Part shown: piece after piece, positions 1-64,000 of the stretch
Numbering within the stretch: the stretch's first letter is position 1
How the letters are laid out: every line of letters begins with the position of its first letter
Assembly: GCA_000471045.1 (NCBI GenBank)
Contig: KI301992.1
Coordinates: 1,202,069 to 1,266,068, forward strand
Direction of reading: 5' to 3'
Length of the DNA: 64,000 nucleotides
From: an actinobacterium LLX17
Lineage (GTDB): Bacteria; Actinomycetota; Actinomycetes; Propionibacteriales; Nocardioidaceae
Made by a program: the position numbers and the translations under genes
Notes under the pieces: model-generated
Database searches by the model: none
What the model was told of the DNA's origin: nothing
What the model saw: the letters and a program-made list of their open reading frames with translations, nothing else

Positions 1-75
1 TGTCGCCAGCTCCTGCAGCCGTGCCGCAGCAGTGTTCGGATCCGCAGCTTCAGCGCGGGTCTGGTCGGTGGCCAT
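1..75 (-). CDS. N-terminal fragment of an unidentified protein (runs off the left edge)
   Basis: Only the first 25 codons lie in the window, starting at an ATG read leftwards from 75. A clear Shine-Dalgarno (GGAGG) lies about 7 nt upstream, which supports both the gene and its start. The visible residues (MATDQTRAEAADPNTAAARL, then QELAT) resemble the ADPNTxxxxLxELA units of variant leucine-rich repeat proteins, but one unit is too little to assign a family. It is divergent from metH across 217 bp. Confidence 0.55.
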   Translation of the reverse strand, partial: MATDQTRAEAADPNTAAARLQELAT

Positions 76-292
76 CGGGATTCCTCCAGGAACATGAGGG
101 GAGATGAAGCGCCCGGTCCGGCACCTCGGACGATCTGAGCGTAGGCCACGGTGGATTGTTCCTGCGAGGTCGCCGAGGTCGCCACTGGCCCGCCTCCTGC
201 GTGGCACAATGGGAGACATCTCCGCATCGCCCACGCGAGCCCGCTGCCGGCCGGAGGTTCCCGCCACCAGACCTGCATCCCTGAGGAATCGC

Positions 293-4069
<3,777 letters not shown>

Positions 4070-4088
4070 GCATGCCTAGGGTGGAGCC

Positions 4089-4952
4089 GTGAGCCTCGAC
4101 GACATCCCCCCACTGCGCGACCCGTGGCTGCTGGCCGCGTTCGAGGGGTGGAACGACGCGGCCGACGCCGCGTCGGGCGTCGTGGCCCACCTGGTCGAGG
4201 AGTGGGACGCCGACGTCCTCGTCGAGCTGGATCCTGAGGAGTACTACGACTTCCAGGTCACCCGGCCCGTCCTGCACCGCTTCGACGACGGTGACTCCGA
4301 GCTGCTCTGGCCGGCACCGACGATCTACCACGCGCGTCCGCCACACAGTGAGCGTGACGTCCTGCTGCTCAGGGCGCCGGAGCCGAACTTCCGGTGGCGC
4401 GGTTTCTGCAGCACGGTGCTGGGCGTCGCCTCGCTCGCCGGGGTCTCGGAGGTCATCACCCTCGGGGCGCTGTTGGCCGACTCCCCGCACACCCGGCCGG
4501 TGCCCGTCAGTGGCACCTCGAACGGCTTGTCGGGCCGGCCGATGCCCAACGTCCAGGAGAGCCACTACTCCGGGCCCGTCGGCATCACCTCGGTCCTGAT
4601 GGCCGAAGCCACCCGGACGGACCTGCCCGCCACGTCGTTGTGGGCAGCGGTCCCCCACTACCTGGCCGAGCCGCCGTGCCCGAAGGCCACGCTCGCCCTG
4701 CTGGGTGCGGTCGAGGACGTCCTGCAGGTGCCGCTCCCCCAGGGTGTGCTGGACGAGATGAGCGAGGCGTGGCAACGGGGCGCCGAGCAGCTCTACGAGC
4801 ACGACGAGGACGTCGCCGATTACGTGCGGTCGCTGGAGGCCGAGCAGGAGCCCGAGGACCTGCCCCAGGCTTCCGGCGACGCGATCGCCCGCGAGTTCGA
4901 GCGCTACCTCCGCCGGCGGCAGGGGCCGGGCCACGGCCAGCCTGGTCTCTGA
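4089..4952 (+). CDS. PAC2 family protein (proteasome-assembly-chaperone-like)
   Basis: 287 aa with the PAC2 family opening (LLAAFEGWNDAADAASG) and the internal GLSGRPMPN motif typical of actinobacterial members. PAC2 proteins share a fold with eukaryotic proteasome assembly chaperones; their bacterial role is not settled. It starts at GTG 4089, only 19 nt after metH. A TAGGGT box at 4077-4082 lies exactly 6 nt before the start codon, so the gene probably has its own leaderless promoter inside the tail of metH. Convergent with mshC. Confidence 0.88.
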   Translation: MSLDDIPPLRDPWLLAAFEGWNDAADAASGVVAHLVEEWDADVLVELDPEEYYDFQVTRPVLHRFDDGDSELLWPAPTIYHARPPHSERDVLLLRAPEPNFRWRGFCSTVLGVASLAGVSEVITLGALLADSPHTRPVPVSGTSNGLSGRPMPNVQESHYSGPVGITSVLMAEATRTDLPATSLWAAVPHYLAEPPCPKATLALLGAVEDVLQVPLPQGVLDEMSEAWQRGAEQLYEHDEDVADYVRSLEAEQEPEDLPQASGDAIAREFERYLRRRQGPGHGQPGL

Positions 4953-4972
4953 GTCGCTTTTCTGAGCCAGGT

Positions 4973-6196
4973 CTAGAGGCTGACGCCCAGCAGGGCGTCG
5001 ACGACGGTCCGCACGACGTGCGGGGACTCGGTGTCGTCGCCGTTGCGGGCGGCCCAGGCGTCGACAGCCGCGAGCGCGGCCGGCGCGTCGAGGTCGTGTG
5101 CCATCGCCTGACGGACCGCGGCGACGAGCTGCGCAGCCGGCGGACCGGACGGACGTGCGACGGCTGAGCGCCACGAGGTCAGACGGGCCTGCGCCTCGAC
5201 GGCCTGCTCGTCGAACCACTCCCAGTCGCTGCGGTAGTGGTGCGCGAGCAGCGCCAGGCGGATGGCCATGGGGTCGCGACCCGAGGTGCGCAAGGCGGAC
5301 ACGAGTCGCAGGTTGCCCTTGCTCTTGGACATCTTCTCGCCGTCGAGCGCCACCATGCCAGCGTGCACGTAGGCGCGGGCGAACGGCTCCCCGGTGGCGA
5401 CCGCGGCCTCGGAGGCCGACATCTCGTGGTGCGGGAAGACTAGGTCGGAGCCGCCGCCCTGGACGTCGAACGTCGTGCCGAGGTGCTCCAGGGCAATGGC
5501 GGCACACTCCACGTGCCACCCGGGGCGGCCTGGACCGTGCGGACTGGGCCAGGCCGGCTCGCCGGGACGCTCGGCCTGCCAGAGCAGGCAGTCGAGCGGG
5601 TGCTTCTTGCCAGCGCGCTCGGGGTCTCCCCCGCGCTCGCCGAACAGCTGCGCCATCTGCTCGGCGTCGAGACCCGAGATCGCGCCGAAGGCGGGATCGG
5701 CGTGCACGTCGAAGTAGAGGTCGTCGTCGACGCGGTAGACGGCCCCGGCGGCCTCGAGCTGGTCGATGAGGCCCAGGACGAGGTCGATCGACTCGACCGC
5801 ACCGACGTAGTGACGGGGTGCCAGCACGCGCAGGGCCGTCATGTCGTCGCGGAAGAGCTGGGTCTCGCGCTCGGCCAGCTCGACCCAGTCGACACCGGTG
5901 GCGACGGCACGCTCCAGCAGCGGGTCGTCCACATCGGTGACGTTCTGCGTGTAGACGACGTCGCGCCCCTGGTCACGCCACACCCGCTGCAACAGGTCGA
6001 AGGCCAGGTAGGTGGACGCGTGGCCGAGGTGGGTGGCGTCGTAGGGCGTGATGCCGCAGACGTAGAGCCGGGCGTCACCGGAACCGTCGAGCACCTGCAG
6101 GGCGCCGGTGGCGGAGTCGTGCACCGAGGGCGCGGATCCGTGGCCGAGCCCGAGGTCGGCGAGCACGGGGACGTCGGGACTCGACCAGCTGCGCAT
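4973..6196 (-). CDS. mshC: L-cysteine:1D-myo-inosityl 2-amino-2-deoxy-alpha-D-glucopyranoside ligase
   Basis: ATP-dependent ligation of cysteine to GlcN-Ins, the penultimate step of mycothiol synthesis, in the cytosol. At 407 aa it has MshC length rather than cysteinyl-tRNA synthetase length. Visible motifs: zinc ligand Cys47 in [16 protein letters not shown] (HIGH signature HLGH at 56-59), WHVECAAIA, the [12 protein letters not shown] motif and the KMSKS loop (EKMSKSKGN). Mycothiol is specific to actinomycetes, which fixes the phylum. TACCCT at 6204-6209 on the minus strand lies 7 nt before the ATG, so a leaderless transcript is likely; a GAGG next to the start is an alternative signal. Confidence 0.96.
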
Positions 6197-6237
6197 GTCC
6201 TCGAGGGTATCGACAGGGCCAGGGGCACAATGAGGCG
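6197..6237. promoter_or_regulatory. Divergent promoter region mshC / corA
   Basis: A 41-bp gap holds a -10 box for each gene: TACCCT (minus strand, 6204-6209) 7 nt before the mshC ATG, and CACAAT (plus strand, 6226-6231) 6 nt before the corA GTG. Both spacings match leaderless actinobacterial promoters. Inferred from sequence only. Confidence 0.6.
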
Positions 6238-7197
6238 GTGATCATCGACTGCGCGGTGTACCGCGACGGCAGGCGCGAGGACACCGCGCACGACTCCGCG
6301 GCCCTCGACCACGCGCTGGGCTCGCTCGGCCACGACGACTTCCTGTGGATCGGCATGAACAACCCGACGCACGACGAGATGCATCGGGTGGCCGGCTCCC
6401 TCGGGCTGCACCCGCTGGCCGTCGAGGACGCCCTCGAGAGCCATCAGCGGCCCAAGGCCGAGCGCTACAGCGACCACCTGTTCATGTCGCTGCGCACGGT
6501 CACGTACAGCGACGACGACATCTCGACCAACGAGGTCAACATCTTCCTCGGCGACACCTTCCTGCTGACGGTGCGGCATGGCGGACCGTCGCTGGTGCCG
6601 GCGCGGCGCCGGGCTGAGCGGCTGATCGACTCGCTGTCGCACGGGCCCACCGCGGCGCTGTACGCCGTCGTCGACGCGATCGTCGACCAGTACGAGGAGG
6701 TGGCGGCGGAGCTGGAGGTGGACGTGCAGGAGGTCGAGACGTCGGTGTTCTCCGATGAGCGCACCAACGACTCGACTCGCATCTACCGCCTCAAGCGCGA
6801 GACGCTGGAGTTCCGCCGCGCGGTCATGCCGCTGCGGGAGCCGGTGCAGCGCTTCGCCGACACCGGGGCACCCGAGGAGGTGCGGGTGTACTTCCGCGAC
6901 ATCGCCGACCACCTCAACCGTGCGGCGGAGGTCATCGCCGACGTCGACCACCTGCTCGACAACGCGCTGACGGCCCACCTGGCGCAGCTGAGCGTCCAGC
7001 AGAACGCCGACATGCGCAAGCTCACCGCCGGCGCGACGATCTTCGCCGTGCCCACCGCGATCGCCGGGATCTACGGCATGAACTTCGAGCACATGCCAGA
7101 GCTGGACTGGAGGCTGGGCTATCCCGCGTGCCTCGTCCTGATCGGCGGGTTGTGCGTCTACATCTACCGCCGCTTCAAGCGGTCGGGGTGGCTGTAG
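6238..7197 (+). CDS. corA: CorA family magnesium/cobalt transporter
   Basis: Membrane channel for Mg2+ (and Co2+), 319 aa. A long cytoplasmic acidic/helical N-terminal part is followed by two C-terminal membrane helices, with the diagnostic YGMNF signature at the end of the first and an acidic loop (EHMPE) before the second; the protein ends in a basic tail (YRRFKRSG). Start is GTG 6238, with CACAAT 6 nt upstream. No partner genes adjoin it; it is divergent from mshC. Confidence 0.93.
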
Positions 7198-7234
7198 CCC
7201 CGGCGGGGGTGCCGGGCCGGGGGCGGCAGACGGT

Positions 7235-7924
7235 TCAGCCCTTGGGCGACAGCGTCGGGCGGATCGAGATCATCTCGTGCTGTGCCTCCGGCGGTGCCTC
7301 GACGGCGCTGCGGACGGCAGCGGCGATGGTCTCGGGGGCGATCATCCGCTCGGGCCGACCGTCGGGGCTCTTCTCGATGGCACTGCGGCCCATCTGGGTG
7401 TCGACGATGCCGGGGTGCACCGAGCTGACGCGCACGCCGTTCTCACGCTCCTCCTCGCGCAACGTGTCGGCGAAGGTGCGCAGCGCGAACTTCGACGCCG
7501 AGTAGACCGCGCCTCCCGGGGTGGAGAACAGGCCTGCCCCGGAGTTGATCAGCACCACGGTGCCGCCGCCGTCGCGGAGGGCCGGCAGGGCGCGGGCCGT
7601 CAGGTCGGCGATGCCGAACACGTTCGTCTCGAAGACCTCGCGCCACGCGGCGCGGTCGGTGCTGGCGACCTCACTGCCGCGCGAGATGCCGGCGGAGTGG
7701 ACCAGCACGTCGAGGGAGTCCGGAAGCTCGGCGGCCGCCACGGCGTCGGCGTCGGCGACGTCGAGCACCAGGACCGACGCGTCCGAGAGCTCGGCACGCA
7801 CGGTGTCGAGCGCGTCGACGTCACGGCCGACGAGGACCACGTGGTGGGTATGTCCGAGGTCGAGCGCCACGGCACGGCCGATGCCGCGGGACGCTCCGGT
7901 CACGAGAGCGGTGGGACGAGTCAT
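7235..7924 (-). CDS. Short-chain dehydrogenase/reductase (SDR) family oxidoreductase
   Basis: 229 aa classical SDR: NAD(P)-binding TGASRGIG at the N-terminus, an NSGAGLF segment contributing the active-site Ser region and the catalytic YSASK. Substrate cannot be read from the sequence. Start at ATG 7924, which overlaps the uppP stop in a TGATG arrangement, so the two genes are translationally coupled. A longer upstream reading of this frame runs into uppP and is rejected. Confidence 0.9.
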   Translation of the reverse strand: MTRPTALVTGASRGIGRAVALDLGHTHHVVLVGRDVDALDTVRAELSDASVLVLDVADADAVAAAELPDSLDVLVHSAGISRGSEVASTDRAAWREVFETNVFGIADLTARALPALRDGGGTVVLINSGAGLFSTPGGAVYSASKFALRTFADTLREEERENGVRVSSVHPGIVDTQMGRSAIEKSPDGRPERMIAPETIAAAVRSAVEAPPEAQHEMISIRPTLSPKG

Positions 7925-8763
7925 CACGCCACGGTAGTGGCCGCGGCAAGGACACCGGTGGCGACCAGCACGAGCACCAGCGTGCCCAGGACGACGCGGT
8001 AGACGACGAACGGCGCGTAGGAGTGGGTGCTGACCCACTTGAGCAGCCAGTGGATGACGGCCAGCCCGACGACGAAGGCGACGATCGTGCTGATGATCGT
8101 CGGGCCGGTGCCGTAGGTGTTCTCACCCCCGGGGATGTCCTTGAGCTTGTAGACGCCGGCCCCGACGACCGCGGGGATGGCCAGCAGGAACGCGTACCGT
8201 GTCGCGGCTGCCCGTTCGTAGCCCAGGGCGAGCCCCATCGAGATGGTGGCGCCCGAGCGGGAGACGCCGGGCACGACGGCCGCAGCCTGGGCGCCGCCGA
8301 GCAGGACGGCGTGCCGCCAGGTCAGCTGCTCGATCGCGCGCTCCTTGCGCCCGAACTTCTCGGCCAGGCCCAGCACCAGGCCGAGCGAGACGAGCATGGC
8401 GCCGATGACCCAGAGGTTGCGGAACTCGCGGTCGATGAGGTCCTCGAGCGCCAGACCCACCAGCACGATGGGCAGCGAGCCGATGATGATGAACCAGCCC
8501 ATCCGCCACTGGGGCGCCTGCCGTGCCTGTGCCGAGAACAGCCCGCGGACCCAGCCCGAGCCGATCGTCCAGATGTCGCGCCAGAAGTAGAGGACCACGG
8601 CGACCTCGGTGCCGATCTGCACGACCGCGGTGTACGCGGCGCCAGGATCGTCCCAGCCGAAGAACCTCGGGAAGATCGCCAGGTGGGCGCTGCTGGAGAT
8701 GGGCAGGAACTCGGTCAGGCCCTGGAGGGTGCCGAGGACGAGGGCGCGCAACAGGTCATCCAC
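7924..8763 (-). CDS. uppP: Undecaprenyl-diphosphatase (UppP/BacA)
   Basis: Integral membrane enzyme that dephosphorylates undecaprenyl diphosphate to recycle the lipid carrier for peptidoglycan synthesis. 279 aa, multiple hydrophobic helices, with both family signatures: QGLTEFLPISSSAHL at about residues 14-28 and PGVSRSGATISM in the middle. It starts at GTG 8763. TAGGCT on the minus strand (8770-8775) is 6 nt upstream, indicating a leaderless start. First gene of a two-gene operon with the SDR. Confidence 0.96.
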   Translation of the reverse strand: MDDLLRALVLGTLQGLTEFLPISSSAHLAIFPRFFGWDDPGAAYTAVVQIGTEVAVVLYFWRDIWTIGSGWVRGLFSAQARQAPQWRMGWFIIIGSLPIVLVGLALEDLIDREFRNLWVIGAMLVSLGLVLGLAEKFGRKERAIEQLTWRHAVLLGGAQAAAVVPGVSRSGATISMGLALGYERAAATRYAFLLAIPAVVGAGVYKLKDIPGGENTYGTGPTIISTIVAFVVGLAVIHWLLKWVSTHSYAPFVVYRVVLGTLVLVLVATGVLAAATTVA

Positions 8764-8811
8764 GGCGCGAGCCTACCGATGGCGACACGCAGCAGTGGCT
8801 AGCCTTGCGGC
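8764..8811. promoter_or_regulatory. Divergent promoter region uppP / aldo-keto reductase
   Basis: In this 48-bp gap TAGGCT (minus, 8770-8775) sits 6 nt before the uppP GTG and TAGCCT (plus, 8800-8805) sits 6 nt before the reductase ATG. Both genes are therefore predicted to be leaderless. Confidence 0.65.
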
Positions 8812-9768
8812 ATGCTCCAGCGTCACGTCGGTCGCAGCGGCCTCCAGGTCTCTCGGCTGGCGCTCGGCACCATGACGTGGGGCACGCAGGTCGACACCTA
8901 CGACGCCGGCGAGATGCTCGGTGCGTTCCTAAATGCTGGCGGCACCACGATCGACACGGCCCCGGTCTACGGCGAGGGCCGGACCGAGGCCCTGCTGGGC
9001 GAGGTGCTGGCGGCGAGCGGTGCCCGCGACCGCGTGATCCTGGCCGGGACCTGCGGCCTGGGCCACCGCGACGGCCGCGTCGTGCATGACACGGCCCGGG
9101 GCACGATGCTCGACCAGCTGGAGCGCAGCCTGCGTGACCTGCGGACCGACCACCTCGACCTCTGGCAGGTGCACCGTTGGGACCGCTCGGTGCCGATCGA
9201 GGAGACGCTGGCCGCCCTCGAGCACGCGGTCGACTCCGGCAAGGCGCGCTACGTCGGCGTCTCCGCCTTCGAGCCGTGGCAGGCCGCCTTGGCGCACACC
9301 TGGCTCGCGGGTCGACCCGCCGGACACCGCCTGGTCGCGAACCAGGTCGAGTACTCCCTGCTCCATCGACGGCCCGAGCGGGGCCTCGTCGAGGCTGCCG
9401 ACCACCTCGGCATGGGGCTGCTCGTCTGCTCGCCCCTCGGACGCGGCGTGCTGACCGGGAAGTACCGCAGTGGGGTGCCGGCCGACTCCCGCGGCGCCGA
9501 CCCGGCGTGGGGCCAGTGGCTCGGCGAGTACCTCGGCCCGGCACAGCACGGGGTCGTCGAGGCGCTGGCCAAGGCGGCCGAAGGACTCGGGATCACGTGC
9601 GCGCAGGCGGCGTTGGCCTGGGTGCGCGACCGGCCGGCCGTGGGCGCCGCCATCGTCGGCGCGCGCACCGCCGAGCAGCTGACCGAGCTGCTCGCCTCCG
9701 AGTCGGTCGACCTGCCGGCCGAGATCGTCCTGGCCCTCGATGACGTGTCCGAAGGAGTCACCGCATGA
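8812..9768 (+). CDS. Aldo/keto reductase
   Basis: 318 aa NADPH-dependent oxidoreductase of the AKR superfamily. The N-terminus (HVGRSGLQVSRLALGTMTWG) and the catalytic-Asp/Tyr stretch IDTAPVYGEGRTEALLG are typical, and the cofactor-binding end is IVGARTAEQLTELLAS. Physiological substrate unknown. Its last four bases overlap the next ORF (ATGA), implying co-translation with the DUF5703 gene. Confidence 0.92.
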   Translation: MLQRHVGRSGLQVSRLALGTMTWGTQVDTYDAGEMLGAFLNAGGTTIDTAPVYGEGRTEALLGEVLAASGARDRVILAGTCGLGHRDGRVVHDTARGTMLDQLERSLRDLRTDHLDLWQVHRWDRSVPIEETLAALEHAVDSGKARYVGVSAFEPWQAALAHTWLAGRPAGHRLVANQVEYSLLHRRPERGLVEAADHLGMGLLVCSPLGRGVLTGKYRSGVPADSRGADPAWGQWLGEYLGPAQHGVVEALAKAAEGLGITCAQAALAWVRDRPAVGAAIVGARTAEQLTELLASESVDLPAEIVLALDDVSEGVTA

Positions 9769-9983
9769 GCACCGTGAGCACCGTGAGCACCTCCGTGGTC
9801 GAGTACGAGTTCTGGGACCTGTCGATCCCCCGCACCCAGTCACGCAACGCGGTGTGCCGCATGCTGACGGCCGCCGCGGAGTACCAGGGCTGGGAGCTCC
9901 ACCGCTTGCGCAAGGACTCCACGGGCGCGCGCACCGTGCGGCTGCGTCGCAAGATCATCCGCATGCGCAGCACCCTGACTTGA
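9765..9983 (+). CDS. DUF5703 family small protein
   Basis: 72 aa, strongly basic C-terminal half (RRKIIRMRSTLT). The core VVEYEFWDLSIPRTQSRNAV matches my recollection of the actinobacterial DUF5703 family; function unknown. ATGA overlap with the aldo-keto reductase. The repeated STVSTVSTS at the start comes from a short DNA repeat, so the true start may be one or two codons later. It ends 10 nt before the convergent M20 peptidase stop. Confidence 0.8.
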   Translation: MSTVSTVSTSVVEYEFWDLSIPRTQSRNAVCRMLTAAAEYQGWELHRLRKDSTGARTVRLRRKIIRMRSTLT

Positions 9984-9993
9984 GCGGCGCGGC

Positions 9994-11289
9994 TCAGACC
10001 AGGTCGAGGAACTCGTCGAGCACCTGACAGCCGAACTCCAGCGCGTCGAGCGGCACGCGCTCGTCGACGCCGTGGAAGAGGGCGGTGAAGTCGAGGTCGC
10101 CGGGCAGGCGCAGCGGGGCGAAGCCGTAGGACGTGATGCCCAGCTGGCTCCAGCTCTTGGCGTCGGTGCCGCCGGACATGACGAAGGGCGCCACGTGCGC
10201 GTCGGGGTCGTGGCGGTGCAGCGCCAGGGTCATGGCGTCGACGAGGTCACCGGTGAACGGATACTCCAGGGCGATGTCGCTGATGTGGGACTCGACGGTG
10301 ACCCGCTTGCCCGCCACCTTCTGGACGTCAGCGACGAAGGTGTCGCCGTGGCCCGGCAGGTAGCGACCGTCGACGAAGGCGACGGCCTCCCCCGGCACCA
10401 CGTTGTGCTTGTAGCCGGCCTGCAGCATCGTCGGGTTGGTGGAGTTGCGGACGCCCGCCCCGAGCATCCGGACGGCGGGCCCGAAGTGCTTCAGCAACGC
10501 GTCGGGGTCGGTGGACTCGTCACCGGTCAGCTCGCGGACCTTGGCGAAGAGCTGCTCCATCGACGGGCCCGGCGCCGCCGGCCACTGGTGCTCGCCGATC
10601 GCGACGAGCGCCCGGGACAGGTGCACCAGCGCGTTGTCGGGGGCCGCCATCGATCCGTGGCCCGCCGTGCCCTGGGCGGTCACGCGCAGCCAGCTGATGC
10701 CTTTCTCCCCCGTCTCGATCAGGTAGAGACGCTGCCCGGCGACCTCCGTCGAGAACCCGCCGACCTCGCCGATCGCCTCGGTGCATCCCTCCAGCAGGTC
10801 GGGCCGGTGGTCGACGAGCCAGTGCGCCCCCATGACGCCACCGGCCTCCTCGTCGGCCGTGAAGACCAGCGTGATGGGACGGTCCGGGATGCGTCCGGCC
10901 CGCTGTCGTTCGCGCACGACCGACAGCACGATGGCATCGAAGTCCTTCATGTCGACCGCGCCGCGACCGAAGAGGTAGTCGTCGACGATCTCGCCGGCGA
11001 ACGGGTCGACCTGCCAGTCGGCGGCCTGGGCCGGCACCACGTCGAGGTGGCCGTGGATCAGCAGACCCGGCTTCGGGGAGTCCTGGTTGCCCCAGCGGGC
11101 GACGAGGCTCGTGCGGCCGGGCGCCGACTCGACGAGCTCGGACTCGATGCCCACCTCGTCGAGCAGGGTCGCGACGTGCTCGGCGGCCTTGCGCTCCCCG
11201 GGTCCGGAGTCGTCCCCGAAGTTGGAGGTGTCGATCCTGATCAGGTCGCGGCAGATCTGGACGACCTCGGACTCAGATGCGGCAGCCAT
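9994..11289 (-). CDS. M20 family metallopeptidase (dipeptidase/deacylase type)
   Basis: 431 aa di-zinc hydrolase. Visible: metal-site HGHLDVVPA in the N-terminal third, GRGAVDMKDF with the bridging Asp, and the catalytic Glu in VFTADEEAGGVMGA; a dimerisation domain is inserted in the middle. M20 enzymes cleave dipeptides or N-acyl amino acids; the substrate is not readable here. TACGCT on the minus strand (11297-11302) lies 7 nt before the ATG, so translation is probably leaderless. Confidence 0.92.
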   Translation of the reverse strand: MAAASESEVVQICRDLIRIDTSNFGDDSGPGERKAAEHVATLLDEVGIESELVESAPGRTSLVARWGNQDSPKPGLLIHGHLDVVPAQAADWQVDPFAGEIVDDYLFGRGAVDMKDFDAIVLSVVRERQRAGRIPDRPITLVFTADEEAGGVMGAHWLVDHRPDLLEGCTEAIGEVGGFSTEVAGQRLYLIETGEKGISWLRVTAQGTAGHGSMAAPDNALVHLSRALVAIGEHQWPAAPGPSMEQLFAKVRELTGDESTDPDALLKHFGPAVRMLGAGVRNSTNPTMLQAGYKHNVVPGEAVAFVDGRYLPGHGDTFVADVQKVAGKRVTVESHISDIALEYPFTGDLVDAMTLALHRHDPDAHVAPFVMSGGTDAKSWSQLGITSYGFAPLRLPGDLDFTALFHGVDERVPLDALEFGCQVLDEFLDLV

Positions 11290-11326
11290 GTGACCCAGCG
11301 TACGGGCGGATCAGTGCCCCGCAGGA

Positions 11327-11725
11327 TCAGCTCAGGAGCCGGTCGAGCAGCGAGCCGAAGAGCCGGCGGGCCGCAGCGGCCTCGACGGGTGCTGCGAACG
11401 CCGGCACTCCCCGCACGTGGAGGTCCTCGACCCACGTCACGGTGCAGCCGCCGTCCGGTCGCGGGGCGCAGAGGATCTCAGCCTCGCCGGTGACGATGCG
11501 ACCACGTTTGACGAGACGGCAGCGGTGGGGCGGGTCCCAGTCGACGACGTCCATCGGGTCGTCGAAGCCGAGCGGGCCCACGGCGGTTCGCGCGACGAAC
11601 CCGTCGCGGGTCCGGGTGATGGTGGTCAGCGGCACCCCGCTGCTGTGGCGTTCCCAGTCGGTGACCCGGCCCCAGGCCTCCTCGACGCCGTAGGGCACCT
11701 CGCGCACGATCCGAATCTGGGCCAC
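11327..11725 (-). CDS. SRPBCC family protein (CoxG/polyketide-cyclase-like)
   Basis: 132 aa START/Bet v1-type ligand-binding fold: N-terminal strand AQIRIVREVPYGVEEAWGRV, a central WDPPHRCRLVKRGRIVTGE segment and a long C-terminal helix. Start set at GTG 11725, where TACCAT on the minus strand (11732-11737) is exactly 6 nt upstream and no Shine-Dalgarno is present. Divergent from a MoxR ATPase and VWA gene, a neighbourhood recalling coxG-coxD-coxE, but no CO dehydrogenase structural genes are in the window. Confidence 0.8.
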   Translation of the reverse strand: MAQIRIVREVPYGVEEAWGRVTDWERHSSGVPLTTITRTRDGFVARTAVGPLGFDDPMDVVDWDPPHRCRLVKRGRIVTGEAEILCAPRPDGGCTVTWVEDLHVRGVPAFAAPVEAAAARRLFGSLLDRLLS

Positions 11726-11776
11726 GGCACGATGGTAGGCAGTACCGGCCGACCCCGCCGGGTAGAAGGAGCCTCG

Positions 11777-12694
11777 ATGCCCGTCCCCAGCACCACCACC
11801 AGCAGCAGCACCACCGTCAGTCCAGACTTCGCGTCGGTCGACGACGTCGTCTCGCGTCTGGCCGCCGTGGGCTACCTGGCCTCCGACGCCGTGGCCACCA
11901 CGGTCTTCCTCGCCAATCGCCTGGGCAAGCCGCTGCTGGTCGAGGGCCCGGCCGGCGTCGGCAAGACCGAGCTGTCGCGGGCGGTCGCCGAGGCCACAGG
12001 GTCGGACCTGATCCGGTTGCAGTGCTACGAGGGTGTCGACGAGGCACGGGCCCTGTACGAGTGGAACCACGCCAAGCAGCTGCTGCGGATCACCGCGGGC
12101 AGCGACGAGTCGTGGGAGGAGGCCCGCTCGGACATCTTCACGGAGGAGTTCCTGCTCCCTCGCCCTCTGCTGAAGGCGATCCGGAACGAGGGTCCCACCG
12201 TCCTGCTGATCGACGAGACCGACAAGGCCGACGTCGAGATCGAGGGTCTGCTGCTCGAGGTGCTGGGCGACTTCCAGGTCACCGTGCCGGAGCTCGGCAC
12301 CATCACCGCGACGCGGCGTCCGTTCGTGGTGCTGACCTCCAACGCTACGCGAGAGCTCTCCGAGGCCCTGCGACGCCGGTGCCTGTTCCTGCACGTCGAC
12401 TTCCCCGACGCCGACCTGGAGGAGCGGATCGTCCGGCTCAAGGTGCCCGAGCTCGATGCGGCCCTCACCTCGTCGGTCATCCGCGTCATCGGTGCGCTGC
12501 GCGACCTGCCGCTGCGCAAGGCCCCGTCGGTGGCCGAGACCATCGACTGGGCCCGCACGCTGGTGGCGCTGGGCGCGACGACGCTCGAGGCCGGGGTCGT
12601 GGACGAGAGCCTCGGGGTCATCCTCAAGCACCAGGACGACATCGCCCGGGCCCGGGCCAAGCTCGACCTCGCCCAGGTCCTCGACGAGGCGTGA
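11777..12694 (+). CDS. MoxR/CoxD-like AAA+ ATPase
   Basis: 305 aa. Walker A GPAGVGKT, Walker B LLIDETDK and the sensor-1 LTSNATRELSEALRRR with an arginine-finger region place it in the MoxR family, which acts as a chaperone or activator together with a VWA protein. A good Shine-Dalgarno (GAAGGAG, 11765-11771) precedes ATG 11777. The next gene starts 4 nt after the stop and encodes the expected VWA partner. Confidence 0.93.
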   Translation: MPVPSTTTSSSTTVSPDFASVDDVVSRLAAVGYLASDAVATTVFLANRLGKPLLVEGPAGVGKTELSRAVAEATGSDLIRLQCYEGVDEARALYEWNHAKQLLRITAGSDESWEEARSDIFTEEFLLPRPLLKAIRNEGPTVLLIDETDKADVEIEGLLLEVLGDFQVTVPELGTITATRRPFVVLTSNATRELSEALRRRCLFLHVDFPDADLEERIVRLKVPELDAALTSSVIRVIGALRDLPLRKAPSVAETIDWARTLVALGATTLEAGVVDESLGVILKHQDDIARARAKLDLAQVLDEA

Positions 12695-12698
12695 CTCC

Positions 12699-14177
12699 GT
12701 GACCGTCCAGCCCCCGATCGACCAGTCCCCGATCGACGACCTGTCCGCGCGACTGGTCGAGTTCGTGGGGGCGCTGCGCAGCAAGGGCATCCCGGCCGGC
12801 ACGAGCGAGACGGTCGACGCGGCCGCCGTGGCGGTCGCCCTGGGGCTCGAGGACCGTGAACGCCTGCGGGAAGGTCTGGCCAGTGCTCTCGTGCGGCGCG
12901 GTGGTCAGCGCACGGTGTTCGACATGACGTTCGACCTGTTCTTCCCGGCGGGCATCGGGCTCGGGGCCGGTTCCGCCGAGCACGACCCCGAGTCCGTCGA
13001 GGACCTGCGCGACCTGCTGGCCATGGCGCTGGCCGAGAGCGACCTGCGCACGTTGCAGCAGGTGGCCGAGCTGGCCGTCGAGATGCTGGGTGAGGTGGCG
13101 GCCGCAGGAAGCTCGGCCGGTGGGTGGTCCGCCTACCAGACCCTCGACCGCATGCGCCCGCAGACGCTCGTCGCCGCTGCCGAGGCCGCGCGCCGTGCCG
13201 GATCGGAGCGGGCCGAGATGGAGGGGTCGGGCGCCGGCCAAGGTTCTGGGCAGGGTTCTGGGGGCGGCGCGGGCAGCGGTCAGGGCGGCGCGGGCCAGTC
13301 CGGCGGTGATGTCGCCGACGGACTCGTGCGCGATGAGGTCCGCCGGGCCGTCAACGCCTTCCGCGCGATGGTGGAGGCCGAGGCGCGCCGGCGCACGGCC
13401 GAGGTGCGCGGTCGTGAGCTGGTCACCCGGCACGCGGTGCGCCAGGGCGCGGGGCAGGTCGAGTTTCTCTCGGCCAATGCGCAGCAGCTCGAGGAGCTCC
13501 GCCAGGCGGTGCAGCCGCTCTCGCGCAAGCTCGCGACCCGGCTCTCCTCGCGCCGCCGGCGCGCCCACCGCGGGCGCATCGACATCCGACGCACCCTGCG
13601 TCGTGCGATGGGCACCGGTGGCGTCCCGATGGTGCCGGTGCACGCTCCCCCACACCCGGCGCGTCCCGAGCTGGTGCTGCTCTGCGACGTGTCCGGGTCG
13701 GTGGCCGGCTTCTCAGGCTTCACGATGCTGCTCGTGCAGGCCCTCAAGGACCAGTTCAGCAAGATCCGGGTCTTCGCCTTCGTCAACACCGTCGATGAGG
13801 TGACCGACCTGCTGCGAGACGGTGGCGACCTGCGACGGCGCATCTCCGAGGAGGCGCGCGTCACGAAGTGGCACACCAGCAGCGACTACGGCGAGACGTT
13901 CGCCGACTTCACGGCCGAGTACCTCGACGCCGTCGGACCCCGGACGTCCGTGCTGATCCTCGGTGACGCCCGCAACAACAACCAGGCGCTGCAGCTCGAC
14001 GCCCTGCACCGGATCGCGCTGCCGGCGCGGCGCACCTTCTGGCTCAACCCCGAGCACAGCAGCAAGTGGGGTCTGGGCGACTCCGTCGCCCCTGAGTACG
14101 CGGAGGTCGTCGAGATGCACGAGTGCCGCACGATGGAGCAGCTCGAGCGGTTCATCTCGCGTCTCCTGCCCGTCTGA
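12699..14177 (+). CDS. VWA domain-containing CoxE-like protein
   Basis: 492 aa. The C-terminal half is a von Willebrand A domain with the MIDAS start LVLLCDVSGSV (DxSGS) and a later LGDARNNN. The N-terminal half is helical; between them is a flexible Gly/Ser/Gln-rich linker (about residues 175-205). It forms an operon with the MoxR ATPase. Pairs of this kind remodel or load metals onto partner enzymes; the client here is unknown. Start GTG 12699 was chosen from the 4-nt gap to the preceding stop and the conserved N-terminus. Confidence 0.9.
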   Translation: MTVQPPIDQSPIDDLSARLVEFVGALRSKGIPAGTSETVDAAAVAVALGLEDRERLREGLASALVRRGGQRTVFDMTFDLFFPAGIGLGAGSAEHDPESVEDLRDLLAMALAESDLRTLQQVAELAVEMLGEVAAAGSSAGGWSAYQTLDRMRPQTLVAAAEAARRAGSERAEMEGSGAGQGSGQGSGGGAGSGQGGAGQSGGDVADGLVRDEVRRAVNAFRAMVEAEARRRTAEVRGRELVTRHAVRQGAGQVEFLSANAQQLEELRQAVQPLSRKLATRLSSRRRRAHRGRIDIRRTLRRAMGTGGVPMVPVHAPPHPARPELVLLCDVSGSVAGFSGFTMLLVQALKDQFSKIRVFAFVNTVDEVTDLLRDGGDLRRRISEEARVTKWHTSSDYGETFADFTAEYLDAVGPRTSVLILGDARNNNQALQLDALHRIALPARRTFWLNPEHSSKWGLGDSVAPEYAEVVEMHECRTMEQLERFISRLLPV

Positions 14178-14211
14178 CCTCGCCGGCCCCGAAAGCAGCC
14201 TCACAGTGACC

Positions 14212-14235
14212 CCCGAGGGCTTACTCTGACTCGGG
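14212..14235 (+). promoter_or_regulatory. Candidate operator: inverted repeat centred on a -10 box
   Basis: CCCGAG at 14212-14217 and CTCGGG at 14230-14235 form a 6-12-6 inverted repeat enclosing TACTCT (14222-14227), a good -10 for the downstream histidine kinase. A protein bound here would block the promoter. The arms are short, so chance is possible. Confidence 0.35.
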
Positions 14236-14267
14236 CGAGAAGCAGTCTCGCGAGGAAGGGTCGAGCG

Positions 14268-15956
14268 ATGACGCAGCAGCACGGGGTCCGCGGCCCTCGG
14301 CTGGAGTTCGAGACCTTGCTGGCACAGATGGTCTCCCAGGCCGAGGAGATGATGTCGTCGCAGTCGAGACTGCGCGACCTGATCCGCGTCAACCACGTCG
14401 TCACGAGCGATCTCGACCTGGACTCCGTGCTGCGTCGCATCGTCGAGATGTCGACCGAGCTGATCGGCGCGCGGTACGCCGCCATGGGTGTCATCAGCGA
14501 CGACGGTGGTCTCGAGCAGTTCATCCACGTCGGGATCGACGACGCCGCGGCCGAGCACATCGGCGACCTCCCCGAGGGCAAGGGTCTGCTCGGGGCGATC
14601 ATCGACGATCCGCGACCGGTCAGTCTGGACGCGATCTCCGGTGATCCGCGATCCGTCGGGTTCCCCGACAACCACCCGCCGATGGAGAGCTTCCTCGGGG
14701 TGCCGATCCGGGTGCGCGACGAGGTCTACGGCAACCTCTACCTCACCAACAGCAGCCGGGGGTCCTTCTCCCCCGACGACGTCGAGCTGGCTCAGTCGCT
14801 GGCCGCCACCGCGGGCATCGCCATCGCCAATGCCCGCCAGTTCGACGACGCCCAGTACCGCGAGCGGTGGTCGTCGGCGCTCGCGGACGCGGCGCGGCTG
14901 CTGCTCGCCGACGAGGACGGCGCGCAGATCCCCGACCTGCTGCAGACGGTGCGGCGCTTGGCGGAGGCCGACATGGTCGGCCTGTGCGCCGTCGACGTCG
15001 AGGGCGGCACGGTCCGTGTCGACGATGCGGTGGGTGACGGCAGCTCCGTCCCGGTCCGCGGGGTGCTCCCCGACCCCGATCGCCGGATCATCGGTCCGAT
15101 CCTGGCCGGCGAACCGGCGATCGTGGTCGACCTCGCCGGCAGCGTCGAGCGGGACGGGACGGTGCAGCCGTACCTGGCCGACGTCGTGGTGGTGCCGTTC
15201 GCGGTGTCGTTCCGGCCGGGTTCGGCCCTGTGGGTCGCGCGGGGCGCAGGGCGGCTGCCCTTCAAGGAGCGCGACCTGGCCATGATCCAGTCCTTCACCA
15301 ACCACGTGACCGTCACCCTGGACCGCGCCGAGGTCCGTCGCACCCGGCGACGCGTGGCCATGCTGGAGGACCGCAGCCGCATTGCCCGCGATCTCCATGA
15401 CCACGTGATCCAGCGACTGTTCGCGACCGGTCTGAGCCTGCAGGCCACGGCCGCCCGGGTCGAGCCCGATGCGGCAGGTCGGCTCTCGGTGCTGGTGCAG
15501 GAGATCGACGCTGCCATCACCCAGATTCGACACAGCATCTTCGCGCTGAACCAGGACGTCGAGCGGTCCGACACGGGTCTCCGCTCCCGCATCCTGGCCG
15601 TGGTCGCTCGCATCGGAGAGCACCTGCCACGTCAGCCGACCGTGATGTTCGTGGGGCCGGTCGACCTGATGACCGACGCGGACCTGGCAGGCGACGTCGA
15701 GGCCGTGGTCAGCGAGGCTCTCACCAACGCGGTCCGGCACGCCCAGGCGGAGGCCATCGCGGTCGAGATCGCGATCGAGCACGGGACGATCCATGTCACC
15801 GTCACCGACGACGGGATCGGCCCGGGGTCACCCCCCCGCCGCAGCGGACTGGCCAATCTCGAGGAGCGGGCCTTGCAGCACGACGGCGCCTCGTCAATCT
15901 CCGCGGGCGCGGACGGCGGAACCGTCCTGCACTGGCGGGCGACGCTCGGGACCTGA
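14268..15956 (+). CDS. GAF-domain sensor histidine kinase (DevS/DosT-like)
   Basis: 562 aa cytoplasmic kinase. Order: N-terminal helix, GAF domain 1 (about residues 40-190), GAF-like domain 2 (about 200-350), HisKA_3 dimerisation helix with phospho-acceptor His377 in ARDLHDHVIQRLF, and an HATPase domain with N-box EALTNAVRHA and DDGIGPG. This is the DevS/NarL-family kinase layout. No membrane helix is visible. No response regulator is encoded in the window, so it is an orphan or its partner lies elsewhere. GAGGAAGG precedes the ATG, so unlike many neighbours this transcript has a leader. Confidence 0.92.
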   Translation: MTQQHGVRGPRLEFETLLAQMVSQAEEMMSSQSRLRDLIRVNHVVTSDLDLDSVLRRIVEMSTELIGARYAAMGVISDDGGLEQFIHVGIDDAAAEHIGDLPEGKGLLGAIIDDPRPVSLDAISGDPRSVGFPDNHPPMESFLGVPIRVRDEVYGNLYLTNSSRGSFSPDDVELAQSLAATAGIAIANARQFDDAQYRERWSSALADAARLLLADEDGAQIPDLLQTVRRLAEADMVGLCAVDVEGGTVRVDDAVGDGSSVPVRGVLPDPDRRIIGPILAGEPAIVVDLAGSVERDGTVQPYLADVVVVPFAVSFRPGSALWVARGAGRLPFKERDLAMIQSFTNHVTVTLDRAEVRRTRRRVAMLEDRSRIARDLHDHVIQRLFATGLSLQATAARVEPDAAGRLSVLVQEIDAAITQIRHSIFALNQDVERSDTGLRSRILAVVARIGEHLPRQPTVMFVGPVDLMTDADLAGDVEAVVSEALTNAVRHAQAEAIAVEIAIEHGTIHVTVTDDGIGPGSPPRRSGLANLEERALQHDGASSISAGADGGTVLHWRATLGT

Positions 15957-16005
15957 CCGTCCGCGCTCGTCCGCGCCGACGATTCACGGGTGACCCCCGA
16001 CGACG

Positions 16006-16056
16006 TATGCTGGAGATGCGGGGAGAGGGCCCCGCATGGGAGGTCACTTCGGTGAC
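16006..16056 (+). other. Promoter plus two tandem hairpins in the 5' leader of the metalloprotease gene
   Basis: TATGCT at 16006-16011 is a good -10. Immediately downstream are GCGGGG/CCCCGC (16018-16035, 6-bp stem, 6-nt loop) and GTCAC-TTCG-GTGAC (16043-16056, UUCG tetraloop). The remaining leader to the start codon is about 120 nt. This suggests a structured leader; I could not match it to a known riboswitch class. Confidence 0.4.
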
Positions 16057-16175
16057 GTGGCAGCGGAGCGTTCGCGCTCGGCACGATGCCGGTCCACACG
16101 TGGGCAGCGTCGTCGGGGGTCGGTGCTGCCGTGGTGGCGCCGTGCAGATCATGAGGGTTTTGGGAGAGACTCGTG

Positions 16176-18959
16176 ATGAACAGGACACTGTGGCGACGGC
16201 TCGGGGCGGCCACTGCCGTCACCGTGGTGACGGCGATGCTGGTGGCAGACGCCGTCGAGAGACCGCCGGCTGACGGAGCGGACGGGTTGGCCGCCGGGAC
16301 GGAAGCGGTGATGCCGTCCTCGACGGCCGCCGAGCACGGTGACACACACGGCGAAGACCATGCGCCGGCCCTGCCGCCGGCGCCACCGCTCACACCGGAC
16401 GACGTCCTCGACCTCGACCTGCCGGGTCCCGTGGTGGGACCTGACGCTGTCGCGGCGCTCGGCGAACAGCTCAGCCTCGTTGCCGCGCGGCAGGACGTCA
16501 CCCCCGCCGAGCTGACCGAGGCCTTCCAGGACCCCACGCTCGGCGTCGGTACCGATGGCGTGCTGTTCTACGTCGAGACGGCGGCCGAGGCAGCCGAGCA
16601 GCTGGTCGAGAGCGACCCCCAGGTCGCCGGCGCGCTCGCGGCCCCCGTCGTGCCGCTCGACCAGACCTTCGCCCTGCACAGCAAGCCGGGATCCGCCCGG
16701 ACGGTCTACCTCGACTTCGACGGCCACACGGTGACAGGCACGGGCTGGAACTCCAGCCACGGGGTGCCGTCGGGCTTCCACATCGGCTACTCGCTGGACG
16801 GCAGCTACGGATCGTTCTCCGAGCAGGAGCGTCGGATCATCCAGGACGTGTGGCAGCGCGTGGCCGAGGACTACGCCGCCTTCGACGTCGACGTGACGAC
16901 ACAGGACCCGGGTCTCGCCGCCCTGACGCGCACCTCCTCCTCTGACACCACGTGGGGCACCCGCGCCCTCATCACGGACACGGCCGGCTTCCCCACGATG
17001 TGCGGCAGCGGCTGTTCCGGCGTCGCCTACGTAGGCACCGCGAACGCGACCGGCGTCGGTGAGCGGTACTCGCCCGCCTGGATCAAGGGCAACCTCTACG
17101 AGAACACCCCGCGCGCGATGGCCCACGTCATCAGCCACGAGGTGGGGCACACCTTCGGGCTGCAGCACGCCTCCACCACCACCAGTGCGTACTACAGCGG
17201 GCACGAGAACTGGGGACCACTGATGGGATCCCCCTCGTCGCGGGGCGTGAGCCAGTGGACCGACCACACCTACCCCGGCGCCGTCCGCAGCACGATCCAG
17301 GACGGGGACGACGTCGTGACCCTCGGCCGTCATGGCCTGGCTCCCCGCGGGGACGAGGCGCCCGACTCGACGAGTGGCGCGCCGGCCGTGAGCGGCTCCG
17401 GCTCCGCCGGGTACATCAGCACGCGGTCCGACCGTGACACCTGGGCCATCGGCAGGTGCAGCGGCCCGGTGACCGTCCAGGTCGCCTCGCCGCACGCCGA
17501 GGCGAACCTCGACGTCGGGCTGACGGTCCTCGACTCCTCGGGCGCCGTCCTGGGGTCGACCGGCCAAGGGTCGGGCCAGACGGCGGGCTGGCCACCGGAG
17601 CCGACCGGGATGGACGCCAGCCTGAGCGTGACCAACGGCGGGCAGATGTGGGCTCGTATCGACGGCATCGGCCGCACCAACGTCTATTCCGACTACGGCA
17701 GCATCGGCGCCTACGTCATCCGCGTCAGCTGTGCAGGCAGCACCGGCGGATCGACGCCACCGGCCACGGTCCAGCCGGGACTCGCCCAGGTGACCGGTCG
17801 GCCGGAGGTCTGGTTGGTCAACGGCTCCTCGCGGCACCACGTGCCCACCATGGCCGAGCTCACCATCTTCATGTCGCGACTCGGCGGCATCCGGGCCGCC
17901 TCGGCCTCCGCGATCGAGGCCCTGCCCCAGGGTGCGCCCGCCACGCGACTCGTGACCGACGAGCGCAACAAGTCCCGGTGGGTCCTGCAGGCCGGCGGCA
18001 CCCGGCACGCCGTAGACGCCGAGCGGGCCACGGCGTACGGGCACCGTGACGACACCGCCATCACCCTGAAGGGCGCGCAGGTCGACGCCTTCACACCCGG
18101 TGCAGCGGTGGGTGACTTCTATCTCGGCGACGGCGACCCGCGCGTCTTCCTGCGGGAGGGCACGACACGCCGGTACGTGACCACGATGGGTGCGCTCAAC
18201 GCAGTGGCCACGAACGCAACTCTCGTGCGACTGCCGGCATCGGCCACGAGCGGACTCACCGACGGCCCGGCCCTGCTGCAGCCCCACACGCTCGTCCGCC
18301 AGGACGGTCGCAACGACGTGTACCTGGTGCTGGGCAACTCCGGACTGCTCCACGTGCCCTCCTTCGGGCTGGCGCGGGACGCTGGGGCGACCGTCTACAC
18401 CGTCGTGGCCGGCGGGTCGTTGACACGGAACCCCGTCACGCCCGGTTCGTTGGCTCCCCTCGCCCGCTGCGGGGGCACCACGTACCTGGCGTCAGGAGGA
18501 CGACTGCGCCCCACCTCCGGAGCCGAGACCACCGGCCTCGCGCCGGTGGACCTGCCGAGCACGGCCTGCGGAGGACTGCCCAAGGCGGCCGCCGTGGCGG
18601 CACCGCTCTTCGTGCAGCAGCCCGGGCGCCCCGAGGTCTTCTGGGTGGAGGGCGGCCGCTTGCACCACGTCCGGACCTATCCGCTCCTCCTGGTGCTCAA
18701 CGGCGCCCGCCTGCTCGACCTGGTGAGCTGGAGCGGCGAGACGACCTCGCTGGTCGGCCAGGGTGCGCCGCTGCTGGTGCCGGGATCGTTCGTGCAGTTC
18801 CCGGGAGACGCGGCGGTCTACCAGGGCGACGGCCGGACCATCCGGCAGGTCACGAGCTTCGCCGCACTGCTCCGCCTCGGCGGCGGCCTCGTGCCCCTGA
18901 TCGAGCGGCTCCCCACCGACTACCGCGCCTTCTACACCGTCGGCACGCCGGTCCTCTAG
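16176..18959 (+). CDS. Secreted zinc metalloprotease (metzincin) with C-terminal repeat domain
   Basis: 927 aa. An N-terminal signal sequence ([20 protein letters not shown]) is followed by a propeptide-like acidic region. The catalytic domain carries [11 protein letters not shown] at residues 321-331, the HExxHxxGxxH zinc site of metzincins. A jelly-roll-like region follows. From about residue 535 there are roughly seven copies of a unit built around [16 protein letters not shown] or a variant ([32 protein letters not shown]), probably a beta-propeller or wall-binding module. Start ATG 16176 is preferred over GTG 16173 because GGGAGAG at 16162-16168 is 7 nt upstream. Likely extracellular. 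Confidence 0.87.
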
Positions 18960-19074
18960 GACCCGGCCGGCGGCGGTGCGCCAGGCCGAACGGGACACGC
19001 ACCTGACTGCTGACAGACTGGTCCCAGGTGCTCCTCGCCGGAGTCGCCACGCACGACGACGAAGGGTGCACCAC

Positions 19075-20175
19075 ATGCAGCAGGTCAGGGCCGTCATCGC
19101 ACGGTCGAAGGACGCTCCGGTCGAGCTCGTGACGATCAACGTCCCGGACCCCGGCCCCGGCGAGGCCGTGGTCCAGGTGCAGGCCTGCGGCGTCTGCCAC
19201 ACCGACCTGCACTACCGCCAGGGTGGCATCAACGACGAGTTCCCCTTCCTGCTCGGTCACGAGGCCGCAGGTGTCGTGGAGGCCGTCGGGCCGGACGTCA
19301 CGGACGTCGCTCCGGGCGACTTCGTGGTGCTGAACTGGCGCGCCGTGTGTGGCGACTGCCGGGCCTGCAACCGTGGCGAGCCCCAGTACTGCTTCGCGAC
19401 GCACAACGCCACGCAGAAGATGACCCTCGAGGATGGCACCGAGCTCTCCCCCGCTCTCGGCATCGGCGCGTTCGCCGAGAAGACGCTGGTCGCCGCCGGC
19501 CAGTGCACCAAGGTCGACCCGTCGGCCCGTCCGGCGGCCGTGGGCCTGCTGGGCTGCGGCGTGATGGCCGGCATCGGTGCCGCGATCAACACCGGCGGCG
19601 CCACACGGGGCCGCTCCGTGGCCGTCATCGGTTGCGGTGGCGTGGGCGTCGCGGCTGTCGCGGGAGCGGCCCTCGCGGGTGCCAGCCCGATCATCGCGGT
19701 CGACATCGACGCCAAGAAGCTCGAGACCGCTCGCAGCATGGGTGCCACCCACACCGTCGACTCCTCGCAGACTGATCCGGTGGCGGCGATCAAGGAGATC
19801 GCGGCCCAGACCTACCCCGGCGCCGAGGGTGCCGACATCGTCATCGAGGCGGTCGGCCGACCGGAGACCTGGAAGCAGGCGTTCTACGCCCGCGACCTCG
19901 CCGGCACCGTCGTGCTCGTCGGCGTCCCGACGCCGGACATGTCCGTGCCGGAGCTGCCCCTGATCGACGTGTTCGGCCGCGGCGGGTCCCTGAAGTCGAG
20001 CTGGTACGGCGACTGCCTGCCGAGTCGTGACTTCCCGATGCTGGTCGACCTCTACCAGCAGGGCCGGCTCGACCTCGACGCGTTCGTCACCGAGGAGATC
20101 TCCATCGACGGCGTCGAGGCGGCGTTCGAGCGGATGCACCACGGCGACGTCCTCCGCTCGGTGGTGGTGCTCTGA
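19075..20175 (+). CDS. mscR: S-(hydroxymethyl)mycothiol dehydrogenase (formaldehyde dehydrogenase, MscR type)
   Basis: 366 aa zinc-dependent class III-type alcohol dehydrogenase. It has catalytic-zinc [14 protein letters not shown] and GHEAAG, structural-zinc cysteines in [15 protein letters not shown], and a Rossmann motif [15 protein letters not shown]. It oxidises the formaldehyde-mycothiol adduct to S-formylmycothiol using NAD and can also act as S-nitrosomycothiol reductase in relatives. Placement before an MBL-fold hydrolase is the order found in mycobacteria. The upstream GAAGGG supports ATG 19075. Consistent with mshC in the same window. Confidence 0.9.
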
Positions 20176-20789
20176 TGGCGGCCCGCATCGATCACGCGGT
20201 CACTGCCGGCACGTTCAGCCTCGACGGCGAGACGTTCGACGTCGACAACAACGTCTGGATCGTCGGTGACGACGCCGAGTGTCTCGTCATCGACGCCCCG
20301 CACTCGGTCGACGAGATCCTGGCCGCCGTCGGCGACCGCCGGCTCACCGCGATCGTGTGCACCCACGCGCACGACGACCACGTGCGGATGGCCCCGGAGC
20401 TGCGCGAGCGCACCGGTGCCCCGATCTTCCTGCACCCGGCCGACCGTCCGGTGTGGGAGCTGACCCACGGCGAGCACATCGCCTGGGACACCGACCTGAC
20501 GGACGGACAGTCGATCGACGTGGCCGGCACGACCCTGACCGTGCTGCACACCCCGGGCCACGCGCCCGGCGCCGTGTGCCTGCACGCACCTGACCTCGGG
20601 TGCGTGTTCACCGGCGACACGTTGTTCAACGGCGGCCCCGGCGCGACCGGTCGGTCGTTCAGCGATCGTCCGACGATCGAGGCGTCGATCCGCTCGCGGT
20701 TGTTCGCCCTGCCGGACGACACCGTGGTGCACACCGGCCACGGCGACGACACGACGATCGGGGCCGAGAAGGCGAACCTCGACGGCTGA
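20175..20789 (+). CDS. MBL-fold metallo-hydrolase, partner of the mycothiol-dependent dehydrogenase
   Basis: 204 aa glyoxalase II-like fold: metal-binding THAHDDH, HTPGHAPG, FTGDTLF and a terminal TGHGDDT. Start overlaps the mscR stop by one base (TGATG), so the two are translated together. By context it may hydrolyse S-formylmycothiol or a related thioester, which is inference; the fold and metal ligands are seen directly. Confidence 0.9.
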   Translation: MAARIDHAVTAGTFSLDGETFDVDNNVWIVGDDAECLVIDAPHSVDEILAAVGDRRLTAIVCTHAHDDHVRMAPELRERTGAPIFLHPADRPVWELTHGEHIAWDTDLTDGQSIDVAGTTLTVLHTPGHAPGAVCLHAPDLGCVFTGDTLFNGGPGATGRSFSDRPTIEASIRSRLFALPDDTVVHTGHGDDTTIGAEKANLDG

Positions 20790-20804
20790 TCACCGGGGGC
20801 GGAG

Positions 20805-21794
20805 TCAGGAGGCCTTGATGAAGCCTTCGGCCTCCAGCCACTCGTAGGCGACGTCGACGGGCTCGCGGCCCTCGACGTCGACCTCCGCGTTCAGCTCCAG
20901 CATGACCTCGTCGGTCAGCTTCTCGGTGACGGGCCCGAACAGGTCGGCGATGGCGGGGTTGTCCTCGAGCAGGGCGTCGTCGACCACGAGCGAGACGTTG
21001 TACTTGGGGAAGTACTCGCGGTCGTCCTCCAGCACCGTGAGGTCGAGCGCCTTGATGCGGCCGTCGGTCGTGAACACCTCGCCGAACGTGCACTCCCCCT
21101 TCGCGGTCGCGCTGTAGATGGCGCCGGTCTGGTACGTCTTGAGGTTGCTCTCGGGCACGCCGTTGGGGTCGCCCAGCGGCACCTCGTACGTCGTGAGCAT
21201 CCCTGGCAGGCCGTCAGGCCGGTTGGTGAACTCCGACTCGACGCAGAAGGTGCGCTCCTCGACCGGCACCTGCGGCAGCTCCGACAGCTTGGTGATGCCG
21301 AGGCGGTCGGACGTCTCCTGCGTGATGGCGAAGCCGTAGGTGTTGTTCATCGGCGCCGGCGGCAGCCAGGCGAGGTCGTTGAGGTCGAGGTCCTCGTCGC
21401 GGACGGCGACGTACTGCTCCTGCTCGCCCGGGATCGGCTTGTCGTGGCCGAGGTAGGTGATCCAGCCGGTTCCGGTGTACTCCCACATCGCGTCGATCTG
21501 GCCGTCGAGGTGGGCCTGACGTGCCGCGGCGCTGCCGGGGATGTTGGTCAGGTCGATCACCTCGGCCCCCGCCGAGGAGAGCAGCGTGACGGCCATCTTG
21601 CCCAGGATGATGTTCTCGGTGAAGTTCTTCGAGCCGATCGAGATCTCCAGGCCCTCGAGCGACTCGACGTCGGACACGGGACCGGCGAGCTCGCCGGAAC
21701 GCACGGGGCCAGCAGCTGTGCCGAGCCCGCAGGACGAGAGCAGCAGCGCCAGCATCACGGCCGTGGCGGGGATGCTGCGGGAGAGACGAGTCAT
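20805..21794 (-). CDS. Osmoprotectant/glycine betaine ABC transporter substrate-binding lipoprotein
   Basis: 329 aa, OpuAC/OpuCC/ProX family. A lipoprotein signal (ALLLSSCG) is followed by ISIGSKNFTENIILGKM, the typical binding-protein start of quaternary-amine systems, and MWEYTGTGWITYLG. The ATG at 21794 is chosen because it gives a proper signal peptide. Last gene of a four-gene operon; only 1 nt separates it from the upstream permease stop. It would deliver betaine-type solutes to the membrane complex. Confidence 0.9.
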   Translation of the reverse strand: MTRLSRSIPATAVMLALLLSSCGLGTAAGPVRSGELAGPVSDVESLEGLEISIGSKNFTENIILGKMAVTLLSSAGAEVIDLTNIPGSAAARQAHLDGQIDAMWEYTGTGWITYLGHDKPIPGEQEQYVAVRDEDLDLNDLAWLPPAPMNNTYGFAITQETSDRLGITKLSELPQVPVEERTFCVESEFTNRPDGLPGMLTTYEVPLGDPNGVPESNLKTYQTGAIYSATAKGECTFGEVFTTDGRIKALDLTVLEDDREYFPKYNVSLVVDDALLEDNPAIADLFGPVTEKLTDEVMLELNAEVDVEGREPVDVAYEWLEAEGFIKAS

Positions 21795-21795
21795 G

Positions 21796-22602
21796 TCAGA
21801 TCCCCTTCGGCCGGGTGGCCAGCTCGAGGACACGGCCCAGCCACTCGATGAGCAGGGCCAGGAGGGCGATCAGCACGGCGCCGGTGACCATGAGCGAGAA
21901 GCGGAACAGGCTGATGCCGGTCTGCAGGATCTCGCCCAGTCCCCCGGCGTCGATGAAGCAGGCGAGCGAGGCGGTGCCGGCGATCAGCACCAGGGAGGTG
22001 CGGACACCCGCCATGATGACGGGGATCGCCAGGGGCACCTCGATGCGGAACAGGGTCATGGCGCCAGTCATGCCGAGTCCGCGTCCGGCCTCGACGAGCG
22101 TCGGGTCGACGCCCTGGATGCCGACGATGGTGTTGCGCAACACGGGCAGGATCCCGTACAGGCTCAGGGCGTAGATGGCGGTCCAGAATCCGCCGTCGAG
22201 CCACAGGAAGAGCAGCACGATCAGCCCGACGGACGGGGCCGCCTGTCCGGCGTTCGCGATGCCCACGACGACCGGCGCTGCAGCACGGAATCGTCCGCGG
22301 GTCAGCATGATGCCCAGCGGCACCGCCACCAGCACGACGATCGCGGCGGAGACGAGGGTCAGCTGCACGTGCTCCCACATCAGGCTGCGGATGACGCCCC
22401 AGCGCAGCTGCTGAGCCTCGACCGAGTCGAGCTCGGCGGTCTGCCGCCACCAGACGAAGGCACCGAAGACCGCGGCCACCAGCACCGGCGGCACCACGAG
22501 CATGATGACCATCTCGCGGGTGATGACGCGCGCGGACTGCTCCGGCGCGACGTCGTCGTCGCTCTCGACCACGGGGACGGGAGCGGGGCGCGACTCAGCC
22601 AT
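21796..22602 (-). CDS. Osmoprotectant ABC transporter permease (second permease)
   Basis: 268 aa. An N-terminal membrane segment (IMLVVPPVLVAAVFGAFVW) precedes the binding-protein-dependent transport domain with about five further helices and the EAA-loop region (EAGRGLGMTGAMTLFRIEVP). Overlaps the ATPase gene by 8 nt, so the operon is tightly coupled. Pairs with the permease at 23,812 to form the heteromeric channel. Confidence 0.9.
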   Translation of the reverse strand: MAESRPAPVPVVESDDDVAPEQSARVITREMVIMLVVPPVLVAAVFGAFVWWRQTAELDSVEAQQLRWGVIRSLMWEHVQLTLVSAAIVVLVAVPLGIMLTRGRFRAAAPVVVGIANAGQAAPSVGLIVLLFLWLDGGFWTAIYALSLYGILPVLRNTIVGIQGVDPTLVEAGRGLGMTGAMTLFRIEVPLAIPVIMAGVRTSLVLIAGTASLACFIDAGGLGEILQTGISLFRFSLMVTGAVLIALLALLIEWLGRVLELATRPKGI

Positions 22603-23815
22603 CGGCGTCCACCGCCTCGTGGCCTCCCGCGTCCTGCATCTGCTGGGCGGCGTCGCGCTCGGTGCGCCGCATGTGCTCGGTGACCGACTCGAAGTCGACG
22701 ACGCCGAGGTAGCGGTCGCGGTCGCCCGTGACGATGACCTTGGAGTGCGCCGACGTCAGCATCGTGTCGAGCGCGTCGTTCAGGGTGGCGGCTTGGTCGA
22801 GGGTCACCAGGAGCTCACGCGGCGTGCTCTGCACCCGGTCGTTGTGCCTCACCTGACGCAACCACGGCCAGGCGACGGGTCGGTCACGGTCGTCGAGGAC
22901 CACGACCGAGTCGTCGCCGGCCTCCTCGGCGCGCCGCACGACCGGACCGGTGTCCTCGCCGACGTGGGCGGTCGTGGGTTGCCCGAGGTCCAGCGAGCGG
23001 ACGCGGGTCAACGACAGCTGCTTGAGTGACGACCCGGCCCCCACGAAGTCGGCCACGAAGTCGTTCGCCGGGGCGGCGAGGATCGTGTCGGGGGTGTCGT
23101 ACTGGGCGATCTTGGCGCCTTCCTGGAGGATCAGGATGCGGTCGCCGAGCTTGATGGCCTCGTCGATGTCGTGGGTGACGCAGACGATGGTCTTGCGCAG
23201 CTCGCGCTGGATGCTGATCAGCTCGTCCTGCAGCCGCTGGCGGGTGATGGGGTCGACGGCACCGAAGGGCTCGTCCATCAGCAGGACCGGCGGGTCGGCG
23301 GCCAGGCCGCGGGCCACGCCGACGCGCTGCTGCTGACCGCCGGACAGCTCGCGCGGGTAGCGGTCGCGGTAGCGATCCGGATCGAGGCCCACGAGGTCGA
23401 GCAGCTCGTCGACGCGCGTGGCGATGCGCTTCGAGTCCCAGCCGAGCATCTTGGGCACGACCGCGACGTTGGTGGCGACGGTCATGTGCGGGAACAGGCT
23501 GCCGCCCTGGATGACGTAGCCGATCTTGCGGCGCAGGCTCGTCGCGCTCTCGGAGCGGATGTCCTCGCCGTCGAGCCGGATCGTGCCCGACGTCGGCTCG
23601 ATGAGCCGGTTGATCATCTTCAGCGACGTCGTCTTGCCACAGCCCGACGGTCCGACGAAGGCCACGATCTCGCCGGCGGGGATGGTCAGCGACAGTGACT
23701 CGACGGCCGCGGCCTTCTGGCCCGGGTAGCGCTTGACCACGTTCTCCAGGCGCAGCTCGGCACCGCTGATGGCGCCTTCTGGGCTGGACCCTGGGCTCGA
23801 CTCGGTCTGCGTCAT
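22595..23815 (-). CDS. Osmoprotectant ABC transporter ATP-binding protein with C-terminal CBS region
   Basis: 406 aa ProV/OpuCA type. Walker A GPSGCGKTTS, signature LSGGQQQRVGVARGL, Walker B VLLMDEPFGAVD, then C-terminal CBS motifs (LVTLDQAATLNDALDTM) that in relatives sense ionic strength or nucleotides. It energises uptake of compatible solutes. Overlaps the first permease by ATGA and the second by 8 nt. Confidence 0.93.
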   Translation of the reverse strand: MTQTESSPGSSPEGAISGAELRLENVVKRYPGQKAAAVESLSLTIPAGEIVAFVGPSGCGKTTSLKMINRLIEPTSGTIRLDGEDIRSESATSLRRKIGYVIQGGSLFPHMTVATNVAVVPKMLGWDSKRIATRVDELLDLVGLDPDRYRDRYPRELSGGQQQRVGVARGLAADPPVLLMDEPFGAVDPITRQRLQDELISIQRELRKTIVCVTHDIDEAIKLGDRILILQEGAKIAQYDTPDTILAAPANDFVADFVGAGSSLKQLSLTRVRSLDLGQPTTAHVGEDTGPVVRRAEEAGDDSVVVLDDRDRPVAWPWLRQVRHNDRVQSTPRELLVTLDQAATLNDALDTMLTSAHSKVIVTGDRDRYLGVVDFESVTEHMRRTERDAAQQMQDAGGHEAVDADG

Positions 23816-24453
23816 GCGCGAATTCCCTTCGAGATGGTGACTCGCCCCAGCAGGAGCATGAGGAGGTCGGCGATCACGGCGACGATGACGATGCCGACCG
23901 TGCCGACGAGTGCGTAGTTGACGGCGTTGACGCCACCGGCCTGCGAGAGGCCGGTGAAGATGTAGCCACCGAGGCCGGGGCCGAGGACGTAGGCGGCGAT
24001 GGCCGCGATGCCCATCGACATCTGCACCGAGGTGCGCACCCCGGCGTGGATGACGGGCCAGGCCAGGGGCAGCCGCACCCGCAGCAGCACGCTGGCCTCG
24101 GACATGCCCATGCCGCGAGCTGACTCGATCAGCGTCTCGTCGACCTGGGCGAAGCCCACGACGGCGTTGCGCAGGATCGGCAGCGTCGCGTAGAACGCGA
24201 CGCAGATGAACGCCGTCGTCGCGCCGATCATGGTCAGCGGCAGGAGCAGCCCCACGAGCGCGAACGACGGGATCGTCAGGCCGATGGCCGAGATCGTGTT
24301 CGCGATGGGGTCAAGCACTCGGAATCGGTTGACGAGGACCGCCAGAGCGACGGCGACCAACGTCGCCACCAGCACGGCCTGGAGCACGAGGTTGGCGTGC
24401 TGCAGGGCGTTGAAGGCGATCAGGTCCCCGCGCTCGCCAATGAAGTCCCACAT
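23812..24453 (-). CDS. Osmoprotectant ABC transporter permease (first permease)
   Basis: 213 aa inner-membrane subunit with five to six hydrophobic segments and an EAA-type loop (ESARGMGMSEASVLLRVRLP). First gene of the operon permease-ATPase-permease-binding protein. The 84-bp gap to the DksA-like gene upstream holds no recognisable terminator and would carry the operon promoter. Confidence 0.9.
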   Translation of the reverse strand: MWDFIGERGDLIAFNALQHANLVLQAVLVATLVAVALAVLVNRFRVLDPIANTISAIGLTIPSFALVGLLLPLTMIGATTAFICVAFYATLPILRNAVVGFAQVDETLIESARGMGMSEASVLLRVRLPLAWPVIHAGVRTSVQMSMGIAAIAAYVLGPGLGGYIFTGLSQAGGVNAVNYALVGTVGIVIVAVIADLLMLLLGRVTISKGIRA

Positions 24454-24537
24454 GCTTCGGAATCACCTCAGATGCTGTTCACGGACGTTTCACCCAAGCA
24501 CAGGACGACACGGTTGGCGACCGAAACTGACCAAACG

Positions 24538-24891
24538 TCACCCTCGACGTGCTGAGGCGCAGGCCATGCAGGTGCGCGCTACAGGCCGGGCTTCCAGGCG
24601 TTCCTCGGCGATCGACCGGCCGCAGGAAGCACATGATCCGTAGGTGCCGTCGTGCACCCGCTCGAGCGCGGCGTCGACCTCGTCGAGGTGCCGCCGGGCC
24701 TGGTCGACGAGGGCGGTGACCTGCGACCGCTCGAAGGCGATCGTGGCTCCTTCGGGGTCGTGCTCGTCGTCGGCATTGGTGTCGAGCGAGGCGGCCACCA
24801 CGCCCTCGAAGTCGCGCGTCAGGCTCGCCAGCCGGCGCAGCGTCTGCTGCCGTTCGGCCTCGAGCCGCTCCCCCGCATCCATGCCGGCCAT
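24538..24891 (-). CDS. TraR/DksA family zinc-finger protein
   Basis: 117 aa: a coiled-coil hairpin region followed by a four-cysteine zinc finger, CASC-x17-CMAC. DksA-like proteins reach into the RNA polymerase secondary channel and modulate initiation; small actinobacterial members are less well defined. Start at ATG 24891 (AGGG upstream); ATG 24882 is possible. It follows the CBS-BON gene by 14 nt and probably shares its transcript. Confidence 0.85.
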   Translation of the reverse strand: MAGMDAGERLEAERQQTLRRLASLTRDFEGVVAASLDTNADDEHDPEGATIAFERSQVTALVDQARRHLDEVDAALERVHDGTYGSCASCGRSIAEERLEARPVARTCMACASARRG

Positions 24892-24905
24892 CGCCCTGGG
24901 TGTGC

Positions 24906-25493
24906 TCAGTCGAAGCTCACGTGGAGGACCCCGGCCACGGTGGATGCCATGGCGTGCGCGAGCGACCGGGACTTGTCGTCGGTGGTCCCGGAGATTCGGA
25001 CGCGGCCGTCCTGGACGCGCGCCACCCATTCGACATCCAGGGTCACGAACAGGTCGGTGAGGTCGTGCTCGATGTCGGCATCGCTTCGCGCGAGAGTCCG
25101 AACGAGGTCACGCCGGCTGATGATCCCGACGATTCGGCCGCCGGCGTCCACGACCGGCAGGCTCTTGAATCCGGTGGACGCCATGATCCTCGCGACGTCC
25201 GCCAGGTCGGTGCCCTCGGTCACCGTCACCGGTCGGCGGCTCATCACGGCCCCGACGCTGTCGGCGGTTCCGCGGGACTCGGTGGTGCGCGGCAGGATCG
25301 AGGAGCGGTCGTCGTGGAGCAGCCTCCCGACCAGCAGGTCTGCCTCGCTGAGCACCCCGACCAGGACGGAGTCGTCCGCCACCACCGGAAGGGAGGTGAT
25401 CGAGTGTTGGTCCAGCAGCCCCAAGGCCTCCCGAACCGATGTCTCCACCTGCACGGTGATCGGGTCGGACGTCATCACCCCACGCACCAGCAT
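24906..25493 (-). CDS. CBS domain protein with C-terminal BON domain
   Basis: 195 aa. Two CBS motifs (VMTSDPITVQVETSVREALG at the N-terminus; VMSRRPVTVTEGTDLADVAR at about residues 80-100) form a Bateman module that usually binds adenylate nucleotides. A BON-like tail follows (WVARVQDGRVRISGTTDD), a combination common in actinobacteria. Role unassigned; probably in operon with the DksA-like gene. Confidence 0.88.
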   Translation of the reverse strand: MLVRGVMTSDPITVQVETSVREALGLLDQHSITSLPVVADDSVLVGVLSEADLLVGRLLHDDRSSILPRTTESRGTADSVGAVMSRRPVTVTEGTDLADVARIMASTGFKSLPVVDAGGRIVGIISRRDLVRTLARSDADIEHDLTDLFVTLDVEWVARVQDGRVRISGTTDDKSRSLAHAMASTVAGVLHVSFD

Positions 25494-25530
25494 CGCTCAG
25501 ACCTCTCGCTCGACAGCACCGCTGAAACAC

Positions 25531-25564
25531 AAAACCCCCGTGCCGGCGAGAGCACGAGGGTCTT
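25531..25564 (-). terminator. Rho-independent terminator of tRNA-Leu
   Basis: On the minus strand a 10-bp stem (ACCCTCGTGC pairing with GCACGGGGGT, one G-T pair) with an 8-nt loop is followed by a short T run. It begins 5 nt after the tRNA 3' end. The only classical terminator I found in the window. Confidence 0.8.
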
Positions 25565-25568
25565 GCAG

Positions 25569-25653
25569 TGTCCGAGGGGGGACTTGAACCCCCACGCCCG
25601 TTAAAGGGCACTAGCACCTCAAGCTAGCGCGTCTACCATTCCGCCACCCGGAC
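25569..25653 (-). tRNA. tRNA-Leu (anticodon GAG)
   Basis: 85-nt gene read on the minus strand: acceptor stem GTCCGGG/CTCGGAC, D-arm GGCGGAATGG-type start, anticodon stem CTAGC/GCTAG with loop TTGAGGT (anticodon GAG), the long variable arm expected for a class II tRNA-Leu, T-arm GGGGGTTCAAGTCCCCC, discriminator A. The 3' CCA is not encoded. A terminator follows directly. Confidence 0.95.
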
Positions 25654-25746
25654 GGGTGAGCTGCTCCGAGGCGCCGATCCCGGCGCCGTGCAGCAGTTGG
25701 CAACCTTACCAAACGTCCGGCGGGTCCCCGAACGGGGGCGGCGGTC

Positions 25747-27018
25747 TCACAGGTGCGACAGGGTGTGGATGACCAGACCCGCCAATCCACCGACCACCGT
25801 CCCGTTGATACGGATGAACTGCAGGTCGCGGCCGACGTGCAGCTCGATGCGTTGCGCCGTCTCCACGCCGTCCCACCGGTTGACCGTTGCCGAGATGACG
25901 GTCGCGAGCTCACCGCCGTGGTGCTCGACGGTGTACGACGCCACGTCGGCGGCCAGGTCGTCGAGCCGTGCCGCGATGCGCGAGTCCGTCGAGAGGCGTG
26001 CGCCCAGGCGCTGCACCTCCTCGACGGCGCGGCGGCGGAACAGGCCCTTGTCGTCCTGCAAGGTCTCGCTCAGCACGGACTTCAGCGACGTCCAGAGCGA
26101 GATGGCGGTCGAGGTGAGCTGGGGCTGGTCGAGCAGGCGCAGCTTCAGCCGCTCCGCGCGCTCCTGCGTGTCGGGGTCGTGCTGCAGGTCGCGCGACAGG
26201 TCGCGCAGCCACCCGTCCAGAGCGTGCCGGGCTCGGTGGTCGCGGTCGTCACGTACCTCGGCGACCCACGCCACCGCCTCGGCGTGCAGCCGGGTGGAGA
26301 CGCGCTCGTCGACCCACTGCGGCGTCCACCAGGGCGCGCGCTGCTCGACGATCTCGGCCACCTCGTCCCGGTTGCTGAGCAGCCACCGGTGCAGCTCCTC
26401 GGTCATCAGGTCGACCAGTCCCGCGTGTGCTCCGTCATCGACGACCTCGCCGATCAGCTGGCCGATCGTGGGGCTCAGCTCCTCGGCGGCCAGGCGCGGC
26501 ACGATGACCTCGGTGACCATCGCCGCCACGTCGTCGGTCGTGACCCGGTCGATGCCGTGCGCGACGATCTGCGAGCCCGACCGGACGAGCCGCTCGGCGT
26601 GATTCGGATCGGCCAGCCACTCCCCCACGCGCGCCGAGACGTGCGCGGCCTGGATCCGCTCGCGGACGATCTGCGGCTGCAGGAAGTTGTCGACCACGAA
26701 CTCCTGCAGGCTCTCGCCGAGCGACTCCTTGCGCTTGGGGATGATCGCGGTGTGCGGGATCGGCAGGCCCAGGGGGTGCTTGAACAGGGCGGTGACGGCG
26801 AACCAGTCGGCGATCGCGCCCACCATCGCAGCCTCCGAGGCCGCGTTGACGTAGCCCCACGCGCCGTCGGCGTCCAGGGTCAGCACGTAGACGATGGCAG
26901 CCAGCACCAGCAGCGACGTGGCCACCACGCGCATGCGGCGCAGCCCGCGACGGCGTTGCTGGTCGGCGTCCGAGAGCTCGGCCGGCAGGGCGGGGGACGC
27001 AGCGATGTCGGCAGTCAC
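25747..27018 (-). CDS. DUF445 family membrane protein
   Basis: 423 aa. After a basic stretch ([11 protein letters not shown]) there is a membrane helix ([16 protein letters not shown]), a second hydrophobic segment around [19 protein letters not shown] (the family signature), a long soluble helical region, and a C-terminal hydrophobic end ([17 protein letters not shown]). Function unknown. GTG 27018 is chosen because TACTGT on the minus strand (27025-27030) lies exactly 6 nt upstream, a leaderless start. Confidence 0.88.
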
Positions 27019-27098
27019 GGACGCACAGTACCCAGCAGCGACGCTTCCAGCCCGTCGTGCGAGGGCCGTCACGACGGGCGCTGCGTAGACTCTCGTCC
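27019..27098. promoter_or_regulatory. Divergent promoter region DUF445 gene / zinc metallopeptidase
   Basis: TACTGT (minus, 27025-27030) lies 6 nt before the DUF445 GTG; TAGACT (plus, 27086-27091) lies 7 nt before the metallopeptidase GTG. Both are predicted leaderless. Confidence 0.6.
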
Positions 27099-27989
27099 GT
27101 GACCTTCAACGAAGGCGCACGCCTCGACACGAGCCAGGTGCTCGGCGGCAAGGGCGGCGCGATCGCCGGCGGCGGCCTCGGCAGCATCGTCCTGCTGCTC
27201 GTGTACGTCTTCCTCGGCGGCGGTGGTGGCTCCGGTGGCGTGCCGTTCGACCCGTCCCAGGTGCTCACGGGCACGGGCGGCCAGACCGTCGACGTGTCGC
27301 AGTGCCAGACCGGCGCCGATGCCAACCGTTCCGACGTCTGCCGCATCGTGGGCACCGTCAACAGCGCCCAGGACTACTGGAGCGAGGCACTGCCGGCCGA
27401 CGCGGGCGTGCAGTACCGCGAGGCCAAGACCGTCATCTTCTCCGGCACCACGCAGTCCGCGTGCGGCACCGCCACGGCGGCCACCGGGCCGTTCTACTGC
27501 CCGTCCGACGAGCGTGTCTACATCGACGCCGGCTTCTTCGACCAGCTCACGTCGACGTTCGGCGCCGACGGCGGCAACCTGGCGCAGATGTACGTGGTGG
27601 CCCACGAGTACGGCCACCACGTCGAGAACATCCTCGGCTACCTCGAGCAGGCTCAGCGCGACCGCTCCACCGGACCCACCAGCTCGGGCGTGCGGGTCGA
27701 GCTGATGGCCGACTGCTTCGCCGGGGTGTGGGCGCACCACGCGGCCACGACGCAGGACGAGCAGGGCGTCACGCTCATCGAGCCGCTCACGCAGTCCGAC
27801 ATCGACTCCGCACTCTCGGCCGCATCCGCCGTCGGCGACGACCACATCCAGAAGGAGCTCGGCGGTGGAACCGTCGACTCCGACTCGTGGACCCACGGCT
27901 CGAGCGAGCAGCGTCAGCGCTGGTTCCTGGCGGGCTACGAGTCCGGTGACATGAATCGCTGCGACACCTTCTCGACCGATCGCCTGTAG
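27099..27989 (+). CDS. Neutral zinc metallopeptidase (YpfJ family)
   Basis: 296 aa. One N-terminal membrane anchor (about residues 20-40: [19 protein letters not shown]) and an extracytoplasmic catalytic domain with HEYGHH (HExxH), followed downstream by [12 protein letters not shown], which provides the third ligand region typical of this family. Start GTG 27099 gives the family N-terminus [13 protein letters not shown] and lies 7 nt after a TAGACT box. First gene of a run whose next two genes overlap it head to tail. Confidence 0.92.
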
Positions 27990-28756
27990 TGCCTGACGAC
28001 ACCGCCCCCGGAATCAGCGCTGCGCCCGCACCTGTGTCGCGGTCGCGTGTCCGCGCCGAGATCTGGATCGTCCTGGGCCTGTCGCTGGGCCAGTCGGCGG
28101 TCTACGCCGTGCTCAGCCTGATCATCAAGCTCACCGACGGCGGGCTGAGGTCGTCGACGGCCTCGCTCAACTCGAGCCGGGCCGACCAGCAGTGGCTCGA
28201 CCTGACGCTGCAGGTGCTCTCGATCGTGTTCGCGCTGGTGCCGGTGGCCCTCGCGCTCTACCTGCTGGCGGGTCGGTCGATCGGCCTCGACCGGCGCAGC
28301 CCCGGCCGCGACGTCGCGGTAGGCGTGGGACTCGCGGCCGTGATCGGCCTGCCGGGGCTCGGCGTCTACGCGCTCGGGCGGACGCTCGGTCTCAACGCCG
28401 AGATCGTCCTCGCCCCCGAGACCGTGTACTGGTGGACCGTCGTCATCCTGATCGCGGCGGCGCTGCAGAACGGCATCCTCGAGGAGGTCGTGGTCGTCGG
28501 CTACCTGCACACGCGGCTGCGCGACCTCGGCTGGTCGACGTGGCCGATCATCGTCGTCAGCGCCCTGTTGCGCGGCACCTATCACCTCTACCAGGGATTC
28601 GGGCAGGCCCTCGGCAACGTGGTCATGGGGCTGGTCTTCGGCTGGTGGTTCCAGCGCACCGGCCGGGTCATGCCCCTGGTCATCGCCCACACGTTGCTCG
28701 ACGTCGTCGCGTTCGTCGGCTACCTGACCCTCGCCGACGAGCTGGGCCTGCGTTGA
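27989..28756 (+). CDS. CPBP family intramembrane protein (Abi-like)
   Basis: 255 aa, six to seven hydrophobic helices. Motif 1 is EEVVVVGYL, where most CPBP proteases have EExxxRGxL, so the conserved Arg is replaced by Val. Motif 2 is LLRGTYHLYQG and motif 3 AHTLLDVV. It is clearly of the family, but activity may be altered. GTG 27989 overlaps the preceding TAG stop (TAGTG) and its own stop overlaps hrpA (TGATG), so three genes are coupled. Confidence 0.86.
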   Translation: MPDDTAPGISAAPAPVSRSRVRAEIWIVLGLSLGQSAVYAVLSLIIKLTDGGLRSSTASLNSSRADQQWLDLTLQVLSIVFALVPVALALYLLAGRSIGLDRRSPGRDVAVGVGLAAVIGLPGLGVYALGRTLGLNAEIVLAPETVYWWTVVILIAAALQNGILEEVVVVGYLHTRLRDLGWSTWPIIVVSALLRGTYHLYQGFGQALGNVVMGLVFGWWFQRTGRVMPLVIAHTLLDVVAFVGYLTLADELGLR

Positions 28757-31700
28757 TGAAGCCCGGGATGAGGCTCGAGTTCGACGACGCCCTGCCGATC
28801 TCGGCGCGGCGCGAGGAGATCGCCGACGCGCTGCGCGACCACCAGGTGGTCGTCGTCGCCGGCGAGACCGGTTCGGGCAAGACCACGCAGCTGCCGAAGA
28901 TCGCGATGACGCTGGGTCGCGAGCGCATCGCCCACACCCAACCCCGACGCATCGCCGCGCGGTCGGTCGCCAAGCGGATCGCCGAGGAGTGCGACGTCGA
29001 GCTGGGTGCCGAGGTCGGCTACGCGGTGCGTTTCGACGACCAGAGCCGCGACGACACCAAGGTCCGGCTGGTCACCGACGGCCTGCTGCTCTCGGAGATC
29101 CACCACGACCGCGAGCTGCGCCGCTACGACACGATCATCGTCGACGAGGCGCACGAGCGGTCGTTGTCGATCGACTTCCTGCTGGGCTACCTGCAGCGTC
29201 TGCTCCCCCGCCGCCCCGACCTCAAGCTCGTCATCACGTCGGCCACGATCGACGTCGACCGGTTCGCCGCGTTGTTCGACGCCCCGGTCATCGAGGTCAG
29301 CGGTCGCACCTTCCCGGTGGAGATCCGCTACCGGCCGTTGCACGAGTCGGACGCCGCCGACCTGCTCGACGGCATCTCCTCGGCCATCGAGGAGCTGCCG
29401 CGCGAGGGTGACGTGCTGGTGTTCCTGCCCGGTGAGCGCGACATCCGGGACGCCGCCGAGCACCTGGAGGGCAAGCGCTACCCGCGCACCGAGATCCTGC
29501 CGCTGTACGGACGGCTCGCCGCCGGCGACCAGCAGAAGGTGTTCTCGTCCCACCCGGGGCGGCGCATCGTGCTGGCGACCAACGTCGCCGAGACGTCGCT
29601 GACCGTGCCGGGCATCCGCTACGTCGTCGATCCGGGCCTGGCGCGCATCTCGCGGTTCAGCCAGCGGCTCAAGGTGCAGCGTCTGCCGATCGAGCCGATC
29701 TCGCAGGCCAGCGCCGCCCAGCGCGCCGGTCGGTGCGGCCGTGTGGCCGACGGCATCTGCATCCGGCTCTACGCCGAGGACGACTTCGAGGGCCGACCTG
29801 AGTTCACCGATCCCGAGATCCTGCGCACCAACCTCGCCTCGGTGATCCTGCAGATGTCGGCGCTCGACCTCGGCGACATCCAGAATTTCGGCTTCCTCGA
29901 CCCACCCGACTCGCGCGCGGTCGCCGACGGCATGGGCTTGCTGCGTGAGCTGGGTGCCATCGTCGACACCCGCGGCGGAGGCACACGGCTCACCAAGCTG
30001 GGCCGCACGATGTCGCGCCTCCCGGTCGACCCGCGCCTCGCCCGCATGCTGCTGGCCGCCGACCGGCTCGGGTGTCTCGCCGACGTGCTCGTCATCGTGG
30101 CCGCGCTGTCGATCCAGGACCCCCGCGAACGCCCGCTCGAGAACCAGCAGGCCGCCGACGAGCAGCACGCCCGGTTCCGCCAGCCCGACTCCGACTTCCT
30201 GTCGTGGCTGAGCCTGTGGACCTACCTGACCGACCTGCGGGCCCAGGGGTCGCACTCGGCGTTCCGCAAGCGCTGCCAGGCCGAGTTCCTGCACTACCTG
30301 CGCATCCGGGAGTGGCAGGACGTGCACTCACAGCTGCGCCGCACGGCCCGTGAGATGGGCCTGAAGTCCGGCGACCTCGGCGCGGCTCCGGACCTCGTGC
30401 ACCGCGCCCTGCTGACCGGCCTGCTCTCGCACGTCGGCCTGCGCGAGCCCGACGGCCGCGAGTTCGCCGGAGCCCGCGGCGCACGCTTCATGGTCTTCCC
30501 GGGTTCGGGCCTGGCGAAGAAGCCACCGGCCTGGATCATGGCCGGCGAGCTCGTCGAGACCACCCGGCTTTGGGCGCGCACTGTCGCCCGCGTCCAGCCG
30601 GAGTGGATCGAGGAGGCCGGCGCGCACCTGGTCAAGCGTCAGCACGCCGAGCCGCACTGGTCCACGAAGCGTGGCGTCGCGATGGCGCGTGAACGAGTCC
30701 TGCTCTACGGGCTGCCCGTCGTCGCCGACCGGCTGGTGTCGCTGGCCACGATCGATCCCGTCCTGGCCCGCGAGCTGTTCGTCCGGCACGCGCTGGTGCA
30801 GGGCGAGTGGCGCACCAACCACCGCTTCTGGCAGCACAACCAGGACCTGCTCCGCGAGGTCGACGAGATCGAGTCGCGGCTGCGGCGGCGTGACCTGCGG
30901 GTCGACGACGAGGTGCTGTTCGAGTTCTACGACGCCCGCATCCCGCCCGAGGTGGTCTCCGTGCGGCACTTCGACGGGTGGTGGAAGAAGGCCCGCCGCG
31001 ACTCCCCCGCCCTGCTCGACCTGACCACCGACGACCTGCTGCGCGACGAGGCCCCCGACGCCGACGAGTTCCCGCGCGAGTGGTTCTCCGAGGGCGAGCC
31101 CCTCTCGCTCACCTACACGTTTGAGCCGGGCACCGTCGACGACGGCGTCATGGTCGACGTGCCGGTCGAGCGGCTGACGAGCGTCGTCGACGAGGACTTC
31201 GCCTGGCACGTCCCAGGTCATCGCACCGAGCTCGTCGAGGCACTCATCCGCAGTCTGCCCAAGCAGCAGCGGCGCGACTTCGTGCCCGCGCCGCAGGTTG
31301 CCGCCGAGGTGGCACCCACGCTCGACCCGTCCCAGGGCACGCTGACGGAGGCCGTGGCGCGGGCGTTGACGATGCGCGGCCGAGCCGTCGTGAAGCCCGA
31401 CGACCTCGACCTCGACGCGCTGCCGGACCACCTCCGGGTCCGTTTCCGCGTCGTCGACGGTGACGAGGAGCTGGCCCGCGGCGACCGGCTCGCCGAGCTG
31501 CGGGAGCGCCTGGCACCGCGACTCCGGGCCGAGCTCGTCGAGACCGCCAAGGCAACCGAGCGCACCGACATCCGTACGTGGGACGTCGGCACGCTGCCCG
31601 AGCAGCTGGCGGTCGGCCAGGCCACCGGGTACCCGGCCCTGGTCGAGGAGGCCGGCCGGGTGGCACTGCGGGTGCTGGAGACGCCACAGGAGCAGCGCAC

Positions 31701-32367
31701 CGCCGGCATCCGGGGTCAGGCCAGGCTCGCGTCGTTCGGGCTGCCGTCGGTCGTCCCCCCGATCGGCCGCACGCTCGACGTGCGCAGCAAGCTGCTGCTC
31801 GGCACCGGGCCGTACGCCGACGCCGCCGCCGTGATCGAGGACTGCTGGTTGGCTTCCCTCGACTCGTTGGTCGCCAAGCACGGTGGCCCTGTGCGCGACG
31901 AGGACGCGTTCGCGACGCTGGTCGAGGCCCTCCGCCCCGAGGCGTTCGAGCTGACCGAGCGGACGGTGCAGCACGTCCTGCGGGCCTACGCGCGTCTCGG
32001 TGAGCTGCGGCCGGACTCCAGCGAGGCCGGTGAGGACGTGCGCGTCCAGCTGTCGTGGCTCATCCACCCCGGCTTCGTGCGTGAGATGGGTGTCGCGCGC
32101 ATCCACCGCCTGCCGATCTACCTGCAGGCCGCCGCCCAGCGCCTCGCCACACCCGGCACGCCGGAGCCGTTGCAGCGCGCCCAGGACCTCGAGGCCGAGT
32201 TCCACCGTCGCACCGCGGGTCTGCGCCCGTGGCAGCGCCTCGACCCGAAGGTGCAGGACGTCCGCTGGGCGCTCGAGGAGCTGCGCATCAGCCTCACGGC
32301 GCAACGCCTCGGCACGGCGCATCCCATCAGCCTCAAGCGCGCCACCAAGCTCCTCACCACCCTCTGA
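28756..32367 (+). CDS. hrpA: ATP-dependent RNA helicase HrpA
   Basis: 1203 aa DEAH-box helicase. Walker A GETGSGKT at 36-43, DEAH at 130-133, SAT motif in VITSATIDVD, motif V TNVAETSLTVPG, motif VI QRAGRCGR, then HA2, OB-fold and the long C-terminal HrpA-specific region (about residues 700-1203). Family members remodel RNA and rescue stalled ribosomes. The gene starts at an ATG overlapping the upstream stop; a longer upstream reading of the frame runs through the CPBP gene and is rejected. A 49-nt palindrome begins 27 nt after the stop. Confidence 0.95.
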   Translation: MKPGMRLEFDDALPISARREEIADALRDHQVVVVAGETGSGKTTQLPKIAMTLGRERIAHTQPRRIAARSVAKRIAEECDVELGAEVGYAVRFDDQSRDDTKVRLVTDGLLLSEIHHDRELRRYDTIIVDEAHERSLSIDFLLGYLQRLLPRRPDLKLVITSATIDVDRFAALFDAPVIEVSGRTFPVEIRYRPLHESDAADLLDGISSAIEELPREGDVLVFLPGERDIRDAAEHLEGKRYPRTEILPLYGRLAAGDQQKVFSSHPGRRIVLATNVAETSLTVPGIRYVVDPGLARISRFSQRLKVQRLPIEPISQASAAQRAGRCGRVADGICIRLYAEDDFEGRPEFTDPEILRTNLASVILQMSALDLGDIQNFGFLDPPDSRAVADGMGLLRELGAIVDTRGGGTRLTKLGRTMSRLPVDPRLARMLLAADRLGCLADVLVIVAALSIQDPRERPLENQQAADEQHARFRQPDSDFLSWLSLWTYLTDLRAQGSHSAFRKRCQAEFLHYLRIREWQDVHSQLRRTAREMGLKSGDLGAAPDLVHRALLTGLLSHVGLREPDGREFAGARGARFMVFPGSGLAKKPPAWIMAGELVETTRLWARTVARVQPEWIEEAGAHLVKRQHAEPHWSTKRGVAMARERVLLYGLPVVADRLVSLATIDPVLARELFVRHALVQGEWRTNHRFWQHNQDLLREVDEIESRLRRRDLRVDDEVLFEFYDARIPPEVVSVRHFDGWWKKARRDSPALLDLTTDDLLRDEAPDADEFPREWFSEGEPLSLTYTFEPGTVDDGVMVDVPVERLTSVVDEDFAWHVPGHRTELVEALIRSLPKQQRRDFVPAPQVAAEVAPTLDPSQGTLTEAVARALTMRGRAVVKPDDLDLDALPDHLRVRFRVVDGDEELARGDRLAELRERLAPRLRAELVETAKATERTDIRTWDVGTLPEQLAVGQATGYPALVEEAGRVALRVLETPQEQRTAGIRGQARLASFGLPSVVPPIGRTLDVRSKLLLGTGPYADAAAVIEDCWLASLDSLVAKHGGPVRDEDAFATLVEALRPEAFELTERTVQHVLRAYARLGELRPDSSEAGEDVRVQLSWLIHPGFVREMGVARIHRLPIYLQAAAQRLATPGTPEPLQRAQDLEAEFHRRTAGLRPWQRLDPKVQDVRWALEELRISLTAQRLGTAHPISLKRATKLLTTL

Positions 32368-32394
32368 CCACCCCCGTCCCCTCTCCCCAAGTTC

Positions 32395-32443
32395 TGAAGC
32401 GTTGTGCCCCGCTTCACGCCGATTTTCGTGACAGAAGGCTTCA
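32395..32443. repeat. 49-nt palindromic repeat, copy 1 (degenerate)
   Basis: Starts TGAAGCGTTGTG and ends GGCTTCA; the outer 6 bp pair perfectly but inner arm bases have diverged. It matches copy 2 at 36 of 49 positions with no gaps. Sits between the convergent ends of hrpA and the DUF559 gene. Confidence 0.75.
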
Positions 32444-32463
32444 AGGCTCGGGGCATGGGGTGG

Positions 32464-33390
32464 TCAAGCGCGGAACCAGCGGGTCCACTCGGCGCTCAGC
32501 ACCGGCGCGGGGCCTCGATAACCGTTCGCGCGCAGGGCGCGGTGCACGCGCGACGGGATGCTGGCGGGCACGGCCATGTCGGCTTTCGTGATGACGATGT
32601 AGGTCCAGCCGGCGGCCTCGAACAGCTCTCGCCGACGAAGATCGCGCTGCCACGTGGCGGCATCGCGCAGGTGATGCTCCCCGTCGTACTCCACGACGAC
32701 GCGCCATCGTCGATAGACCATGTCGCCGCGGCCGAGGAACTGACCGTGCTCGTCGTGGACGTCGACGTTCAGCTCCGGATCAGGCAGTCGAGCGAAGAGC
32801 AGCATGAGACGTGACCGCGTCTCGCGCGGCGACTCGGCGCCCCGGCGGACGCGGCGCGACACCCGGCGCGCTCGCTGAACGCCATTGAGGTGACGCTCCT
32901 CGGCGTAGTCCCGCAGGTCTTCGGGCGTTGTCAGCCCGCGATGCACCAGATGGTCACCGAACGCGACCAGGTCGACGAGTCCGAGCCTGGGCGCCACGTC
33001 GACGAAGGTGCGATCGGGGCCCGTCACCGGCAGTCCGGACACGAAGCTCGGGTGCAGCATCCCCTGCCGGCGGTGGAGGACGATGCCCTCGTGACGGCTG
33101 GTGAGCGGAAAATTCGTCGAGAAGTGCAGCCGCGGATCCCAACCCGCATCGAACCCGTGCAGCCGCATCGCCGAGACGTGACTGACCACGGCGTCGGCCG
33201 GCAGCACCAGCTGCGCCGCCCTGATCCGCGTCGTGAGGTCCAGCGGAGTCGAGCTGTCCACGTAGACGCCGCGGAAGAGCCGCGTGTAGCGAGGGCCCTC
33301 GAGCTGGCGTCGGCTGATGCCGGCGATGCGAGCGTCAGCGGCGCGGAACGGGCGGGTGGTGTCGAGCTGTGCGGTCGGTCGAGCCTTCAT
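32464..33390 (-). CDS. DUF559 / AbiEi-antitoxin-like protein with predicted endonuclease-fold C-terminus
   Basis: 308 aa. The N-terminus (ARIAGISRRQLEGPRYTRLF, then RGVYV) is the winged-helix start of AbiEi-type antitoxin proteins. The C-terminus (VVVEYDGEHHLRDAATWQRD, then LRRRELFEAAGW) is the DUF559 / very-short-patch-repair-like nuclease core, with E-x-D-G-E-x-H and a following RR..L pattern. Such genes are often scattered as orphans in actinomycetes; no toxin gene lies alongside. A perfect 7-bp hairpin abuts the start codon (33391-33407). The gene is enclosed by inverted copies of a 23-bp repeat. Biochemical role unknown; nuclease activity is inferred from the fold. Confidence 0.82.
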   Translation of the reverse strand: MKARPTAQLDTTRPFRAADARIAGISRRQLEGPRYTRLFRGVYVDSSTPLDLTTRIRAAQLVLPADAVVSHVSAMRLHGFDAGWDPRLHFSTNFPLTSRHEGIVLHRRQGMLHPSFVSGLPVTGPDRTFVDVAPRLGLVDLVAFGDHLVHRGLTTPEDLRDYAEERHLNGVQRARRVSRRVRRGAESPRETRSRLMLLFARLPDPELNVDVHDEHGQFLGRGDMVYRRWRVVVEYDGEHHLRDAATWQRDLRRRELFEAAGWTYIVITKADMAVPASIPSRVHRALRANGYRGPAPVLSAEWTRWFRA

Positions 33391-33407
33391 CCCGCGAGCC
33401 TCGCGGG
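33391..33407 (-). promoter_or_regulatory. Perfect hairpin touching the start codon of the DUF559 gene
   Basis: CCCGCGA-3 nt-TCGCGGG, a 7-bp stem with a 3-nt loop, ends directly at the ATG. The only Shine-Dalgarno-like GAGG lies inside it, so ribosome binding should be hindered unless the hairpin is opened. Confidence 0.6.
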
Positions 33408-33440
33408 CGATGCGCCCCGGGCACCACGAGCACTTCAGCC

Positions 33441-33470
33441 GCTGTGGACAGAAATGTCACCATCCACAGC
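33441..33470. repeat. Inverted repeat upstream of the DUF559 gene
   Basis: GCTGTGGA (33441-33448) and TCCACAGC (33463-33470) are perfect 8-bp inverted arms with a 14-nt spacer, ending 10 nt before the 49-nt palindrome copy 2. Could be an operator or hairpin. Confidence 0.6.
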
Positions 33471-33479
33471 CCCGAGAAG

Positions 33480-33528
33480 TGAAGCGTTGTGCCACGGTTC
33501 TGGCGCGAGACCGTGACACAACGCTTCA
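33480..33528. repeat. 49-nt palindromic repeat, copy 2 (intact)
   Basis: Perfect 12-bp outer arms, TGAAGCGTTGTG and CACAACGCTTCA, with an inner CACGGT/ACCGTG stem and a GGCGCG-type loop. It lies 26 nt beyond the FKBP stop and about 90 nt upstream of the DUF559 start, so it is both an FKBP 3'-region and part of the DUF559 promoter region. Confidence 0.8.
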
Positions 33529-33554
33529 AAATTTGGGGAAGGGAAGGGGTGTGG

Positions 33555-33917
33555 TCAGCCGACGCCCATCAGGTCGATGACGAAGACGAGGGTCTTGCCC
33601 GAGAGGCGGTGGCCGCCGCCGGCCGGGCCGTAGGCCAGCTCGGGCGGGCAGACGAGCTGACGGCGTCCGCCGACCTTCATGCCGGGGATGCCCTGCTGCC
33701 ACGCACCGATCAGCTGCGGGAGCGGGAAACGCGCGGACTCGCCGCGGTCCCAGGAGGCGTCGAACTGCTCGCCGGTGTCGAACTCGACACCCACGTAGTG
33801 GACGTCGACGACGCCACCGGCGACGGCCTCGGGACCGTCACCCTCGACGAGGTCGGTGATCTGCAGCTCGGTGGGCGCGGGGCCCTCGATGAAGTCGACT
33901 TCAGGCTTGGAGGTCAT
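33555..33917 (-). CDS. FKBP-type peptidyl-prolyl cis-trans isomerase
   Basis: 120 aa single FKBP domain: VHYVGVEFDTGEQFDASWDRG, FPLPQLIGAWQQGIPGMKVG and CPPELAYGPAG are the canonical motifs, with full domain length and no signal peptide, so a cytosolic protein-folding catalyst. CAGGAT on the minus strand (33924-33929) lies 6 nt before the ATG, consistent with a leaderless start of the CAnnnT kind. Confidence 0.94.
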   Translation of the reverse strand: MTSKPEVDFIEGPAPTELQITDLVEGDGPEAVAGGVVDVHYVGVEFDTGEQFDASWDRGESARFPLPQLIGAWQQGIPGMKVGGRRQLVCPPELAYGPAGGGHRLSGKTLVFVIDLMGVG

Positions 33918-33957
33918 GCCCCGATCCTGTCACACGGGTTCAGGTCACAATGGACCC
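33918..33957. promoter_or_regulatory. Divergent promoter region FKBP / alcohol dehydrogenase
   Basis: CAGGAT (minus, 33924-33929) and CACAAT (plus, 33946-33951) each lie 6 nt before the ATG of their gene in a 40-bp gap. Weaker than the TAnnnT pairs because both boxes start with C. Confidence 0.45.
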
Positions 33958-34974
33958 ATGCGTGCCACCGTTCTCCACTCCCCCGGCGACATCCGACTCG
34001 ACGAGCTGCCCGACCCCGACCTGGTCGACGACACCGACGCAATCGTCCGTGTCGTCGCCTCGTGCGTCTGCGGGTCCGACCTCTGGCCCTACCGCGGCGT
34101 CAACGCCGGCTCGAAGCCGACACAGATCGGCCACGAGTTCGTGGGCGTCGTGGAGCGGGTCGGCAGCACCGTGTCCGACATCGCCGTGGGCGACTTCGTC
34201 ATCGCACCGTTCCTCTACTCCGACAACACCTGCGCCCTGTGCGTCAAGGGCGTGCACAGCTCGTGCGTCAACGGCGGCGGATACGACGGCTGCCAGTGCG
34301 AGCTCGTCCGCGTGCCCTGGGCCGACGGAACGCTCGTGAAGGTTCCCGGCAACGTCGACGAGGCGATGATCCCGCACCTGCTGACGCTGTCCGACGTCTT
34401 TCCCACGGGTCACCACGCCGCGGTCAGCGCCGGTGTCACGGCCGGCAGCACCGTCGCCGTGGTCGGTGACGGTGCCGTGGGCCTGTCTGCCGTCCTCGCC
34501 GCGAAGCGCCTGGGCGCCGGCACCGTCGTCGCGATGTCGCGCCACGAGCCCCGCCAGGAGGTGGCCCGCTCGTTCGGTGCCGACCACGTCGTGGCCACCC
34601 GCGGTCGCGAGGGTGCCGGCGAGGTCAAGGAGATCCTCGGCGGCATCGGTGCCGACGCGGTGCTGGAGTGCGTCGGCAGCGCCGACTCCATGAAGCAGGC
34701 CTTCCAGACCGTGCGTCCCGGTGGCACGGTCGGCTACGTCGGTATCCCCCACGACGTGAAGCTCAACCTGCCGGTCATGTTCTTCACGAACAGCAACCTC
34801 CACGGTGGCGTGGCCCCGGTGCGCGCCTACCTCGACGAGCTGCTGCCGGACGTGCTGGACGGCACGATCGCGCCGGGCGCGGTCTTCGACCAGACGCTGC
34901 CGCTCGACCGGGTGGCCGACGGCTACCGCTCGATGGACGAGCGCACCGCCATCAAGACGCTGCTACGTCCCTGA
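33958..34974 (+). CDS. Zinc-dependent alcohol dehydrogenase family protein
   Basis: 338 aa MDR enzyme. Catalytic-zinc motif CVCGSDLWPYRG and GHEFVG; structural-zinc-like cysteines in CALCVKGVHSSCVNGG; Rossmann VVGDGAVGLSAVLAA. Substrate not predictable. Start ATG 33958 follows CACAAT by 6 nt. The 3' end overlaps the convergent DUF952 gene by 23 bp. Confidence 0.9.
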   Translation: MRATVLHSPGDIRLDELPDPDLVDDTDAIVRVVASCVCGSDLWPYRGVNAGSKPTQIGHEFVGVVERVGSTVSDIAVGDFVIAPFLYSDNTCALCVKGVHSSCVNGGGYDGCQCELVRVPWADGTLVKVPGNVDEAMIPHLLTLSDVFPTGHHAAVSAGVTAGSTVAVVGDGAVGLSAVLAAKRLGAGTVVAMSRHEPRQEVARSFGADHVVATRGREGAGEVKEILGGIGADAVLECVGSADSMKQAFQTVRPGGTVGYVGIPHDVKLNLPVMFFTNSNLHGGVAPVRAYLDELLPDVLDGTIAPGAVFDQTLPLDRVADGYRSMDERTAIKTLLRP

Positions 34975-35269
34975 CCTCGACCACGGCGGCCGGTGCCAGC
35001 GGGCCGTACAGGTGCGGGAACTCGGTGTCGCCCACCGGGTCGAAGCGCCAGGGCACGTCGAGCAGGTCGGTCTCGATGACCAGCAGGACGAGGTCGTCGG
35101 GATCGACGTCGGCGTAGTACCGCTCGCGCACGCCCGCGGTCTGCTCGGGACGCGACGCGTGGATGAAGCCCTCCTCGGCCAGCGTGCGGCCGCGGGTCGA
35201 CACCTCGTAGGCGCCCGCACGCTCGGCGGCCTGCCAGTCGCTGCGCAGCGCGAGGTGCTCGATGATCAC
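34952..35269 (-). CDS. DUF952 domain-containing protein
   Basis: 105 aa. The family core GFIHASRPEQTAGVRERYYAD and LLVIETDLLDVPWRFDPVGD is clear, ending FPHLYGPLAPAAVVEVRDV. Function unknown. ATGA overlap with the upstream MarR gene indicates co-translation; the last 23 bp lie antisense to the end of the alcohol dehydrogenase. Confidence 0.9.
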   Translation of the reverse strand: MIIEHLALRSDWQAAERAGAYEVSTRGRTLAEEGFIHASRPEQTAGVRERYYADVDPDDLVLLVIETDLLDVPWRFDPVGDTEFPHLYGPLAPAAVVEVRDVAAS

Positions 35270-35709
35270 AGGACCTCGGCGCTGTCGTTGTAACGGTGCA
35301 GCAGGACGGTGAGTGCCCGCACGTCGGTGGAGTCCCAGCCGGCGAGCATCCGGCCGAGCCGCTCGTGGACCTCGGCCCGCATGGCCCGCAACGTCGTCAT
35401 GGCCGCTTCGGTGGGCACCAAGAGGCGGGCGCGCCCATCGGCGGGATCGGGGTGCTGCTCGACCAGCCCGAGTCGCACGAGGGTCGACACCGCACGGCTG
35501 GCCGTCGACTTGTGCACGCCCAGCTGGTCGGCGAGGTCGGCACCGCGCACCTCGCCCGGGGAGTCGGCGATGGCCAGGAAGTACAGGTACGTGCCGTAGT
35601 CGAGCTCGGGGTGCAACGACTCGACGGTCTGCAGCGACCGGCGGCGCAACCGCTGCGCGAGCCGCGTCAGCTCGAACTCGAGGTCGATGTCGGCAGGCAC
35701 GTCGTCCAT
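35266..35709 (-). CDS. MarR family transcriptional regulator
   Basis: 147 aa winged-helix repressor: DLADQLGVHKSTASRAVSTL is the recognition region and DPADGRARLLVPTEAA the wing. The ligand is unknown. It is co-translated with DUF952. TAGGTT on the minus strand (35717-35722) is 7 nt upstream of the ATG. A regulator in front of a DUF952 gene suggests local control, but no operator is clear. Confidence 0.9.
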   Translation of the reverse strand: MDDVPADIDLEFELTRLAQRLRRRSLQTVESLHPELDYGTYLYFLAIADSPGEVRGADLADQLGVHKSTASRAVSTLVRLGLVEQHPDPADGRARLLVPTEAAMTTLRAMRAEVHERLGRMLAGWDSTDVRALTVLLHRYNDSAEVL

Positions 35710-35759
35710 GAGCCTCAACCTACCGACACCACCTCGAGTCCGAGCGAACGTCTCCGGCA

Positions 35760-36983
35760 CTACTTGAGCTGCGACGACGTCAGGTTCAGCAGCCGGCGGG
35801 CAATGATGAGCTGCTGGATCTGCTGGGTGCCTTCGAAGATGTCGAGGATCTTGGAGTCGCGCGACCACTTCTCGAGGAAGGAGGTCTCGCTGTAGCCCAG
35901 CGAACCGGCCAGCTCGACGCAGCGCAGCGTGATGTCGTTGCCGACGCGCCCCGCCTTCGCCTTGGCCATCGAGGCCTCCATCGAGTTGGGCTTGCGGTTG
36001 TCCGCGAGCCACGCGGCCGTCAGGGTCAGCAGCAGCGCTGCCTCCCAGTCGGCCTCCATCTGGATGAAGGTGGCAGCCGCGTGCGACTGCGACTGCACGG
36101 GACGGTCGTAGTCGATGTCGACACCGGCGTCCTCGAGCAGGTCACGCATGACCTCCAGCGAGGCGCGCGCGCAGCCGACGGCCATGCCGGCGACCAGGGG
36201 ACGCGTGTTGTCGAACGTGGCCATCGCGCCCGCGAAGCCCTGCTTGACGTCGACCTCGGGGCTGCCGAGCAGGTTCGACTCGTGCACACGGCAGTTGTCG
36301 AGCACGATCACTGCGGTGTCGGACGCGCGGATGCCGAGCTTGTGCTCGAGGCGCTCGACCCGGATGCCCGGCGTGTCCTTGCTGACGACGAACGACTTGA
36401 TGGCGGCCCGGCCGAGGCTCTTGTCGAGCGTCGCCCACACCACGACGGAGTCGGCGCGCTCACCGGACGTGACGTAGATCTTCTCGCCGTTGAGGACGTA
36501 GTGGTCGCCGTCCTTGACCGCGGTGGTCTTGATGGCCGCCGAGTCGGAGCCGAAGCTGGGCTCGGTGATGGCCATCGCGGCCCACGTGCCCTTGTACTTC
36601 TCGAGCTGCTCGTCGGTGGCGACCGAGGCGATGGCGGAGTTGCCGAGGCCCTGGCGCGGCATCGAGAGCAGCAGGCCGACGTCGCCCCAGCACATCTCGA
36701 TGACCGAGAGGACCGAGGACATGTTGGTGCCGTTCTTGACGGCGTTCTTGGACTTCTTGCCGTCCTCGTCCTCGCCGCGACGGACGCCGGCGGCACCGGC
36801 GCCCTGCCCCTGGCCGGAGTCGCTCATGCCGTCGACGAGCGAGGCGAGGAGATCGAGCTCCTTGGGGTAGGAGTGCTCGGCGAGGTCGTACTTGCGGGAG
36901 TTGGCGCGCAGGAAGTTGTCGGCGACCTGGTTGGCCTGCTGGACGAACGCGCGGAACTTCTTGGGAGTCTCGAGATTGATCAT
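35760..36983 (-). CDS. Acyl-CoA dehydrogenase, FadE23-like
   Basis: 407 aa FAD enzyme for the alpha,beta-dehydrogenation of an acyl-CoA. N-terminus INLETPKKFRAFVQQANQVA, then KYDLAEHSYP, resembles mycobacterial FadE23. Family motifs: MAITEPSFGSDSAAI, YVLNGEKIYVTSG, and ILDIFEGTQQIQ, which carries the usual catalytic-Glu EGT context. A low-complexity charged insert (about residues 58-85, GQGQGAGAAG then EDEDGKKSK) precedes the core. It follows the partner gene by 14 nt; the two probably form a heteromer. Confidence 0.88.
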   Translation of the reverse strand: MINLETPKKFRAFVQQANQVADNFLRANSRKYDLAEHSYPKELDLLASLVDGMSDSGQGQGAGAAGVRRGEDEDGKKSKNAVKNGTNMSSVLSVIEMCWGDVGLLLSMPRQGLGNSAIASVATDEQLEKYKGTWAAMAITEPSFGSDSAAIKTTAVKDGDHYVLNGEKIYVTSGERADSVVVWATLDKSLGRAAIKSFVVSKDTPGIRVERLEHKLGIRASDTAVIVLDNCRVHESNLLGSPEVDVKQGFAGAMATFDNTRPLVAGMAVGCARASLEVMRDLLEDAGVDIDYDRPVQSQSHAAATFIQMEADWEAALLLTLTAAWLADNRKPNSMEASMAKAKAGRVGNDITLRCVELAGSLGYSETSFLEKWSRDSKILDIFEGTQQIQQLIIARRLLNLTSSQLK

Positions 36984-36997
36984 GTGGTGGTCCGCCC

Positions 36998-38302
36998 TCA
37001 GACGAGGACTGCTCCTTCCATCAGGCCGACAGCGCGCAGGTCGCGGTACCAGCGCTCCACGGGGTGCTCCTTGACGAAGCCGTGTCCACCGAGCAGCTGG
37101 ACGCCATCGGTGCCGATCTTCATGCCGTACTCGCCGGCCAGCTTGCGGGCCAGGGCGACCTCGCGGGCGTGCGGCAGGCCCTGCTCGGCGCGCGAGGCGG
37201 CCTTGAGGGTGACGAGGCGCATGCCCTCGAGCTCGATGGCGATGTTGGCCACCATGAACGCGACCGACTGGCGGTAGGCGATGGGCTCGCCGAACGCCTC
37301 GCGGCCCACGACGTACTCCTTGGTGTAGTCGAGCACGGCCTTGGCGGTGCCGAGGGCCAGGCCGGCCCAGGCGAGGCGCGAGAGGCGGATGCACTCGCGG
37401 TAGTCGTCGAGGTCACCGTCACCCAGCACCTGGGCGGCAGCGTCGTCGAGCTTGATGCGGCTGAGGCCCGCGGCCCGCAGACCCATCGAGGGGTCGGCGG
37501 CGACGCTGACACCATCGGCGGCGGCCTCGACCAGGAAGAGCGTCGGAGTGCCCTCGAGATCGGCGGCGACGACGAACAGCTCAGCCTCGGCGCCGCGCAC
37601 GGCGACCGACTTCAGACCACTGAGCGTGTAGCCGTCGCTGGAGCGGGTGGCGGTGGTGCGCAGCTCGAACGGGTCGAACAGCGGGTGCGGCTCTGCGACG
37701 ACCAGCGCGGCGGCCGGCACGTCGTCACCGGTGAAGGCCGGCAGGTAGGTCTGCTGCTGCTCGTCGGAGCCCCACAGCGAGATGGCGGTGGCGACGGCGG
37801 CGGGTGCGAGGCACGCGACGGCCTGACCCATGTCGCCCTCGGCGAGCGCCTCGGCCACGAGGACGCCGGTGACGGCCGAGCGCTCCTCGGAGAGTCCTCC
37901 GAGCTCCTCGGGCACGTTGAGCAGGCTGAGGCCGAACTCGGTGGTCTGCGCCAGCACCTCCTTGGAGGTGTCGTTGCCCTTCTCGGCCTCCTCGGCGCTG
38001 GTGCGGAGCACCTCGGCGGCGAACTCCTGCACGACGCCGACGATCATCTGCTGATCCTCGGTGGGCGTCAGGTCGTAGACGCCGCTGTCACCGACGCGCG
38101 CCTGGCGCACCGGCTTGCCCGAGCCCTTGACCTTCTTGAAGGTGCGAGCGGCGGCGCCGGCAGCCTGGAAGCCCGTGCGCGTGCCGTGATAGACGGCCTT
38201 CTCGGTCTGCTTGCGCAGGCCGAGCTTGTCGATCGCGGGCGAGCTGGCGATGCGGTTGAGCACGGCGAGGCCGATGCCCATGGGGTCTTTGCGAGAAGCC
38301 AC
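36998..38302 (-). CDS. Acyl-CoA dehydrogenase, FadE24-like partner
   Basis: 434 aa. An N-terminal basic extension (VASRKDPMGIGLAVLNRIAS) is followed by an acyl-CoA dehydrogenase domain: LTPTEDQQMIVGVVQEFA, LNVPEELGGL, YVVGREAFGEPIAYRQSVAF, LLGGHGFVKEHPVERWYRDL. It ends soon after LMEG without the EGT catalytic motif seen in its neighbour, so it may be a non-catalytic partner. Start GTG 38302, with AAGGAG at ideal spacing. Adjacent to FadE23-like, as fadE24-fadE23 are in mycobacteria. Confidence 0.87.
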   Translation of the reverse strand: MASRKDPMGIGLAVLNRIASSPAIDKLGLRKQTEKAVYHGTRTGFQAAGAAARTFKKVKGSGKPVRQARVGDSGVYDLTPTEDQQMIVGVVQEFAAEVLRTSAEEAEKGNDTSKEVLAQTTEFGLSLLNVPEELGGLSEERSAVTGVLVAEALAEGDMGQAVACLAPAAVATAISLWGSDEQQQTYLPAFTGDDVPAAALVVAEPHPLFDPFELRTTATRSSDGYTLSGLKSVAVRGAEAELFVVAADLEGTPTLFLVEAAADGVSVAADPSMGLRAAGLSRIKLDDAAAQVLGDGDLDDYRECIRLSRLAWAGLALGTAKAVLDYTKEYVVGREAFGEPIAYRQSVAFMVANIAIELEGMRLVTLKAASRAEQGLPHAREVALARKLAGEYGMKIGTDGVQLLGGHGFVKEHPVERWYRDLRAVGLMEGAVLV

Positions 38303-38346
38303 TAGATCTCCTTGACGGACGGCAAAGTAACTCACGTTTGCACTTT

Positions 38347-38364
38347 GGAATACCGAGAGTATCC
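38347..38364. promoter_or_regulatory. Possible operator upstream of the acyl-CoA dehydrogenase operon
   Basis: GGAATAC-5 nt-GTATCC is an imperfect inverted repeat (core ATAC/GTAT) about 45 nt upstream of the FadE24-like start; a TACTTT -10 candidate for that operon lies between. Short and unverified. Confidence 0.25.
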
Positions 38365-38473
38365 GGTCTGTCGGACATCCGCCAGCACCTGTGCGCCACG
38401 GCTCACCGGAGGGTGGGGCGATACCGTGGTGCCGCTCTTTCCGTCCACCGTCCGTCCGTCGCCGAGGTCCACC

Positions 38474-39082
38474 GTGCCGCACCCCCAGTCCCGCCCGCTC
38501 CCCCAGGGCGGAAGCGTCCGTCCCATCACCCGGTGGGGCACCCCGGTCATGCACCGTGAGCTGGCCGACGTGACCTCGTTCGACGACGAGCTGCACACCT
38601 TGGTGGCCGACATGGTCGCCACGATGTACGCGGCCCGGGGTGTGGGACTCGCCGCCAACCAGGTGGGCGTCGACCTCAAGGTCTTCGTCTTCGACTGCCC
38701 TGACGAGGACCACGAGATCAGCACGGGTGTGGTGTGCAACCCCGTGCTGACCCTGCCGGAGGGCACCGACCGCAACCTCGAGGACGACGACGAGGGGTGC
38801 CTGTCACTGCCCGGCGCGTTCACGTCGTGCGCCCGGCCCGACACGGCCACCGTCCGTGGCGTCGACCAGTTCGGCGAGCCCGTCGAGTTCAGCGGCACCG
38901 GGCTGCTGGCCCGCTGCCTGCAGCACGAGACCGACCACTTGTTCGGCACGGTCTTCGGCGACCGCGTGCCGGAGCGCGCGCGCAAGAAGCTCTACAAGCA
39001 GCATCAGGAGCTGGCCGAGGGCTACGCCGACGACTGGCCCGTGGGCGTCGACCCGAACGCCGCACCGGACGACGAGGACTGA
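38474..39082 (+). CDS. def: Peptide deformylase
   Basis: 202 aa metalloenzyme that removes the formyl group from nascent proteins. All three motifs are intact: GVGLAANQVG, EGCLSLPG (metal Cys) and QHETDH (metal His and catalytic Glu). Start set at GTG 38474 (GAGG 6 nt upstream), matching the family N-terminus; the frame stays open upstream. TACCGT at 38422-38427 is a possible -10 giving a leader of about 40 nt. The C-terminal acidic tail is common in actinobacterial forms. Confidence 0.94.
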   Translation: MPHPQSRPLPQGGSVRPITRWGTPVMHRELADVTSFDDELHTLVADMVATMYAARGVGLAANQVGVDLKVFVFDCPDEDHEISTGVVCNPVLTLPEGTDRNLEDDDEGCLSLPGAFTSCARPDTATVRGVDQFGEPVEFSGTGLLARCLQHETDHLFGTVFGDRVPERARKKLYKQHQELAEGYADDWPVGVDPNAAPDDED

Positions 39083-39083
39083 G

Positions 39084-39647
39084 TCAGTCCAGCTCCTCGC
39101 GCAGGCGAGGCTCGGTGCGGTTCTGCGGCTTGAGGCCGACCTTGTCGGCGTAGAAGTCGCGCACGATCTGCATGTCGGCGCGGAAGTCGCCGGACGGCAC
39201 GAACGACGGTCCGAAGCCCATCGTCTTGGTGGCGGGCTCGAAGAACGCGAGGGTCACCGGCAGGTTCGCGTCGCGGGCGATGCGCAGGAAGCCGGACTTC
39301 CAGAACTCGCCCGCGGAGCGGGTGCCCTCCGCGGCGATGACGAGCCGGAACTCCTCGTCGTCACCTGCTTCCTCGACCAGCTCCTGCACGACGCCGCCGG
39401 CGTTCTGCCGGTCCAGCGGCACGCCCCCGAGTCCTCGGACGAGCCAACCGACGGGACCGGAGAACAGCTCCTTCTTGACCAGCACGCGCGGGTGGGCGCC
39501 GCCGTGCCACATGACCAGGAGCATCGTCAGGAAGTCCCAGTTGGACGTGTGGGGTGCCCCGACGAGCACACCTCGTTGCGGCACCGAGCCGACCATCTCG
39601 TACCGCATCACGCGGGCGATCGTGCGGGCCAGGCGCTGACGCATCAT
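39084..39647 (-). CDS. 1-acyl-sn-glycerol-3-phosphate acyltransferase family protein
   Basis: 187 aa PlsC-type acyltransferase. The usual HxxxxD motif appears as HTSNWDF, the second block as [24 protein letters not shown], and the third as IAAEGTRS. A membrane-associated role in phospholipid synthesis is expected. Start ATG 39647 is favoured because TAGGCT on the minus strand (39655-39660) is 7 nt upstream. That box begins with the TAG stop codon of the preceding methyltransferase gene. Confidence 0.88.
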
Positions 39648-39657
39648 GAGCAGGAGC

Positions 39658-40479
39658 CTAAGGGGCGGGGTCACCCTGAGGCCGTGTGGCCCAGAGCGCG
39701 ACCGCCAGGGACGACGCTGCGTTGAGCGAGTCGACACCGTGGGACATCGGGATCATGACGGTCCGGTCGGTCCGCGCCATCGTCTCCGGCTGCAGGCCGT
39801 GTCCCTCGGATCCCACGACCCACGCGAGGTGCTCGGGGAGGTCCGCGACCAGCTCGTCCAGCGTCATCGCGTCGGGCTCGAGCGCCAGGCCCGCCACCGT
39901 GAACCCGCGGTCGCGGAGCAGGTCGAGCCCGCCGGGCCACGGATCGATCCGCGCCCACGGCAGGCTGAAGACGGTGCCCATCGACACCTTGATCGCGCGC
40001 CGGTAGAGCGGGTCGGCACATCGCGGCGTCACGAGCACCGCGTCGGCGCCGAGGGCAGCCGCAGCCCGGAACGCGGCACCGACGTTGGTGTGGTCGGCCA
40101 GGTCCTCCAGCACCACGATGCGGCGGGCACCCTCGACGACCTGCTCGGGCGGCAGCGGGGCGGGCCGGTTCACGGCCGCCAGCGCGCCACGATGGACGTG
40201 GAACCCGGTCAGCGACTCGATCGTGGCCTCGTCGAGCACGAAGCACGGTGCGTCGACGTCGTCCAGCACGCCGGCGAGGCTCTCGAGCCAGCGCGGGGCC
40301 AGCAGGAACGAGCGCGGCTCGTGCCCGGCGGCGACCGCGCGGCGAATGACCTTCTCGCCCTCCGCGAGGTAGAGCCCACGGTCGGTCTCGAGGCGGCGAC
40401 GCAGATTGACGTCGCGCAGGTTGGTGTAGTCGTGGAGTCGTCCGTCGGTCACGTCGTCGAGTCGAAGGATCGTGGCCAC
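39658..40479 (-). CDS. TrmH/SpoU family RNA 2'-O-methyltransferase
   Basis: 273 aa. An N-terminal RNA-binding domain ([22 protein letters not shown]) is followed by a SPOUT knot with [28 protein letters not shown] and [21 protein letters not shown] (motifs 1-3). Members methylate tRNA or 23S rRNA ribose; the exact site is not readable. GTG 40479 is preceded by TAACCT 6 nt upstream on the minus strand. Confidence 0.93.
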
Positions 40480-40497
40480 GCCGTTAGGTTAGGCGGC
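40480..40497. promoter_or_regulatory. 18-bp bidirectional leaderless promoter (TrmH gene / YbhB gene)
   Basis: The whole gap is 18 bp. TAGGTT on the plus strand (40485-40490) is 7 nt before the ybhB-like ATG. TAACCT on the minus strand (40486-40491) is 6 nt before the methyltransferase GTG. The two -10 boxes share five base pairs, so only one polymerase can occupy the site at a time. Confidence 0.75.
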
Positions 40498-41025
40498 ATG
40501 AGCCTGGACCGACCTGTCACCCCGGACCCGTACCCCCTCCTGCCGGCCGTGCCGAGCTTCACGGTCACCAGCGACGACGTCACCGACGGCCAGCCGCTGA
40601 AGGACGACCAGGTCAACGCCGGAGGCGACACCTCGCCCCAGCTGTCCTGGTCGGGAGCCCCCGAGGGCACCAAGTCGTACGTCGTCACGTGCTTCGACCC
40701 CGACGCCCCCATCGTGTCGGGCTTCTGGCACTGGACCGTCGTCGACATCCCCGCGGACGTGACGAGCCTCGCGGCCGGCGCGGGCGCCAACGACGAGTCG
40801 CTCCCCGGCCGCGCCTTTCACGTGCGCAACGACGGCGGCGGCAAGGCGTTCATGGGCGCCGCTCCCCCGGCAGGCGACCAGGTGCACCGCTACTTCTTCG
40901 TCGTGCACGCCGTCGGCGAGGAGAGCCTCGGCGTCGACGCCGGCGCATCCCCCGCGGTCGTCGGCTTCAACCTGGCGTTCAAGACCGTCGGCCGCGCCAT
41001 CCTGCACGGCACGTACCAGCACTGA
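40498..41025 (+). CDS. YbhB/YbcL family Raf-kinase-inhibitor-like protein
   Basis: 175 aa PEBP-fold protein: [13 protein letters not shown]-type start ([20 protein letters not shown]), [17 protein letters not shown] and the C-terminal [20 protein letters not shown]. Ligand unknown. No signal peptide. It starts 18 bp from a divergent methyltransferase gene. Confidence 0.93.
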
Positions 41026-41047
41026 GTCCGCCCGGACTGAGGCTGGC

Positions 41048-41695
41048 TCAGCGTTCCTCGAGCAGCTCCCCGAGCGGACGCGGCTCGGCCCAGCGCTCCT
41101 GCTGCAGCATCGGACGGTCGTAGAAGCGCTCGACGGGGCCGAGGCAGAGGACAGCGACCGGTTCGGCCCCGTCAGGCAGCTCGAGCAGCCGGCCCAGCTC
41201 CACCGGGTCGAACAGCGAGACCCACCCCATGCCCAGGTGCTCGGCACGCGCGGCCAGCCACATGTTCTGGATCGCGCAGGCCACCGACGCCAGGTCCATG
41301 TGCGGCATCGTGCGGCGGCCGAACACGTGACGGTCGCGATCGTCACCGAGCGCGACGACCAGCAGCTCGGCGCAGTCGCGGATGCCCTCGACCTTGAGCC
41401 GCAGGAAGTCCGCGGCCCGCTCCCCCAGCGCCTCGGCCGTGAGGTCGCGCTCGACCGCCACCAGCTCGGCGATCGAGTCCCGCAGAGCGGGGTCGACGAT
41501 GCGCAGGAAGCGCCACGGCTGCATCAGACCGACGCTCGGCGCCAGGTGCGCCGCCTCCAGCACCCGCTGCAGCACCTCGGGCGGCACCGCACCACCGGCG
41601 AAGTGCCGCATGTCGCGACGCTCCGCCATCACGCGGTAGACGGCGTCGCGCTGGTCGGCGCTGAAGCGGTAGGACTCGGTGGGCAGGTCCGTCAC
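41048..41695 (-). CDS. bluB: 5,6-dimethylbenzimidazole synthase
   Basis: 215 aa nitroreductase-fold flavoenzyme that fragments FMNH2 to make the lower ligand of B12. BluB hallmarks are present: RRDMRHF near residue 27, APSVGLMQPWRF, and GWVSLFDP. Last gene of the ABC-NfeD-SPFH-BluB operon; its GTG start overlaps the SPFH stop (GTGA). Functionally it fits the B12-dependent MetH at the left end of the window, though other cobalamin genes are not here. Confidence 0.9.
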   Translation of the reverse strand: MTDLPTESYRFSADQRDAVYRVMAERRDMRHFAGGAVPPEVLQRVLEAAHLAPSVGLMQPWRFLRIVDPALRDSIAELVAVERDLTAEALGERAADFLRLKVEGIRDCAELLVVALGDDRDRHVFGRRTMPHMDLASVACAIQNMWLAARAEHLGMGWVSLFDPVELGRLLELPDGAEPVAVLCLGPVERFYDRPMLQQERWAEPRPLGELLEER

Positions 41696-42804
41696 GTGGC
41701 CGAGGCCGGCGGCGTGTCCTCGTCGTCGATCGACGGCGGGGGCACGATGTCGTCGTCGAGCGTGACGGCGGGGTTCTCGGCCTGCTTGGCGGCCTGCAGC
41801 GCGGCCTCGACGGCCTCGGAGGTGTCGACCGAGGAGGACGCGCCCTCGACCGGCTCGTCCAGGTCGATGCGGTTCTTGCTGCCTCCGCCGTCGACCGGGA
41901 TGGTGCCGATGGTGCCGCCGAGCGTGCCGAGCGCCTTGGTGAGCTCGGCCGGGACGATCCAGGTGGAGGCGTTGTTGCCGTTGGCGATCTTCGGCAGCGT
42001 CTGCAGGTACTGGTAGGACAGCAGCTTCTGGTCGGGATTGCCGTCGTGGATGGCCTGGAAGACCGTCTCGATCGCGCGGCCCTCGCCCTGCGCCCGCAGG
42101 ATGTCGGCCTGCTTCTGACCCTCCGCCGAGAGGATCGCGGCCTGCTTCTCACCCTCGGCGGTCAGGATCTGCGACTGCTTCTCGCCCTCGGCCGTCAGGA
42201 TGGCCGACTGGCGCTGACCCTCGGCGGTGAGGATGACGGCGCGACGGTCGCGCTCGGCGCGCATCTGCTTCTCCATGGCGTCGATGATCGTGGCCGGCGG
42301 ATCGATGCTCTTGAGCTCGACGCGGTTGACCTTGATGCCCCAGCGGGTCGTGGCCGCATCGAGCTCGGCGCCCAGTGTGCGGTTGATCTGGTCGCGGCCG
42401 GTCAGGGCGTGCTCGAGCGACATGCCACCGATGATGTTGCGCAGCGTGGTCATCGTGAGCTGGTGGATGGCCTCGATGTAGTTGACGATCTCGTACGTCG
42501 CCGACACCGGGTTGTTGACCGTGAAGTAGATGACGGTGTCGATCGAGACCGTCAGGTTGTCCTCGGTGATGACGTCCTGCGGCGGGAACGAGACGACCTG
42601 CTCGCGCTGGTCGATCATGTACCGGAGCCGGTCGATGAACGGGACGATCAGGTGCGGTCCGGAGTCCAGCGTCGTGCGGTACTTGCCGAGACGCTCGACG
42701 ATGCCAGCGCGCTGCTGCGGAACGATCTTGAACGACATCGCGACCACGGCGATCGCGAGGACCAGGAACAGGACCGCGGCGATGAGTGCGGCTGAGGCGA
42801 TCAT
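41692..42804 (-). CDS. SPFH/stomatin-like (slipin, PHB) membrane protein
   Basis: 370 aa. N-terminal membrane anchor (IASAALIAAVLFLVLAIAVV), then the SPFH domain (KIVPQQRAGIVERLGKY; PQDVITEDNLTVSIDTVIYF). Five consecutive 11-residue repeats (ILTAEGEKQSQ type) lie at about residues 190-245, predicting a right-handed coiled coil. An acidic, proline-rich tail ends the protein. SPFH proteins oligomerise at membranes and usually pair with NfeD, which is directly upstream and overlaps by ATGA. Confidence 0.93.
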   Translation of the reverse strand: MIASAALIAAVLFLVLAIAVVAMSFKIVPQQRAGIVERLGKYRTTLDSGPHLIVPFIDRLRYMIDQREQVVSFPPQDVITEDNLTVSIDTVIYFTVNNPVSATYEIVNYIEAIHQLTMTTLRNIIGGMSLEHALTGRDQINRTLGAELDAATTRWGIKVNRVELKSIDPPATIIDAMEKQMRAERDRRAVILTAEGQRQSAILTAEGEKQSQILTAEGEKQAAILSAEGQKQADILRAQGEGRAIETVFQAIHDGNPDQKLLSYQYLQTLPKIANGNNASTWIVPAELTKALGTLGGTIGTIPVDGGGSKNRIDLDEPVEGASSSVDTSEAVEAALQAAKQAENPAVTLDDDIVPPPSIDDEDTPPASAT

Positions 42805-43250
42805 GGATGTGCCTTTCCGGTCACCATGGCGGTGGCCCCCTCGATGGCGACGACGACGACCTCTGCGCCGACGTCGTGGTGCTCGTCCTCCGTCGTGCGT
42901 GCGGTCCACAGGTCGCCCTGGATGAGGACGCGACCGGCGAACGACGAGACGGGCTCGTCGACGATGCCGGTGCGGCCGACCAGGTTGTGGTGGCCGACGG
43001 TGAGCGTCGGGCCGTCGTGCAGGCGACGGACGAACCGCGGGCGGATGACGCCCAGCAGGAGGACGGAGACGAGGCCGAACACGACGATCGCGACCCAGGC
43101 CGGCGCCACCAGTGACACGGCAGCCGCCACGAGAGCGGCGATGCCGAACATCAGGAGCACGAGCTCGAGGCTCAGCAGCTCGGCGACGGCCAGCACGACG
43201 GCGATGCCGACCCAGATGACCCATGGGTTCTCGCTGATCCAGTCGATCAC
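42801..43250 (-). CDS. NfeD-like membrane protein
   Basis: 149 aa: two to three hydrophobic segments (VIWVGIAVVLAVAELLSLEL; FGIAALVAAAVSLVAPAW) and a C-terminal OB-fold (LVGRTGIVDEPVSSFAGRVL). This is the short NfeD partner of SPFH proteins. GTG 43250 was chosen because GGGGAGGA precedes it at normal spacing; only 1 nt separates it from the ABC gene stop. Confidence 0.9.
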   Translation of the reverse strand: MIDWISENPWVIWVGIAVVLAVAELLSLELVLLMFGIAALVAAAVSLVAPAWVAIVVFGLVSVLLLGVIRPRFVRRLHDGPTLTVGHHNLVGRTGIVDEPVSSFAGRVLIQGDLWTARTTEDEHHDVGAEVVVVAIEGATAMVTGKAHP

Positions 43251-43251
43251 G

Positions 43252-44067
43252 TCAGTCCTCCCCACGTGCGGCACGACGACCGTACCGCACTCGACGAGCC
43301 GTGAACCGGCCCGAATCCTGCCGCAGCTCCAGGGCCGTCCCGAACGTGCGAGTGAGGTTCTCGTCGGTCAGCGTCGTCGCGAGCGGACCTGCCGCGACCA
43401 CACGTCCCTCGCGCAGCATCAGCACGTGGGTGAATCCCGGTGGGATCTCCTCGACGTGGTGCGTGACGAGGACCAGCACCGGGGCGGACATGTCCTCGGC
43501 CAGCACATGAAGGCTCGACACGAGGTCCTCGCGGGCGCCGAGGTCGAGACCGGCCGCGGGCTCGTCGAGCACGATCAGCTCGGGATCGGTCATCAGCGCC
43601 CGGGCGATCAGCACCCGCTTGCGCTCGCCCTCGGAGAGCGTGCCGAACGTGCGGTGCGCGAGGTGGGAGATGCCGAGCTCGCCGATGATCTGGTCGGCCT
43701 GGGCCCCGTCGAGCTCGTCGTACTGCTCGCGCCAGCGTCCCGTCACCCCGTGAGCGGCGGACAGCACGGCGTCACGGACGGACTCGGCGGGCGGGATCCG
43801 ATCGGCGACCGAGGTGCTGGTGTGGCCGATACGGGTGCGCAGCTCGAAGACGTCGACCGTGCCGAGCGTGCTGCCCAGCACCGATGCGGTGCCCGTGGTG
43901 GGGAACGCCGCAGCACCGATGATCTGCAGCAAGGTGGTCTTGCCGGCCCCGTTGGGCCCGAGCACGATCCATCGGTCGCCCTCGTCGACCACCCAGTCGA
44001 CCGTGTCGAGCAGTGTCGCCCCGGATCGGACCACGCTGACCTGCGACAGCTCGATCGCCGCCGTCAT
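43252..44067 (-). CDS. ABC transporter ATP-binding protein (ModF/YlmA-like, no permease nearby)
   Basis: 271 aa single nucleotide-binding domain: Walker A GPNGAGKTT, signature LSEGERKRV, Walker B LIVLDEPAAGLD and H-loop VTHHVEEI. No permease or binding protein gene is adjacent; instead it leads an operon with nfeD, SPFH and bluB genes. The strong AGGAGGTCAG Shine-Dalgarno before ATG 44067 contrasts with the leaderless neighbours. Transport substrate unknown. Confidence 0.88.
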   Translation of the reverse strand: MTAAIELSQVSVVRSGATLLDTVDWVVDEGDRWIVLGPNGAGKTTLLQIIGAAAFPTTGTASVLGSTLGTVDVFELRTRIGHTSTSVADRIPPAESVRDAVLSAAHGVTGRWREQYDELDGAQADQIIGELGISHLAHRTFGTLSEGERKRVLIARALMTDPELIVLDEPAAGLDLGAREDLVSSLHVLAEDMSAPVLVLVTHHVEEIPPGFTHVLMLREGRVVAAGPLATTLTDENLTRTFGTALELRQDSGRFTARRVRYGRRAARGED

Positions 44068-44125
44068 CTGACCTCCTGGAGTACGCGTGCAACAGGGCCC
44101 AACCTATCGCGCTAGCCTCATGCCG

Positions 44126-45358
44126 ATGACCAGCCACGTGCCTGCCCCGCACCTGCCCCTGCACTTCACCGGACCGACCGTCCTGGTGACGCTGGTCGGA
44201 CCCGACCGCAGCGGTGTTTCCACGCGTCTTTTCGGGGCGCTCGGGGCGTTCGAGGTCGAGGTCATCGACGTCGAGCAGCTCGTCGTGCGCGGTCAGCTGG
44301 TGCTCAGCGTCCTCGTGACGGAACCCGTTGGGTCCAGCATCGAGCTCGACGCCGCGGTGGCCGCTCTCGGCGAGGAGCTGGGCCTCACGGCCACCGTGGA
44401 GCGCGGTGCCGGTGACAACCGCCCCCGCCGGGTGGGTCGGGCCCAGGTCGTGGTGCTCGGCGCCCCGCTGCGTCCGGCGGCCATGGCGGCGCTCACGGAC
44501 GAGATCCGCTCCGAGGGCGGCAACATCGACCGTATCGTGCGCATGGCGCGCTACCCCGTCACGGCGATCCGCCTCGAGGTCAGCGGGGCCGACCCCGACT
44601 CCCTGCAGTCCTCGCTCGCCCGCGTGGGCTACGAGCAGGGCGTCGACATCGCGGTGCAGGAGAACGGCATCGGGCGCCACGCGCAGCGCCTGGTGGTCAT
44701 GGACGTCGACTCCACGCTGATCCAGGGCGAGGTGATCGAGATGATCGCCGCCCACGCGGGCTGCGAGACCCAGGTCGCCGAGGTGACGGAGGCGGCCATG
44801 CGGGGCGAGCTCGACTTCGCCGCGTCGCTCACCGAACGGGTGGCGCTGCTGGAGGGTGTGCCGGAGTCGGTCCTCGACCAGGTGTACGACGGGCTGCAGT
44901 ACGCGCCCGGCGCCCGCACGATGATCCGCACGCTCAAGCGCCTGGGCTACCGTTTCGCGCTCGTCAGCGGCGGGTTCACGCGCATCATCGAGCGCATCGC
45001 CGAGGAGCTCGAGATCGACTACTTCGCGGCCAACGAGCTCGAGGTCGCCGACGGTCGCCTGACCGGCCGGGTGACCGGCGAGATCGTCGACCGGCCCGGC
45101 AAGGCGGAGGCGCTGCGACGGTTTGCCGACCAGGCCGGCATCCCGCTGCTCAACACCGTGGCCATCGGCGACGGTGCCAACGACCTCGACATGCTGGCGG
45201 CGGCCGGCCTCGGCATCGCGTTCAACGCGAAGCCGCTGGTGCGCGACCAGGCGCGCACCAGCGTCAACGTGCCGTACCTCGACGCGATCGTCTACCTCCT
45301 CGGCATCACGCGCGAGGAGATCGAGGCGGCCGACGCCGCCGACGCCGGCCGTTCCTAG
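44126..45358 (+). CDS. serB: Phosphoserine phosphatase with N-terminal ACT domain
   Basis: 410 aa, last step of serine synthesis. N-terminal ACT regulatory region (VTLVGPDRSGVSTRLFGALG) with a second regulatory segment, then the HAD domain: MDVDSTLIQGEV (nucleophile DxD), LVSGGFTRI and IGDGANDLDML. ATG 44126 is chosen over 44120 because TAGCCT (44113-44118) is 7 nt before it. Actinobacterial SerB proteins of this length commonly have this layout. Confidence 0.94.
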   Translation: MTSHVPAPHLPLHFTGPTVLVTLVGPDRSGVSTRLFGALGAFEVEVIDVEQLVVRGQLVLSVLVTEPVGSSIELDAAVAALGEELGLTATVERGAGDNRPRRVGRAQVVVLGAPLRPAAMAALTDEIRSEGGNIDRIVRMARYPVTAIRLEVSGADPDSLQSSLARVGYEQGVDIAVQENGIGRHAQRLVVMDVDSTLIQGEVIEMIAAHAGCETQVAEVTEAAMRGELDFAASLTERVALLEGVPESVLDQVYDGLQYAPGARTMIRTLKRLGYRFALVSGGFTRIIERIAEELEIDYFAANELEVADGRLTGRVTGEIVDRPGKAEALRRFADQAGIPLLNTVAIGDGANDLDMLAAAGLGIAFNAKPLVRDQARTSVNVPYLDAIVYLLGITREEIEAADAADAGRS

Positions 45359-45362
45359 CGGC

Positions 45363-45578
45363 CTATTCGTCGTCCTCCAGGCGGAAGCCGATCTTCAGCG
45401 TCACCTGGTAGTGCGAGACCTGGTCGTCGGTGACCTGGCCGCGGACGCCCTCCACCTCGAACCAGTCGAGGTGGCGCAGGGTCTGGGAGGCACGCTTGAT
45501 GCCGTTCTCGATCGCTTCGGTGACGCCGTCGGGAGAGGTGCCGACGATCTCGGTCAGTCGGTAGGTGCGGTTGCTCAT
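45363..45578 (-). CDS. Dodecin family protein
   Basis: 71 aa dodecin, a small protein that forms hollow dodecamers storing flavin (or CoA). The full family sequence is visible: YRLTEIVGTSPDGVTEAIEN, LRHLDWFEVEGVRGQV, YQVTLKIGFRLE. ATG 45578 gives the usual length, and CATGAT on the minus strand (45586-45591) is 7 nt upstream. ATGs at 45587 and 45590 are alternatives. Ends 4 nt from the serB stop, convergent. Confidence 0.93.
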   Translation of the reverse strand: MSNRTYRLTEIVGTSPDGVTEAIENGIKRASQTLRHLDWFEVEGVRGQVTDDQVSHYQVTLKIGFRLEDDE

Positions 45579-45613
45579 AACCGACATCATGCCCCCGGGC
45601 GTATCCTGAAGCA
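45579..45613. promoter_or_regulatory. Divergent promoter region dodecin / DUF3099
   Basis: 35-bp gap with TATCCT (plus, 45602-45607) 6 nt before the DUF3099 GTG and CATGAT (minus, 45586-45591) 7 nt before the dodecin ATG. Confidence 0.55.
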
Positions 45614-45922
45614 GTGAAGCCCACCCAACAGCGTGAGCAGGTCGCCCTGATCACCTCGGCTCCCGAGCCCACCAGCACGGAGATGGGTTCACGTGAGCGG
45701 CGCTACCTGATCTCGATGGCGATCCGCACGATCTGCTTCGTCGGAGCCGTCATGGTCGACGGCCCGCTGCGCTGGGTCCTCGTCGTGGGAGCCGTCATCC
45801 TCCCGTACATCTCCGTGGTCCTGGCCAACGCCGGCGTTCGCATGCGCGTGGGCCGCGGCACCGACTTCGTCCCGATGGAGCACCGCTCGATCGAGGCCGG
45901 CTCCGAGCGCGATGCTCTCTGA
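45614..45922 (+). CDS. DUF3099 family membrane protein
   Basis: 102 aa; the motif RERRYLISMAIRTICFVGAV is followed by two membrane helices (FVGAVMVDGPLRWVLVVGAVILPY), as in the actinobacterial DUF3099 family. Function unknown. GTG 45614 is leaderless by the TATCCT box 6 nt upstream. Its end overlaps the next small gene by 11 nt. Confidence 0.87.
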   Translation: MKPTQQREQVALITSAPEPTSTEMGSRERRYLISMAIRTICFVGAVMVDGPLRWVLVVGAVILPYISVVLANAGVRMRVGRGTDFVPMEHRSIEAGSERDAL

Positions 45923-46127
45923 TGAGGGGCCCGACGAGCTGACCTGCTCGTCGAAGGGCTGCACCGCGCCCGCGACCGCCGAGGTCCGCTGGAACAATCC
46001 GAAGCTGCACACGCCGGACCGTCGCAAGGTCTGGCTGGCGTGCCCCGACCACACCGAGCACCTGCAGAGCTTCCTGTCGGCGCGGGGTTTCTGGCGCGAG
46101 ACCGTCCCGCTGAGCCCCGACGCATGA
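45912..46127 (+). CDS. Small Cys-rich protein of unknown function (likely zinc-binding)
   Basis: 71 aa with C-x4-C near the start (LTCSSKGCTAPA) and C-x2-H later (WLACPDHTEHL), suggesting a small zinc ribbon. It overlaps the DUF3099 end and its stop overlaps the SURF1 start (ATGA), so the three are likely one operon. Conserved position next to SURF1 in actinobacteria is my recollection, not something shown here. Confidence 0.75.
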   Translation: MLSDEGPDELTCSSKGCTAPATAEVRWNNPKLHTPDRRKVWLACPDHTEHLQSFLSARGFWRETVPLSPDA

Positions 46128-46898
46128 GCTACCGGTTCCTGCGCAGCCCGCGGTGGCTCGGTTTCGCGCTCTTCGTGGTGCTGCTCGGCGCCGTCTGCGT
46201 GCAGCTGGGGATCTGGCAGTGGCAGAAGCTCGACGAGCGGGCCGAGCGCAACGACCTGGTGCGGCAGAATCTCTCGGCCGCCCCCGTCCCCCTCGACTCC
46301 GTCGTCGCCCCCGGCAGCGACGTCGACCGCTCCCAGGAGTGGACGCAGGTCGAGGCCAGCGGTCGCTTCGATCCCGAGGGCGAGGTCGTGGTGCAGTTCG
46401 TCAACCGCGACGGCGTGCCGGGGGTCGAGGTCGTCACTCCCCTGCTGCTCGAGGACGGTTCGGCCCTGTTGGTCGACCGGGGGTTCCTCGAGACCCGCCG
46501 CACGAGCCAGCGTCCCGAGGGCATTCCGGAGCCGCCGGACGGCACCGTGACCGTCTCGGGCTGGTTGCGGCCCGACAGCAACGCCGGTCCGCAGGCCACC
46601 CAGGTCCAGGACGGGCAGGTGCGCGCCGTCTCGAGCGACCAGCTCGCGGAGGACCTGCCGTACCAGCTGCGCAGCGGCTATGTCGACATGCAGCAGCAGG
46701 ACCCCGCGCCGCCCGACGACTCAGCGACCCTCGCGGCCGAGCCGTACCCCGATCTCGGGTCCGGCCCCCACTTCTTCTACGCGCTGCAGTGGTGGTTCTT
46801 CGCCCTGCTCGCGATCGTCGGCTACGGCTGGTTCGCCCGGGTCGAGGCCCGCGACGGACGCCCAGCCTCGGCCGCGCAGCTCGACCGCGAGCGCGAGG

Positions 46899-46915
<17 letters not shown>
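46124..46915 (+). CDS. SURF1 family cytochrome oxidase assembly protein
   Basis: 263 aa with the SURF1 layout: N-terminal helix (WLGFALFVVLLGAVCVQLGI then WQWQKLDERAERN), a periplasmic-side domain (LLVDRGFLETRR, TVSGWLRPD) and a C-terminal helix (HFFYALQWWFFALLAIVGYG). It helps assemble haem-copper oxidase. ATG 46124 overlaps the preceding stop. The last 17 bp are antisense to the ABC-F gene end. Confidence 0.92.
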
Positions 46916-48497
<1,582 letters not shown>

Positions 48498-48548
48498 GCA
48501 GAAGACTTTCGGGCAGGAGCGGACGGTCGTGCGGGACGAGCGACGGCG

Positions 48549-48569
48549 TCACTCCAGCTGGATGGTCAC
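48549..48569 (-). CDS. Leaderless mini-ORF (VTIQLE) upstream of the ABC-F gene
   Basis: GTG ACC ATC CAG CTG GAG TGA: six codons and a stop. TAGGGT on the minus strand (48576-48581) is exactly 6 nt before the GTG, so the transcript should begin at this codon. The stop is 51 nt before the ABC-F start. A leader peptide for translation-dependent regulation is the likeliest role; without conservation data it could be fortuitous. Confidence 0.5.
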   Translation of the reverse strand: MTIQLE

Positions 48570-48602
48570 CGTCCCACCCTACCGGGGCCCTACGCTCGGC
48601 CC
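48570..48602. promoter_or_regulatory. Divergent promoter region ABC-F leader / TPM gene
   Basis: TAGGGT (minus, 48576-48581) and TACGCT (plus, 48591-48596) lie 6 nt before the first codon of the mini-ORF and of the TPM gene respectively, in a 33-bp gap. Confidence 0.6.
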
Positions 48603-50498
48603 ATGCGCACCGCTTCCCGGCTCGGGGCCGCCGCCGGCCTGCTGCTGACGTCGTTGCTGATCCTGGCCCCGCTGCGACCGGCCGTCGCGACCCCACCGGT
48701 CGACGTGGACGGCCCGGTCACCGACCCTGCGGGAGTGCTGGGCGGCCGGGCGGAGGAGGTTCGCGACGCCCTGGACGTCCACCTCGAGGAGGCGGGCTAC
48801 CAGCTCTTCGTCGTCCTGGTGCCGTCGTTCGACGGCCTGGACGGCAGCGCCTGGGCCGACGAGTCCGCACGCGTCTCGCGGCTCGACGACTAGGACGTCG
48901 TGCTGGCGATCGCGACGGAGGAACGCTCGTGGGGGTTGTCCGTCCCCGACGACTTCCCCCTGAGCGACGGAGAGATCGACCAAGTCGTCGACGAGGACCT
49001 GCTCTCCCACCTGCGCGACAGCGACTGGGCCGGCGCAGCCATCGCGACGGCCGACGGTCTGGTGGCGGCCGACCGGACCGGCCCCGGTCCCTGGATCGCG
49101 GGGGGTGGTGTCCTAGCGGTCGGCGTCGGCGTCGGTGGAGCTGCGTGGTGGCGCCGGCAACGCGAGCGGTCGACTGCTGCGGCAGCCCTGGCCGACCTCG
49201 AGCAGCGCAGCGGCGCGGCCCTGGTGGCCGTCGACGACGCGATCCGCGCCTCGGAGCAGGAGCTCTCCTTCGCCGAGGCCCAGTTCGGCACGCAGGCGAC
49301 CCTGGACTTCCGGACCACGATCGACGAGTCCCGCGCCCTCATGACCGAAGCGTTCACCGAGCGTCAGCGGCTGGACGACGACGTCCCCGAGTCCGACCCC
49401 CAACGGCGCACGATCGCCGAGCACATCATCGATCTGTGCACGCGGGCCGACGAGGCGCTGGACGCCAAGGCCAAGGAGTTCGAGGCCCTGCGAGACCTGC
49501 ATCGACGAGCGCCGGAGATGCTCGCCGAGCTCGCCACCCGAGCCACGGAGATCCGGGCCCGGGTCGCCGCGTCGCGCGCGACGCTCGAGGGTCTCTCCGC
49601 GCGGTACCCCGCCACTGCTCTCGACACGGTCGACGACCACCCGGTCGAGGCAGAGCGCCTCCTCGACCAAGCCCAGCACCACGTGGAGCAGGGCCGAGCC
49701 GTCCTCGAGACGGACCGTGCTGCGGCCGTGGCCCACGCCCGGTCGGCCGAGGCCGCTCTGGGGCACGCGTCGACCTTGCTCGATGTGCTCGACGGCGCCG
49801 ACGCCGCCCTCCAGGCCGCGCCCGTGCTGATCGCTGAGCGGCTGGCGGCGGTCGACGGCCTGCTCGCCGATGCCGCGACGCACGCCGCGGACGACCCGTC
49901 CGTGACGCCGGCCGCGGAGCGAGCGCGCATCGCCGCCGAGGGGGCACGGTCCTCATCGGCCGACCCCCTGGCCACCGTGGCTGCGCTGCAGGACGCCGAG
50001 ACGGTCCTGGCTTCCGCCCTGGCACCGGTCCTGGCCGAGGTTGCCCGCATCGAGCAGGCGCGTGCGGCTCTCGCGAGCACGATCAGTCGCGTCGACGGGA
50101 GGATCCGCGTCGTCAGTCAGTACGTCGACTCGCGCGGCGCGGTGATCGGGTCCGAGGCACGCACACGCCTGTCCGAGGCCGGCCGGCACCTGGCGCAGGC
50201 CCAGCAGGCCCAGGACGCCGACCCGGTCACCGCCCTCGGTGAGGCGGAGGAGGCTGACCGGCTCGTCGCCTCGGCGGACAGCTTCGCCCGTGCCGACATC
50301 AGTCGGGCGAGCTCAGCCCAGCAGACGCCCCAGGGTTGGGGCGGCGGTTGGGGTGGCGGAGGTGGCTGGAGCGGCGGGGGCGGCAGCAGTCGCCGCCGCT
50401 CGAGCTCGTCGCGACGGTCCTCGTCGTCGCGGCGGTCGTCGTCGAGCCGGCGGTCGTCAGGCTCGCGCGGCGGGCGGAGCCGCGGCGGCCGTTTCTGA
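48603..50498 (+). pseudogene. TPM-domain protein gene interrupted by an in-frame TAG codon
   Basis: Codons 1-96 give a signal peptide (LGAAAGLLLTSLLILAPL) and the first half of a TPM domain (VTDPAGVLGGRAEEVRDALD; YQLFVVLVPSFDG). TAG at 48891-48893 stops the frame. The same frame continues as DVVLAIATEERSWGLSVPDD, the second half of the domain, then a membrane helix (WIAGGGVLAVGVGVGGAAWW), a long coiled coil and an Arg/Ser/Gly repeat tail. Restart is possible at GTG 48900 (AGGA just before), but that product lacks a signal peptide. A nonsense mutation, programmed readthrough or a sequence error would all fit. TACGCT lies 6 nt before ATG 48603. Confidence 0.85.
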
Positions 50499-50528
50499 CG
50501 AGACGATCCCCAGAGAACCCGAGGGACC

Positions 50529-51137
50529 ATGGACACGAATCTGTTTCGCAGTGCATTGGCTGCGCTGGTGCTGACGGCCGTGCTGGGTGGTTGTGGGGAC
50601 GGCGACGGCGAGGTACCGCAGGCGGCGCCTCCGATCACGTACCCCGCTGAGCTCGAGGTGCCGAGTCCCCGCGAGTACAGCGCCAGCAGCGATGTCTTCC
50701 CGGGCGAGGACGACGGCATTGCCGAGCTGAAGCTCGACTCGGGCGTCCGTGTGGCTCTCTGGATCGACCCCGACGACATCCGGCGCGTGCTGGTGCAGCA
50801 CTCAGACCCGGGTGATCCCGCCGCGTGGACCGAGCCCGAGGAGATCTTCACGGCCGGTGACGGCTGCCTGATCATGGACGCCGCCACCGACGGCGAGATC
50901 GTTGCCGTCGGCCTCGGGTGCTACGAGGACGACGCCTTCATCCAGCAGGCCCCCGACGAGGGAGCCGCGCTGGTGACGACGGACCTGCGGGACTGGGAGG
51001 CCTCCGAACGCTTCGTCGAGTTCTACTCCAAGCCCGAGATCGGCGACGGGGTGGTCACCTTCGTGAACGGGGTCTACGAGGACCACGTCGTCACCTGGAC
51101 CGAGGACGACGGGTTCGAGGAGGACCGGGCTCGATGA
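50529..51137 (+). CDS. Putative lipoprotein of unknown function
   Basis: 202 aa. N-terminal lipoprotein signal (RSALAALVLTAVLGGCGDGD, lipobox LGGC), then a predicted beta-rich extracytoplasmic domain with recurring VALWIDPDD and LVTTDLRDWEASERF stretches that look like WD/propeller-type strands. Not recognised. 30 nt after the TPM gene, so possibly co-transcribed, and convergent with the suf operon end (9-nt gap). Confidence 0.75.
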   Translation: MDTNLFRSALAALVLTAVLGGCGDGDGEVPQAAPPITYPAELEVPSPREYSASSDVFPGEDDGIAELKLDSGVRVALWIDPDDIRRVLVQHSDPGDPAAWTEPEEIFTAGDGCLIMDAATDGEIVAVGLGCYEDDAFIQQAPDEGAALVTTDLRDWEASERFVEFYSKPEIGDGVVTFVNGVYEDHVVTWTEDDGFEEDRAR

Positions 51138-51146
51138 GGGCTGGGA

Positions 51147-51509
51147 CTAGCCGATGTTGAAGCCGAGGGCACGCAGCATCTCGCGGCCGTCGTCGGTGAT
51201 CTTGTCCGGGCCCCACGGCGGCATCCAGACCCAGTCGATGCGGAAGTCGTTGACGATGCCGTCGAGCGCCGCGCGGGTCTGGTCCTCGATGACGTCGGTC
51301 AGCGGGCAGGCCGCGGACGTGAGGGTCATGGAGAGCACCGCGTTGCTGTGCTCGTCGACGGCAGCGCCGTAGACGAGGCCGAGGTCGACGACGTTGATGC
51401 CGAGCTCGGGGTCGACGACGTCCTTCATCGCCTCGATGACGTCGTCCTCGGTGGTGGCGGTGGAGACGCCACCGACCTCGACGGGGGGAAGATCGCTGTG
51501 ATCGGTCAT
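51147..51509 (-). CDS. sufT: SufT-like metal-sulfur cluster assembly factor (MIP18/DUF59)
   Basis: 120 aa: DVIEAMKDVVDPELGINVVD, LGLVYG, and the conserved cysteine in LTSAACPLTDVIEDQ. DUF59 proteins assist Fe-S cluster maturation or transfer. Last gene of the suf operon; ATG 51509 overlaps the sufU stop by ATGA. It ends 9 nt from a convergent lipoprotein gene without an obvious terminator. Confidence 0.93.
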   Translation of the reverse strand: MTDHSDLPPVEVGGVSTATTEDDVIEAMKDVVDPELGINVVDLGLVYGAAVDEHSNAVLSMTLTSAACPLTDVIEDQTRAALDGIVNDFRIDWVWMPPWGPDKITDDGREMLRALGFNIG

Positions 51510-51973
51510 GCCTGATCCTTTCCGGTCGCCTGGGCGACCGCATCCTTGAAGGCCATCCACGAGAGCAGCGCGCACTTGACGCGGGCCGGGAACTGCGCGA
51601 CGCCGGCGAAGGCGATGCCGTCCTCCAGCACGTCCTCGTCGGCCTCGACCTGACCCTTGCCCTGCATCAGGCGCTGGAACTCGTCGAGCACCTGCAGGCT
51701 GCGATCGACCGGCTGGCCGACCACGAGGTCGTTGAGCACCGACGCCGAGGCCTGGCTGATCGAGCAGCCCTCGGCGTGGTACGAGACGTCGCGCACGGTC
51801 TGGCCGTCGAGGTGCACCCGCAGGGTGATCTCGTCGCCACACGTGGGGTTGACGTGGTGCACCTCGGCGTCGCCGTCGTCGCGGAGGCCAGCGCCATGGG
51901 GGCGCTTGTAGTGGTCGAGAATGATCTCTTGGTAGAGCGCATCCATGTTCTGGGCATCAGCGGCCATGGTCAT
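51506..51973 (-). CDS. sufU: SUF system sulfur-transfer/scaffold protein SufU
   Basis: 155 aa, zinc-containing SufU/NifU-N type. ALYQEIILDHYKRPHG is the family start; cysteines in NPTCGDEI, AEGCSISQA and KCALLSW form the zinc/persulfide site. It accepts sulfur from SufS. Start ATG 51973 overlaps the sufS stop (TGATG); ATG 51967 is also possible. Confidence 0.94.
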   Translation of the reverse strand: MTMAADAQNMDALYQEIILDHYKRPHGAGLRDDGDAEVHHVNPTCGDEITLRVHLDGQTVRDVSYHAEGCSISQASASVLNDLVVGQPVDRSLQVLDEFQRLMQGKGQVEADEDVLEDGIAFAGVAQFPARVKCALLSWMAFKDAVAQATGKDQA

Positions 51974-53208
51974 CACGCTCCGAAGTACTTCTGGGTGTGC
52001 CGGATGCCGTCGACGAGCGCGTCGATCTCGGCCTCGGTCGTGTACAGGTAGAACGAGGCCCGCGTCGTGGACTGCACGCCGAACAGCAGGTGCGCCGGCT
52101 TGGCGCAGTGATGTCCCGCACGCACGGCGATGCCCCGGCTGTCGAGCAGCTGCGCGACGTCGTGCGGGTGGATGCCCTCGAGGGTGAAGCTGATCGCTCC
52201 CCCGCGGTCGACCGCCTCCTGCGGACCGACGACCCGCAGGCCGTCGATCTCGAGCATGCGCTCGAGCGCGTAGGCGGTGATGGCCTGCTCGTGCGCCGCA
52301 ACGTTCTGCATGCCCAGCTCGGTGAGGTAGTCGACGGCCGCACCGAGACCGACCGACTGCGCGATCGGCGGGGTGCCCGCCTCGAACCGGGCCGGCGGCT
52401 CCGCGTAGGTGGAGCCCTCCATCGTGACGGTCGCGATCATCTCGCCACCGCCGAGGAACGGCGGCAGCTCGGCCAGCAGGTCGTAGCGTCCCCAGAGAAC
52501 GCCGATGCCCGTGGGACCGACCATCTTGTGGCTCGTGAAGGCGACGAAGTCGGCACCGAGCTCGGCCACGTCGACCGGGATCTGCGGCACGGCCTGCGAG
52601 GCGTCGATGACCACGAGCGCGCCGACCTCACGCGCCCGGGCGATGACCTGCTGCACCGGGTTGATCGTGCCGAGCATGTTCGAGACCCAGGTGATGGAGA
52701 CGACCTTGGTGCGCTCGGTGATGGGATCGTTCTCGAGGTCGAGCCGACCCTCCGGCGTGATGCCGAACCAGCGCAGCGTCGCGCCGGTGCGCTGCGACAG
52801 CTGCTGCCACGGCACGATGTTGGAGTGGTGCTCCATCTGGCTGATGACGATCTCGTCGCCCTCGCGCACCCGACCGGCGTCGCCGAGCACGCGCGCCACC
52901 AGGTTGAGCGCCTCGGAGGCGTTCTTGGTGAACACGACCTCCTCGCGGCGCGGGGCCTTGATGAACTCGGCGACCTTGGTGCGGCCCAGCTCGAAGCCCT
53001 CGGTCGCCTCGGCGCCCAGCTGGTGCATCGCGCGCGAGACATTCGCGTTGTGCGCCAGGTAGTGCGCGTCGATGGCGTCGACGACCTGCCGGGGCTTCTG
53101 CGACGTGTTGGCGCTGTCGAGGTAGACCAGCGGCAGGTCCCCGGCCAGCCGACGCTGCAGGATCGGGAAGTCCTCCCGAACCCGTGCGACGTCATAGGCG
53201 GCGGCCAT
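51973..53208 (-). CDS. sufS: Cysteine desulfurase SufS
   Basis: 411 aa PLP enzyme that takes sulfur from cysteine as a persulfide. PLP-lysine in AFTSHKMVGPTG; catalytic Cys in RAGHHCAKP near the C-terminal third; THLVSNMLG-type block (ITWVSNMLGTINPV). Class II (SufS) rather than IscS by these motifs. 2 nt after sufC, overlapping sufU. Confidence 0.96.
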   Translation of the reverse strand: MAAAYDVARVREDFPILQRRLAGDLPLVYLDSANTSQKPRQVVDAIDAHYLAHNANVSRAMHQLGAEATEGFELGRTKVAEFIKAPRREEVVFTKNASEALNLVARVLGDAGRVREGDEIVISQMEHHSNIVPWQQLSQRTGATLRWFGITPEGRLDLENDPITERTKVVSITWVSNMLGTINPVQQVIARAREVGALVVIDASQAVPQIPVDVAELGADFVAFTSHKMVGPTGIGVLWGRYDLLAELPPFLGGGEMIATVTMEGSTYAEPPARFEAGTPPIAQSVGLGAAVDYLTELGMQNVAAHEQAITAYALERMLEIDGLRVVGPQEAVDRGGAISFTLEGIHPHDVAQLLDSRGIAVRAGHHCAKPAHLLFGVQSTTRASFYLYTTEAEIDALVDGIRHTQKYFGA

Positions 53209-53210
53209 GG

Positions 53211-54002
<792 letters not shown>

Positions 54003-54003
54003 G

Positions 54004-54342
54004 TCAGTTCTCCTCGGGCAGGGCGACGAGTACCTGGTCGCCCTCGATGGTGGTGGGGTAGGTACGGACCGGCTCGGTGGCCGGGAAGTTCAGGGGCTCG
54101 CCGGTGCGCACGTCGAAGCGCGATCCGTGCAGCCAGCACTCGATGGACTTGCCGTCGACGTCGCCCTCGGACAGCGGGATCGAGGCGTGTGAGCACTCGT
54201 CGCGCATCGCGAAGACCTCGTCGCCGTCGCGGATGAGCGCGATCTCGCAACCGCCGACCTCCACCGCCAGCACGCCCCCGTCAGGGACGTCGGCCAGCGC
54301 GGCCGCGGGGATGCTCCGGGTGCCGGGCGCGGTCTCAGACAT
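54004..54342 (-). CDS. Rieske [2Fe-2S] domain ferredoxin component of the suf operon
   Basis: 112 aa. Cluster ligands are CSH (DECSHASIPL) and CWLH (IECWLHGSRFD), the two-Cys/two-His Rieske set. Start ATG 54342 overlaps sufD by 8 nt. It resembles non-haem dioxygenase ferredoxins; in actinobacterial suf operons it sits between sufD and sufC, where it may carry electrons or test clusters, though the role is not proven. Confidence 0.92.
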   Translation of the reverse strand: MSETAPGTRSIPAAALADVPDGGVLAVEVGGCEIALIRDGDEVFAMRDECSHASIPLSEGDVDGKSIECWLHGSRFDVRTGEPLNFPATEPVRTYPTTIEGDQVLVALPEEN

Positions 54343-55498
54343 CGGCCAGCTCGTCCTCGACGGCGGCGACGAGCCGCTCCTGCACGTCGGGGATGCCGAT
54401 GCGCCGGATGATGTCGTTGAAGAAGCCGTGCACGACGAGGCGGCGGGCCTCGTCCTCGGCGATGCCGCGGCTCTGCAGGTAGAACAGGTGCTGGTCATCG
54501 AACCGGCCGGTGGTGCTGGCGTGACCGGCGCCGGCAATGTCGCCGGTCTCGATCTCGAGGTTCGGCACCGAGTCGGCGCGGGCGCCGTCGGTGAGCACGA
54601 GGTTGTCGTTCTGCTCGAACGTCTCGATGGCCTCGGCGACCTTGCGGATCAGGACGTTGCCGATCCACACGGTGTGCGCGTCCTGGCCCTGCAGCGCGCC
54701 CTTGTAGAGGACGTTGCTGCGGGTGCGGGGCGCCGTGTGGTCGGCGAACAGCCGGTGCTCGATGTGCTGGCCGGCGTCGGCGAAGTAGACGCCGTAGAGG
54801 TCGGCGCTGCCGCCGGGCCCCGCGTAGTCGACGTTGGTGCTGGTGCGCACGAGGTCGCCGCCGAGGGTGAACTCGAAGGCGCGCACCGTGGCGTCGCGGC
54901 CCACGCGGATGTTGATCTGCTCGGCGTGCACGGCGTCGTCGGCCCAGTCGTTCAGGGTGACGAGGTCGAGCTGGGCGCCGTCGGCGACCACGACCTGCGT
55001 GAACGCGTCGTAGGTGGCGCTGCCGGCGTGGTCGATCAGCACGGTGGCCTTGGCGTGGGTGCCGACCCGGACGACCAGGTGGCTCCACACGACGTCGTCG
55101 ACGGAGTCACCCCGCAGCACGAGGCGGATCGGCTCGTCGGCGACGAGCTCGGACGGGACGTCGAGCAGCACCGCTCCCCCGGCGTTGGCCGCCGCGAGGG
55201 CGCCCAGCCGGTCGAGCGGCGCCGAGACGGCCAGCGCCTGGGCCTCGGCGGTGCTGATCTCGGTGAGCGTGACGCCCTCGGGCAGCTTCTGCTCCCAGTT
55301 CAGGCGTGCGTCGCTCGGCTCACCCTGCAGGAGTCCGCGCAGCCGCTTGAGCGGGGTGAAGCGCCAGATCTCCTCGCGCCCGGTCGGCACGGGGTGCGTG
55401 TCGACGTCGTAGGACGGCTGGGGGTGGAGGTGGGACTCGACGTGGTCGAGCTCCAGAGCCTCGGTGACCGGTGCGGTCTCGTTGACAGTCGCGGTCAT
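54335..55498 (-). CDS. sufD: Fe-S cluster assembly protein SufD
   Basis: 387 aa beta-helix scaffold partner of SufB. Characteristic blocks: REEIWRFTPLKRLRGLL, and the C-terminal core YLQSRGIAEDEARRLVVHGF. SufB-SufC-SufD is the scaffold. ATG overlaps the sufB stop by one base (TGATG). Confidence 0.96.
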   Translation of the reverse strand: MTATVNETAPVTEALELDHVESHLHPQPSYDVDTHPVPTGREEIWRFTPLKRLRGLLQGEPSDARLNWEQKLPEGVTLTEISTAEAQALAVSAPLDRLGALAAANAGGAVLLDVPSELVADEPIRLVLRGDSVDDVVWSHLVVRVGTHAKATVLIDHAGSATYDAFTQVVVADGAQLDLVTLNDWADDAVHAEQINIRVGRDATVRAFEFTLGGDLVRTSTNVDYAGPGGSADLYGVYFADAGQHIEHRLFADHTAPRTRSNVLYKGALQGQDAHTVWIGNVLIRKVAEAIETFEQNDNLVLTDGARADSVPNLEIETGDIAGAGHASTTGRFDDQHLFYLQSRGIAEDEARRLVVHGFFNDIIRRIGIPDVQERLVAAVEDELADV

Positions 55499-56952
55499 CA
55501 GCCAACTGCCCCTTCCATCTGCAGCTCGATGAGTCGGTTCAGCTCCAGCGCGTACTCCATGGGCAGCTCACGCGCGATCGGCTCGACGAAGCCGCGGACG
55601 ATCATCGCCATGGCCTCGTCCTCCTCCATGCCGCGCGACATGAAGTAGAAGAGCTGGTCGTCGCTGAGCTTGGAGACCGTGGCCTCGTGGCCCAGCGTCA
55701 CGTCGTCCTCGCGGACGTCGACGTACGGGTACGTGTCGGAGCGGCTGATCTGGTCGACCAGCAGCGCGTCGCACTTGACCGTGCTGGCCGAGCCCTCGGC
55801 GCCCTCGTTGACCTGCAGCAGGCCGCGGTACGACGTGCGGCCGCCACCACGGGCGACGGACTTGCTGAGGATCGAGCTGGAGGTGCGGGGCGCGGCGTGC
55901 ACCATCTTGGCGCCGGCGTCCTGGTGCTGGCCCTCGCCGGCGAACGCGATCGACAGCGTCTCGCCGCGAGCGCCCTCGCCCATGAGGTAGACGGCCGGGT
56001 ACTTCATGGTGACCTTCGAGCCGATGTTGCCGTCGACCCACTCCATCGTGGCGCCGGCCTCGCAGACGGCGCGCTTGGTGACCAGGTTGTACACGTTGTT
56101 CGACCAGTTCTGGATCGTCGTGTAGCGGACGCGGGCGCCCTTCTTGACGACGATCTCGACGACCGCGGAGTGCAGCGAGTCGCTGGAGTAGATGGGCGCG
56201 GTGCAGCCCTCGACGTAGTGGACGTAGGAGTCCTCGTCGGCGATGATCAGCGTCCGCTCGAACTGGCCCATGTTCTCGGTGTTGATGCGGAAGTAGGCCT
56301 GCAGCGGGATGTCGACGTGGACACCCTTGGGCACGTAGATGAACGAGCCACCGGACCAGACGGCCGAGTTGAGCGCCGAGAACTTGTTGTCACCGACGGG
56401 GATGACGGTGCCGAAGTACTCCTGGAAGATCTCCGGGTGCTCACGCAGCGCGGTGTCGGTGTCGAGGAACAGGACGCCCTGCTCCTCGAGGTCCTCACGG
56501 ATCGAGTGGTAGACGACCTCGGACTCGTACTGCGCGGCGACGCCGGACACGAGGCGCTGCTTCTCGGCCTCGGGGATGCCCAGGCGGTCGTACGTGTTCT
56601 TGATGTCCTCGGGGAGGTCGTCCCACGTGGCGGCCTGCTTCTCGGTGGACCGCACGAAGTACTTGATGTTGTCGAAGTCGATGCCACCGAGGTCGGAGCC
56701 CCAGGTGGGCATGGGCTTGCGATCGAACAGCTTGAGGCCCTTGAGGCGCAGGTCGAGCATCCACTGCGGCTCGTCCTTGAGCGTCGAGATGTTGCGCACG
56801 ACGGCTTCGCTCAGGCCGCGTTGCGACGTGGCGCCGGCGTCGTTCTTGTCGGACCAGCCGAACTCGTACCGGCCGACGTCCTTCAGCCCGGGGTTGAGCT
56901 CTTCGATGGAGTTGGCAGCGGACCCTGTGGTCTCGTGCGACGTGGTCGTCAT
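55498..56952 (-). CDS. sufB: Fe-S cluster assembly protein SufB
   Basis: 484 aa, the scaffold subunit on which clusters form. Motifs: [20 protein letters not shown], the cysteine in [36 protein letters not shown] and [20 protein letters not shown]. No intein is present, unlike mycobacterial SufB. ATG 56952 overlaps the sufR stop (ATGA). Confidence 0.97.
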
Positions 56953-57629
56953 GACGACACCCTCTCTGGATGGACGGGATGGGGAAGATGAGTCGTGCAG
57001 ACACCGTCGCCGTGGGCGATGGTGGCAAGTCGTTGGACATGCGTGCCGAGGAGGTCGGCGAACATCGCCGTCTCGGCCTCGCAGAGGTCGGGGAACTGCT
57101 CGGCCACGTGGGCGACCGGGCAGTGGTGCTGGCAGAGCTGGACGCCGGTCTCGGTGCTGCTGGCGGACGCGGCGAAGCCGTCGGTGGTCAGCGCCTCGGC
57201 GAGGACCTCGGGACGCTCGGCATCGGGCACGCCGGCGAGGCGACGCTCGAGCGACTCGCGCAGGCCGGCGAGACGCGCACGGGCGAACGCGGCGACGGCC
57301 TCGTCTCCCCCGGTCTCGCGGACGAACGACAGCGCCTGCACGGCGAGGTCGTCGTAGCCCTGGGTGAAGCGGGCGCGTCCGGCGTCCGTGAGCACGAACT
57401 CCTTGGCGGGGCGGCCGCGACCGCGACGGCCGACGATGCGGGACTCACGCGACGTGAGCACGCCCTCGAGCACCAGGTGATCGAGGTGGCGACGGACGGC
57501 TGCAGGCGTGAGGCGGAGCTCTTGGGCGAGCTCAGAAGCCGTGGAGGGCCCGCGACGCAGGACTGCCTGCACCACGCGCGCACGCGTGGGAGAGTCGTCG
57601 ACGAGCGACATCTTCTCCGGTGCGTCCAT
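56949..57629 (-). CDS. sufR: SufR-type Fe-S transcriptional regulator
   Basis: 226 aa. Winged helix ([20 protein letters not shown] then [10 protein letters not shown]) and a C-terminal cluster-binding region with cysteines in [20 protein letters not shown]. SufR represses suf when its Fe-S cluster is intact. First gene of the operon. Start chosen at ATG 57629, just downstream of a SufR-type operator; GTG 57638 lies within that operator and ATG 57611 has a better GGAG upstream. Confidence 0.93.
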
Positions 57630-57634
57630 GCTTT

Positions 57635-57649
57635 TCACAACAACAGTGT
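57635..57649 (-). promoter_or_regulatory. SufR-type operator ACACT-N5-TGTGA
   Basis: Read on the minus strand the 15-mer is ACACT GTTGT TGTGA, an exact match to the form ACACT-N5-TGTGA that I recall for the mycobacterial SufR site. It covers the region just before the sufR start and overlaps a CACTGT -10 candidate, so SufR binding would repress the operon. Confidence 0.7.
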
Positions 57650-57753
57650 GTCGTTAATGATTCCGGCCGTTCAACAAAGGCTCGCCTCAGTGAGGTGCGC
57701 CTCATCGCGGCCGGGGTGGGCACGAGCCCCTGTCCCAGCCCTATGATCGAGCC

Positions 57754-58272
57754 ATGCGATCGAGGGGAACGCGCACTTTCACCTGTGCCGCCGTGCTGAT
57801 GGTCATCGCCGGGCTCACCGGGTGTTCGGGCGGTGGGTCGGACGAGCCTGAAGCGACGCCCACCCCGACGGAGGCGACCGCTGAGGACCTGGCCATCGCG
57901 ACCGTGCAGGAGTACTGGGACGAGCGCGTCCGCGTGGAGAGCTCCGCCGACTACGCCTCGGCGGACTTCGAGGGCATCCTCGACCCGGCGCTCCTTGAAG
58001 GCGTGAACGCCCGCTACAGCTCCTACGCCGACGGCGGATTCCGGCGCGAGGGTGAGCCCGAGCTGCGCGACTTCGAGGCCACGGTCGACGGTTCCACGGC
58101 GTTGGTCACGGTGTGCGTCAATGAGGGCGGCTGGACCGCGGTCGCTGACATCGAGAACGTCGAGCAGCCGGCTGATGAGTTCTACGCGATCGGGTACCCC
58201 CTGAAGCAGGCCGGAGACGACTGGATCATCACGACAGAGGGCCAGAACCCGCCCGAGGGCGTCTCGTGCTGA
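57754..58272 (+). CDS. Putative lipoprotein of unknown function
   Basis: 172 aa. Lipoprotein signal ending LTGCSGG, a Thr/Pro/Glu-rich linker (PEATPTPTEATAED) and a small domain rich in aromatic residues (EYWDERVRVESSADY; GGWTAVADIENVEQP), reminiscent of NTF2-like or Mce-associated folds. No confident family. TATGAT (57742-57747) is exactly 6 nt before the ATG: leaderless. Overlaps the next gene by 7 nt. Confidence 0.8.
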   Translation: MRSRGTRTFTCAAVLMVIAGLTGCSGGGSDEPEATPTPTEATAEDLAIATVQEYWDERVRVESSADYASADFEGILDPALLEGVNARYSSYADGGFRREGEPELRDFEATVDGSTALVTVCVNEGGWTAVADIENVEQPADEFYAIGYPLKQAGDDWIITTEGQNPPEGVSC

Positions 58273-59165
58273 ATCTGACGCGTCTGCTCACAGTGGCCTC
58301 CATGGTCGCGGTCTTCGCCGTCGCCACGGCGCTGCCGGCCTCGGCCGAGCTCGTCTGCGTCAAGAGCGGCGACACCGACCCGAGCACCCCCGGCCTGCAG
58401 TACGGGTGCATCGAGTACGGCGACAGCGGAGGGGGAGATTCGGGCGGCGACGGCGGCACGGGCGGTGGACCCGCGCAGCCCACGTGCACCTTCTTCGACG
58501 TCTGGAACGACTACTGTTCCGGCACACTGGCCTGCTACATCAACGATCCCGCCGCTCTGCAGGACCCCGACGACGAGCTCGTGCGCCGGGACACCCCCGG
58601 CCTGCCCGAGAAGCCCCCGGAGGCCGACCACCTCGTGTTCACGTCGTGCACCGCCGGTCCTGGGGCCGAGGAGATCCGGACGTACTCATGGAACACCGAG
58701 TTCGAGGCCCCTTCCTTGGAGGACCAGATCCGATCGGCCGCCGGCCAGCTGGTTCTGCCGACCATCACGCCGCGGTTCAACCCCCCGGTGCAGTCGATCG
58801 TCAACCTCGAGACGTGGTTCTGGGCCGAAGGTGCCACCACGGACGAGATCGTCGGCAGTGACGCCCTCGGCCTCCGCGCTGTTGCCACCCCCGGTGACAT
58901 GGCGGTCAGCGCGGTGGCGGGAGCACGCAGCGAGAGCGAGACCTGCCCCGTGGTGACGAGCGAGTCCGACGCCTGCGCCATCAGCTTCCGCCGGTCCGGT
59001 CAGTACACGGTGACCATGTCGATCACCTACCAGATCCGCTTCGAGCTCAATGGCGAGGTCATCGAGGTGCCGGGTGGCCTGGAGGACCTGACCACCATGA
59101 CGACGAGCGCGCAGGTCGCGGTGCCGGTGGTCGAGATCCAGTCGCTCGTCAAGGGCGTCAGCTGA
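58266..59165 (+). CDS. Secreted protein of unknown function
   Basis: 299 aa. Signal peptide (LLTVASMVAVFAVATALPASA), then a Gly/Asp-rich linker (SGGGDSGGDGGTGGG) and a beta-rich domain with paired cysteines (CTFFDVWNDYCSGTLAC). No family recognised. The GTG start lies inside the end of the upstream lipoprotein gene, so the two are co-translated and probably act together at the cell surface. Confidence 0.8.
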   Translation: MLNLTRLLTVASMVAVFAVATALPASAELVCVKSGDTDPSTPGLQYGCIEYGDSGGGDSGGDGGTGGGPAQPTCTFFDVWNDYCSGTLACYINDPAALQDPDDELVRRDTPGLPEKPPEADHLVFTSCTAGPGAEEIRTYSWNTEFEAPSLEDQIRSAAGQLVLPTITPRFNPPVQSIVNLETWFWAEGATTDEIVGSDALGLRAVATPGDMAVSAVAGARSESETCPVVTSESDACAISFRRSGQYTVTMSITYQIRFELNGEVIEVPGGLEDLTTMTTSAQVAVPVVEIQSLVKGVS

Positions 59166-59205
59166 GTCAGCCTGCATCGGCGCCGCGCAGATCTAGACTC
59201 CGGAC

Positions 59206-60249
59206 ATGCCCACGCGCGCGACCGAGATCGAGGCCGGCGGACGCTCCGTGCGCGTCTCCAGCCCTGATCGGGTGGTCTTCGAGGCCACGGACGACACGCC
59301 GGAGTTCACCAAGCTCGAGGTCGTCCAGTACGTCGTGGCGGTGGAGGACGGCATCATGCGCGCCCTGCGTGACCGGCCCACGGCCCTCGAGCGCTGGCCG
59401 AAGGGCGTCCGCGAGGGGATGCGCCTGACCACGGGCGACAAGCCCGGCGGTGACGCGTTCTACAGCAAGCGAGTGCCGAAGGGGGCTCCGTCGTACCTGG
59501 GCACCGTGCAGGTGCACTTCCCCACCGGGCGCACGGCGGTGGAGATCTGCCCGGGCGAGATCGCCGACCTGGCCTGGGCCGCGCACATGGGCGCGATCAC
59601 GTTCCATCCGTGGCCGATGCGGCGTGCTGACGTCGATCGACCGGACGAGCTGCGCATCGACCTCGACCCGCAGCCGGGCACCGACTTCCGCGACGCGGTG
59701 GCGGCCGCGCTGGAGGCGCGTGACCTCTTCGCCGAGCTGGGCATCCGCGCGTTCGTGAAGACCAGCGGCAACCGCGGCGTGCACGTGTTCGTGCGCATCG
59801 AGCCGCGGTGGACGGTGACGGCGGTGCGACACGCGGCGATCGCCTTCGGCCGGGCGCTGGAGCAGCGCGTCGACGGTGTGACCACGGCGTGGTGGAAGGA
59901 GGAGCGCGGCGAGAACATCTTCGTCGACTTCAACCAGAACGCCCGCGACCGCACGATCGCCAGCGCCTACAGCCTGCGACCCAAGCCCGGTGCTCCCGTG
60001 TCGTTCCCTGTCGCGTGGGAGCAGCTCGAGCAGGTCGACGATCCACGGCAGTTCAACCTGGGCACCGTGCCCGATCTGCTCGCCGAGCGTGGTGACGCGT
60101 GGGCGGAGATCGACGACGTCCACCACGACCTCACGCCGCTGCTCGACCTCTGGGCCGACAACCCGACCGAGATGCCCTATCCCCCGGACTACCCGAAGAT
60201 GCCGGGCGAGCCGAAGCGCGTGCAGCCGAGCAAGGCGCGGAAGGGCTAG
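59206..60249 (+). CDS. LigD-type polymerase/primase domain protein (Prim-PolC-like)
   Basis: 347 aa stand-alone archaeo-eukaryotic primase domain of the LigD PolDom kind: RVSSPDRVVFEA-type start, ELRIDLDPQPGTDF (catalytic Asp pair), KTSGNRGVHVFVRI, and NIFVDFNQNARDRTIAS AYSLRP. Such enzymes fill short gaps and prefer ribonucleotides. A LigC-type ligase is 2.5 kb away; in mycobacteria these two act together. TAGACT (59194-59199) is 6 nt before ATG 59206, a leaderless start. Confidence 0.92.
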   Translation: MPTRATEIEAGGRSVRVSSPDRVVFEATDDTPEFTKLEVVQYVVAVEDGIMRALRDRPTALERWPKGVREGMRLTTGDKPGGDAFYSKRVPKGAPSYLGTVQVHFPTGRTAVEICPGEIADLAWAAHMGAITFHPWPMRRADVDRPDELRIDLDPQPGTDFRDAVAAALEARDLFAELGIRAFVKTSGNRGVHVFVRIEPRWTVTAVRHAAIAFGRALEQRVDGVTTAWWKEERGENIFVDFNQNARDRTIASAYSLRPKPGAPVSFPVAWEQLEQVDDPRQFNLGTVPDLLAERGDAWAEIDDVHHDLTPLLDLWADNPTEMPYPPDYPKMPGEPKRVQPSKARKG

Positions 60250-60392
60250 CTGCGGAAGTGGTAGATCTCGCCGCAGGCGTCGCAGGAGCTGATGAGCCGG
60301 CCACCTACGGGAAGGGCGACGTGACCGTCGCAGGCGTCGGTGGTGCAGGCGAAGGAGTGGGGGTCGTCGGAGAAGGCAGGTACGGCGCTCAT
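60246..60392 (-). CDS. Small Cys-rich protein, possible zinc ribbon
   Basis: 48 aa: FACTTDACDG and SSCDACGEIYHF provide C-x4-C and C-x2-C pairs. The stop overlaps the end of the convergent polymerase gene. ATG 60392 is chosen as the first giving a compact product; no good ribosome-binding site is visible. Unknown function. Confidence 0.55.
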   Translation of the reverse strand: MSAVPAFSDDPHSFACTTDACDGHVALPVGGRLISSCDACGEIYHFRS

Positions 60393-60532
60393 GCGCGGGT
60401 CCGTCCAGTTGCAGTGAGCCGCGCCTGTTTCGCGACCACCCCACTGTGACCGCCATGGCGTCGAAACACAATCCACGACGACCGATCAGTGCGTCAGGAC
60501 AGGCGGACGTTGCGGATGAGCGCGACAGTGCG

Positions 60533-61849
60533 TCAGGCGATCCGGCGCCGCCGAACGAGGATGGCCAGGCCACCGGTCATGGTCGCCACCGCGGCAAGCA
60601 GCCACGCTGTCGTCGGCCCACCAACCGAGGGAAGGACACCGCGCGTGGTGGAGATCGGTGCCGCCATGCCCGGCGGCGTCACCGTCGGCGGCGTCACCAC
60701 GGGGGCGGGGAGAACGTCGATCAGAGCCGAGTCCGTCACACCGGTCGGCGTGTAAGTCGCGGTGATGCGGCGCGGTCCGGCGGTGCTGAACGTGACCGTC
60801 ATCCCGTCGATCACGTCGGTGGCGACGTCGGACGTGAGCACGACGTCGGCCGTGACGTCACCGAGGTCGGTGCCGCCGGCGGACTCGCCCGTGGTCGTGA
60901 AGGTGACCGACTCGCCCAGGTCCACCGTGTCGGCCGACGGGGTGAGGGTGATCTCGGCAACGGCCGTCACGACACGATTGATCGTCACGGTGGCCGTGGA
61001 GACCGAACCGTCGTTGTCGGTGAGGCTGTACGTCAGCTCGTCCGTGCCGACGAAGTCGTCGGTCGGGGTGTAGGTGAGCGTGCCGTCGGCGGCGAACACA
61101 GCGGTGCCGTGCGCCGGCGCCGTCACGATGGCGAGCGCTCCCCCACGGTCCGCCTCGGGAACCTCGGTCAGGTCATCCTGCATCGCCAGCTCGGCATCGG
61201 TCGGAACCTGCGAGGTGATGCTGCCGGAGTCCCACGTGGCGTCGTCGTTCGCGAGCACATCGATGTCGATCGTCGTCTCGGGGTCGGTCGAGGCCACGTC
61301 GTCACCCAGGACTGGCGGCGTGTTGACGTACAGGCCGACGATGCCGGAACCGGCATCTGTCGAGCACACGCCCGTCTGCGTGGCGTAGGTGAACGTCCAC
61401 CCGTCGAGCCGAGCCTCCAGGACGGTGCCGGCTGCTTCCGCCGGCACCGTGAAGTCGGTCCCGGAGCCCGGCGGCACGAAGACGCCAGGACCGGGCGGCG
61501 TGGTGAAGGTCGGCGGGTTGCTCGTGCCGGTCTGCGCTCCCAAGTGCACCGACACCGTGTTGTCGCGCATCTGCTGCCAGGAGTTGAGATAGGGGTTGTA
61601 GATCCCCATCGCCACAGAGACCGTGTCCCCGACCTGCACATCGTTGTCTCCGTCGTCGCTGACGGAGAAGGTGGTGTGCGTGAAATGGGTCGGGTCGCTC
61701 GCGATCCACCCACCTCCGACGCACTGCGCGGGGCTGTAGACGAAGCGCTCAGAGTCGACCGGCGGCGCGGCGCTGGCGGCCAAGCCGCTTGCGCCGATCA
61801 AGCCTGTGACGACGGCGATGGACATGACTGCATGGCGCGAACTGCGCAC
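60533..61849 (-). CDS. Secreted surface protein with bacterial Ig/cadherin-like repeats and C-terminal anchor
   Basis: 438 aa. Signal peptide (MSIAVVTGLIGASGLAASAA), an N-terminal beta domain with a Cys pair, then a tandem-Ig/cadherin-like module (DDFVGTDELTYSLTDNDGSV), another Ig-like domain (AVAEITLTPSADTVDLGESV), a Pro/Thr-rich spacer, and a terminal LPSVGG followed by a hydrophobic helix and RRRR. The last part resembles a sortase-type anchor with a non-canonical LPxxG. GTG 61849 is supported by GGAGGG upstream. TACGTT further upstream is a possible -10. Confidence 0.82.
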   Translation of the reverse strand: MRSSRHAVMSIAVVTGLIGASGLAASAAPPVDSERFVYSPAQCVGGGWIASDPTHFTHTTFSVSDDGDNDVQVGDTVSVAMGIYNPYLNSWQQMRDNTVSVHLGAQTGTSNPPTFTTPPGPGVFVPPGSGTDFTVPAEAAGTVLEARLDGWTFTYATQTGVCSTDAGSGIVGLYVNTPPVLGDDVASTDPETTIDIDVLANDDATWDSGSITSQVPTDAELAMQDDLTEVPEADRGGALAIVTAPAHGTAVFAADGTLTYTPTDDFVGTDELTYSLTDNDGSVSTATVTINRVVTAVAEITLTPSADTVDLGESVTFTTTGESAGGTDLGDVTADVVLTSDVATDVIDGMTVTFSTAGPRRITATYTPTGVTDSALIDVLPAPVVTPPTVTPPGMAAPISTTRGVLPSVGGPTTAWLLAAVATMTGGLAILVRRRRIA

Positions 61850-61993
61850 GACACCCTCCACGGTGTGATCCCCCTGCGAACCGCGACCCTCCCGCGGGGG
61901 CACAGCGTGCCGGTCGTGAACGTACCGCACCGCGGGGTCCTCCCGAGCACGCGCGCCCCGGGGTTCGTCTGGCGCCTCACGTACGCTGATCCT

Positions 61994-62776
61994 GTGGACC
62001 TGCCCAGCTCGCCTGCCGGGGACCTCGACGACGACGCCTTGATGCGCGTCGGCGACCTGAAGGCCCTGCGCGACGACTTCACGCACCTCATGCTGCGTCA
62101 CCGTTTCGGCATGGAGGAGGTCGTCACGAAGCTCTCGATCCTGCGCGACGAGTTCGCCCTCATGCACGCCTCGAACCCCATCGAGAACATCGTCTCGCGC
62201 CTCAAGTCGCCCGAGAGCCTGGCCGAGAAGCTGCGACGCAAGGGCGTCGAGCCGAGTCTCGAGGCGATCCGCAGCACCATCACCGACATCGCCGGCGTGC
62301 GGGTCACCTGCAGCTTCGTGTCCGACGTCTACCGGGTCTTCGACCTGCTGGCGGGCCAGCACGACATCACGGTGCTCGACGTGCGCGACTACATCGCCAC
62401 ACCGAAGCCGAACGGCTACCGCAGCCATCACGCACTCATCGAGGTGCCCGTCTACCTGTCCGACGGCGCGGTGCCCGTGGTCGTCGAGCTGCAGCTGCGG
62501 ACGATCGCGATGGACTTCTGGGCGAGTCTTGAGCACAAGATCCACTACAAGTACCGCGGCGCTGTGCCGGACGACCTGGCCGAACGGTTGTGCGACGCGG
62601 CCGACGCGGCCCACGAGCTCGACACCCGCATGGAGTCGCTGCACCAAGAGGTGCGTCACCTCGGTGGCGACCCCGTGGACGACCTGCCCGACGACGTCCG
62701 CGACGACCTCGGTCGCCCCGCGGACGCGGCGCCCGATGAGCTCATCGCGCGTCTGCAGCGCCTCGTGCGGGACTGA
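61994..62776 (+). CDS. Small alarmone synthetase (GTP pyrophosphokinase family)
   Basis: 260 aa, synthetase-only RelA/SpoT homologue (RelQ/RelP-like) making (p)ppGpp: PNGYRSHHALIEVPVYL, VVELQLRT and FWASLEHKIHYKYRG are the catalytic motifs, with no hydrolase, TGS or ACT domain. GTG 61994 follows TACGCT (61982-61987) by 6 nt, so it is probably leaderless and can respond quickly to initiation-level changes. The acidic C-terminal tail (DDLPDDVRDDLG) may govern oligomerisation. Confidence 0.92.
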   Translation: MDLPSSPAGDLDDDALMRVGDLKALRDDFTHLMLRHRFGMEEVVTKLSILRDEFALMHASNPIENIVSRLKSPESLAEKLRRKGVEPSLEAIRSTITDIAGVRVTCSFVSDVYRVFDLLAGQHDITVLDVRDYIATPKPNGYRSHHALIEVPVYLSDGAVPVVVELQLRTIAMDFWASLEHKIHYKYRGAVPDDLAERLCDAADAAHELDTRMESLHQEVRHLGGDPVDDLPDDVRDDLGRPADAAPDELIARLQRLVRD

Positions 62777-62792
62777 CCCCTGACCTTCCGGC

Positions 62793-63857
62793 TCAGGTCA
62801 GCACGTCCTGCAGGCGGTAGCCGACGACCTCCTCGAGCTGCGCGTACGTGCACGACGACGCCTCACGGTCGGGACGCCAGCGCTTGAACTGCGCCGTGTG
62901 GCGGAAGCGGGCGTCCTCCCCCGGTCCTTCCATGTGCTCGTAGCCGACCTCCAGCACCCGCTCTGGCGCCAGCGGCACGAACGACAGGTCCTTGCCCGAC
63001 GACCACCGGTTGGGCCCCATCTCCATCTCGCCCCACGGGTGGTCGGCGAGCGGCACCTCCAGCGGGGCCAGCTCGGCGACCAGCTCGGCACGGCGGGCAG
63101 CCGTGAACGACGCGCAGACTCCGACGTGGTGCAGCACGCCGGCCTCGGTGTACAGACCGAGCAGCATCGAGCCGAGCAAGGGTGCGGCATCCGTGGACGT
63201 CTTGTGCAGCCGGTAGCCGGCCACCACGACGTCGGCGGTTCGGGCGTGCTTGATCTTGAGCATCTTCCGCCCGTTCGGCGCGTACGCGCTGTCGAGGCGC
63301 TTGGCCATGACGCCGTCGAGACCGGCTCCCTCGAACTGCCCGAACCACTGCTCGGCCACCGCGGCGTCGCGAGTCGTGCGCGTCAGGTGCACAGGGGCGG
63401 CCGCGCCGCTGAGGGCGGACTCGAGCCGTTCGCGTCGCTCCCCCAAGGCGGTGTCGAGCAGGGACTCGTGACCGAGGGCCAGCAGGTCGAAGACGATGAG
63501 AGTCGCCGGCGTCTCCTCGGCCAGCATGGCCACCCGGGAGGCCGCGGGGTGCACGCGCTGGCTGAGGGTGTCGAAGTCGAGGCGGTCGCCCACGACCGTG
63601 ACGATCTCGGCGTCGACCACGCACCGCTCCGGGAGGTTCGCGCGGGCAGCCTCGACGACGTCCGGGAAGTAACGGGTCAGGGACTTGGTCGAGCGACTGG
63701 TCAGCTCGATCTCGTCACCGTCGCGGAACACCAGACAGCGGAAGCCGTCCCACTTCGGCTCGTAGAGGTACCCACCGTCGACCGCGTCAGCAGCGGGCAC
63801 GTTCGCGACGGACTTGGCGAGCATCGGCGACAGCGGCGGCATCACGGGCAGGTCCAC
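62793..63857 (-). CDS. ligC: ATP-dependent DNA ligase, LigC-like
   Basis: 354 aa: adenylation motif YEPKWDGFR (Lys nucleophile), then an ERCVVDAEIVT block, DGVMAKRLDSAY, KIKHARTADVVV and an OB-fold end. No nuclease or polymerase domain, so it is of the LigC size class. Together with the Prim-PolC-like gene it suggests a gap-filling repair route; no Ku gene is in the window. GTG 63857 has TAGGCT (63864-63869, minus) exactly 6 nt upstream. Confidence 0.93.
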   Translation of the reverse strand: MDLPVMPPLSPMLAKSVANVPAADAVDGGYLYEPKWDGFRCLVFRDGDEIELTSRSTKSLTRYFPDVVEAARANLPERCVVDAEIVTVVGDRLDFDTLSQRVHPAASRVAMLAEETPATLIVFDLLALGHESLLDTALGERRERLESALSGAAAPVHLTRTTRDAAVAEQWFGQFEGAGLDGVMAKRLDSAYAPNGRKMLKIKHARTADVVVAGYRLHKTSTDAAPLLGSMLLGLYTEAGVLHHVGVCASFTAARRAELVAELAPLEVPLADHPWGEMEMGPNRWSSGKDLSFVPLAPERVLEVGYEHMEGPGEDARFRHTAQFKRWRPDREASSCTYAQLEEVVGYRLQDVLT

Positions 63858-63939
63858 GGCGACAGCCTATGACCGGGAGTTTCCACAGGCCCGTGGATTC
63901 AGGGAGAACGCTGTCGGTGCCCGCGGCGAGGGTGGAGTC

Positions 63940-64000
63940 ATGTCCACGAACCTCGACCTCCTGGCCGCTCTGGCGCCCGCTGCGCAGGAGCGCGCGGCCG
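63940..64000 (+). CDS. N-terminal fragment of an unidentified protein (runs off the right edge)
   Basis: Twenty codons are visible from ATG 63940 (MSTNLDLLAALAPAAQERAA), preceded by GGGTGGAG. The fragment is too short to assign a family. Divergent from ligC. Confidence 0.5.
   Translation, partial: MSTNLDLLAALAPAAQERAA

Follow-up and report, generated by a model that had tools for sequence, protein, structure and literature searches.

A solitary gene between two palindromes

The window, i.e., the whole stretch of 64,000 nucleotides that was analyzed, spans bases 1202069 to 1266068 of a single 3.0-Mb Aeromicrobium contig and carries a solitary gene (positions 32464 to 33390, minus strand) for which ORF, profile, and fold evidence predict a 308-aa protein with an AbiEi-like DNA-binding half and an EDxHD/Vsr-type nuclease half. 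It is adjoined on one side by an hrpA helicase gene (plus strand, ending at 32367) and on the other by an FKBP gene (minus strand, 33555 to 33917), and palindromes fill both intergenic gaps. The 3'-side palindrome (32380 to 32458) starts 6 bp past the nuclease stop codon and 13 bp past the hrpA stop codon. The 5'-side palindrome (33465 to 33543) lies 75 bp upstream of the nuclease start codon and 11 bp past the FKBP stop codon, and the spacer between it and the start codon (33391 to 33464, minus strand) is the presumed promoter region. The neighbors being hrpA and FKBP, neither AbiEii nor a methyltransferase adjoins the gene, in agreement with an earlier note on this DNA that had reported no toxin or methyltransferase partner. 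The single AbiEii match in this genome was below the cut-off and 183 kb from the nuclease gene. An AbiE toxin-antitoxin pair was ruled out since no partner gene adjoins.

The near-perfect 23-bp inverted repeats that had been described around the gene were confirmed. The left arm (32384 to 32406, plus strand) is TCCCCAAGTTCTGAAGCGTTGTG, the complement of the right arm (33517 to 33539, minus strand) is TCCCCAAATTTTGAAGCGTTGTG, and 21 of their 23 bases are identical; the inverted match of the two arms extends to 28 nt at 86%. The claim that these repeats are also arms of larger palindromes stood with one correction, namely that each flank is a whole palindrome, beyond the mutual inverted repeat. 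The right arm forms one half of a strong palindrome (33480 to 33498 with 33510 to 33528, 95%), and the folded right 73-mer had a z score of -5.8, with none of 200 shuffles equally good. This 5'-side copy is intact and scored 79.4 bits with the R1 covariance model (E = 1.8e-16). The 3'-side copy is decayed (fold z = -2.5), yet it scored 64.9 bits with the same model (E = 1e-12).

Domains and catalytic residues of the encoded protein

Residues 1 to 185 (32836 to 33390, minus strand; the boundary is approximate) were assigned by PADLOC and Foldseek to an AbiEi-type winged helix and middle domain, and residues 186 to 308 (32467 to 32835, minus strand) were assigned to a Vsr/EDxHD-type nuclease by profile, fold, and invariant residues. 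The PADLOC AbiEi match of the 308-aa protein had an E value of 6.8e-15. An AlphaFold2 model built from 51 homologues reached a pLDDT of 95.6. Foldseek matched the first half to the AbiEi antitoxin 6y8q (probability 1.00) and the second half to the catalytic domain of the homing endonuclease I-Bth0305I, 3r3p (TM 0.78, probability 0.98), which was also matched in a profile search (E = 0.002). Pfam DUF559 (18.3 bits against a gathering threshold of 20.6) and MTES_1575 (20.6 bits against 38.2) are related but fell below their cut-offs. The Vsr-type nuclease fold that had been suspected at the C-terminus was thus borne out by profile, model fold, and below-cut-off Pfam matches. E190, D223, E234, and H240 are invariant in 51 of 51 homologues, and this invariance suggests selection for nuclease activity.

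According to published work, AbiEi recognizes 23-bp inverted repeats in pairs (PMC7319586), and I-Bth0305I acts as a dimer whose target spans nearly 60 bp (PMC3943268). The size of the palindrome is compatible with both, and a palindrome with arms of 23 to 30 bp would be the expected target of an AbiEi-nuclease fusion.

Dispersed copies of the palindrome

Genome-wide palindrome counts were obtained from pattern and model searches. The R1 covariance model found 13 strong sites (E <= 1e-12) and one weak site in the 3.0-Mb genome and had zero matches in the other genera sampled. Twelve copies were aligned to give the consensus CCCCRAGCTTTGAAGCSTTGYGYCACGG-loop-CCGTGACACAASGCTTCAAAACTTGGGG. Searching with a 12-mer core and allowing one mismatch gave 21 matches, compared with 3 on each strand for the reversed pattern. 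Of the 13 strong sites in this genome, only two flank a DUF559-like gene. The link between palindrome and nuclease held despite this, because three pairs of matches in relatives, about 1.1 kb apart, each enclose a homologue of the nuclease gene. The whole-genome search for the repeats that the earlier note had proposed yielded the 13 dispersed sites, and the association with nuclease genes was found in the relatives. Copy number, the reversed-pattern control, and a control with ordinary genes (see below) ruled out a chance origin of the palindromes. A structured RNA was also rejected: there was no Rfam match except a tRNA, and pair counts among the own-genome copies showed no covariation beyond shuffles.

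Twelve palindromes of the AGAT type are present in this genome. Two further units, G000:C1:162741-163640 (L115) and 438476-439315 (L131), have the palindromes CCAGATGTGATGCCTTGCCGGGG and CCAGATTTGCTGACTTCGCCACCG, respectively, so this genome carries at least three nuclease-palindrome pairs. At G000:C1:970739-971609 (L027, L028), a related gene is split by a TAG stop and represents a decaying member of the family.

Outside the conserved core, the left flanks of the copies are C-rich and the right flanks G-rich (e.g., window positions 32368 to 32383 and 33540 to 33554), and the inverted repeat often continues into these flanks, as in CCAGTCCCC..GGACTGG at dnaB. This composition would fit an entry of the copies into terminator-like hairpins.

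Matching palindromes on both sides of homologous genes

We collected about 70 homologues across 49 Aeromicrobium genomes and searched their flanks for palindromes without using the window sequence. Nearly every homologue is framed by two copies of a gene-specific palindrome of 60 to 75 bp. With both orientations scored, a procedure adopted after inverted flank pairs had been noticed, the same palindrome was present on both sides (score >= 20) in 70 of the 71 Aeromicrobium units and in 38 of the 44 units examined in other Actinomycetes; closely related units are not independent and the genus has about nine orthologous sites, so these statistics partly count shared ancestry. Mismatched 5'/3' pairs reached a score of 20 in 5.5% (Aeromicrobium) and 1.7% (other Actinomycetes) of cases. 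When only the direct orientation was tested, 48 of 71 units ranked first, and L105, an apparent exception under that scoring, matches strongly in the inverted orientation. In 30 units, the two flanking copies are direct repeats of each other. As a control, we scored 349 genes from the window and from twenty 20-kb stretches, 14 of which reached a score of 20. Four of these were nuclease units (scores 37 to 44) and ten were ordinary genes (20 to 25), i.e., 10 of about 345 ordinary genes had matching flanks. The earlier note had allowed that the palindromes might occur with no association to DUF559 genes, which is not what was observed, since cognate palindromes flank nearly all units.

The geometry is fixed, with the center of the 5' palindrome at -118 from the start codon (IQR -124 to -99.5) and that of the 3' palindrome at +34 from the stop codon. 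The outer consensus of the palindromes is CCCCRAG..TTTGAAGC or CCnAGATnTG. Homologues were found in 90 of 148 sampled Actinomycetes genomes, representing 58 of 81 genera (four Aeromicrobium genomes included). Paralogues carry different palindromes in one genus with 10 to 12 copies per genome. In L064 (G035:C1:1830162-1831055), the nuclease part is intact and the N-terminus is apparently frameshifted.

Solitary palindromes and the nuclease of the same genome

A generic palindrome, AGATNTGN{36,54}CANATCT (AGATNTG...CANATCT), was found in 39 of 49 genomes with 336 matches in total, compared with 2 for the reversed control, and the commonest palindrome type reached up to 32 copies per genome. Cognacy was assessed by same-genome matching, a Mann-Whitney test, and a Mantel test, all of which include effects of shared ancestry: of 56 solitary palindromes taken from 12 genomes, 38 had their best match among the 71 units in the same genome (1.5 expected); the five genomes with no detectable nuclease had 0 to 2 palindromes, compared with a mean of 7.5 in the others (one-sided P = 0.018); and protein identity correlated with palindrome similarity (Mantel rho 0.34, the largest of 300 permutations being 0.07). 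For most of the remaining solitary palindromes, the match is the orthologous unit in a sister species.

Apparently orthologous solitary palindromes of G059 and G018 (L252-L271) diverge within an inner stretch of about 7 bp, flanked by a conserved outer box (AGATTTGCTC) and a conserved inner box (ACCTTTCA), and the two arms of this stretch have often changed together. These paired changes suggest selection for pairing or conversion between copies.

Location and spread of the palindromes

By crude ORF calls, 34 of the 37 palindromes inspected were no more than about 70 bp from the 3' end of a gene, and 21 of the 37 lay between convergent genes. This placement, together with the strong hairpins that are formed, is what would be expected of ordinary bidirectional terminators that had been copied by chance and whose association with the nuclease was incidental. 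We regard this explanation as extremely unlikely, since terminators do not share long sequences that correspond to a single nuclease in each genome, ordinary genes are without the same palindrome on both sides, and genomes lacking the nuclease also lack the palindromes (0 to 2 each).

Solitary palindromes behind dnaB and fumC were found in this species only and are absent behind the same gene in 29 other species each. Such species-specific copies require a spreading process, and they argue against a static system in which the protein is an AbiEi-type repressor or a defense nuclease directed against foreign DNA, the upstream palindrome its operator, the solitary copies regulated or protected self sites, and nothing is mobile. 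The protein does have an AbiEi half, both AbiEi and Rv2827c recognize inverted repeats within their own promoters (PMC7319586), and the 5' palindrome is at an operator-like position; a matching palindrome, however, also lies 3' of the gene in almost every unit, and the solitary copies are behind gene ends, not in promoters. A regulator or defense nuclease of this kind is therefore unlikely. Other multi-unit palindromic elements (CGCTGACGnGnGGGTTGCG type) are present at the fumC 3' ends of several Aeromicrobium species (L312, L318, L320, L321, and L328).

The hrpA-FKBP junction holds the unit in 5 of 47 genomes, three times in the orientation of the window and twice inverted, and in one of the inverted units (G030) the gene is reduced to about 92 residues. 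The other 42 junctions are without the unit, eleven of them with stop codons at most 18 bp apart or overlapping. Empty sites at this junction, for which the earlier note had suggested looking, thus exist, and the gene is not fixed there. In G011, the junction contains a single palindrome without the gene, similar to the one that goes with G011's own nuclease. A different long palindrome, mostly of the GGTTTACCA..TGGTAAACC type with a variable but paired interior, was seen at the junction in other species (L212, L213, L220, L221, L225, L230, L231, and L251).

In 60 of 71 cases, a nuclease gene shares its chromosomal site with its closest relative, indicating that the gene is mostly inherited vertically and rarely relocated; a few related genes are at different sites (L109/L143, L084/L114). 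Several orthologous sites hold the gene in both orientations, as recombination between the flanking palindromes would produce. Inversion relative to the neighbors was seen at four orthologous sites (L113 vs L114; L064/L065 vs L066/L115; L131 vs L141; L133 vs L132). In G059 and its close relative G018, the closest pair examined, each inspected solitary copy seems to have a collinear counterpart, which implies that movement of the palindrome is slow. No clean target-site duplication was definable. Judged from these genome comparisons, the gene mostly stays where it was inherited, and it is the palindromes that spread, slowly. The proposal of a mobile or dispersed unit hence held for dispersal of the palindrome and was not supported for the gene with its palindromes as a frequent mover, since most genes are at shared sites, though inverted at several.

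Read literally, the earlier note implied a small transposon, a palindrome-gene-palindrome unit that moves as a whole. Presence and absence of the unit at hrpA-FKBP in both orientations and the few related genes at different sites would agree with this, but it is very unlikely given that the genes are mostly at orthologous sites and that no near-identical copies of a unit were seen within a genome. We also considered a free-standing EDxHD homing endonuclease that cuts solitary palindromes, with repair from a palindrome-gene-palindrome donor inserting the gene and recombination between the flanks leaving solitary copies. The resemblance of the nuclease half to I-Bth0305I, its closest match, the 30 units with direct repeats, and the G011 junction, where a solitary palindrome occupies a place that holds the gene in others, are in its favor. 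This scheme is nevertheless quite unlikely: most genes (60 of 71) hold positions inherited from a common ancestor, the flanking copies are whole palindromes and not halves of one site, the arrival of solitary copies at new places is left unexplained, and no site was found at which the same palindrome type is gene-bearing in one genome and solitary in another.

Proposed mode of action

We favor, with a probability of roughly 70%, a REPtron-like nuclease-palindrome system that is built on an unrelated enzyme and is convergent with REP/RAYT. The solitary AbiEi-EDxHD/Vsr protein would recognize its own palindrome, which frames its gene. It would most likely bind the palindrome as a dimer via the AbiEi half and then nick or cut it, either as a duplex or as an extruded hairpin, and we infer that the palindrome is thereby spread, presumably by nicking and hairpin-end chemistry. 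Repair would copy palindromes from site to site and sometimes into new places, so that solitary copies are kept and slowly dispersed. Copies would come to rest just past gene ends, in most cases in the gap between convergent genes, where insertions survive because they do little harm and where they may double as terminators. The upstream palindrome may also serve as an operator. The gene itself would pass mostly vertically, with occasional inversion, presumably by recombination between its two palindromes, and with rare relocation. Several observations count against this explanation: the shared solitary copies of G059 and G018 point to slow movement, the own-genome copies show no base-pair covariation beyond shuffles, and copy numbers (about 10 to 30) are low relative to classical REPs.

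AbiEi-EDxHD nucleases across the Actinomycetes, each recognizing and spreading its own palindrome (60 to 75 bp) and with new specificities arising repeatedly, probably constitute a second, independently evolved class of dispersed-palindrome systems in bacteria. Until now, the chief case of a nuclease that is inherited vertically and maintains small genomic palindromes has been REP/RAYT. If our reading is correct, the REPtron-like way of life evolved more than once, with an unrelated enzyme; a very common unannotated actinobacterial gene family, labelled DUF559 or 'AbiEi antitoxin', would have a function; and nature would offer dozens of nuclease-target pairs whose specificities are long and diverse.

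Comparison with known systems

RAYT genes have been described as invariably flanked by two REPs, with which they coevolve, and REP abundance as tied to the cognate rayt (PMC2817692); these three statements on flanking, coevolution, and abundance largely hold for the nuclease-palindrome system. As in REP/RAYT systems (REPtrons), the gene lies between two copies of its own palindrome, and the palindrome type tracks the gene, with several pairs possible per species (PMC2817692, PMC3733652, PMC8266576). Extragenic copies are likewise dispersed in the same genome, their abundance tied to the cognate gene. The enzyme, in contrast, is an AbiEi-EDxHD/Vsr protein, whereas that of REPtrons is an HUH Y1 tyrosine transposase. 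The palindrome here is about 60 to 79 bp, compared with 20 to 40 nt for REPs with a GTAG (or CGTC) head, and GTAG is missing; there are about 10 to 30 copies instead of tens to hundreds, and the flanking copies are direct or inverted. A Y1 transposase (PF01797) was absent in 49 of 49 Aeromicrobium genomes, with positive controls (E. coli; 5 of 14 genomes), which ruled out RAYT-driven repeats. The comparison first drawn in the earlier note, of a unit that resembles REP elements and their transposases in logic but not in its protein, has good support from cognate flanks, same-genome solitary copies, co-divergence, absence of a RAYT, and empty sites.

The N-terminal half shares its fold with the AbiEi antitoxin (S. 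agalactiae AbiEi; M. tuberculosis Rv2827c), and the binding of AbiEi to 23-bp inverted repeats near its own promoter (PMC7319586) fits the palindrome arms. Unlike in the AbiE type IV toxin-antitoxin system, no AbiEii nucleotidyltransferase toxin gene is adjacent, a nuclease is fused, and the palindrome is also at the gene 3' end and dispersed. The C-terminal fold and catalytic residues are like those of I-Bth0305I and Vsr-type nucleases (DUF559, MTES_1575), and the presumed target is long, as is that of the I-Bth0305I dimer (nearly 60 bp; PMC3943268). Unlike in an EDxHD homing endonuclease, there is no intron location, the recognition part is AbiEi-like, and the target is unsplit. The feature of a homing gene, a gene splitting its site at allelic positions or lying in an intron or intein, is absent in the family, with intact palindromes on both sides and solitary copies at unrelated places. 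The MTES_1575 Vsr-REase of the HEPN survey (PMC3710099) also has a related nuclease domain and a winged helix in one protein, but there they are part of a very large HEPN defense protein, and no palindromes were described (PMC3710099). Searches of the open-access literature turned up neither a description of such a system nor a paper that connects palindromes with DUF559 or Vsr-type genes. The system lacks one tested defining feature of each of three families; we therefore regard it as new by descent, although its logic, REPtron-like, is already known.

Follow-up and report, generated by a model that had tools for sequence, protein, structure and literature searches.

Two divergent genes separated by only 18 bp raise the question of how both can be transcribed, and whether one short element could serve as the promoter of each. 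The site lies at 40480-40497 of the window, by which is meant the whole 64,000-nt stretch of contig KI301992.1 that was analysed. The DNA comes from the actinobacterium LLX17 (Nocardioidaceae), whose genome of 3.0 Mb is assembled in one contig. The named relatives found by a YbhB protein search are mostly Aeromicrobium and Nocardioides, and the genus of this genome is very probably Aeromicrobium. Comparison with relatives makes it highly probable that the 18 bp form a single bidirectional promoter, read by the main sigma factor, from which both transcripts would be leaderless.

The intergenic region and its genes

The features of the site and its surroundings are as follows.

39084-39737, minus strand: acyltransferase-family open reading frame, 3' of the methyltransferase on the same strand
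39658-40479, minus strand: SpoU-family RNA methyltransferase, GTG start (PF00588, E 3.1e-33)
40480-40497, no strand: intergenic region, candidate bidirectional promoter with discriminators, 18 bp, sequence GCCGTTAGGTTAGGCGGC
40485-40491, no strand: core TAGGTTA (TANNNTA), giving TANNNT on either strand
40485-40490, plus strand: putative -10 box TAGGTT on the YbhB side, 7 nt from the ATG at 40498
40486-40491, minus strand (read 40491-40486): putative -10 box TAACCT on the methyltransferase side, 6 nt from the GTG at 40479
40498-41025, plus strand: YbhB/PEBP family protein, ATG start (PF01161, E 2.6e-37; TIGR00481 above cut-off)
41048-41695, minus strand: BluB (5,6-dimethylbenzimidazole synthase), convergent with YbhB

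The methyltransferase and YbhB are both real genes, as judged by their PF00588 and PF01161 matches, and the alignment of YbhB orthologues begins at the methionine of the ATG at 40498. The region 40480-40497 is the entire spacing from the GTG on the minus strand to the ATG on the plus strand. The acyltransferase open reading frame, as listed, overlaps the end of the methyltransferase, and the two possibly form one operon; YbhB stands alone on its side because BluB is convergent. The first-pass annotation had described an 18-bp gap with the boxes TAGGTT (plus) and TAACCT (minus) sharing five base pairs (40486-40490) at leaderless spacing to both divergent genes. Its sequence, coordinates, overlap and spacing all agree with what is found here.

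With so short a gap, each promoter has its upstream (-35) region in the first codons of the partner gene, those of the methyltransferase for the plus promoter and those of YbhB for the minus promoter. A -35 element was sought inside these partner codons and none was recognised; conservation there is indistinguishable from codon constraint. A scan of 40300-40700 for E. coli-type promoters gave no match.

The pattern CAY-N5-TANNNTA-N6-RTG, which joins the core to both start codons, has a single match in the window; the mean over 100 shuffles is 0.01. The bare TANNNTA is also found once in the 64 kb, at 40485-40491 itself, where shuffles give a mean of 3.22. The excess over chance is thus one of position, with the core placed between two start codons, and not of the core alone.

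Conservation where the two genes abut

YbhB is present in 146 of 149 family genomes, and the DNA upstream of it was read for 106 distinct loci. The double-leaderless pattern occurs in 40 of these, with a spacer of 18 bp in 35 and of 17 bp in five, and comprises 30 distinct spacers. These loci were chosen by the pattern, and the fixed T, A, T and A columns are uninformative by themselves. Around them the flanks differ between loci, as do two of the three middle bases, whereas the distances stay constant; all 40 have G directly after the first TA. An independent count that started from adjacency found TANNNTA at double leaderless spacing in 39 of 39 pairs whose starts lie at most 30 bp apart.

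None of the 40 shared spacers, the window's own included, has a Shine-Dalgarno core (AGGA, GGAG or GAGG placed 4-10 nt ahead of the start) in either direction. Such a core stands ahead of 30 of the 66 YbhB genes without the shared form.

Relatives in which the genes lie apart

Loci in which the two genes have been separated provide natural controls for selection on the two-way base, that is, the A following TANNNT that completes the box on the opposite strand. In the window this A is base 40491, the -12 position of the minus box, whose counterpart in the plus box is base 40485. Many Nocardioides and related loci have the methyltransferase start about 1.3 kb upstream of YbhB. In one Nocardioides locus (L049), a gene for CysG (siroheme synthase) lies between the SpoU methyltransferase and YbhB at L049:174-1436 on the minus strand; a comparably wide gap is seen in other Nocardioides loci, and nothing intervenes in the abutting Aeromicrobium loci.

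Of the 66 loci lacking the shared form, 32 carry a TANNNT 6-7 nt ahead of YbhB. The base that follows this one-way box is C in 19, G in 12 and A in one, so that 31 of the 32 are without the base of the opposite box; the lone unpaired YbhB promoter with the A is that of L084. The A is present in 40 of 40 shared forms and in one of the 32 one-way promoters (Fisher 1.4e-19, a value that ignores kinship among the loci and overstates the independent evidence).

The same difference is seen within Aeromicrobium, where six of the loci read are non-abutting (G019, G086, G121, G048, L056 and L047). The methyltransferase lies about 11 kb away in G019 and G086, on another contig in G121, 85 bp away in G048 and 36 bp away in L056, and no methyltransferase was found within the locus in L047. 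YbhB keeps its TANNNT at 6-7 nt in all six, and in all six G replaces the A. The displaced methyltransferase has a box of its own, TAGGGT at 6 nt ahead of GTG in G019, G086, G121 and G048, and TAGAGT at 6 nt ahead of ATG in L056. Both boxes look functional on their own, since the separated genes each keep a TANNNT at leaderless spacing; the two-way base appears to be present where the genes touch and missing where they are apart.

These comparisons bear on the alternative that only one direction is real, the other box being a mere consequence of symmetry and transcription of the second gene beginning inside its partner. This is improbable: when separated, either gene still has a TANNNT of its own at 6-7 nt, and the A that only the minus box needs is found in every one of the 39 abutting pairs but in only 1 of 32 one-way promoters. 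Overlapping -10 boxes that serve two leaderless divergent genes, as had been suggested from the window alone, are well supported by the comparison, through both the abutting pairs (39/39) and the displaced genes.

A tree of both proteins, built by a quick method from 60 loci, nests the separated Aeromicrobium cases among the abutting ones. The shared form is thus probably the older one within the genus, with at least two losses, an order of events that depends on unstarred branches with support of 91-93; the starred branches alone force one change.

Relation to known promoters

Both ingredients of the arrangement are already known. Prokaryotic bidirectional promoters follow a rule by which the -11A of either strand is base-paired with the -7T of the opposite one (PMC10268837). 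Divergent starts lie 7-25 bp apart, most commonly 18 bp, and a T at -18 of each promoter is the most frequent base without being required (PMC10268837). In TAGGTTA, the -10 element is shared and its -11A and -7T pair reciprocally. The start codons, which are the predicted starts, are 19 bp apart here and 18 bp apart in the five orthologues with a 17-bp spacer. Position -18, counted from the predicted starts, is G on both strands; position -19 is T in the minus promoter (from the A of ATG) and C in the plus promoter. The site resembles the promoters of Warman and Grainger in its single near-symmetric -10 element and in predicted starts close to the usual distance. It differs from them in that both predicted starts are start codons, in that the promoter fills the intergenic region, and in that the pair is kept over most of a genus.

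The second ingredient is the leaderless actinobacterial promoter. TANNNT about 12 bp ahead of the start is the consensus of leaderless genes in high-GC groups (PMC3160421), and the same hexamer serves as -10 box in Propionibacterium acnes (PMC3848588) and at the leaderless starts of M. tuberculosis (PMC10937400). The distance from the first T of the box to the start codon is 13 bp on the plus strand and 12 bp on the minus strand. The likeness to these promoters lies in a TANNNT at 12-13 bp, an ATG or GTG start and the lack of a Shine-Dalgarno core, whereas the present site has two of them, oppositely directed, on one core.

In M. tuberculosis, divergent promoters commonly lie close together, and the adjacent divergent genes prpD and Rv1129c both have mapped leaderless starts (PMC3898074). 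That pair and the present one are alike as adjacent divergent genes that are leaderless on both sides, a property only predicted at 40480-40497. Literature searches, judged by titles and missing most subscription papers, returned no description of double-leaderless bidirectional promoters.

Proposed working of the promoter and competition for it

The architecture of the site, its conservation, the lack of a Shine-Dalgarno core and the missing two-way base in separated genes come from the comparison of sequences; what we infer is where transcription starts, that it runs both ways, which sigma factor acts and that the polymerases exclude each other. RNA polymerase with the main sigma factor would bind TANNNTA in either orientation. 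The plus transcript would begin with the A of the YbhB ATG (40498), the minus transcript with the first G of the GTG that opens the methyltransferase (40479). Both mRNAs would be leaderless, with ribosomes loading at the 5' end, and the upstream contacts of each promoter would fall on coding DNA, namely the first codons of the partner gene. Only one polymerase at a time is expected on the site.

The first-pass annotation had gone further, holding that the two directions must compete for one polymerase site and thereby couple the methyltransferase and YbhB inversely or balance them. The first part of this claim is upheld by geometry, by which two polymerases could not occupy the site together. 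The second is not: in the five E. coli bidirectional promoters tested, basal activity was too low for more than little competition (PMC12825309), and inverse coupling is not implied. That competition is the purpose of the arrangement, with one transcript rising as the other falls, is accordingly unlikely. The exclusion of a second polymerase speaks for it, as does the repression that appears in E. coli only when one direction is strongly activated (PMC12825309), but the methyltransferase and YbhB are separated in some relatives, and the six gene pairs of this genome that have the arrangement share no function by family name. The bidirectional leaderless promoter is the preferred reading whether or not the two directions compete, and 40480-40497 is a clean place to ask whether polymerase competition matters.

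The same arrangement elsewhere in the genome, genus and phylum

The pattern was searched for as TANNNTA with 5-6 nt on each side to start codons, and spacers of 9-10 nt served as a wrong-spaced control. The genome of LLX17 has six right-spaced sites, every one of them exactly between the starts of divergent long open reading frames, and no site with 9-10 nt spacers. All twelve flanking reading frames have Pfam families, and no common function was seen across the pairs, by family name:

UppS-type prenyltransferase / haemolysin III
M13 peptidase / siderophore-interacting protein
SpoU methyltransferase / YbhB
NDK / alpha-amylase family
BrkB family / AidB-type acyl-CoA dehydrogenase
phosphorylase superfamily / TetR

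Across 39 genomes of the genus, 188 right-spaced sites were counted against 12 wrong-spaced ones. The same patterns read backwards gave 93 sites at the right spacing and 126 at the wrong spacing, so that the forward/backward ratio is about 2 for the right spacing and 0.1 for the wrong one; that the excess over the backward control is no more than twofold speaks against the proposed reading. When the first site per genome was taken from 16 of the 39 genomes, 12 of the 16 had qualifying reading frames (at least 130 aa, GC3 at least 0.74) on both sides, as did none of the ten wrong-spaced sites examined out of the 12. Among 15 further sites of the genus that we chose, only six have both qualifying frames at exact starts. 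At some sites (L213 by about 60 bp, L215 and L221), TANNNTA stays though the partner start has moved or lies off, and one side of such sites may be leadered. Among the pairs in the genus are also 5-formyltetrahydrofolate cyclo-ligase with a 458-aa protein unmatched in NCBIfam, and TrmB with a protein that shows a weak, below-cut-off likeness to mycothiol-dependent enzymes.

The signal is weaker outside the genus, where the backward control exceeds the pattern itself. In 75 family genomes, the counts for right spacing, wrong spacing and right spacing read backwards are 101, 23 and 173, and in 22 genomes of the class they are 54, 20 and 130. Elsewhere in the phylum, many genomes exceed neither control. 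The phylum scan fetched 30 loci and scored 29, of which six are flanked on both sides by reading frames of at least 90 aa.

The unrelated pairs also bear on the reading of TANNNTA as the operator of a regulator, or as a chance match in a short gap. Some matches elsewhere do resemble operators, at TetR or ribbon-helix-helix-like genes, but what unrelated gene pairs have in common is confined to the core and the distances from it to the two starts, and the chance expectation in the window is 0.01; operator and chance are both rejected on these grounds as very improbable.

It is tempting to see double-leaderless bidirectional promoters of 17-19 bp as a selected regulatory class in Aeromicrobium, and more thinly in its family, in which bidirectionality itself has been selected, because the two-way base persists in abutting pairs and is lacking in separated ones. 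This broader reading is tentative and falls slightly short of even chances, a level to which it was lowered since, outside the genus, the backward control gives more sites than the pattern and since the tree branches concerned are unstarred. If it is true, a core of seven bases fixes for two genes where transcription and translation begin and which way they run, so that all these starts hang on some seven bases, and the first codons of each gene double as the upstream promoter DNA of the other. Bidirectional promoters are known mainly from start-site maps, and here genome comparison alone points to selection on the two-way base. The arrangement also offers a simple search pattern for such promoters in unstudied leaderless-rich bacteria.

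Other recurrent sites

Several matches recur in forms that merit separate mention. A 23-bp site, CATGTCGCTACGGTAGAGCCATG (L213, 1029-1051), is found again in G124, G144, G126, G115 and G134, on either strand. In L213, a long reading frame opens on one side of it and the nearest start on the other side is about 60 bp off; this site is perhaps a bidirectional promoter leadered on one side. A second recurrent example is the M13 peptidase/siderophore-interacting protein pair, whose TAGGCTACACA core is kept in several Aeromicrobium genomes (among the loci, L163, L175 and L212) and stays in L215 and L221, where the partner start differs.

Wrong-spaced matches recur as well, within similar DNA upstream of one TetR-like gene whose product starts with MAGRPRSFDRD (L197, L198, L199 and L201, near position 1501), and this site is possibly the operator of that gene. 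In L243, L244 and L246, short proteins that we take to be ribbon-helix-helix antitoxins from their appearance start at CATATGG/CCATATG palindromes, which are perhaps autoregulatory operators rather than two-way promoters.

Follow-up and report, generated by a model that had tools for sequence, protein, structure and literature searches.

A conserved, predicted leaderless mini-ORF in the leader of an OcrA/Rv1473-type ABC-F gene of an actinomycete: a putative regulatory leader peptide

We have mapped a six-codon reading frame, predicted to lie at the very 5' end of the mRNA, ahead of a ribosome-protection ABC-F gene. Evolution has preserved this frame across the genus, so that very probably it serves as a control switch read by ribosomes. 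The explanation that we favour, and to which we assign a probability of roughly 0.55, is that the mini-ORF encodes a leaderless regulatory leader peptide, the C-terminus and stop codon of which would hold the ribosome and thereby set the expression of the ABC-F gene. The motif, the conserved frame and the identity of the gene can be read directly from the sequences compared, and the firmest argument is provided by the codon analysis at the level of the genus, which was based on a tree.

The leader and the ABC-F gene

The window, i.e. the whole stretch of 64,000 nucleotides that was analysed, belongs to an actinomycete with a genome of 3.0 Mb, and the nearest named relatives of this host are Aeromicrobium. 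The features of the locus are the following:

48576..48581, minus strand: predicted -10 box TAGGGT (TANNNT at 6 or 7 nt in 41/44 genus leaders)
48575-48570, minus strand: GGGACG, the 6 nt between TAGGGT and GTG, as read from the sequence
48549..48569, minus strand: mini-ORF GTG ACC ATC CAG CTG GAG TGA, (M/V)TIQLE-stop, its GTG being the predicted +1 (leaderless)
48498..48548, minus strand: C-rich spacer of 51 nt (24 C, 12 G) from the mini-ORF stop to the ABC-F ATG
48506..48510, minus strand: GAAAG, the ABC-F Shine-Dalgarno, located 8 nt before the ATG and complementary to the 16S tail of the same genome, CACCTCCTTTCT
46899..48497, minus strand: ABC-F ribosome-protection ATPase of 532 aa, OcrA/Rv1473 orthologue (NCBIfam, Pfam, best solved relative, orthology)

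The sequence of the mini-ORF, its coordinates, the 6-nt gap after TAGGGT and the distance of 51 nt to the ABC-F ATG had been given by an earlier sequence-only reading, and all of them turned out to be exact. The same reading stated that the ABC-F start lacks a Shine-Dalgarno (SD), which was right only in part, since the 5-nt GAAAG stands ahead of the ATG: GAAAG (48510-48506) pairs with CUUUC of the host's own 16S 3' tail (...GGATCACCTCCTTTCT), and GAAAG, GAAGG or GGAG is located at the SD position in nearly all relatives. No recognisable -35 box was found in the leader upstream of TAGGGT.

The predicted promoter of the leader stands back to back with a divergent one (48576-48605), where TAGGGT-N6-GTG on the minus strand and TACGCT-N6-ATG on the plus strand are about 10 nt apart. 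The divergent gene (48603-50498, plus strand) codes for a TPM-domain protein with an in-frame TAG at 48891-48893, and the parts on either side of this TAG correspond to profile positions 1-53 and 66-124 of one Pfam domain; this interrupted gene is either a pseudogene, a sequencing error or a case of real recoding.

Judged by its sequence, the ABC-F gene is the actinomycete orthologue of OcrA/Rv1473, of the PoxtA-like oxazolidinone/phenicol-protection type. The protein scored 397.4 bits (cut-off 380) with the NCBIfam model NF000355 of ribosomal protection-like ABC-F proteins, tandem ABC_tran domains with the ABC_tran_Xtn linker were recognised by Pfam, and its best solved relative is PoxtA. Orthology was assigned because of the 63-64% identity to the single match in mycobacterial-type genomes and because of the neighbouring gene: the mycobacterial-type orthologues are downstream of an enoyl-CoA hydratase gene, to which the position of rv1473 behind echA12 in Mtb presumably corresponds. 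The window gene shares its type with two mycobacterial genes: knock-down of Mtb OcrA (Rv1473) leads to linezolid sensitivity, and the protein was proposed to be a displacer of oxazolidinones and phenicols (PMC9159947), while MAB_2736c of M. abscessus acts like OcrA (PMC13041422). By analogy with what was reported for Mtb Rv1473 and MAB_2736c, the window protein would have a putative role in oxazolidinone/phenicol protection.

Conservation of the mini-ORF in the genus and in the class

The pattern TANNNT-N6/7-RTG (RTG being ATG or GTG) occurs at 21 sites on the two strands of the whole window, and 20 of these open frames of at least 96 codons; it can therefore be taken as a good marker of leaderless gene starts here, many genes of the window look leaderless, and the mini-ORF, the sole short frame among the 21, is exceptional. 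The same pattern followed by a frame of 5-7 codons is present in 41 of the 44 orthologue leaders of the genus (G028, G043 and G046 have no leaderless frame), whereas dinucleotide shuffles of the 44 leaders gave it 0.16 times on average and the reverse strand not once. The named Aeromicrobium strains display the same leaderless mini-ORF pattern, some of the genus genomes being the same assemblies as these named loci, so that the counts are not wholly independent. On the basis of the -10 spacing, which is conserved and typical of the leaderless starts in the window, transcription is predicted to begin on the GTG of the mini-ORF.

Within the genus the C-terminus reads [QR][RL]E-stop in 40 of the 41 mini-ORFs (40/44 leaders), the odd one being VSHPLLL in G009. 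Along the tree of the ABC-F proteins, the Glu codon of these 40 sequences underwent 5 steps, all of them at the third position and none with a change of residue. The Arg codon is variously CGG, CGT, CGC, CGA or AGA, Leu is encoded by CTG or CTC, and the stop codon is kept while TGA swaps with TAG; variation is seen in the N-terminal residues and in the number of codons (5, 6 or 7). Synonymous changes at conserved codons indicate selection on the peptide and the frame, and the pattern of change fits a constraint on the C-terminal residues and the stop rather than on the nucleotide string. The sequence-only reading had staked its proposal on the conservation of this frame, which has proved to be strong. 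No second QRE mini-ORF was detected elsewhere in the host genome (the pattern searched for was QRE, not QLE), and the EttA-like paralogue (L002) has no such mini-ORF.

Beyond the genus, the ABC-F gene is a near-universal orthologue in the class, present in 282 of 296 genomes (264 of the 267 good ones) and nearly always in single copy, and a leaderless frame of 4-10 codons was found in 146 of 288 leaders in all, 105 of them outside the genus. An earlier, smaller set had given the motif with a short frame in 22 of the 89 leaders outside the genus versus 0.58 in shuffles. In other families (Streptomyces, Kitasatospora and many more) the leaderless frames are mostly 5-8 codons long and the peptides are different: MAILLAH, MAVLSGH and similar ones in Streptomyces/Kitasatospora (L044-L088), MMPVAD, MSAPD/MRTPD, MSIAAS/MTSAAS, xxTD and xCEP in further families. 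The Streptomycetaceae-type leaders that were scanned all use TAG as the stop, and TGA is the usual one elsewhere in the set; the weak stop context TGAC, found at 49 of 94 TGA stops, is not informative because the spacer is 44% C. Among the non-genus peptides the last residue is D, E, H, Q or N in 45 of 76 cases versus 16 of 257 inner residues, and the penultimate one is Ala, Ser or Thr in 38 of 76 versus 93 of 257 (P 0.03), where counts and P values are indicative only and overstate the independent evidence, since the peptides are related by descent within families. The context rule of linezolid and chloramphenicol, which asks for Ala, Ser or Thr in the penultimate position (PMC8987054), was considered for these peptides and rejected: the enrichment outside the genus is only mild, and the penultimate residue in the genus is R or L. 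The mini-ORF is missing from the mycobacterial-type orthologues and from the Nocardioides-type ones (L021, L023, L024, L026); in the latter the ABC-F start is about 8-14 nt behind a -10-like box, so that leader-peptide control seems to have been lost there.

It is conceivable, although we regard this extension as doubtful, that throughout the class the single-copy OcrA-type ABC-F gene is governed by a family of leaderless leader peptides that act by termination arrest. Every lineage would have its own peptide of 5-8 residues, selection favouring particular residues next to the stop (E, D, H or S in final position and often A or T in the one preceding it); the mRNA's 5' end would sense a blocked peptidyl-transferase centre, and the ABC-F protein would reset the system. 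A leaderless start and a short length that are kept across families while the peptide differs would also suit a mere landing site, where 70S ribosomes arrive at the 5' end, translate six codons, terminate, and then either reinitiate or raise the local ribosome density for ABC-F, the peptide itself being inert. This alternative is unlikely in our view, as the last residues are kept in the genus through synonymous codon changes, and a reinitiating ribosome would have far to go from the mini-ORF to the ABC-F gene (46-69 nt in the genus and as much as about 150 nt elsewhere).

A possible hold at termination and the leader RNA

We favour a hold of the ribosome at termination on account of the conserved residues against the stop, the clade-specific stop codon and the nature of the gene. 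As we infer it, from the transcription start through the pause, its inducer and the direction and route of control to the feedback, the mechanism would run as follows. Transcription would start at the GTG; 70S ribosomes would then load on the mRNA at its 5' end and read six codons. The conserved residues before the stop (here Q-L-E-stop) may, at any rate in certain circumstances such as inhibition of the peptidyl-transferase centre, cause the ribosome to pause or arrest when it is terminating or about to do so. The footprint of the held ribosome would cover the entire 5' end of the leader and alter what follows: it might unmask the ABC-F SD, or it might block Rho on the C-rich spacer. By either route more ABC-F protein would be made, which could clear the arrested ribosome, and the loop would be shut. 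To our knowledge QRE/QLE is not among the published arrest motifs.

As for a switchable element downstream of the mini-ORF, SD masking was supported in the xFHQRE sister clade, not in the window nor overall. In that clade base pairing joins the mini-ORF (CTTTCATCAG) to the SD region (CTGATCTGAAAG), the SD being almost fully paired, and in most members its unpaired value rises in silico from 0.00-0.16 to 0.46-0.66 on blocking the mini-ORF; in the window leader it is 0.43 versus 0.44 when the mini-ORF is blocked. This bears on the proposal of the sequence-only reading that the mini-ORF is a leaderless version of the leader-peptide control of ABC-F genes: the conserved frame and a gene of the antibiotic-protection type, for which leader-peptide control is known (PMC9159947, PMC10314930, PMC10201436), speak for it, and the unchanged SD of the window leader in silico speaks against it. 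The Arg codon AGA of G016 also permits pairing with the SD region (TCCAGAG/CTCTGGA). Genus-wide, native mini-ORF/SD pairs were on average no stronger than swapped ones (mean rank 0.42-0.46), and a direct duplex was rejected as a general mechanism for want of overall specificity, with support in the xFHQRE clade and a few others only. A hairpin just behind the mini-ORF stop, within the spacer, was seen in many relatives. RNAalifold on 21 mixed leaders returned no structure because the hairpins do not align, and hence changes were counted clade by clade, which revealed double changes (covariation) in the xFHQRE hairpin behind the stop and weak covariation at most in the mini-ORF/SD helix.

The strong mini-ORF/SD pairing in the xFHQRE clade and the double changes of hairpin 2 would agree with an RNA element, in which the sequence of the mini-ORF is kept for base pairing in an SD-masking stem and its translation is incidental. 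We hold this to be improbable: such a stem is lacking from the predictions for the window and for most other clades, and the changes (Glu codon altered at its third position alone, TGA/TAG) follow the pattern of a reading frame.

A search of the window leader for an intrinsic terminator found none, and the spacers of the genus have a C>G skew of 0.33 versus -0.06 upstream of the promoter, so that a C-rich, G-poor spacer leaves room for Rho. The same two observations fit a Rho-dependent transcription attenuator, where the untranslated C-rich spacer would be the entry of Rho and a ribosome held on the mini-ORF would block it; as the main explanation this seems quite improbable, given that the C-rich spacer may just keep the 5' leader unstructured and that the footprint of a ribosome halted at the mini-ORF stop would not extend past the beginning of the spacer. 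Pure chance, i.e. a promoter +1 that happens to be GTG with a stop soon after, is hardly credible, for while about 5-10% of purine-start promoters might begin with RTG by chance according to our own estimate, the 41/44 genus leaders, the conservation at codon level and the recurrence in other families contradict it.

Relation to known systems and biological meaning

ABC-F leader peptides are well known, and so are leaderless short ORFs as mycobacterial attenuators (PMC4633059 and work cited there). In streptococci MsrDL (MYLIFM-stop, 6 codons) arrests at termination under erythromycin, and MsrD clears the MsrDL-arrested ribosome and represses itself (PMC10314930). Further ARE ABC-F genes controlled by leader peptides are vga(A), vmlR, cplR, lmrC and are5sc/tiaA, and conserved short uORFs precede cplR, vmlR and lsaA too (PMC10201436, PMC12421871). 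Like MsrDL-msrD and the other ARE ABC-F attenuators, the window has a very short same-strand uORF in the leader of a ribosome-protection ABC-F gene, with a peptide conserved in the orthologues of the genus. The uORFs of ARE ABC-F genes are generally loaded via a ribosome-binding site and act by an intrinsic terminator or by SD masking, whereas the window mini-ORF is predicted to be leaderless, no terminator was found with it, and its peptide family ([QR][RL]E etc.) bears no relation to theirs. The window ABC-F is of the OcrA/PoxtA-like type, for which the literature surveyed describes no leader peptide.

The other resemblance is to the mycobacterial cysteine-rich leaderless short ORFs (Shell 2015, PMC4633059), which likewise are leaderless short ORFs at the 5' end of actinobacterial mRNAs, conserved ahead of a gene whose attenuation by them has been proposed or shown. 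In the mycobacterial type, runs of Cys codons sense cysteine and precede cysteine genes, whereas in the window mini-ORF no codon is repeated and the gene behind it is a resistance ABC-F; a run of cysteine codons is absent from this mini-ORF and from those of the genus. Canestrari 2020 is reportedly also on the mycobacterial cysteine-rich leaderless short ORFs. In the whiB7/wblC attenuator an actinobacterial uORF links blocked translation to antibiotic resistance (as cited in PMC13236596 and PMC12421871); that uORF controls a regulator gene, whereas the window mini-ORF lies immediately ahead of the ABC-F gene itself. The ocrA orthologues of mycobacteria, which were reported to be WhiB7-regulated (Duan 2019, as cited in PMC9159947), have no mini-ORF.

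In our literature search, with most subscription papers and all preprints outside its scope, neither this peptide family nor any leaderless leader peptide ahead of an ABC-F gene came to light. The gene is the orthologue of the ABC-F behind the intrinsic linezolid and chloramphenicol tolerance of mycobacteria, and it is near-universal in actinomycetes. Tools that seek an SD before the uORF could miss leaderless leader peptides; uORF4u includes an SD-search step. The lineage-specific peptides are a ready natural series for the discovery of new arrest sequences. If the proposal is true, it would be unusual for a resistance gene to be controlled by a leader peptide with no ribosome-binding site, and since leaderless starts use 70S ribosomes, such a peptide could answer inhibitors differently from SD-led leader peptides.
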